Origin: Chrysophaeum taylorii
Taxonomy: Eukaryota > Sar > Pelagophyceae > Pelagomonadales > Pelagomonadaceae
Assembly: GCA_029834535.1 (NCBI GenBank)
Contig: JAQMWT010000263.1
Location: 1 to 34,137 of the forward strand
Direction: 5' to 3'
Length of the DNA: 34,137 bases
Part shown: one piece after another, positions 1-34,137 of the stretch
Layout: each line of letters starts with the position of its first letter
Numbering within the stretch: position 1 is the stretch's first letter
Position numbers and translations under genes: made by a program
The notes under the pieces: generated by a model
Database searches by the model: none
The model's input: the letters and a program-made list of their open reading frames with translations, nothing else
What the model was told of the DNA's origin: nothing

Positions 1-30
1 TCATTGAATCGTTTCAGTTACGGTATTGCC

Positions 31-3000
31 TTAATGATGGATGATAGAGGATTTATTTAAGAATAACCTGTGAGATGGTTGGTTAGATTCGATAGTTGTA
101 ATACGAAAGGACACAGGTAATGTGATGGATTTAGGAATAATCGTCCCTAATATTATAGAGAACTGCAAAAGCTTTGAGTTCAATAGGGATCTCATGCAAG
201 CAAGTGGTTTTCTTGAATTAGTCAAGAATCCCAGGCGAAAGTTAGAAATGCCCTCCATTTCATCTTGACTGGGATGTTCGACTGTTTTATTAGAGTGCAG
301 ACGAAGGAACAGCATAGTTAAGGTTTCAAGCTCAGTCACAGTTAAGCGCACGGATCCTGTACGACTGAAAATATTGTAGGTTTTAGGTGTGGACACGAAT
401 GGTATGTCAGGAAAGACCTGCGTCCAAGGTTCGTCGACTATTAACTTGCGACTGATGGAATTAGCGTGGTCTGCAATATCCAGAAAGGAAGTGACTCGTT
501 TATTAGGCCATGAAAGCAGATCAAGAGGCCGGTGTTATATTTGCGTGCGACGAGGATCCATCTTTCTCTGGCTTGATAATCTCCACATAGATAGCATGGA
601 AATCGGTCACATATGTCCACCGTATAGTGCATCGTTGAGAAGATGAGATTAGCAACTCGTATATGATCTTCATACGATGCGGAGTGTGGTGGAGTCATTT
701 CCATGAAGAGAACAAGCGGCTTTAAAAGCAAGTACACTTAGAGCACTTGGGAACAGGAATCATCCATATCGTGCTCGAAGGTGGAAATGGATCTCCCATT
801 GATTATGTTGCGATTTGTGCATGGTGATGTCAATTCCACTATGTCAGTGTAATATCGTGCACGTTCAACGTCCGATGCTCGATGGGAATATGTCAAAAAC
901 TTAGGTAGGGAGGGGAAAACTTCGATGGAATTACCAAAACGTCTTCGTAGCATGTGCGTGATATTGTCGTCGCTCTCAACAAGAACTTTAACGTTGATGT
1001 TGATTTGCAAGTCATTAGAAGCGCAAGCTAAGAATGCAGGAGTGGACATCCCAGAGCAAAGTAAAGTTACTGTAGGTATTCGTGGGCTAGTAGATGAAGT
1101 TACTGTATGGAGCAAACGTGTTGTAACCTTGCGTCATACAGGAGGTGGGAAATGCCTGCGTATGTAAGGCAGCTGCGAATGCATTGACTCCAGGATGGTT
1201 TTAAGCCATGGGATGTAAATTACTCGTTCCACGAGGGTGGAATATAGTTTGAGCATTTCGCGTTGTTCATTAAAAGCACATAGTCTGAACTGTAGTGAGC
1301 GAAGTTCCATTTTGCGCGCTTTTGCTTGTTGTAGCGAATAAATTGGTAGAGTTGGCAACAGGTTACTGAGTCTAAACAAAGTAATCTCGACATTATCATC
1401 AATTTTACTCAGGATAGAAGATTGTCCTTTAAATTCAACTCCATAAAGATGTATACCTAGTTTATCTTCTCCCCATTGAGTCGTACTGATGATGTGCAGA
1501 TCGGGATCGTTATGGTCGTTTTGCTTGGGTAGAAAAAACGCGACGTCTAGCTTTACATATCCCACATTTGGATGCTTTGGGAGAGCGGGAACGACGGTCC
1601 TTATAATCATAGCATGTGTGATTCTCTGCGTATCCGTAGCAGTCTGGATAGCAGGTGATAAGGACTCGGGTAGCTTTACGATGTGCATAGGATCAGCATA
1701 ACGTTTAAAGTTAATTACATGTTGAGAAGCACATGTGTCAGCATATCCTGGCGTAGTCATTAGCGGCAAATTGGACTCGTTGTACAGTTTAAGCATTGTT
1801 GCATAACAGGCATGTGTTGGGCTTTGACCAAACACGTACTGTGTCATGAAACTTTGCGTTTGTTCGGAAGGCACAACGACGAGTGTAAAACCAGTATTTA
1901 ATTTTGGTAGCAACACAGGGGGATCTGTACCATCTTCATTATCTTCATTGGGTAGATTACTGGGGAGCTCAGAGTGCGAGGAAGTTTCCCGAGCTTGACG
2001 ACGAACGATAGCATTCTGAGCTTTAGCATTTACGTGCTGCAATGGCGGCTAAGGGATGTTACCCTGATCGCCGACTGCGGTTGCGATGGAGGACGGTGCC
2101 TCATGAATCCTGAGCCTTGCGAGGGCATCCGCCCTCCCGGCGTAGGTTGGCACCTATTCGCCTCCCGGGCGGGCCGGTTGGCAGCCGGAACGTTCGCAGT
2201 GGGACGGGGTATGGCCGGGGGGCGAAGACGGAAGGTTATCGACGAGTTGGTTGTCAGTCACATCGCGGTCTCCTCGTCGCATGGCGACAAGCTTGATGGT
2301 CACTCTCCGCCGACCGACCTTTCGGCGCTCCTCGTCTACAGGCCCGTGATTCCGGACTGGCTCCTGTCGGTCCGGCCTGGCTCCCATGCTCGGGAGAGGT
2401 CTGAAGTTAGTTAGTTAGTTATGATGTTATCGATTTCATCATCTTTAATGGACAGGAAAGTGCGGAACATTTTCTCTGTATCAGCAGTCCCCCTCTGCTC
2501 CGCATCACTGGGGGGCGCTTCAGGAGCAGATGCTTCAGTTTGATACTTTTTTTCTGAAACAAGAGATTCCTTATCGGCTTCTAAGAGGTTCGATATGGTA
2601 TTGGACATAGTATCAACTCGAGATAAGTAGAGATGAACTTGGGTGGCTTCGTCAGGATCTAAGGACTGTGTCGAAGCTTGAGAAGCGGTTGTCCAGAGGG
2701 TACTCAATAAGCTGTTCATTTCCTCCTGTACCATCTTATAGTCGGTAGAAGGGTTGGGATTCGCTTCCTGTAATTTACCAAACAGGTGGCGAAGACGATC
2801 AACTTGATAAGTAGCCCGGTCCATAAGAGACATATTATAGCGTGCATTACGGTTAGAGGAAGATGAGTAGACAGGACGATCGAAGCTGGTACCTTTGACG
2901 TTATAATTTGAGGGTGGACGATAGTACGACGTGTCACGGGGTAAAATTGTCGATGCTTTGTCTTTTGCATTACGAAGCTTACGAGCGTTGAAGCCAGACT

Positions 3001-4005
3001 GTCCAGTTACAGTGGCTAACAACGAGTAAGCGTTGTTTAGAGAGTCGTGGGATTGATGAATAGTATCCATCAATAATACCTTAGGTGGCTTGGTAGCGGC
3101 AGTACCAGGGATGTAAGGGATCCAGGAAGCGGGTTTATCCAAGCGTCGGTTAGAAGAAAACTTTGTTTCATTGTATATCTTTAACAAGAATTCCAATAGT
3201 AGACGAACGTCGTTAGGATCAACTAGCTTTAACAATTTGGATCGTGACTCGAGTTGTTACCAGAGCGTGTCTCGTAGAGTTTACACCATTCCAATAAAGA
3301 TTGAGAATAGCGCTCGTGATCCGAGGGATTAGGATATGGACGGTAGATCTCCCCGTGGGCTTTAAGAGTGATTATGGAGTTTTAAAATTGGATTGATGCT
3401 TCATCATTATTTAATTGCTCTGCCTGAGACTGGAAGGCAAGGAGTTGTTCGACAAAAACATGGGCATACCAATTAACATTTAGAGACATTCGATTAAACT
3501 GAGATTCAAGCTCAGTTACATCTGTACAAGACGCTGTCTCATAGTAATGGTAAGCTAAAAGCATTACAGCACGTAATTTATTAGGATGTGCAGTAATTGC
3601 ATAAATCTTCTTTAGTTGAGGCCACATAGCGAGAGCGGGCTTTTCTTGGGACTCCAAGTTAAAGAATGTGTACAAGAAACCAGCATAAGTTTCGCAGTGT
3701 TTGATCCAGTCGGCATTAGAGAGACCTGTAAAGGACATGTTAGTTAAAGATGAATCATACACAATTGATTTAGGGAGTCGGGTATCTAATAAAGTGAGGA
3801 CACGTTTGACATCCTTATTTAATTCAGGACGAACGAGATTATACGACTCTTGGTAATAAAGTCGTTCGAGATTGTTACGGACATCAACTGTTAGTTGATG
3901 GGAAGAGTTGACGTGCCAAGTCTTTAAATGTTCGGGCAGGGCATCTTCATTAATGCAGATGTAATTCGTTAATTTTCTCGGATATCCATCTTGAAAAGAT
4001 GGCAT
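31..4005 (-). pseudogene. Long decayed gene of unknown function, about 1,200 codons
   Basis: Not recognised. A true ATG at 4005-4003 has an in-frame TAG just before it. Successive open frames on this strand (4005-3382, 3235-2423, 2042-1134, 1115-738, 737-441, 396-31) form one gene rather than six. The frame continues past a TAA at 3381-3379, shifts by one base near 3240, is split by a SINE at 2062-2422, then passes single stops just after the SINE, at 1134 and at 738, and shifts again near 445. Removing the SINE plus one copy of its 7-bp target duplication puts the flanking frames in phase. The protein is rich in Leu, Asn, Ser and Thr, with helical stretches (around codons 150-207 of the first block and in the block ending at 1134). 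I see no zinc finger, DDE, RT or nucleotide-binding motif. The DNA is more AT-rich than the mobile elements nearby. It could be a decayed host gene, a viral relic or the structural gene of an unknown element. Confidence 0.5.
2062..2422 (+). mobile_element. SINE-like retroposon, copy 1 (full length, with target duplication)
   Basis: This GC-rich element of about 360 bp starts at CCCTGATCGCC and ends in a (GTTA)n tail. The 7-bp direct repeat GATGTTA sits at 2055-2061 and 2423-2429. At least four more copies lie in the window (4568, 6208, 26929 and 28045). A strong internal hairpin, GAGGGC-ATCC-GCCCTC, lies near 2121-2136. A short-repeat 3' tail plus a target duplication is typical of SINEs mobilised by a LINE. 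I cannot find a convincing tRNA or 5S head or an A/B box, so the origin of the head is unknown. The element splits the decayed gene at 31-4005, and its tail supplies the TAA that ends the upstream part of that frame. Confidence 0.8.
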
Positions 4006-4567
4006 CTACTTCGTTATCAAGGATTTTGCTGTATCCCGGTGCATTCCGGATATTGGTATTTTTTAGGAGAAGTATCGTGGCTGATCAAGGTAGGTTAGAG
4101 GATTGATAGACATATTCGACACATAAGAATGAAGGGTTTCTCGAGTGCGGGTTATATGTACAGTACGCTATTTTAAGCGTGGGCTTATTTACAAGACCAA
4201 ACAAATCAACATGCTATTTAAAAACAGGATGAATTGAGACTGAAGAATGGATTAATTCTCGAGCAGTCAGTCTCTTGTTGGGGAATGGAAGGAAAAACCC
4301 GTACAAGTTTCCGCGGCTTGTGTAGGAAAAATTTTAATTTTATTGGCTATGCGAGTGCATATGACCAGTGGCCGACCCAACTCGGTCACAAACCAACTTA
4401 ACTGGTGGGCACACACCGTCACACAACAGATATGTACAGTAGACCACCGCCAAACACATTGTCGCATTGTACTCGTGATCAGGCGTAAATTGATCACTGG
4501 ATTTATACGTACAACACAGTTGGGCTGACACACCTACGCATCTGGGCCCATAACCTGGAGAGATTAA
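4006..4567. other. No recognisable gene
   Basis: AT-rich sequence between the start of the minus-strand decayed gene and a SINE fragment. Short open frames on both strands (for example 4343-4528) overlap each other and show no motif. If the decayed gene was transcribed, its promoter would lie here, but I see no clear TATA box or other signal. Confidence 0.4.
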
Positions 4568-4757
4568 TCGTCGATAACCTTCCGTCTTCGCCCCCCGGCC
4601 ATACCCCGTCCCACTGCGAACGTTCCGGCTGCCAACCGGCCCGCCCGGGAGGCGAATAGGTGCCAACCTAAGCCGGGAGGGCGGATGCCCTCGCAAGGCT
4701 CAGGATTCATGAGGCACCGTCCCCCATCGCAACCGCAGTCGGCGATCAGGGTAAGGG
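4568..4757 (-). mobile_element. SINE-like retroposon, copy 2 (3' half missing)
   Basis: Closely matches the 5' half of the other copies, running leftward from the CCCTTACCCTGATCGCC head at the right end to the TCGTCGATAACC segment at 4568, where similarity stops abruptly. The 3' half and the (GTTA)n tail are missing. Loss of the 3' end is not the usual form of SINE truncation, which removes the 5' end, so deletion or recombination after insertion is likely. The Helitron-side repeat array begins 14 bp to the right. Confidence 0.8.
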
Positions 4758-4770
4758 ATACAAGTGCAGG

Positions 4771-5098
4771 CCAGTAAGTTCACCTAGTCCCAATCTCTAA
4801 CCCCAGTAAGTTCACCTGGTCCCAGTAAGTTCACCTGGCCAGTAAGTTCACCTAGTCCAAATTTCTAACCCCAGTAAGTTCGGCGTAAACCCACTCGTGC
4901 TCACACCACTCCTTCGAGCTCGTCGCTGTCGCCTCCGCCAATCTAAGCTGCTTCGGTCCGCACACGCTGCTAATCTTTGAGTTTACTATAAACCCCCCAG
5001 TAAGTTCACCTGGTCCCAGTAAGTTCACCTGGTCACTATATTCACCGTCCCAATCTCAAACCCCAGTAAGTTCACCTGGTCCCAGTAAGCTCACCTAC
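4771..5098. repeat. Array of CCAGTAAGTTCACC repeats with a second spacer motif
   Basis: Nine copies of a core CCAGTAAGTTCACC (usually followed by TGGTC or TAGTC) start at 4771, 4803, 4822, 4839, 4871, 4997, 5016, 5063 and 5082; the ones at 4871 and 5082 are altered. Close pairs have a 17-19 bp period. Some copies are separated by a second motif like CCAATCTCTAACC, giving a higher-order pattern. About 110 bp of unrelated sequence (4885-4995) interrupts the array. The core ends, CCAG and CTGG, are complementary. The array lies directly downstream of a minus-strand Helitron helicase relic and may belong to its 3' region, but no CTRR end is proved. Confidence 0.75.
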
Positions 5099-5126
5099 AG
5101 TGCGCGTGTAGACGCCGGGAGGGGGC

Positions 5127-5700
5127 TTATCGGTATTGCGCAGCACGTGTGGGGTAGGGTGGAGTCGTCGACTCAGAAGAGCATATCCTCGGGGTTGCCG
5201 ATCGACAGAGAGCCACGTAGAGCTGGACGTGACAGAAGACGGGCTTCGCCAAGAGGACGCCGACCTCGCGGGGCGTCTGCCCCTGGCTCTTGTTGATCGT
5301 TTGGCGTCGGCGGGCCTTAAGGGATACAGGTTGGAGGAGCCTCGGTGACAACGACACGATCGATCATGTATCTGGTACCGTTGCAGTGGCCGTGCGACGG
5401 GTCGAGGTTGCGAAGACTTTGAGCTCGCGATCAAAGTCAGCATGCCGTTGGTTGTCAGGGAGTTTAAAACTCGACTCTTGAGAGCGAGGCGTCGTCTTCC
5501 GACCCAACCTAGTCGGCCGAAAAGAACTCCGACGCCTCGTCACCGGGAAAAAAAGACCGCGGTCATGCGCGCGTTGTCAGCATCGACAACATCGTTTCGA
5601 CGGGGCGTGAGAATGGCGCGCTGAAAGAGCCGCCGCGGGTCGTGGAAATAGTCTGCGAGGTCGCCGTAGACGGCTTGGAGGATCACTGTCTGGCTCGCGG
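5127..5700 (-). pseudogene. Helitron (Pif1-like) helicase, decayed C-terminal part
   Basis: Read on the minus strand in shifting frames, this stretch keeps the order of motifs at the end of Helitron/Pif1 helicases. From about 5650 it reads RLFQRAILTPRRNDV, then a PGDEASEFFSAD stretch ending in a stop, then an NSLTTNGM segment, then CNGTRYMIDRVVVTE near 5390-5346, then TINKSQGQTPREVGV with FCHVQLYVALCR at about 5300-5205. The SQGQT and YVAL.R boxes are the canonical helicase motifs close to the C-terminus. At least two frameshifts and two stops make it non-functional. The Rep (HUH) nuclease part and the rest of the helicase are not present to the right, so only the 3' end of a Helitron is left. 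The published role of this domain is DNA unwinding during rolling-circle transposition. Confidence 0.75.
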
Positions 5701-5730
5701 GCCTACATGATCCTTACCCTAAATCGGGGG

Positions 5731-5764
5731 ACTAACAAACAAACAGACAAACAGACAGACAAAC
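5731..5764. repeat. Simple repeat, (ACAAACAG)-like
   Basis: A low-complexity run of ACAAAC and AGAC units. It follows a short stretch, CCTTACCCT, that resembles the SINE 5' end, but the match is too short to call another copy. Confidence 0.7.
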
Positions 5765-5869
5765 ATCTGTCGATTAGTAGTAAGGATGTGATGCGGATCT
5801 TTATATCTTCTTGGGCAGGGTTAGCGTGAAGAGCGAGCAGGGGTGAAGCAAAGGAAAGGAAGTAGTTCG

Positions 5870-7234
5870 AGTAGCTACCGGGATCCGAACTCGAGACTGT
5901 CAGGCAAGACCAGAGGCTAAGGCCGTATTCTCCATCATCTTCGCTTCGCACACCATATTCGACGGGTGTTGCAAGAAGAAAACCGTTTATAAACAGCATC
6001 GCATTTGGCACATACATTAGCAAAAGAACAGAAAGTAGGGCTCGGGTGAATCGTTTTGAAATGAATCGGCTTCACAAAACGCACTTTTTGTCGGGCCGTT
6101 TCGAACATACATGCTCTAAAGAACAGAAAGTAGAGTCCCGTTGATGTGTGCTCACTGACACACATACATTGGCACACACATACATAGGCATTTGAACAGA
6201 AAGTATAACTAACTAACTTCAGACCTCTCCCGAGCATGGGAGCCAGGCCGGACCGACAGGTGCCAGTCCGGAATCACGGGCCTGTAGACGAGGAGCGCCG
6301 AAAGGTCGGTCGGCGGAGAGTGACCATCAAGCTTGTCGCCATGCGACGAGGAGACCGCGATGTGACTGACAACCAACTCGTCGATAACCTTCCGTCTTCG
6401 CCCCCCGGCCATACCCCGTCCCACTGCGAACGTTCCGGCTGCCAACCGGCCCGCCCGGGAGGCGAATAGGTGCCAACCTACGCCGGGAGGGCGGATGCCC
6501 TCGCAAGGCTCAGGATTCTTGAGGCACCGTCCTCCATCGCAACCGCAGTCGGCGATCAGGGTAAGGGTATATAAAAACAGAAAGTATAGTCCCGTTAATC
6601 TCGAGTCACTCACTGACGGAGGTTTCCCAATTAATTATTGTGGACGAGTAAGGCCAAGTCGGGTTTTTTCGGGCCTTTTCTCGGGGGGCAATCCCACCAT
6701 CGAAATCGACTATCTACTCTACTACGGGATCCGAACTCGAGACGTACCGTCAGGCAACCACAGTCCAACCATGATATTCCATCATCTTCGAGAGATCTTG
6801 GCAAATATAACTTTTATAACTAGCATAGTTTGGGGCACATACAGTAGGAAAAGAACAGAAAGTATCGCCCGGGTAAAGCTTTGGTGAAGTGAAGCGCGTT
6901 TACAAAACGCACTTTTTCTCGGCCCGTTTTCGGGCCGTTTCGCACATACATAGGGAAAAGAACATAAAGTAGAGTTCCGGTAGAGTTCGGTGACTGGCAC
7001 ACTGAGGTTCCCCGATTAAATATTGTGGACGAGTAAGGTCAAGTCGGTTTTTTTCGGGCCTTTTCTCGGGGGGCAAGCCCATCATCGAAATCGACTATCT
7101 ACTCTACTACGGGATCCGAACTCGAGCCGTCAGGCAACCGCAGTCCAACCATGATACTCCATCATCTTCGAGAGGCTTGGCAAAAAAAGCCTTTATAAAT
7201 AGCATAGTTTGGGGCACATAATTAGGAAAAGAAC
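5870..7234 (-). repeat. Tandem repeat family with tRNA-like box, left block
   Basis: Head-to-tail units of roughly 350-390 bp, best seen at 6588-6845 and 6846-7234, with a more diverged unit at 5870-6207. Each unit holds, on the plus strand, GGGATCCGAACTCGAG (5880, 6726, 7111), then a CATCATCTTCGAGAG segment, a TTTATAAA-like TATA box, ACATACAT plus GAACAGAAAGTA, and a TTTACAAAACGCAC block followed by CGGCCCG/CGGGCC stems. On the minus strand GAGTTCGGATCC is one base from a Pol III B-box core, preceded by a weak A-box-like stretch, which suggests tRNA-derived SINEs arranged in tandem. Units share many but not all positions. SINE copy 3 interrupts the block at 6208-6567 and the hAT element interrupts it at 7235. 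Confidence 0.65.
6208..6567 (-). mobile_element. SINE-like retroposon, copy 3 (full length)
   Basis: Same family as copy 1 and nearly identical to it, in reverse orientation: the (GTTA)n tail reads as CTAACTAAC at 6208 and the CCCTTACCCTGATCG head lies at the right end. AACAGAAAGTATA occurs at 6195-6207 and again at 6576-6588, so a 13-bp target duplication is likely, with a few extra bases next to the head. The target is the GAACAGAAAGTA motif of the tandem repeat family, so the insertion is younger than that family. Confidence 0.8.
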
Positions 7235-7250
7235 CAGCGTTGGGAATTCA
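7235..7250 (+). repeat. hAT left terminal inverted repeat
   Basis: CAGCGTTGGGAATTCA is the exact reverse complement of 10117-10132. The CAG start is common in hAT elements. The next 50 bp hold repeated TTCACT motifs. Confidence 0.85.
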
Positions 7251-7373
7251 CTGGGCTCACTTCACTAGGTTCACTGAATTTGGTTCACTTCACTTCACCG
7301 AAAATTTTCGTCCGAAGTCCAATGTCCACTTCACGTTCCTTCACTTTGGCTGACGGCCTGACTCTGACCCCGT

Positions 7374-9850
7374 ATGATGAGCCAAGTCGAGTCGCGCTAC
7401 CTGGAGGTGGAGGAGAATGTTGATGATGTGGAGGAATACGGAACAGAAGGAGGAAGTTCACAAGAACGAGCCGATTGCGACGTCGATGTTGTGACGTGGA
7501 AAACACGCCCGGCAAAGGTGGACGATCAACCAGGGTGTTCCAAGGTGTGGGACTGCGTCCGTCGACTGAAGGAAAATCATCCTGACCGCGTTGACCAGTG
7601 GGAAGGCGACGCATGTGTGTATCCGGTGCTGGGAGCGCCTGAAGGTGACGAGAGACTTCAAGAAAGGCACGTGGCAGACGACCATGCCCTCTTGAGGCCA
7701 ACTTCAAGGCCGCGCATCCGGAGGAGGACGAGCTGGGACGTCAACAGCTCACCAAGAAACAGAAGACAGACCAAGAAAAGGAGGGCGTTGTGACGGCCGT
7801 GGGCGTTGTGGCAGCCTCAAAGGGTAAGTCGGATATTACGAGATACTTCATGGCCATGCCCAGCCAGGCAAAGCACTCTTCCCTGATGGCCTTCTCGGCG
7901 CGGCACTACGTGTACACGTCGCAGCGGATTTCCAAGCGCACCTTTGACGACGACGATCATCGCAACCTAATTGAGGCGTATTACCGCGGCGGTGGCGGGA
8001 AAGGCAACTGCCCGTTCATGAATCGCAAGGCGCTGTTTTAATGGGTGGACGCTGAATATCGTTGCTTTGTTCGAATCTTGAAACACGTCGTTACGGAGTG
8101 TTATAAAGCGGCTTTCGGCAATCCATTCGCCCAGGTGCTACACGACGGCGGGACACTCGAGGATAAGTTCAAGCGACAGGCCATCGGCCTATCCTTCATC
8201 TGGCCCGATTGGAGTGGCGTTGAGACGGTGTGCGTCGGCCTCGTTCCAGCTGACGACGGAGCCGATTCTGGCATGGCTTCTCTGCTCCGTTCTGTGGTCG
8301 CAGAGCGTGCGGGAATCGATATCGATTTGGCGGCCGCAACCACTGTTCAAGACAGGGCTGCAATTGGCGTCACCGAAGAATTTTTTGTTGAGGTCGAAGC
8401 GTGTGACATGCATGATATCTCAAAAATCTCGGCAGCGGCATGTGGCGACTTGACACGATCCAGAGGCAAGGGTGATCAATCCATTCCCAGCTGGCCAGGA
8501 GCTGCTGAACAGTACCCACGATGGAGCCAAGTGCTTTTCTTACGGCGGCACACGTTTGAAGGATCTGCATGCGCTATTGCCATTACAACCGGGGAAATAA
8601 ATCGCCGAAGCTCGAGCTCAAGCTCGACCTCAATAAGACGAGGTTCCGGGCGCGCTACCAACCTATTCGTTCCTTGCTGCGTATGCACCACGTGCTCAAA
8701 CTGTACACGGTTACCAACGTTGGACTCCCCTGGGCAATCAGTGATAAGCAATGGGCGGCGTTGGCTGAATTCGACGCGATTTTTGCTATAACGGATGCGG
8801 CCGTTGTTTTCGTGCAACACGAACACTTATACCTGGGGGCGTGGGCCACATTGATCAAGCACAACATGATCGAGTCTCTGCGAGCTGAGACGCTAGAAGT
8901 CATTGATCTCCCGAACATAACTGCGAAATTCATGCCACGTAAGACTGTCGATGTTGACGACATCAGCGAGACCGGCAAAATCTGGCTTGAGCGGGCTATA
9001 CTCGAATGTGAGCGTCGGTTTTGCGGGAATAGTGAAAACTACGTGCGTCACTTCGACTACGAATGCAACGATCGCGAGCTGATTGCCTTCCTTCTTGACT
9101 TTCGGACTATCAACTGCTGGCGCCTGTCGTCCAATCAGAGAGCTCAGGCCCGGAAGTTGCTCAAGCAAGAATATGTGATTTACGCACGGACTGCATTCCA
9201 CCACGAAAAGGCAAAGACTTCCTCCGAGTCTGCACCGCCCTCCGAGCCTGCGCCTGCCCGCAGTCTCTTGGCGGCACTCGACGCACCCGACGCTTGGGAC
9301 GACATTAGTGGCGACGTGCCTTCTTTTGCTATGCCTGAGAACCAGATGCCCGATTTCAATGTGGAGCTTGAACAGGTCTTCAGTCAATGGATCAGGCTCT
9401 CGAGATCGCTCAACTGGGAAGAGCATTATCCTGAGCTTGAGAAGAAGGATGAAGTCGGCTTCACAGATCTGGCCGTGCTCGACGTTGGAAAGCAGTATCG
9501 ACCGCTTACCAAGGAGCAGTATGGGTTCCTTCCGGACGTGGCGAGAGCCTCCAAGGGTTTTTTCAATTGGTACACATGGCGCGCAGAGCTACTGTGAGCG
9601 CTGCCTGAGCATTGGAATTCTTGTCCTGGCCGAAGGAAACACGTTGCTCGGCGCGGACGAGACGGACAAAGTTGCCCTACTGCGCATGAACAAGAATTTC
9701 ATTGCGGCGGCCCGGATTAAGTACAGGGACCTCGGACACGAGACCGAGTTTTTCAAAAACGCCGAGAGGGCCATCCCCGAAGACTCTTTGGAGATGGAGG
9801 TTGATGAGGAAGAACCAGACGAAGACACCGAGGTCGTTCACATAGCCTAA
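7374..9850 (+). pseudogene. hAT transposase, frameshifted
   Basis: The transposase would bind the element ends and carry out cut-and-paste transposition. Domains in order: a BED-type zinc finger, seen as SKVWDCVRRLKENHP followed in another frame by HVCIRCWERLK (Cys codons at 7618 and 7627) and in a third frame by EANFKAAH; then SDITRYF and the RNase H-like core (7830-8500), containing CDMHDISKI, the C-x2-H insertion motif of hAT proteins; then a long conserved helical part (8590-9590); then the C-terminal hAT dimerisation signature CERCLSIGILVLAEG with LLGADETDKVALLRMNKNF (about 9597-9710) and an acidic tail. Breaks include frameshifts near 7605, 7690, 8510-8570 and 9585, and a TAA at 8039-8041. 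The element cannot move itself, though its ends might still be used by a related transposase. Confidence 0.8.
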
Positions 9851-10116
9851 AGTAAGAAACACTGAACCCCATCCACGGTAACTCTCCTCCTTCGCCCCAA
9901 AACGCGAATGAATATAAGAGCACCAGACCTAGGCAATAGCGCGCGGGGGGCACGGAACTGACGGGGCGCGGCAGGGACCGGCGCTGGCGTTAAACAAAAA
10001 AAAATGGCGTTCACTTCACAAAAGTTCACGATAGCCACGCAGGGTGACGTGTTCACTTCAAATCACTTCACCAATATTGTGTGGCTGGTGACGTGGTTCA
10101 CGTTCACTTGCTGAAA

Positions 10117-10132
10117 TGAATTCCCAACGCTG
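10117..10132 (-). repeat. hAT right terminal inverted repeat
   Basis: TGAATTCCCAACGCTG complements the left end perfectly. About 100 bp of TTCAC-rich subterminal sequence lies on its left. The flanking AAAAGTAT is the imperfect right-hand target duplication. Confidence 0.85.
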
Positions 10133-10745
10133 AAAAGTATAGAAAGTATCGCCCGGGTAAAGCTTTCGTGAAGTGAAGCCCGTTTACAGAAAGCACTTTT
10201 TCTCGGCCCGTTTTCGGGCCGTTTCGCACATGCATAGGGGAAAGAACATAAAGCAGAGTTCCGGTAGAGTTCGGTGACTGACACACTGAGGTTTCCCGAT
10301 TAAACATTGTGGGCGAGTAAGGCCAAGTCGCTTGTTTTCGGGCCTTTTCTCGTGGGGCAAGCCCACCATCGAAATCGACTATCTACTCTACTACGGGATC
10401 CCAACTCGAGACGTACCGTCAGGCAACCACAGTCCAACCATGATATTCCATCATCTTCGAGAGGTCTTGGCAAAAAAAAACCTTTATAAATAGGATAGTT
10501 TGGGGCACATACATTAGGAAAATAACAGAAAGTATCGCCCGGGTAAAGCTTTGGTGAAGTGAAGCCCGTTTACAAAACGCACTTTTTCTCGGCCCGTTTC
10601 GGACATACATGCTCGAAAGAACAGAAAGTAGAGTTCCGTTAAGCTCGAGTGACGGACACACTGAGGTTTCCCAATTGAATATTGCGGACTAGTAAGGCCA
10701 AGTCGGGTTTGCGGGGGTTTCTCTTTTTTTGCCTTTTCTCGGGGG
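10133..10745 (-). repeat. Tandem repeat family with tRNA-like box, right block
   Basis: Continuation of the family at 5870-7234 beyond the hAT insertion, with one nearly full unit (10141-10520) and a second (10521-10745) that ends in the GC-rich cluster. The GGGATCCCAACTCGAG box is at 10395, the TTTATAAATAGGATAG box at about 10484-10500, and the GAACAGAAAGTA motifs at about 10524 and 10618. The last unit departs from the others within TTTTCTCGGGGGGCAAG. Confidence 0.65.
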
Positions 10746-10830
10746 GCAAGCCCCGCGAACCCCCCGGGAATGGGGGGCTCTGCCCCCCAAACCCCCCGCC
10801 GGGGGAGACCCCCGGACCCCCCAGGGCCTG
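10741..10830. other. Cluster of perfect GC hairpins
   Basis: Two perfect 7-bp stems with 3-base loops sit close together: GGGGGGC-TCT-GCCCCCC at 10772-10788 and CCGGGGG-AGA-CCCCCGG at 10799-10815. Runs of C and G on either side could pair in other ways. Dense clusters like this resemble the mobile GC clusters of organelle genomes and some nuclear repeats. No gene overlaps it convincingly. Confidence 0.6.
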
Positions 10831-12060
10831 CAGGCGCGCCGCGACTTGGGAGCCGAGCAACAAACTCCGTCGCCCGCCGTGGACACGGTTTTTCCTTTTT
10901 TTTTTGGCTTTTTTCGGTTCTTGAAGATTTTTTAGATCCGTTATGAGGGTTTATTGTAGAGTGTGTGGGTGGTGGGGTTAAGGGTTATGCGTGTTATATT
11001 CGGCTTTGCGTGGCGCGACGCGGTGGACGTGGCCTGCGACCACGCCCGTTTTTTTTCTCTTTCTTTACCGTGGGATTCCGTGGGAGGAGACAGGTTCGGG
11101 GTGGAGGAGGCGGACTTTGTGGAGTGTTAGGCCTAGGGAATATAGGGTGTAGGGGTAGTAGTCTTTTATTAATCCATGTTGGGAGTTCGAGGAGGTAGAC
11201 AGTGATGAGGCGGCGGAGAATGGAGCGCGCACCGTTGGAGTTGATACGGCGCGCGTTTCGAAGGAGTGTGGCAGTAATGCCCTTTCCCCCCACTTGCCTG
11301 CCTGCCACCTGACTTACCCTGGTTGTTGCTCTGGTATTGACCTTGCAATTATGGGGGGGTGTCATCTTGACACCCTCACCTGCGCTTCCACTGAGCCCAA
11401 TGTACCAGGCATTTGTATTGCTTTCTTGCTGTCTTCTTGCTATTACCCTCATTTGATTGTCCGATTTTCGTAATGGCGTGAGTGTTTACGCTGAGATCGG
11501 GCGTGTGGTGGTTTCACCAGCGGTTCGGGTTGGGAGAAAGGGTTGTTGAGGCCTCTGGTCCGGCCAAGAGGGGCGGGTGTCTGAGAAAACCACTACAGTG
11601 GTCTCAGAAACGGGAGTCGATAGTCCAACTCCCGGACTATCGATCTCCTGTTTTTCGGCGGCGAGTCGGTTCGTAACGGTCGAGTGAGTGCGAAGCCGAC
11701 GCATTTGTGGGTGAAGATCCAGGGGATCACGGGTACCGCCGCGGGGTTCATTTTACGTGATTCGGATCGAACGGGGAGAGGAGTCACTACGACTCATTTT
11801 GCATACTTTTGCATATCGTAAGGCGTTGTTATAAGTCCTAACCTAGCTCGCGCGAGGCAGACCACCTCCCTGACGGCGAGCGACAGCACCGGGAAGGCCG
11901 TCCATAGTCTTCGCGCGCAAGGCAAAAACTTCCGTAAGTCCAGCGCACCGGTACAGCGCGCAGTCAGACGGCTGCCGGCAATTGTCGTCTGACGAAAAAG
12001 AATACAACAAGTGAGTTGTGAGCGTTCGGATTAATCCTATTATCCGGGCAAAGCGCGGTC
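10831..12060. other. No gene; three hairpins
   Basis: Open frames here overlap on both strands and show no domain. Structures seen are GGGTGTCA-TCT-TGACACCC (11357-11375), a CTGAGA...CCACTACAGTGGTCTCAG stem with a small bulge (11581-11607), and CGATAGTCC-AACTCCC-GGACTATCG (11618-11642), whose stem is extended by GGAG/CTCC after a mismatch. The last two are adjacent and could be a structured RNA, a transposon end or chance. Confidence 0.4.
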
Positions 12061-12597
12061 ATGGCAGAGAGGCCAATGACAGAACGACCGCAGTGGTTTC
12101 GGGACGCACAGGAGCGTCTGCAACGTTTCAGTGCAGGGACTCCACTTGCGTCTCTTGGAAGAACACCGTTGGGTACACCCTTTCCACGGCCGGAAGCCGA
12201 GGAAAGCGGCATCAGAAGAGAGGCAACGTCATCGGACAGCCTCGACAACCCTTACATGCGTCTACAGAACTCAAATTAAACGTTCGTAGGAAACGACATA
12301 TCCCTGTCAAGGCTATTCCCCGTATTACGCTCGCTCATGGCACAGTATAATACCAAAATGCCAAGGAAAGATCCAACCGGTCCCACAAAGTTCACCACTA
12401 CCCTGACAACGTTGCCGCAAAAGCCCCTGACGTCATTGCTCGCCCTGGCTTCTCAGCATCGGACGTCCCCTGCAGAGATATGTGCATCGACTATATTTGC
12501 CACAACAAACGTCATCCTCACGATCATGAGAACCAAAGCCCAGTTTCGAACAGACTCACCGACCAGGTGAAGTCTGGGCTTGCGATGGTGGGTACGT
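12061..12597 (+). other. Two weak short reading frames before the Gag relic
   Basis: An ATG at 12061 opens a 72-codon frame starting MAERPMTERPQWFRDAQERL, charged and proline-containing. A second stretch at about 12350-12597 reads in one frame as a Cys/His-rich segment, CRDMCIDYICHNKRHPHDH, with zinc-finger-like spacing, ending at TAG. Neither has a secure family. They may be leader or decayed 5' parts of the retroelement that follows, or chance. A 20-bp tandem duplication (GCACCAGTCCGGTCTCGGT twice) at 12801-12842 lies between them and the Gag start. Confidence 0.2.
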
Positions 12598-12900
12598 AGA
12601 GATAGAAAATTCTATTTAGGGCTAGTACCCCTCGTATCCTAGGGTTAGCACCTTCTCATCTCACACTAAAAATCAGAAAAAATCGCTGTGTTATCAACAC
12701 CGTGCTGTCCTCGTTGTTAAGAACAGGACAGGGGCAGCCTACCACTGCTCTCACTCTACCGAAGGGTAGCACAGTCGAAATTACTATTCTCTAGGTAATG
12801 CGCACCAGTCCGGTCTCGGTGGGCACCAGTCCGGTCTCGGTAGAGTACCAGGATTTCCAGTTGAGTTCCGCTCTGTGACGTTCCCGAACCAACAAAAAGA

Positions 12901-15086
12901 TGCCAAGCAATCAAGAACTCCACAAAGAGATGCAGCAACATGCTCAAGCACTGAAAGACCAAGAAGTTCGACTAGAGTCAAAGCATAAAAAAGAAATGCA
13001 AGATCAAGAAGCTCGCTTAATTGCACACTTCATCACGCTCGTCAACCAAATGCAGCAACACCAAAACACCCCACCACCTGCCGTCGCAGCAGCGACTGCT
13101 CCCCCCACTACGGCTCCACAAGACCCTAAGAACAAGGCCACCACCTTCTCAGACCCCCCTAGCTCTGTTCTCAAGTCCATGGACGGCGCTCAAGTCACCC
13201 CCCAAATGCGCTCTTACCATGTCATGCAGCTGTTCGTCGAACATCTCATACCCGAGACAGGCATTACTGAATATTTCCAGCAAAGCTTCTACACGTGGGA
13301 ATCCGTCATACGCGGATCCAACGATCTAGCAGACGCTCTCCTCAGCCACTGCATCGAAGAATACGACAAAAGCCCCGCACTCCACGCAATATCTGGCAAC
13401 ACCCCGGATTTTCAAGGTCGCCTGGTCTACTACCAGGGCGTCTACCGCAAAATCGGCAAGGACTTCCTTGACAATATATATGAGCCCAAACTCAAAGAAC
13501 AGCACAACATAAAGATACCACCGATTCGTCGCAAGGAAAGCTCTATCCTATCACGCAACCTCACCTCAAAGATAAAGAAGCTGATTTCATCGTCTACCTC
13601 CGCGAGACCGTACACCCTCTATTCCGCCGTTTTCTGCACGCCGGTCGCGACTCTGTCAAGCACCCCGCATACGACGAGATCGACAAACTCGGATCCTCTC
13701 ACCCCATAGGCCTCGAATTCGTACACCAAGTTCGCATCGCTCTTGACAAGCACACGGGCCAGAACCATGTCCATGCTCAATATGTCTGAAATTCGTTCCT
13801 GGAGACACCGTTCAACCCGAAGATCCACGAACCAACGCACTATATAGACTATATGCTCCATGTCCAACCGCAATCACGTCAAATCACCGACGATCCTTCT
13901 CTCCAACTCGACGACGACACGATAAAAGACGAAACTCCCAAAATACTTCGCTTCAAGTACGTACCCTCCAAGTTTACTTGACTACCGCGCCCCGACTCAC
14001 ATCAAAGGTTTCGCCCGTCTAGCTAAATGTCTTCGTACCCCGAACGACTCTCAGCTCCTCGACGAAGATAAGGCTGCGATTCACCATCTGCCCAAGCTTA
14101 TTGCACGCATCACAGTTATATCAACTTTTGAACGCAGCTTCTGGGCTCACCTCAAGCCCCACCACTCCCTCAACTTCAAGCCTCTCCGCTTTGTCACCGA
14201 CTTCGGTCGTCTGCCGACCAAAGACAAAGACAACCCACGCCTCCGTTCACGCCGTCTTGGTTTCCACCTCACCGAAGATGACGATGACGCTTCTCCTCCC
14301 GAAGACGAGATACCCCCTAATCCAGATTACGCATCTACTGACGACGCCGACCTTGTCGACGCCTTTATCATGGAAGCCAATCTCGACCCAGACGATGATA
14401 ACGCACTCATCCAACACCTCCACGCTTATCGCAAGAAACAACTCACCCGCCACCCTAAGAAAAACAAAAAGCCCCCAAATCCTCGTTCACCGTCATACTA
14501 CGACATCAATGACAGTCCCAAGCCCAAGACCACCCCGGTCACACCCACCAAACATAAGCCGAATCCCCGTGCTCCTCCTGTCACCCCTGACAAACGCGAA
14601 CACCCGCACCTCCGCAAGGTCACATTTCCCACACAAACGCACCCTCCCAAGCCACCCACTCCTGACCAACGGTTCAAAGTCCCACTACGTGATGTTCGCC
14701 GTAAGCTCCAGACCATCCGTAACCTCAGTCAAGCTGGCCGGCAACACACCTCCAACCCTGACCGCATGACCAAGCTCATCAACCTCATCACCACCATCTC
14801 TGACGAGATTCTCCTATCTGAGGCTGATACTGATGCCGCCGACTTCCTTCCGCTCCTCTCCTCCGACCAACCGCCGGATGATCAAGCTGATGAGGGCGTA
14901 ATCGACGACGGCTCGTTATACGATGACCAAGGCCAACTCGGTTTATATGATGACCATGGTCACCTCGGCTTATACGACGATGATCAAGTTCCCGAAATCG
15001 AAGATCAAGAAGACTCCATCGAAGAGTACGTACAACGCCACCAAGACTACATACGTGCACTTCATCAGAGCCGGCTTTTTCACTAA
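12901..15086 (+). pseudogene. Large Gag-like protein of an LTR retroelement, frameshifted
   Basis: An ATG at 12901 opens a protein beginning MPSNQELHKEMQQHAQALKD, with a coiled coil of about 50 residues rich in Gln, Lys and Glu, a Pro/Ala linker and then a helical region (codons 90-200) of the kind seen in capsids. The frame shifts near 13500; its continuation (FIVYLRETVHPLFRRFLHAG and onward) has a TGA near 13788, shifts again near 13965, and then stays open to the TAA at 15084-15086. The last 370 codons are basic and Pro-rich (PKPKTTPVTPTKHKPNP), then acidic with short repeats (LYDDQGQLGLYDD, LYDDHGHLGLYDD). The Gag call rests on this layout and on the protease-like stretch that follows; no capsid family can be proved by eye. 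About 730 codons is long for a Gag. No LTR was identified. Confidence 0.5.
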
Positions 15087-15179
15087 CGGTTGCCGACGAC
15101 GCCTGTGCCGCCAACCAAACAACATTAAATCAGGCACCCAGCGTAGCGATGACAAATTTTCCCACATCATCGACAATTT

Positions 15180-15470
15180 CCAACACAGTCGCAGATTTTT
15201 TGTGCGCTGCATACACCGCAGGAAAACCTTCCAAAAAGACACATTCCCTGCAAGGATGCAACGGTCCCGGCACCGAATTTTTCTTTGCTTGACGGCGGTG
15301 CTTCCTTTTGCTATACTCGCACCACAACAGATTTTACTCATGAATCCATACGCAGGATTCGCGAGCATACCATCCGCATGGGAAGAGGCACTCTCACCAG
15401 CAACTTCATAGGTATAAAACCACTATATCTGCAAGCTGCAGGTCTCTCCTCCCATGACATCAAAGGCTCT
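15180..15470 (+). pseudogene. Zinc-knuckle-like motif and retroviral-type protease relic
   Basis: In the frame at about 15195-15255 a C-x2-H-x9-H-x4-C arrangement (CALHTAGKPSKKTHSLQGC) recalls the zinc knuckle at the end of Gag. From 15285 the sequence reads LDGGASFCYTRTTTDF, close to the LDSGAS active-site loop of Copia proteases, followed by MGRGTLTSNFIGIKPLYL, which resembles the downstream strand of that fold. The catalytic Asp is present; Ser is replaced by Gly before Gly-Ala. Frames change between the two parts. No integrase or reverse transcriptase follows, so the element is truncated or rearranged here. Confidence 0.45.
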
Positions 15471-15646
15471 ACTGGCTACGCATTATATTTGGTTTTCCTA
15501 GTCGTCCCGCATTTCCGACCAGGTTTACAGGTTATAGCGACATCACAGTTAAAAGCCCTAAATGTTCAGGCAACGGACCCGCCGCTGCCGCACAAGCCAT
15601 ATTTATATGAGCTTCTGCAAAATTCTTCACTTTATGGCAATCCACA

Positions 15647-16282
15647 ATGCCTTTGACGTCGGATGCTACGCGACCATGTCTCTGGAACTCCCCAGCCACA
15701 GAAACTGCCAGACAAGAAAGCACTCAGCTCCCCACAGCTGCTCAACAGCTACTTCTGGTCTCGCACATAGCAGCGACTACTATCTCGCAGTCTCTATTGG
15801 ACGACAAGACGAATGATAAGACCACAACGGCTAGCTACACCAGTCAGCCCATTGATGTAGCAGACGAGACAATGCAAACCAGCTGCACAGCACGGTTCCA
15901 GACTAAGCAGACAATGCCCAGGTCCAGCGTTCAATCGCTCAACCAAGCGCACGTTCTGTCACACGAACTTGCACTGCTACTAGCTATGCAAACCAGCTAC
16001 ACAGCACGGTTCCAGACTAAGCAGACAATGCCCAGGTCCAACGTTCAATCGCTCAACCAAGCGCGCGTTCTGTCACCCGACCTTGCACTGCTACTGGCTC
16101 CTGTCCCATTCATGGCTGATGCACCCCATCCGATGGATCAGTCCTCCCGACATGTCCCGCTCGCAGAAGCACAACCGCAGGACGCACAGGTACGTCATGA
16201 AGATACATGTAAGCGCACGACGATTACGCGCACTAGCTCATTGCGCCTATCTGATCACGATGAGATGAAGCTACAACTATGA
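15647..16282 (+). other. 211-codon open frame with a 38-residue internal duplication
   Basis: Starts at ATG 15647 and ends at the TGA closing at 16282. Not recognised: rich in Thr, Gln, Ser and Ala, with no motif. It contains the 114-bp tandem duplication at 15872-16099, an exact multiple of three, so the frame is kept through both units. Most differences between the units change the amino acid, which argues against strong protein-level selection since the duplication. It lies downstream of the protease relic where integrase would be expected but does not look like one. Confidence 0.2.
15872..16099 (+). repeat. Tandem duplication, 2 x 114 bp
   Basis: Units 15872-15985 and 15986-16099 start with ATGCAAACCAGCT and differ at only a handful of sites, so the duplication is fairly recent. 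Confidence 0.9.
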
Positions 16283-16301
16283 CTCGCGCGGAAAAGAAAA
16301 T

Positions 16302-17664
16302 GGAAACTTCTGGAAACGGAATTTTCCAGGCATATCCAGAAGTTTCCGAATGCCTCTCCGAGGCTGGAACAGTGCGTCAAATCATGAATATTCAGTACGT
16401 AGTGCGCGCGCAAGGCCTCCACGTTCGCCCACGGTGAGGCCGCTTAGTGAGAGCGCCGGCGCGCACGTTCGTGTTGGTGTCATGGCCACACGCTCGAGCA
16501 GGATGGGCGGGAGGTCCCCCCCGTGGTGTCTTTCACCGGGCGCTGAGTGAACCTTACAGGGGTCATACTTTCAGTGACAACAAAGGTTTGAACGTGATGG
16601 CGCACTTTAGTGAAGAGGCAGTGCTGGACGCCCCTGGAACCTTTACACGGACGACCCCGTCGAAGTTGACGGTCGCGGCCAACGTCAAGACAAAGCTGAC
16701 GCTCAAGGCGGACCCATCGTGGTCTATAATTTCAACGCGCGACCATCGGGGACTATCTGCCGGGTGAGAGCCACGATGCCGACAATGGCGGCAAGGACGA
16801 CGAAGATCTTGATTTTGAAGACGACGATGACGAGAGAGAAGAAGAGCAAGGTGGTGCGGTCTACTACTTCGATGAGTTTGAAGTTCCTCCTGGCTTCTCG
16901 TTCGTCGACAAGCCGGCTTCCTTTCTCCGCGAGGACGAAAAAATCCCGCTCTACGTTCTACTTTGCTCCTTGGACACCTCACCGACGACCTTTGAGAGCC
17001 ACATGTGGTGGTTAGGAGGGTGGTCAAGTTCAAACCGCGGGCCCGGGTCTACAACTACGACGTTCAGTGGGACAACTACGCGCCTTGTCAGCAGAGGCTT
17101 AAACTCGAAAACTATGTGGACGACAGTCGAACTCCGACTGTTAATGCTGGTTGCTGGTGCTATCTGAAGAAGACACTCCCCTCTGCCTCTGCTGCCTCTT
17201 CCCGCCGGCCGCTTATCCTAGATGGTGCCGACGTCGACGAGACTCCTCGCCAGCGCCGCCGCATCGACGACTGAGGTTCGAAGCTCTCGAAGCTCTCAAA
17301 GCCTCAAGCGTTACGACTGAAACGCTGCTAGCATTGCAATCGAAGTTAAACGCAACACTCAAACAAACCACTGAGGCAACCGCATGCTCACGTTCGCACC
17401 CCCCTCTTAGCAGTTGACCTTTGAAGACTTGCCTAAAACCACTTAACGCCTTGCGTGCTCACACCACCGCACTCCCCGCGCTGGTGGCGGTCGCAGACAC
17501 CTCAGTGGACACCCACGTGTCTCTATTGAGCGTTTTAGCCACTTTGGGCTCAGTCCGCCAGGTGGCCGAAAATCTCCTCTCCAGTTTCCGGAAATTTCCA
17601 CGGAAATGGGGAAAACTGGACATTTCCGGAAATTTCCAGGTCGGCTGTTCACTTTTCCGGAAAT
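16302..17664 (+). mobile_element. Candidate DNA transposon relic with GGAAA/TTTCC-rich ends
   Basis: The left edge carries a perfect 13-bp inverted repeat, GGAAACTTCTGGA (16302-16314) with TCCAGAAGTTTCC (16335-16347). The right edge has TTTCCGGAAATTTCC twice (17585-17599 and 17623-17637) plus a third partial copy near 17654. Between them lies a decayed acidic protein relic. Similar motif clusters on both sides of coding remains suggest subterminal transposon repeats, but no matched long terminal inverted repeats or target duplication could be shown. Confidence 0.3.
16560..17274 (+). pseudogene. Decayed acidic protein with conserved-looking tail, possibly transposase-derived
   Basis: The frame from about 16595 (MAHFSEEAVLDAPGTFTRTT) breaks near 16740 and resumes as LPGESHDADNGGKDDEDLDF followed by a run of Asp and Glu, then YYFDEFEVPPGFSFVDKP, IPLYVLLCSLDTSPTTFES and, after another shift near 17000, VVKFKPRARVYNYDVQWDN, a Cys-containing KLENYV segment and GCWCYLKK, ending at TGA 17274. 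The order of an acidic linker, an aromatic-rich stretch and a basic tail looks like a real protein rather than chance frames. I cannot assign its family; transposase C-terminus is a guess from its setting. Confidence 0.35.
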
Positions 17665-19858
17665 ACGCGAGTCATATTCGCCTCTGGAAGACAAAGGCCG
17701 CCTTCCAGCCTCCCAGGCACCTGATTCGCCCCTGCCGCTGCAATCCGCGGCAGCACAGACGATCTCGCCTCCCTGCATGACTGCAGATCAGGCACTAGCC
17801 AATGTCAGCACTCGCCAGAATTATGCGCACCCGCTGGGATCTTACCAGCACGGCTATCTCAGCCAGGCAGGTCACTGCACCACCTCGGTCTCCCCTGACA
17901 CCAGGTCGATGCGTCGCCTCTTCGCGACAACTTCACGTCATCTATTGGACGACTATGATCTCAAGCACGAACTCATCGCACCGATTGAGCCATCTCCGAG
18001 CAGGAACTCTATCTTGGATCCAACTCAGTCTATCCCACAGGAACCTTGGCCGCCAGACGCCACCCACGTGCTCATGGTTTCTCCATTGGTTTCCTCCATA
18101 GCTTTTGACTGCAGCAGAGACAAGATGCAACCGTCCCACGCGCCTATACCCGCATTCTCGTTTGGGACACAAGCATTTCCTTCATGTCAGATGTTTACGC
18201 TCGTGGTACCGCCATATACGGCAACCAAGATCAACGTGGACTGCGTTCCACCCTCATCTCTGAGCGTTACCCCCGACATGCTGCTCCCGGCACTGTTAGC
18301 CAGTCCCATCACGTCTGATTCAGCTCCCATTGCCTTGTATGACGTCATACGTCATATTCCGATCACAGCCCAGACACCGCACAGGCTCCTACGCACTCGC
18401 GACGGCACGCTCGCCGCCCCTCTCGGTTTAGACTACCAACATTGCGCCATCCTCATGGTACACTCACAGTCGACTGAGATGCACGTTCGCTTGTTGCACA
18501 GTACAATGCCTGAACACCTTTTGGTTCAGGATAAGCACAACACTGTCGTTTCAGTCACCGCTAACGCGCCCACTCCGACCGTCGCCCGGTTCTGCGCTCG
18601 TTCCGCAACCACGGTCTCTCAGCCTCACCGGCAATTCGAAGATTTTACCAAGTTCACATTGCGATGGCGCATTCTTTTTCCGCCGCCGACAAGACCCGTT
18701 ACGACTCGTGCCAGCTACGCTATCTATGGGTACTCTGGCTACATCGGAACTCACTTCAAGGCACGTACTGAAGTCCCTCTTCCTACGGACCTCTGTCACA
18801 CAACAAGACCTGATGAGCACTCGTCGTTCCTCCCCGCTTCGACGCGACTCCCGACGATTCAATTCCCGATGATTTGTGATGACACTAAGTTTCGTCATCA
18901 ATGCAATTCCGAGCCTCCCACGCTCTTCCGTCAGTCTCTTGCAGGTCACACCTCTCAAGTTTCAATCCACTCGATTTCACCCTGTATGCTGCCATATGCA
19001 AATGAAGTTCTGTCATGCCAACGCCACATGTCGCAGTTATCGCCAAACTCGCACAAAATATTCCCGCCACTAAATGATAGCCGCACGCAGAGTCCTTTGC
19101 TCGCCTCTTTTAACGTCCCTCCCAGCACTATGCTTGACGTTGAGGATCAGCACCTCTATGGTTCGGTTACAGCACGATTTCACGCGACATCCTCGTCCAG
19201 TTATGTCCACGATTCACATCTATCGACATTACTATCAGAATTCTGCTTCGGACACAGCTCAGACTGCACTCGCATATTATGCTCTTATGACGCACCCGGC
19301 TCGCTCCTCTCCGTTCACACTGCAGGTTCCATCTTGCAGAACTCTGAGCCCAACAGCTGCCATTGCGATTCGCACCCAGTCGACATTTTCCGTAGCACCC
19401 GCGAGGATAACCCCCAATCTCCACAGGTTGGACACGCGCTCTGCTCTCAGCATTCTACCGAATGTCACTGCCGCACACCGCATGCCCCACCCAGTTGTGT
19501 TACGAATCAAGAGAAGTCAATTGCCATGCGTATCTCTTCCTTTATTTTCGCTCACTCGCTGCCAGCCTCAGTCTCGCGTGACTCATTCTTATCGGACAGT
19601 CCTCGCACTATGGCCATTGTCTCACATCAGATTCACTCTTCGGACATTTCCCATCCACAGATCCATCTCTCTTCGGACATTTCCCGTCCACATATTCATC
19701 CTCTCTTGAAACGTACGCTCCCTCCGCGTAGTATAATGTACAGCTCCCGCATATCGACACCACCCTTCTGTCGAATGTCTCAACTTTCAGTCACTGCACA
19801 ATTCACCAGGGATGCACCAAGCTCACTCGCGCTTGTACATCAAGGGAAGTTTGATTAG
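17606..19858 (+). CDS. 750-codon open frame, unrecognised and of doubtful coding status
   Basis: Opens at ATG 17606 inside the TTTCCGGAAA motif cluster and stays open to TAG 19858. The product is very rich in Ser, Pro, His and Thr with scattered Cys, has no predicted domain I can name, no signal peptide and no coiled coil. The strand is pyrimidine-rich, which lowers the chance of stop codons and favours long random frames; another frame on the same strand is open for 211 codons at 19074-19709. A 33-bp duplication, starting at 19637 and 19670, gives two SSDIS(H/R)P units. The start inside a repeat motif and the composition argue that it is not a normal gene, but the length deserves a transcript check. 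Confidence 0.2.
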   Translation: MGKTGHFRKFPGRLFTFPEIRESYSPLEDKGRLPASQAPDSPLPLQSAAAQTISPPCMTADQALANVSTRQNYAHPLGSYQHGYLSQAGHCTTSVSPDTRSMRRLFATTSRHLLDDYDLKHELIAPIEPSPSRNSILDPTQSIPQEPWPPDATHVLMVSPLVSSIAFDCSRDKMQPSHAPIPAFSFGTQAFPSCQMFTLVVPPYTATKINVDCVPPSSLSVTPDMLLPALLASPITSDSAPIALYDVIRHIPITAQTPHRLLRTRDGTLAAPLGLDYQHCAILMVHSQSTEMHVRLLHSTMPEHLLVQDKHNTVVSVTANAPTPTVARFCARSATTVSQPHRQFEDFTKFTLRWRILFPPPTRPVTTRASYAIYGYSGYIGTHFKARTEVPLPTDLCHTTRPDEHSSFLPASTRLPTIQFPMICDDTKFRHQCNSEPPTLFRQSLAGHTSQVSIHSISPCMLPYANEVLSCQRHMSQLSPNSHKIFPPLNDSRTQSPLLASFNVPPSTMLDVEDQHLYGSVTARFHATSSSSYVHDSHLSTLLSEFCFGHSSDCTRILCSYDAPGSLLSVHTAGSILQNSEPNSCHCDSHPVDIFRSTREDNPQSPQVGHALCSQHSTECHCRTPHAPPSCVTNQEKSIAMRISSFIFAHSLPASVSRDSFLSDSPRTMAIVSHQIHSSDISHPQIHLSSDISRPHIHPLLKRTLPPRSIMYSSRISTPPFCRMSQLSVTAQFTRDAPSSLALVHQGKFD

Positions 19859-21060
19859 GGTGAAAACGACTCCGGACATGAAATGAGTTCTAGATCAGTC
19901 GATTGTGACGACTCAGGACTACGTTGCCGAATAGAACACGACCCTCCAGTCGAACACGGAAGATGCGACTCCGACGATACCTTCGAAGTCAGCTCCCCCC
20001 CAGGCAAGGACATTGTCTTCGCACAGTCCATCGCCATTGGGCATTTACTCCTGTTGCCCGACTCTTTTGCACAGGGCACCGACTCTTCTGCACAGGACAC
20101 ACGTCTGTATCCACCAGCATAAGACGGGATACACCCGCAAACCTCAGTCTCAGTCCAATCATCTTTTGATGATAGCAAATGGTAACCTCCACTAGACCAC
20201 AATTCCAGGTCTATAGCCAGAACTCAGGACTACCGACAAAACTATAGCATCGCAAAATTATCATTATAATTGTTTCATCTTTATTGGCCACCCCCAGACG
20301 ACTTTATCCCGATATCAACGTTACACGATGATTATTCACATGTTATTTTAGACACTCATAGTTTAGCTTCAGCTGTACCACGCTATACGCAGGACGACAG
20401 CTTCGACACGTGTGTGACAGACAATCCTGGTTCTTACATCTTCCAGGGTCAGCTTCGCATTACCCGTTGTCGCAACGACGATTACCTTGCCATGTCGACA
20501 CCGACTCGGTCAAATGGACATATCTCTTCATGGGATAACGCTGCCGCTCAGTCACATCGTCACATGTTTATCAGCACGCCTCTAGTCACCATAGAATATT
20601 TTTCTCATGATCAAAGTCGCAGTTCATTTGCCGACATACCGTTTGGTCATTGCCTACATTATGATCCATGCCATCGCTACCCATTAGACCACCCGTTCTA
20701 CTACGAGCATCCCTCCGTCACTTGGGATTTATCCACCCGCACGCACCGTCGTCCTATATCATAGAACACCCACGACTTAATGCATGCAACTCTCGTATTC
20801 GACGATGACACTAGTACACTCGCTTATTTCTAGACACAACACCATTCTTCTGTTTACATTGCATCTAACATCCTCCTCACGATGTTGTCATTACAACATT
20901 CTTCCATCAGTCACTGAACAAGATGATAATCTGATCTCTAGTACCGTATTCGCCATATTTCACGCTTAGCCCATTTAGCATCTTCTTCCACGTCCCCTCT
21001 TCTTTCCGACCGATGCTTTCCCCCCTTTCAGCTTATTCGCCTCCTCCTCTTGCATTCTCC
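19859..21060 (+). other. Pyrimidine-rich sequence, no secure gene
   Basis: A 21-bp tandem pair based on CCGACTCTTYTGCACAGG lies at 20059-20100. An open frame at 20270-20764 (164 codons) has the same Ser/His/Thr/Pro composition as the 750-codon frame and is probably part of the same non-coding or decayed tract. Nothing else is recognised. Confidence 0.3.
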
Positions 21061-22263
21061 TTTTCACATTGCTTCCACTTTCAACCTAGAGACAGAAAAT
21101 TTGATGTCACCTGGGCGGAGTCCTTGTAGCAGTGGTAGAAGTGCTCGTCCTCTGTGCGCCCTGTCTCCTTCGACGCAGGGACAGCACTTGACAGTATCAG
21201 GTGACGGGCTTCTTGAGCGTATACGTAGTGTGTTAGCGATATAGAGAGGGGAGGGTTGGTGGGGGGAGGTCATGGCGAAGGAGCCCAAGAGGTTGCGGTC
21301 GTGAGAAGCTTGGTTGTTGGGCTTGATGGCGGGCGACGGAGTCGTCCATGGAATTAGGGGAAGGGTCGGGGAAGGGTTGGGGAAGGTAAGTCGTAGTAGT
21401 TTTAGGCTTCGTCGGAGTGGCTGGATGAGGCCGAAAGTTTGATTCATGGGGGGTGGGTGATGCGGGTGGTGAGGTGTTGGAGGGTGGATTCGGCGAGAAG
21501 AAGGCCTGGAGGGGTGTAGCTGGTAAGGGGGCCGGGTCCGTTGTGTGGGAATAGGGTATGTTTGAGTGGGGAGTCGGCGTAAGATGGAGGTGGGTGACAT
21601 GGTGGAGGCGAAGGAATGCGGTCGGGAGGGGATGGGACTTGGGGAAAGGAGTGTCGTGTGCGGGAGGAATGAGATGGTGTGAGGAGTCCGGGGTTCCGGG
21701 TCCGGGGCCGGGAAAGTCGAAGAGGGGTGGGTCGTGAGAGAGGTTGAGCGGGTTGACGCCCTCAGAAGAGGAACGTGGGTCTGAAGGGAAAATCGGAGCG
21801 ACAGTGGGTATGGCGGCGCAGAAAGACCACTCCCGACCCCCGGGTGAAAAAGGGGGTACTCACCGACTCGTCCTAGACCTCACTGAACGAGGAAAACACG
21901 GACTCGGGGTCGGGTATGCTCGCCACACACCTTGCTCACGCTCACCAAGCCCCTCAACAAGATGGAGAGATGGTATATGATAGCAAGAATGCTACAAGAA
22001 TACAAGAATGCTTCTCACAAGAGAGAGGTATGATGTCACTAGGAAGATAGGGAAAGGCGTCCCGTTGAACGGGTATCAAGCCTCGAGAGAGGGAGGGTAA
22101 GCCTTAGCGGTCAGGAGTTGCCGCCACAGGACTCCCCTGGTGAGAACACGAGCTGCCCTCGGCGAGTCCAGCGAGAAGCACGAGCCTTGGCTGAATGAGC
22201 GTCTCGGGAACGAATCTTCTCGTAGACGCGCTCAACGACAGGTTCGGGAACGCGTCCACAACG
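21061..22263 (-). other. Downstream region of the Gypsy element; LTR expected but not demonstrable
   Basis: The strand bias switches here: from about 21230 the plus strand becomes G-rich. On the minus strand a 178-codon Pro-rich frame (21600-21064, ATG start, beginning MSPTSILRRLPTQTYPIP) has no known domain. The 3' LTR of the Gypsy element should begin soon after the pol stop at 22264, for instance in 22263-21850, but the 5' LTR is not in the window, so the repeat cannot be verified. No clear polypurine tract was identified. Confidence 0.3.
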
Positions 22264-25200
22264 CTAAGTGAACTTAGGAATCAACACATCGATCTCATGC
22301 GGGGCGAAGTCGGTGACACAAGGAGTGGTACTGTTGTTGACCTTGGTCTTGTCGGTGAAATTGTGACCGTCCACGTCCTTGTATTCCGACTTAAGCTTGC
22401 GAGTAGAGAGATGTGAGGTAGGCTTGTAATAAGAAACCTTGTCATGGGGACCAAGATCGGCATAGAAGTGCAGAGCGACTCGATCATTCACAAAATCATA
22501 GGGTTCATAAACTTCAGCGACGTAAATCTTCTTTCGCCAATCGGACCGTTTGTTATCCGGAATCCGAAAGACAACGAACTTACCATGCTTGTAATCATCC
22601 CGAAAGGTCTCCTTGGGCTTGGGCACAGCTCGATCGACCACTGGAGAAACCATCACAGGGGTGATCTGGCTAACATGAACACAACGGCGTTCAGGAGGAT
22701 AATCAAGAGACTCAACCCTGTAAGTGACCGGGGACAAACGTTCCAAAATAACGAATGGACCGCGCCATTCCGGTCGAAGCTTGTTCTGAAGAAAAAGAAT
22801 GCAGAGCAGAACATGTGAACCTTCGTCATACTCCACATCAACATGGTCCGCATTGTAGGCGAGACGTTGTTTACGAAGAGCCTTCTCGCGAGCTTCGTTC
22901 ACCGTAGCGGTATAGAACTTCAGCCTCTCGCGAGTCTCTGCCACAACATCGGAGCGAGTTTTCGGCAAGCGGCGGACATCAAGATCCATGATCGTGTAAT
23001 CGGTTGGCAATAAAGGCTGCCGGTTAAGACGAAGCATGAAAGGTGAAATCTGAGTTCCGGGAATAAATTTGCGATTGTAACAAAAAGCAATGTACTCCGC
23101 GAATTCGGGCCATTCCGTGATCTTGCGGTTTTGAAGGCACCGACGGAGGAAAGCCTTGATAAAGCGGTTGACCCTTTCCGCAGGATTAGCCCGAGCATGA
23201 TACGGAATCGTGGTACTATACCGAACATTGAAGAGATGACCAAACTCTTCCATCAACTTGTTGACGAACTCTTTCCCATTGTCGGTACGAATCCTCTGAG
23301 GTAGATAACCTTTGAGTAATATATTCGCGACAAAAGACTCGAGGATTGACTCAGCAGTCTTATGGTGTAGTACGTCAAGAATCAGGAAACGAGAAAATGG
23401 ATCAACAAAAATGATCAGATATGTCTCTGGACCAGCAATGGGCAAAGGCCCAAACAAATCCATACAAAGGACGACGCAATCACCATCATACACCGGTTGC
23501 TGAAGCAGACCTGCTCTCCTTGGTTCAGGCGCACGAGCTTTCTTGCACACTATGCAACCAGCAATGTAAGCACCCACCTCATTAGACAGGTGGGGCCACC
23601 AAAAACGTTCAAGTATCGACTGCACTGTACCTTGACGACCCATGTGACCACCATTGAGAGGTGTGTCATGGTACAATCGGATGATGCGCGTCCGTGAAGT
23701 TCGGGGTGCGACTATCATCGGGTGCAAGTCGGGTGCGGCACGGTAAAGAACTCCTTTTACCTCTTGATAGCGATAATTGGCTCCGTACCGACGAAGAGAA
23801 TGGCCCTGAGCCATGCGATAACGAATGTCCTCGCAAGTAGCATCAGTGATCTGCTCTTTGGCTATCTCTTCCAAAGTCAAATTATCCGGAATCTTGTCGA
23901 TGTACTCTTGGTAATCATCGGCATCACGGAAAATACTAGGCTGGGTCTGCAGACGTTGCTTCTGACGTTGTTTCGTAGCATGAGACGTGACCAATTGCAT
24001 CGGATCGACAGAGCGAGGGAGTTCTTGGCACACTAGATACGCGTGGTTCAAGGGTTCACCAAACTCGTCCGTCTCGATGACATGATCTATAGGATTGCGA
24101 GAGAGACAGTCAGGGATACTCATTCCCGGCGACTTCCCTGGCTTGTAACCCAATTCAGGATCAAAGTTGGCGAGCCGCATCGCCCATCGAGCCAACTGCC
24201 CAGACGAGTGCTTCGCCTTTCGTAAAAACGTCAAGTTGCGATGATCCGTTTCAAGGATCGTCTTGTGACCTTCGATATAAGAGCGGAAATGCTCAAGAGA
24301 AAGAATAACTGCCAGTAGCTCTAGCCGGCGAGGCTCATAGTTCTGCATCTCTTTCGGCACAGCTCGGCTCCAATACTCAATTACTCGTTCCTCTCGTGTC
24401 ACCATACCGGTTTCGTTCTTGACTTCCACGAGCTGAAAAAGATACGCGCCCAGACCATCCTTGGAAGCATCCGAGCGGATCTGAAAAGGAAGATCGTAGT
24501 CAGGATGATAAACTCCGCGAGAGTCCACCAAAGCTTCGATGATCGTGTCCCATGCCTTTTGGCACTCAGGCGTCCACTCAAACTTAATGCCTTCGAGACA
24601 TAATCGCCTAAGCGGCTCCACAATCTTCGAATAATTCTTCACATATCGGCGGTAATAGTTGCTCATGCCGATGAAAGATCGAATCTGGGTCTTCGGGGAC
24701 GTGTTCGGCAACGTACCGGGAATCGGCATCTGCTGCAACGCTTCTAACGTCTTGGGATTCGGCTTCAAGCCTCCCGGAGTCGAAATGTGTCCCAGAAACT
24801 CGATTTCATCTTCGAGGAGGTGGAACTTCGAAGTTCGTCCACTATATCCTCGCTGCGCTAAATGGCACAGCACTTCAATCAAGACTTGTAAATGACGGTG
24901 GAGTTCATCCGATCCCATCATAATATCGTCGACAAACGCGACCAAGTCCCTATACATCCATGTGGACAAATCGCTAGCCATCTGCCTACAGAAGAGAGCT
25001 CCTGTTGTTTTCACTCCCAGAGGCAAGCGCAAGAAACTATGGGCTCCTAGTGGACTAACCATCGTAACGGCGTCCTGAGCGGCGGCGTCCAAACGTAGGT
25101 TATGATAACCCCATCGAACATCAATGCACGTCCGCCAATGGCGCATGGCAAGAAAAGCCAAAGCATCATCTTGACGAATATTCGGCCAACTGTTATTGAC

Positions 25201-25920
25201 CAGCTGATCATTGAGCTGACGCAAGTCAACTGCAGCACGAAAAGCATTCGACGTCCCGGCCTCTGCTCCCTTCTTAGGCAGCATCAGTACAGGGAATCCC
25301 CACGGAGAGTTCGCCGGTCGGATGACTCCATCACGACACCACTCAGTGATCTGCTTTCTGAGACACTCGAGCTTTGCTGGCGTCAACCTATAAGCCGTCA
25401 TCTTGATCGGTCGTGGGTTTGCGTCTTTAAATCGTAGAGAAACCGGTGGCGAGTCCACGGGTCTCATAATCGGATCAAAGAAAGCCCACGCGTATTGCGC
25501 GCAGTGGCTCAACATCATCTTCGCATCATCATCCTGATGCGGGTTGTCGGGAATTCCCAGATCTCGAACAACCTTTTCGACTTCTTCCTTCGTCGGAATT
25601 ACAACTTTCATCGCATCATTGTCCTTGACGTGCTCGGGAGTCTGCGGTAACGGTACACCGTCCGCATCGCGCGGCGCATCCTTCCATGGCACATCGAACT
25701 TTTCTTCGTATTTGAACCTCACCTCAGGGTGGCTCTTATTGATCTTTTCACCTTTGACGCGCACATCGGCTCGCTCCTTACTTTCGGCTCCTCTGTTCAG
25801 GTTCAGGATCCGGCGGAACGTCCACTTTTGATTGTCCGGGGGGGGGCAGCAGAAAAAGCATGAGCCGTCCCCGGCGCATCTGTTGGAAGCGGAAGCATAG
25901 GAACTTCTGGCGTTTCCCAT
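22264..25920 (-). CDS. pol: Ty3/Gypsy Pol polyprotein (RT-RNase H-integrase), intact
   Basis: This 1,218-residue frame has no internal stop. Reverse transcriptase spans about residues 165-380, with AFVDDIMMG (FVDD at 329-332). RNase H follows, with SDASKDGLGAYL (Asp 484), RRLELLA (Glu 534) and TDHRNLTFL (Asp 559). The integrase has an HHCC zinc site (His 751 and 759, Cys 789 and 792) and a complete catalytic triad: Asp 821 in MDLFGP, Asp 880 in RTDNGKEF and Glu 915 in NPAERVN, with the canonical 35-residue spacing. A GPF module lies at 1054-1056 (EWRGPFVILERL). About 120 residues follow with no obvious chromodomain but a compact stretch, GKFVVFRIPDNKRSDW to HFYADLG. No protease or Gag lies in this frame. 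The first 28 residues overlap the upstream methyltransferase-like ORF in another frame, so translation may depend on frameshifting at 25838-25846. It makes and integrates cDNA of the element. Confidence 0.93.
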   Translation of the reverse strand: MGNARSSYASASNRCAGDGSCFFCCPPPDNQKWTFRRILNLNRGAESKERADVRVKGEKINKSHPEVRFKYEEKFDVPWKDAPRDADGVPLPQTPEHVKDNDAMKVVIPTKEEVEKVVRDLGIPDNPHQDDDAKMMLSHCAQYAWAFFDPIMRPVDSPPVSLRFKDANPRPIKMTAYRLTPAKLECLRKQITEWCRDGVIRPANSPWGFPVLMLPKKGAEAGTSNAFRAAVDLRQLNDQLVNNSWPNIRQDDALAFLAMRHWRTCIDVRWGYHNLRLDAAAQDAVTMVSPLGAHSFLRLPLGVKTTGALFCRQMASDLSTWMYRDLVAFVDDIMMGSDELHRHLQVLIEVLCHLAQRGYSGRTSKFHLLEDEIEFLGHISTPGGLKPNPKTLEALQQMPIPGTLPNTSPKTQIRSFIGMSNYYRRYVKNYSKIVEPLRRLCLEGIKFEWTPECQKAWDTIIEALVDSRGVYHPDYDLPFQIRSDASKDGLGAYLFQLVEVKNETGMVTREERVIEYWSRAVPKEMQNYEPRRLELLAVILSLEHFRSYIEGHKTILETDHRNLTFLRKAKHSSGQLARWAMRLANFDPELGYKPGKSPGMSIPDCLSRNPIDHVIETDEFGEPLNHAYLVCQELPRSVDPMQLVTSHATKQRQKQRLQTQPSIFRDADDYQEYIDKIPDNLTLEEIAKEQITDATCEDIRYRMAQGHSLRRYGANYRYQEVKGVLYRAAPDLHPMIVAPRTSRTRIIRLYHDTPLNGGHMGRQGTVQSILERFWWPHLSNEVGAYIAGCIVCKKARAPEPRRAGLLQQPVYDGDCVVLCMDLFGPLPIAGPETYLIIFVDPFSRFLILDVLHHKTAESILESFVANILLKGYLPQRIRTDNGKEFVNKLMEEFGHLFNVRYSTTIPYHARANPAERVNRFIKAFLRRCLQNRKITEWPEFAEYIAFCYNRKFIPGTQISPFMLRLNRQPLLPTDYTIMDLDVRRLPKTRSDVVAETRERLKFYTATVNEAREKALRKQRLAYNADHVDVEYDEGSHVLLCILFLQNKLRPEWRGPFVILERLSPVTYRVESLDYPPERRCVHVSQITPVMVSPVVDRAVPKPKETFRDDYKHGKFVVFRIPDNKRSDWRKKIYVAEVYEPYDFVNDRVALHFYADLGPHDKVSYYKPTSHLSTRKLKSEYKDVDGHNFTDKTKVNNSTTPCVTDFAPHEIDVLIPKFT

Positions 25921-26936
25921 TTAGTGGGATCCTGGAGATCGTCCTTTGACACCCACTTAACGACACGAGTACGCGTATTTAACAGCGGAATCTCTACGTG
26001 ACGAAAGGTGGTGTCGGAGATTCGTAAATACTGCTCAAAGGATCGATCTGTCGGGCTCAGCGCGGTCGGCAGGACTTCGCCACTTTGGCGGAAACCTCTG
26101 GTCACGGAGTTGTGCAGATCGACTGCTAGAATCGCAAGAGTGTCTGGAGGGACGACAGACGCGGAATGTTTGAACGAATCCGTCTTAGACAAGCTAGCCC
26201 AATCATGGTCCACCGGCATCGCGAGCAACTCGGCCGTCATCTCGAGAGTCAAAGGCGGAGTGTCCAAGCGATGCGGTCCCAAACGAAGAGGAACCCGCGC
26301 AACGGTGTAAGCCGTATCTGTTGCTTCTCGGGACGAGCCAAGATTATTCAGCTGGAGCAGGCGGCGTTCATGAGCATAACCTAAAGCTGCAGCAAATTTT
26401 TGTTGCATGTTCACACATGTCTTCGGAGCCTCTTGCAAGTGCAGTGGGTGACTGGAAACCAACAATCGCACGCGAGAGCTCATCAAAGTGGGCGTGATAT
26501 CATGAAAATTGACGACGTACACGTAAGGGTGTAAGCGCGCTACATACGAAATAATGGACGCCTCCTGTTCAATCAGCCACATCATGAAGCCAGCCATTTT
26601 GCACAGCTTCATCGTCCAGTTAGTGGCCGTAACACCCCTGCCAACATCTCTGGATGTCAAGTTGCATAGTGCTGAATGAACGCAGGGTGGAGACGCTATA
26701 CACATCGACGATGACCATTCCGCTTCAGGCAAATAAGCCTTGATCAACCGGAGGGTCGAGTCATATCGTCCGCAGAGCGTGTGCTGAACCACAGGTATCT
26801 TCGGAAAATTCTTCTGATGAACCTTGTTGGCAGCTGTTGAAGAGTCAAGAGCAAGGACGACTCGAAACGACGTCCCGCACAACTCGTTCGCTCGTTGCAG
26901 TCCTAAAGTACTTCCTCCGGCGCCGCTACCGAGCAT
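25803..26936 (-). CDS. Cytosine-5 DNA methyltransferase-like protein fused ahead of Gypsy Pol
   Basis: Known C5 methyltransferases flip out cytosine and methylate it from S-adenosylmethionine. Seen here are GSGAGGSTLGLQRA (residues 3-16), matching the SAM-binding motif I (F-x-GxGGxxxG type); VLALDSSTAANKVHQKNFP (28-45), matching motif II with its acidic residue and the Nxx-F ending; and CIASPPC at 79-85, matching motif IV with the catalytic Pro-Cys. PTLMSSRVRLLVSS (about 148-161) resembles motif VIII. The motif VI position reads VVNF rather than ENV, the VI-VIII spacing is short, and no motif X (GNSV) is visible, so activity is uncertain. Residues 170-377 are unassigned. The ATG used lies inside the abutting SINE, just before motif I, so the real N-terminus is lost. 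The end overlaps Pol by 118 nt. Alternative: another Rossmann-fold methyltransferase. Confidence 0.55.
   Translation of the reverse strand: MLGSGAGGSTLGLQRANELCGTSFRVVLALDSSTAANKVHQKNFPKIPVVQHTLCGRYDSTLRLIKAYLPEAEWSSSMCIASPPCVHSALCNLTSRDVGRGVTATNWTMKLCKMAGFMMWLIEQEASIISYVARLHPYVYVVNFHDITPTLMSSRVRLLVSSHPLHLQEAPKTCVNMQQKFAAALGYAHERRLLQLNNLGSSREATDTAYTVARVPLRLGPHRLDTPPLTLEMTAELLAMPVDHDWASLSKTDSFKHSASVVPPDTLAILAVDLHNSVTRGFRQSGEVLPTALSPTDRSFEQYLRISDTTFRHVEIPLLNTRTRVVKWVSKDDLQDPTKWETPEVPMLPLPTDAPGTAHAFSAAPPRTIKSGRSAGS
25838..25846 (-). promoter_or_regulatory. C9 run, possible -1 frameshift site joining methyltransferase and Pol frames
   Basis: On the minus strand nine consecutive C residues lie in the overlap of the two ORFs. 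Reading one C twice takes the methyltransferase frame (...SAAPP) into the Pol frame (PDNQKW...). Retroelements often express Pol through a -1 shift at such slippery runs. A replication slip or an assembly error in the homopolymer would look the same. Confidence 0.4.
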
Positions 26937-27261
26937 GGGAGCCAGGCCGGACCGACAGGAGCCAGTCCGGAATCACGGGCCTGTAGACGAGGGGCGCCGA
27001 AAGGCGGGTCGGCGGAGAGTGATCATCAAGCTTGTCGCCATGCGACGAGGAGACCGCGATGTGACTGACAACCAACTCGTCAATAACCTTCCGTCTGCGC
27101 CCCCCGGCCATACCCCGCCCCACTGCGAACGTTCCGGCTGCCAACCGGCCCGCCCGGGAGGCGAATAGGTGCCAACCTACGCAGGGAGGGCGGATGCCCT
27201 CGCAAGGCTCAGGATTCATGAGGCACCGTCCTCCATCGCAACTATGCGGTCGGCGATCAGG
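26929..27261 (-). mobile_element. SINE-like retroposon, copy 4 (3' tail missing)
   Basis: The family match runs from the CCTGATCG head at the right to GCTCGG at 26929, but the terminal segment and (GTTA)n tail are absent. The left end joins directly to the methyltransferase-like ORF and provides its ATG (26936-26934). The right end joins the outer end of the inverted arm (GGTAAGTCA, 27262-27270). Sitting at the junction of two unrelated sequences with no tail, it marks a deletion or recombination breakpoint rather than a simple insertion. Confidence 0.8.
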
Positions 27262-29110
27262 GGTAAGTCACGTGGGAAACCATCCCGTCTCATCGTGAGC
27301 GTCTGGAAGGTTAATTCGGGGAATGAAAAGTTATGTTCCCTATATCCTCAGAACACGACAGGCGGCATCTAGAACTACACGAGAAATGTTAAGTGTATAG
27401 TGCTACATACCTCGGGACGCGCTAGACCATGATGATGAGCGTAGGCACAAATCAGAGGACTATTTGATTGTGTAGAACGGAAGAAGAAGGGTAAGGAAGA
27501 GATCACGTTCTCGACGGACGGATAAGGGTAAGAGGCGGCAGATTTCTCTGCACCCCCTCGAGATGTCTTAAGCGCAAGGTGCGACTGTAGAGCATCTATT
27601 GAGAAAGATGATGAAGAAGAAGAAAAAAAAAAAGGAAAGGAAGGAGAATACAGTCTTGATGGTCGCAGAGGTCACATAAGAGCCATCAAGAGTGTAACAG
27701 GGTGTCTTAGGGCTTGGACTTGGTGGAGCTGAGAGTCGACTTGACGCTTTTCAACAGAGCATTACGAAACACGGGTACGACAGACAGTGTGTTAAAGCTA
27801 TCTGAGGTGGTGGACGTTACTGGTTCGAGAGTATCGGTATCGTCTTCGTCAGCTTCTGCTGTCAGGCGGTGAACGCCAATAGTAGAATGGTATGGTACCA
27901 TACGAAACGTGAGTGCAAGTAAAGCATTCAGTAGGGATGGCACTAGTGAGTCAAGTTGTAGGGTGTCCAGTTGGTTTTCCAAAAAGTTGGACTCAGCGAA
28001 CGGATCCGAGAGGATAGAAGGGTCTTCCAATTCACATGCGAAGGACTAACTAACTAACTAACTTCAGACCTCTCCCGAGCATGGGAGCCAGGCCGGACCG
28101 ACGGGAGCCAGTCCGGAATCACGGGCCTGTAGACGAGGAGCGCCGAAAGGTCGGTCGGCGGAGAGTGACCATCAAGCTTGTCGCCATGCGACGAGGAGAC
28201 CGCGATGTGACTGACAACCAACTCGTCGATAACCTTCCGTCTGCGCCCCCCGGCCATACCCCGTCCCACTGCGAACGTTCCGGCTGCCAACCGGCCCGCC
28301 CGGGAGGCGAATAGGTGCCAACCTACGCCGGGAGGGCGGATGCCCTCGCAAGGCTCAGGATTCATGAGGCACCGTCCTCCATCGCAACGGCAGTCGGCGA
28401 TCAGGGTAGGGAATGCTTTGGATACACGAGAGCAAATTATCACGTAGACGATGGAGGTGATCGTCCGTGGAGGAATGGTTGGCGGCATATTGGTCATGAG
28501 CTGTTAGCGTTAAGCGAGACAGTAGCTCTGTGATCTTGAACAGTGTTACACGCAACACGTGTGCATTGGCTGTAGGAGGAAAGAGCCGGTTTTCCAGGGA
28601 GGTAATTGAAGCAATGGCTGCCTGTAGATCTGTGTGCAGAGGTAGATTCTCAGCGCTAAGGCTGTTGACCTTGCGAATATATAGGCGAAGAGTTTATTGG
28701 AGTTGTTCGACTTGTTGACGCAATGCATCGACATCATCAGGCGAGGCAGAAGGAGCAAGGTGTGTCGATGGCGAAGACATTTCCAGAGTAGATTCTGATG
28801 AGGGAAGTGAGTAGTTAAATGACATTTCGGTCAACACATGCTGTGCAAGTAGGGGGTTTTTCGTGTTTAGGAAGTGCAGAAAGTCTTGACGTTCGGCCGA
28901 AGTATAGGTGGGACCGAACATTACATCCAAGAGTGATGGCGGCTTTGTATCGTCTGAGGATGATACGTAGTCGTCAAGGTGTTGTACCCACGATTGGATA
29001 ACGGTATGAATCACATGGTGGCATTTGGTGGGCTTGAACATAGCCTGAGTTTTACGAGCTTGTGTTCGCTCGAGCGTTACAAGAAAGTTAAGATGCTCCA
29101 GGTGCATCTG
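27262..29110 (-). repeat. Left arm of an inverted duplication
   Basis: Homologous in reverse orientation to about 31990-33300. The outermost roughly 200 bp (27262-27465) match the right arm at about 95% by eye. The next 250 bp and the coding part are clearly less similar, roughly 70-80%. SINE copy 5 (28045-28407) is present only in this arm. The inner boundary is approximate. Poly-A/GA-rich sequence lies at 27605-27650. Confidence 0.75.
28045..28407 (-). mobile_element. SINE-like retroposon, copy 5 (full length)
   Basis: Nearly identical to copies 1 and 3, with four TAAC units of tail at 28045-28060 and the head at the right. It splits the left-arm coiled-coil gene between the codons for CIQSIP and ACELED; the right arm has the uninterrupted equivalent (FSIPPVSCESED), giving an empty site. 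No target duplication longer than TCC is visible. Confidence 0.85.
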
Positions 29111-29387
29111 AGTAATAAGCCGAAGATCCAGTGCCAATGGTAATTGAGTAGTGGAGTCTGTGGCTGCATCGGTTACTGATAAGACTAAATGAGCAAGTGA
29201 CGAGTGTTGCGTTAGATTTCTGGTCAAGAGAATATGTAGCTCCTTTGGCAAATGATACGTGCGTATGATGGTTGCGCGTATATGACCAGCTGAGCACCCA
29301 TTACAGGAGGGTTGGAAGGAAGTAGCATTACGTGTACATACGTTAGGTTGTATGGGCGCCTGATCGCTGTGTTGCGCACACTGCCTC

Positions 29388-29408
29388 GACCGCAACGTCG
29401 CTAAACTA
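29388..29408 (+). repeat. 21-bp repeat, left side of Copia fragment
   Basis: The core GACCGCAACGTCGCTAAAC is matched with two differences at 31294-31314, and a third similar copy is at 32253-32273 inside the right arm. The first two bracket the Copia fragment closely, in direct orientation, like a degenerate target duplication. Confidence 0.5.
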
Positions 29409-29417
29409 TAATCCACC

Positions 29418-31277
29418 AGCCATTGTTGGTCCTGACGAATATAAGGTCCAAGAAGCTGACGTTCCCATTGACGAATATAAACTCAAGTGCCTCCACGGTT
29501 TGTCGCCTGAAAACAGGCACGCCTACCTCAAGGCCATCGCCAAGGAACTCCACGACATTATCCGCGTTGGCTGCTTCAAATTTTCCTTACCCGACGGTGT
29601 CTCTCGTCCTATTGACAGCAGGATGGTGCTGAAGATTAAAACAGACTCTGCAGGCTAATACGTCAAGCACAAGGCTCGCCTCGTGCTACGTGGCTTCCTA
29701 GCATCTCTTGGCGCCGATTTCTTTGGCACCTTCAGGCACATGGCCACCATGACCGCAATCCGGGTACTACTAGCTATTGCAGCATACAAGCAATTGCCTC
29801 TCTACCATGCAGACGTCCCGAACGCCTTCGTTCAGTCTGACATTGATGCTAACGTCTATGTTCAGTTACCAGACGGCATCAAGCTTATCGACCCCGATGA
29901 CGCTAAGTACAAGGGCCGACGTCTACCGAAACTGCTGAAGTCACTTTATGGACGTAGGCAATCACCATCCCTTTGGAACAAAGAGATAGACGGCTTCTTC
30001 CGTAGCCTTGGCTACAAACGCCTGCATTCGGACTCTTGCCCATATGCTCGAGTATCCGCACATGCTAAGTTCGTCGTATGCAGTCTGTCTGTAGACGACA
30101 TTGTTATTGTGTCAAATGACGACCCTCTTCGTACTGAATTACAGGATGCCCTCCACAGACGGTATGCTGTAGAGCAGTTTGAACCTGTCCATACCCTCCT
30201 AGGCATGCGTGTGTGTCGCACATCTGACGGCTCCATTTCTCTGGATGTGCAAACCAAGCTGGATGAACTCTTCGCTGATCACCCAGTCTTGCAGCAACTG
30301 ACCCCGCTTAAATATCCTATGTCATCGTCCTTCAAGTATAAAGATGGCACTCCCAGCTCTGAAACAGAGTTGTACATCAATTCGCACTTTGCGACCCTCC
30401 TTGGCAAGCTGGTGTTCATGCAAGTTGCCTGCAGAACTGACTTCTCGCATGCCTTGGGCAGATGTTCGCGTGGTATGCATGCACCTACGTATGTTCACGT
30501 CCAAATGCTAGAGCATTTACTTCGCTACCTCAAGAAGCCGGAAAACCGCTCACTTCGCCTCTGGTTTCACCCTAAAGGTAATGCCATTGAAGCTCACCTT
30601 CGCACTGTCTCCGCTAATCGAATTGATCTATCCACTGTGGTCGACTACCAACCCTTGAGGTGTGTACTGGAGAGTTTGACCCCTTAGTTGCCATGGTTGA
30701 CGCTGACAATGCCCCTTCCTTAGCACAGGAAGATAGGAAATCTACCACCGGGTTTGTCTTCTATCTTTTCAACTGCCTTATTGGTTGGAAAAGCCAACTT
30801 CAACCGATTGTCTCCTGCTCAACTCACGAAGCTGAGTTGATTGCCCTCAGTATTTGTGCCGATGAAGCTGTTTGGCTACGAAAGCTGCTGTTGGAACTCT
30901 CCTTTGTCGTCAATCCCACCTTCTACGTCAACAATGCTAATGGTGAGAACACCGCTGACCCTGTCGACTTCGATGACAATGACAACCCAATTGCTGAAGA
31001 TATGCGCTTCATCAGAAGCCTACCTCTCTTGTCTGACAATGCTGCCGCTGTTCACACCTCTAATAACCCAGATGGGCCTTCTCGATCCAAGGCACTGTCG
31101 ACTAGATGGTTTAAAATCCGTGAGTACATCTCGCTACAGAAAATACGAGTCCATCATGTTCCCGGCAAGCTGAACGTGGCGGATGGTTTTACAAAGCCAC
31201 TTGCTGCTGAGTTCTCCACTTTTCGTTCTCTACTCGGTATGCATCATGCTTCTGACGACAAGCCTTTACAGGATTGA
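29418..31277 (+). pseudogene. Ty1/Copia reverse transcriptase-RNase H fragment, broken
   Basis: The sequence starts within the N-terminal part of a Copia RT (SPENRHAYLKAIAKELHDII), continues through VLKIKTDSAG, a TAA (29656-29658), then YVKHKARLVLRGFLASLGAD. Next are the DVPNAF block (usual DVKTAF), LPKLLKSLYGRRQSPSLW and SVDDIVIVSND, the active site with Ser in place of the usual Tyr. After a frameshift near 30660 the RNase H follows: VDADNAPSLAQEDRKSTTGF, then IVSCSTHEAELIALSICADE, and the terminal VADGFTKPL box before TGA 31277. Gag, protease and integrase are missing, so it is 5'-truncated. The RNase H part lacks further breaks, but the fragment is non-functional as a whole. It lies at the centre of the inverted duplication. 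No LTR was verified. Confidence 0.88.
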
Positions 31278-31985
31278 AGATACCTAACTCTAGTGACCGC
31301 AGCGTCGTTAAACTAGCCCTGGCCTTACCTTCTCTTGCCACAATTTTTTGTACACGGGCGAGTGTTGTTCATGTCTTTTCTTGACACTCCCGTGGCCGCG
31401 GCATCACACTAGTCGGTTGAAGGACTGTCCTTTCTCGCTCTCCACGGCCGAACCTTCCCCCAGGTTGTCGCAGAAGCAACGAACCGTGACTGCTACAACT
31501 GCAACCACACTGGCTGCTGCGTTTGCACCGACACTAGCCGTGCATATCTCACCTCAGTCGCTGACGACGTTCCAGGACGGCCTCAGTATTAACAATGCTG
31601 CTTACAAGCGAGGAATCTTTCTCCCTGAGAACTTCCGTGTCCCTGTCACCCCATTTCTCTCTTCTTTTATGCTAGTGGAACTGACACTGACCTATGAGTC
31701 TACTGATTTTTCATTGGTTGTAGACCTGACCACATTCATGTCCATGCGCTTACCCATTACTATACTTTGGGAAGCTGCTCCTGCTATTGCTTCTATTGGC
31801 TGCTACAGATGCCCCAAACGCGAACGTTTCATTTTGTCGCTTTCCTTTTTTTTTTTTATACGCAGTGCCTCAACGATCGTGGACAACCGACTTTCCTAGT
31901 CTCGACCACGTGCAGTTCCATGGCACAAACACCTCGTGAACTCCCCACTGAAGTGCCGAGTCACCTCAACACGGACGACCATAAG
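31278..31985 (+). other. Unassigned stretch with a 183-codon open frame
   Basis: Contains the second 21-bp repeat (31294-31314) and an open frame at 31348-31899 with an ATG. Its better-looking middle part (SINNAAYKRGIFLPENFRVP to LPITILWEAAPAIASIG) has ordinary protein composition, but I recognise no family. It might be the 5' part of the right-arm gene, downstream Copia sequence including an LTR, or another relic. A run of T lies at about 31849-31858. Confidence 0.25.
31294..31314 (+). repeat. 21-bp repeat, right side of Copia fragment
   Basis: The core GACCGCAGCGTCGTTAAAC begins 17 bp after the Copia stop codon and matches 29388-29408 except for two transitions. Confidence 0.5.
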
Positions 31986-31989
31986 AGGA

Positions 31990-33300
31990 ATGGTCACATC
32001 CCCATTATCACAACACCGATCAGTTTACTTGTGACTCGTGTACGAACACAGAGTCGCACAGCTCGGGCTATACAAGCCATCCATTCAGCATTTGATTACT
32101 ACTGTTGCTCGATCGCGTGTACAACATCTTAACAACTACGCATCATCCTCTGATGATACAGAACCGCTATCACTCCGGGATGTAATGTTCGGCCACACTT
32201 ATGTTCAGGCAGAACATTAAGGCTTCCTGCACCCCTTTTTTTTTTAAACGTTGACCGAAACGTCGTTAAACTACTCACACTCCACGCTAGACGCTACTCT
32301 GGAGATATCTTCGCCACCGTTACCTACGCCTTCTGCTTCGCTTGCTGATTCCGACTTCTTGTGCCAACAAGTCGACCAACTCCAGGACTTTCAATCACCT
32401 CCCTGGATAACCGGCTTTCCTTCCTACAGCCAACACTCCACGTGTCACTTGTACACTGCGCAAGATCACAAGCTATTGTCTCGCTTCTTAACACTCGCCG
32501 CTCATGATCAACATGCTACCAAATCACTCCTCCTCGGACGATCACCTCCTTCATCTACGTGCAATGCTGTTTCATGCTTCAGCATTCCGCCCGTCTCATG
32601 TGAATCTGAAGACTTCTATCTTCGTTCGCCAATCCAACCTTTTTTGAAACCAACTGCACACCTTTCAACTAGATCTCTGTCGCCATCCGTACTGAATGCT
32701 CTATTGCACTCACCCTTCTCTTGGCCCACACATCATTCAGCTATTGGTGTTCACCACACACCGCGCAGAAGCTGACGATGATTACTAATCCTAACACACT
32801 GTCTGTTGTATCTGTGTTTCAATGTTCGGTTCAAAAGGGGTAAAATCGACTTCAGCTCCACCAAGTCCAAGTCCAAGTCCTACGACCGTCTATACTCTGA
32901 TGCTTGTATGTACCTCTGTGACCATCAGCACTGTATTCTTTATTTTATTTTTTCTTCATCATCTCTTCTCAAGAGATGCTCTATAGTCGCACCTTGGCCA
33001 AGAACATCTGAGGTGCAGGAACTGCTGCCTTTACCCTTCATCCGTCCGTTGAGAACGGATCTCTTCCTTACCTTTCTTCTTCCTTTCTACACAATCAAAG
33101 TCCTCTGATTTGTGCCTACGCTCATCATCACGGTCTAGCGCGTCCCGAGGTATGTAGCACTATACACTTTACCTTTCTCGTGTAGTTCTAGATGCCGCCT
33201 GTCGTGTTCTGAGGATATAGGGAACATACCTCTTCATTCCCCGAATTAACTACTTCCAGACGTTCACGATGAGACGGGATGGTTTCCCAGGTGACTTACC
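31990..33300 (+). repeat. Right arm of the inverted duplication
   Basis: Reverse-complement homologue of 27262-29110 without the SINE. Its outer end, TGACTTACC at 33292-33300, mirrors GGTAAGTCA at 27262-27270. Similarity in the left arm stops there because of SINE copy 4, so the duplication may once have extended further. A deletion and a T run (32237-32246) mark decay in the coding part. Confidence 0.75.
32020..32890 (+). pseudogene. Coiled-coil protein, right-arm copy, decayed
   Basis: Collinear with the left-arm protein. NNYASSSDDTEPLSLRDVMF at about 32130-32190 parallels DDYVSSSDDTKPPSLLDVMF, then comes a TAA at 32218-32220 and a short deletion with a T run. ETSLNYSHSTLDATLEISSP parallels the left-arm EMSFNYSLPSSESTLEMSSP; CQQVDQLQ parallels RQQVEQLQ. 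After that SRFLTLAAHDQHATK and SPSVLNALLHSPFSW match left-arm segments, and the frame ends at 32775. Roughly 70% DNA identity by eye. Breaks rule out a full-length product. Confidence 0.6.
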
Positions 33301-33317
33301 ACTGCTTGCTAAATGCT

Positions 33318-33950
33318 ATGCACTCTGATAATACCTCTTCTGAAGATGTGTCACCAGTGCCGATCGATAATCCACCCGCTGAGCCCACGCCAGATAAAGC
33401 TAACGACAATATGGCTGAATCTTTACACCAATTAAAAGAAGAGATTCGGTCTTTATCCTTACGTCTCACTAACACCGAACAGCAATTGATGGCACGAGAA
33501 CATCAACTATCGCTTGCACTAACTTCTCTCACACAGATGCAAGCGACCTACGAAACTCTCAATACTCAAGTGGCCGAGAACATCAAACATGTATATTTGT
33601 TAGATAACATCTTGTCAAGTCTTCAAATGTATCAGAACACCATACTCCCGACCTCTGCTGTATTTGTCCATATCATTTCTCGGTCGCTTATCTCGTCTAT
33701 TGGACAGTTCCCTCCAGACACGTATAATGAGGCACAGCGAGTTCTAGTCGACGCAGCAGCTCATAACCTCCACACAGCTATGTCTGATGCACATGATCGT
33801 GCTATTCCTGCATTGGATCTACACGCTCTTACACCAGATGCTGCTATGTCCTTCCTTTCGTCTGTTATGTCACCCTTTGTCACCTTGAGTGATGCAATGA
33901 CTACGCACAACACCAACACTGCTAACTGGAACCTACCTATCCTCCGATGA
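33318..33950 (+). CDS. Coiled-coil protein of unknown family
   Basis: An open frame of 210 codons from ATG 33318. An upstream in-frame ATG at 33279 falls inside the arm sequence, so 33318 is preferred. An acidic Pro-rich N-terminus (MHSDNTSSEDVSPVPIDNPP) is followed by a clear coiled coil at about residues 33-85 (SLHQLKEEIRSLSLRLTNTE and onward), then a helical C-terminal part ending LPILR. The plan of coiled coil, then a helical domain around ILPTSAVFVHIISRSL, echoes the left-arm protein (LFPPTANAHVLRVTLFKITE), hinting at a tandem family, though similarity is weak. The well-conserved 200-bp end of the right arm lies immediately upstream and could be its promoter. The stop overlaps the start of a 46-codon frame (ATGA). 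No function can be proposed. Confidence 0.45.
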   Translation: MHSDNTSSEDVSPVPIDNPPAEPTPDKANDNMAESLHQLKEEIRSLSLRLTNTEQQLMAREHQLSLALTSLTQMQATYETLNTQVAENIKHVYLLDNILSSLQMYQNTILPTSAVFVHIISRSLISSIGQFPPDTYNEAQRVLVDAAAHNLHTAMSDAHDRAIPALDLHALTPDAAMSFLSSVMSPFVTLSDAMTTHNTNTANWNLPILR

Positions 33951-34087
33951 TCATAATTCGTCCTCCAGTGTTAAAAGGACTGGACGATAATAGCGAGGAT
34001 GGATTGGACCACCACATATCGGATGTTGTGGATACCGATGACTTCTTCTTTGCGCAACATCACACACCCGCTCGACGTCATAATTAA
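33947..34087 (+). CDS. Short acidic open frame overlapping the previous stop
   Basis: 46 codons from ATG 33947 to TAA 34087, beginning MIIIRPPVLKGLDDNSEDGL and ending in a basic His-rich tail. The ATGA overlap with the preceding gene may reflect a frameshift continuation of that protein rather than a separate gene. Its acidic, Asp-rich centre recalls the acidic tail of the left-arm protein. Not recognised. Confidence 0.2.
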   Translation: MIIIRPPVLKGLDDNSEDGLDHHISDVVDTDDFFFAQHHTPARRHN

Positions 34088-34137
34088 TTCTTGCCCTGTT
34101 TAACATTGTTCCATTATCATTGTCACGTACGAAACCG

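Follow-up and report, generated by a model that had tools for sequence, protein, structure and literature searches.

A 5'-truncated Ty3/Gypsy copy in Chrysophaeum taylorii and its large family with a C5-methyltransferase-like domain in Pol, predicted to act on element cDNA

Dinoflagellates and a charophyte are documented to harbour retrotransposons with an enzyme of the class that commonly serves to silence such elements (PMC5890265). The nearest known systems to the family described here, as characterised in the relevant parts of that paper, are KnitGypsy-Dnmt3 of Klebsormidium nitens and the SymbioDIRS-Dnmt3 and SymbioLINE-Dnmt elements of Symbiodinium. The resemblance to KnitGypsy-Dnmt3 lies in a C5-methyltransferase (MTase) that a Gypsy retrotransposon carries within its Pol ORF, and in many intronless copies that are under purifying selection and keep the key residues; its domain showed no activity in yeast, a result described as 'inconclusive' by the authors (PMC5890265). 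The Symbiodinium cases are likewise very numerous retrotransposon-borne DNMTs in an alga, and in SymbioDIRS-Dnmt3 the DNMT is in Pol and methylates CG in yeast, but they belong to other element classes, DIRS and LINE. The abundant Copia elements of Symbiodinium are described in the same account as being without a DNMT domain (PMC5890265).

Two further papers touch on the subject. The relevant section of PMC12344493 names 'LTR Copia' among retrotransposons with embedded DNMT3 and gives no anatomy; since it cites PMC5890265, whose relevant passages describe Gypsy, DIRS and LINE elements, the mention of Copia may be a slip. According to the relevant text of PMC6338049, Ty3/Gypsy and DIRS elements that encode DAM or DCM are present in stramenopiles, in charophytes and in both red and green algae; this text is a summary of other work, in which DAM and DCM are not separated by lineage and no Copia case is given.

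The locus analysed here lies in a window of 34,137 nucleotides, positions 1 to 34,137 of contig JAQMWT010000263.1 (assembly GCA_029834535.1). A sequence-only reading of the window had likened it to the dinoflagellate and charophyte cases, and this fits what PMC5890265 says of them. Set against KnitGypsy-Dnmt3 as presented there, three differences stand out: its enzyme clusters with Dnmt3, whereas the PDB matches here hold no Dnmt3; its repeats have the DIRS arrangement, whereas the one copy examined here has ordinary direct LTRs; and the family here comprises hundreds of copies in at least three diverged subfamilies.

The copy in the window

The two overlapping minus-strand ORFs described in the sequence-only reading are both present (Table 1). 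The longer one was rightly called a Gypsy pol: it matches RVT_1, RT_RNaseH, Integrase_H2C2, rve and Integrase_p58_C, each above its cut-off, and the order of RT, RNase H and integrase in the profile matches of the window pol and its relatives is that of Ty3/Gypsy. The shorter one contains the claimed motifs GSGAGGSTLGLQRA, KNFP, SPPC and RVR; the motif numbers given to these segments are used as labels. The N-terminus is truncated, and the ATG of the ORF belongs to a dispersed repeat that meets the element at an ATGCTC present in both. The MTase ORF thus starts with MLGSGAGG in the window copy versus YRKVVMLFSGAGG in longer copies, the motif I Phe having been lost because the element is cut at the repeat. 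The repeat itself matches nothing in Rfam and no tRNA. The only LTR recognised in the window copy is the probable 3' LTR. Judged by its sequence, the shorter ORF is a 5'-truncated remnant of the C5-MTase domain of a Ty3/Gypsy polyprotein.

Table 1. Positions of features in the window
Feature	Position	Strand	Remarks
C5-MTase-like ORF, 5'-truncated, 377 aa	25803..26936	-	PF00145 15.9 bits, E 0.0088
Motif IV SPPC in 377-aa ORF	26693-26682	-	
Motif VI-like EQE in 377-aa ORF	start at 26570	-	
Motif VIII-like RVR in 377-aa ORF	26474-26466	-	
Gypsy pol ORF, 1218 aa	22264..25920	-	RT, RNase H, integrase
Nine-C run	25838..25846	-	at MTase/pol frame overlap
Probable 3' LTR	21811..22128	-	starts TGTGGCGGC, as in LTR of contig C5 copy
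Dispersed repeat truncating the Gypsy element	26923..27242	-	source of ATG; 'SINE-like' is our own label
Dispersed repeat, further copies	2059-2421, 6206-6567, 28047-28408		
Dispersed repeat, part	4568-4757		
Relative of Copia-MTase family, 5' part	12820..15653	+	translation: Gag-like, protease-like, SLLDGGASFCYT; stops before MTase

Among the copies compared, the C-run where the MTase and pol frames overlap is between 5 and 9 C long. A frameshift signal at this run was considered and is unsupported, as the junction folds no better than shuffled sequences (z 0.56) and the length of the run is variable.

The methyltransferase domain in the Gypsy family

The Gypsy MTase sequence occurs at no fewer than 277 places in the genome, and a genome search for the MTase ORF gave 110 rows. 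The suggestion that all family members carry the gene is nearly right: every one of the 71 loci examined in the window copy's RT clade has MTase sequence (one of them as a 38-aa tail only), and of 30 loci settled in a second RT clade 29 have it; it is absent from locus L099. Within subfamilies the MTase frame is under purifying selection, like RT: dN/dS of the MTase is 0.17 in subfamily A and 0.20 in subfamily B, that of RT 0.20 and 0.19 respectively, and that of shifted-frame controls of the MTase 1.4–3.8.

Comparison with the PF00145 profile, for which the curated cut-off is 22 bits, gave a divided result, in that the window ORF falls below the cut-off while its relatives L016 and L098 exceed it. 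The L016 domain scores 28.7 bits (E 1.2e-6), and L098, from the distant subfamily C (38–41% identical), matches in two stretches with 38 bits (E 1.7e-9). With the frames of L012, L015 and L016 these make up the sequences that pass (22.1–38 bits); L011 (19.3) and L018 (17.7), both scored as long frames, fall short. Alignment A1 has 15 members, all of which reach E<=0.1 against PF00145 (best 1.2e-6); they are close relatives and not independent of each other. Every TIGR00675 score was far under the cut-off for the proteins tried. The PDB sequence search gave no significant match, the best hit in one search being enoyl-CoA hydratase (E 0.3). A possible Dnmt3-type origin was at first suggested by the short spacing between motifs VI and VIII; no Dnmt3 chain was found among the PDB matches of the Gypsy MTase, and motifs IX–X of subfamily C align weakly with the classical cytosine-specific MTase 8yf3.

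The residues expected of the class are well kept. The motif IV Cys (in Pro-Cys) is present in 34 of 34 readable loci out of 38, the motif VI Glu in 34 of 35 loci and both motif VIII Arg in 36 of 36, and hardly any readable locus lacks the motif I glycines. In motif VI the sequence is EQE or ERE instead of ENV. Together with the profile matches of the relatives and the purifying selection, the conservation of residues supports the proposal of a C5-MTase-like domain in a Gypsy element. Protein searches with 6634, 6483 and 7999 candidates found no outside relatives at the thresholds used, nor did viral scans. A viral scan with host DNMT2 as query found nothing, and one with E. coli dcm gave 27 dcm relatives, which are uninformative here.

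The MTase had been placed in the position of Gag, and here the longer copies correct the picture, as in them the domain forms part of Pol, between an upstream retropepsin-like stretch and RT. In nine copies (L011–L019) several hundred residues, including the retropepsin-like stretch, which was recognised by eye, separate the upstream part from the MTase; in L020 most of this region is missing. Pieces of the retropepsin-like and upstream region gave no match in a Pfam scan, and no zinc knuckle was seen in the sequence output inspected. The comparison shows the order of the family polyprotein to be an upstream (Gag-like) part, a protease-like stretch, C5-MTase, RT, RNase H and integrase. In one copy, on contig C5, MTase and RT share a single open frame of 3067 aa. 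This copy, the one examined for its ends, has identical direct LTRs of 336 bp (TG...CA); a TGGTGGAGGAATACGAGATTCGA stretch within its 5' LTR resembles the complement of a tRNA end, as judged by eye without a tRNA comparison, and no target-site duplication was seen.

A Copia family and the host genes

The genome also contains, at 120 places, a Copia family with a different C5-MTase, a case that had gone unnoticed in the sequence-only reading. The Copia MTase is located right behind the protease-like site, corresponding to the Gypsy arrangement, and in both frames scanned (L041 and L042) the Copia RT (RVT_2) and the C5-MTase are in one frame. Motif VI of the Copia enzyme is ENV. The window itself contains a relative of this family (Table 1), which matches Copia-MTase loci at 74–83% by blastn. 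Profile comparison of the Gypsy and Copia MTases gave nothing usable, and pairwise scores were at best marginal. From their sequences, the two are likely to be of independent origin.

The host genome also holds DNMT5-like and DNMT2 genes. On contig C634 the Gypsy-MTase copy L097 occurs together with a light-harvesting gene and a DNMT2 gene, the latter matching 1g55 at E 3.9e-39; on these grounds an alveolate (Perkinsus) host was discarded. A 5.8S rRNA search gave no match.

Proposed role and alternatives

The element in the window is thus read as a member, cut at its 5' end, of a large Ty3/Gypsy family, the MTase in whose Pol is predicted to methylate the element's own cDNA, and on the sequence evidence we consider this reading, on balance, probable. 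The mechanism that we infer as the likeliest is methylation before integration. The MTase would be made as part of Gag-Pol and carried into the particle together with RT and integrase. There, at the latest on integration, it would methylate the element's double-stranded cDNA, and each new copy would bear the mark on arrival. The mark could then be kept up by a host enzyme of DNMT5 type, and marked copies would either be taken for native DNA or see their own expression reduced. Hundreds of Gypsy copies, and a second kind of element with such an enzyme, suggest that elements may mark their own DNA. The CpG observed/expected ratio is 1.0–1.3 in the elements (0.82 in the LTR) and 1.3–1.4 in host contigs; as CpG is undepleted, the elements carry no footprint of long methylation and deamination, which counts against the proposed role, though the host contigs are likewise without one. 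Also weighing against it are the altered motif VI, the TIGR00675 and PDB results, the yeast result for the Klebsormidium domain and the MTase-less locus L099; the activity of the SymbioDIRS domain in yeast speaks for it.

A different substrate is conceivable, namely that the C5-MTase, like DNMT2, acts on RNA, be it that of the element itself or the tRNA that primes it. Most solved structures retrieved with the A/B domain belong to DNMT2 or tRNA C38 MTases, host DNMT2 is the top scorer against A and B among the proteins compared (E 0.002–0.009), and RNA methylation is raised for LINE elements in PMC5890265. The DNMT2-type matches are however non-significant or marginal and confined to motifs I–II, the C form has no preference for DNMT2 (E 0.13–0.14) and as its sole PDB match a cytosine-specific MTase, and the element makes double-stranded DNA inside the same particle; we therefore regard action on RNA as unlikely. 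We judge it similarly improbable that the fold is kept without methyl transfer, as a nucleic-acid binding or structural part of Pol. The altered motif VI (EQE/ERE) and the low overall similarity of the domain to known enzymes would agree with such a role, but the motif residues listed above persist at almost every readable locus, and A and C are more alike in the motif columns (35/62) than elsewhere (89/265; Fisher p 0.0008, with motif blocks picked by the analyst).

The window copy by itself, with its Pfam score under the threshold and its start codon taken from a repeat, might be a cut piece of some other gene that happens to adjoin a Gypsy pol. Such a chance junction, which the sequence-only reading proposed to recognise by family members lacking the ORF, is refuted by the number of places, the same arrangement at every locus examined in the window's clade, the long common frames, the selection on the MTase frame and the significant PF00145 matches of relatives, and its probability is negligible.

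Methylation of the element's own cDNA thus remains the favoured role. The corresponding place of the Copia MTase in the same genome suggests a pressure in the host acting on the cDNA of LTR elements. We propose, tentatively and as something short of an even chance, that Gypsy and Copia elements captured a C5-MTase independently, in the same place after the protease and each now at 100 places or more, and that they converged on self-methylating cDNA in the face of a host barrier against incoming unmethylated DNA.

Here a single genome with DNMT2 and a DNMT5-like gene hosts abundant C5-MTase-bearing elements of the two major LTR superfamilies. Should the enzymes be active, methylation of new copies before integration would be directly testable in this organism, as would the question of whether methylation benefits or restrains the element.

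The copy in the window and the identity of the domain

The window copy of the Gypsy-MTase element (see the table) is a truncated relic. Integrity of the N-terminus in full-length copies had been proposed as a check by the sequence-only reading. In the window copy it is not intact: 11 residues of the aligned domain are missing, as is the motif I Phe, and where longer copies have YRKVVMLFSGAGGSTLGL the window copy has MLGSGAGGSTLGL. Since ATGCTC at the joint is common to the element and the dispersed repeat, the start codon of the window ORF lies in the repeat.

Features of the window and of the host contig C621
Feature	Location	Strand	Remarks
MTase-like ORF	window, 26936-25803	-	377 aa
Gypsy Pol ORF	window, 25920-22264	-	1218 aa; RT, RNase H, integrase domains
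Probable 3' LTR	window, 22128-21811	-	downstream of pol ORF
Dispersed repeat bounding element upstream	window, 26923-27242		onset is where element ends
5' part of Copia-MTase relative	window, 12820-15653	+	breaks off before MTase
Fragment of another Copia RT	window, 29683-30687	+	RVT_2, E 3.5e-28
DNMT5-like gene	L046 3468-9725, contig C621	+	DNA_methylase and SNF2, DNMT5 architecture; one uninterrupted 2086-aa frame

Further copies of this roughly 360-bp repeat, all 92-99% alike, occur at 2059-2421, 6206-6567 and 28047-28408. The repeat is SINE-like, with GTTAGTTAGTTAG at the end of one copy, and gave no match to Rfam or tRNA. The window also contains an inverted pair (27253-27504 and 33058-33309, 91-97% alike), possibly the LTRs of another element, and a 114-bp tandem duplication at 15872-16099, after the Copia-related 5' part.

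The suggestion that the ORF encodes a C5-MTase-like domain is supported by its relatives rather than by the window copy, which matches PF00145 weakly (15.9 bits, cut-off 22) and TIGR00675 with E 0.22. In the MTase alignment A1, all 15 members, which are close relatives and so not 15 independent tests, match PF00145 at E ≤0.1; the best match (28.7 bits, E 1.2e-6) covers motifs I-II. The diverged C form matches in two stretches with 38 bits (E 1.7e-9), the better of which, profile 257-321, is the location of motifs IX-X. TIGR00675 was far below cut-off in each protein scanned. Comparison of the window ORF, A1, a second alignment (A3) and the C form with PDB sequences gave no significant match; among the non-significant ones, C5-MTases make up 3 of 5 for the window ORF, 2 of 3 for A1, 5 of 6 for A3, and the single match of the C form.

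Residues were counted in 38 loci, including the window copy (L001) but excluding L005 and L015, which repeat L004 and L010. Among readable loci, 34/34 have the motif IV Cys, 34/35 the motif VI Glu and 36/36 both motif VIII Arg, with Gly18 in 33/33, Gly19 in 32/33, Asp42 in 31/33 and Phe14 in 32/33, the exception for Phe14 being the window copy. Motif VI reads EQE or ERE, not ENV.

Distribution, anatomy and selection in the Gypsy family

The genome searched comprises 70.8 Mb in 697 contigs, with the window as contig C263. The window ORF as query gave at least 110 rows at a minimum of 109 places, and internal stops are absent from 85 of the 110 rows listed. The B form (at least 121 rows) raised the running total to at least 159 places, and the C form (at least 129 rows) added 118 others, giving at least 277 Gypsy-MTase places in all, a count that takes in probable alleles (some contigs are haplotig-like, for example C10/C297) and fragment rows. 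Divergence between the A and B forms is about 20-23% over the MTase, the C form is 38-41% identical to both, and many further rows are listed near 80% to C.

In long copies, several hundred residues, among them a retropepsin-like stretch, lie upstream of the MTase, and RT lies downstream of it. In the 3067-aa frame of locus L011, a 2707-aa piece matches PF00145, RVT_1, RNase H and H2C2; at the cut end of this piece an rve match stays below cut-off. This copy has identical 336-bp terminal repeats, starting with TG and ending with CA. It also has a stretch resembling the primer site for a tRNA, and no visible target-site duplication. Pfam gave no match over cut-off for the protease-like and Gag-like pieces that were scanned.

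The supposition that every member carries the MTase holds for nearly all loci examined. An MTase row, with the window ORF as query, lies just upstream of RT in 51 of 131 RT rows. Twenty of the other 80 were fetched (12 selected for their long open frames, seven top-ranked ones, and C634, which carries host genes), and all 20 have MTase sequence, in L093 the last 38 aa only. In a second RT clade (42 rows chosen by profile range, short rows C420 and C130 excluded), 29 have an MTase row no more than about 2.6 kb upstream among the matches listed and 13 do not. On reading, the MTase is present in C225, one of the 29, and absent from the Gypsy copy in C335 (L099, C335:26300-27500), one of the 13. 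There the protease-like region runs, with broken frames, into sequence 96% identical to that following the C-form MTase. This copy may be a deletion or an older MTase-free form. The MTase is thus present in 29 of the 30 settled loci of this clade. Separately, contig C696 has eight RVT_1 rows, four among the genome's strongest, which may be group II introns of an organelle.

After removal of L005 and L015 and exclusion of L018 for gaps, dN/dS within A was 0.17 for the MTase (45 pairs) and 0.20 for RT (6 pairs), and within B 0.20 (15 pairs) and 0.19 (3 pairs), the pairs sharing history and hence being non-independent. Keeping the repeats gave 0.15 and 0.20 for the MTase. Between A and B the values were 0.07 (MTase) and 0.02 (RT), with dS saturated near 1.8. 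As a shifted-frame control, the same MTase DNA in two other frames gave 1.4-3.8.

A Copia family with its own methyltransferase, and host genes

The most surprising side result concerns Copia: a family in which a C5-MTase directly follows a protease-like site, DGGASFCFT. A six-frame PF00145 search of the genome gave at least 57 rows. Two of the 57 listed are host-type genes (DNMT2 and DNMT5-like), 49 of the other 55 are places of the Copia family, and three of the remaining six (L033, L035 and L036) read alike; no DNMT1 or DNMT3 was recognised among the matches listed. At locus L041 a single 1952-aa frame combines DNA_methylase (32.1 bits) with RVT_2 (E 1.6e-38), and an rve match below cut-off lies between the two; L042 likewise has DNA_methylase and RVT_2. 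The Copia MTase has the motifs PCQ, ENV and RYLAV and matches TIGR00675 with E 1e-8, below cut-off; comparison with the Gypsy MTase gave no reliable similarity. Counting haplotigs and fragments, 131 rows at 120 places belong to the family. The direct repeats of one copy are 167 bp long, 98% alike and 9.2 kb apart. Loci L041-L044 and L047 are on contigs C96, C314, C582, C328 and C681.

DNMT2 shares contig C634 with a Gypsy-MTase copy and with a light-harvesting gene, whose best PDB match is VCPI-6 (E 6e-18). Provided that C634 is not chimeric, the host is therefore probably an alga whose plastid is of the red lineage. GC is 60% in host-gene contigs and 52% in the elements; around the DNMT5-like gene it is about 61%.

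Precedents and possible function

PMC5890265 describes DNMTs in LINE and DIRS elements of Symbiodinium and in a Gypsy element of Klebsormidium. Copia is named in one sentence of the portion of PMC12344493 seen. PMC6338049 places Gypsy and DIRS elements that encode DAM or DCM in stramenopiles and in other algal groups, and because of this statement the claim of newness is weakened for the Gypsy case alone. No LTR element of this kind appears in the portions consulted of PMC9998398, PMC12477816, PMC5963040 and PMC3145265; those of PMC12477816 describe an N4/N6-type MTase in a DNA transposon. No further MTase-bearing LTR element appeared among the open-access papers listed by the literature searches.

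The placement of the domain beside RT in Pol, the conservation of its residues and its RT-like selection argue that it acts in the replication cycle of the element. The substrate could be RNA, and the MTase may also have lost catalysis. The elements are not CpG-depleted, and so give no support for long-standing methylation accompanied by deamination. As the simplest reading we infer that cDNA would be methylated inside the particle by the element's own MTase, which agrees with the finding of PMC5890265 that SymbioDIRS domains methylate CG in yeast.
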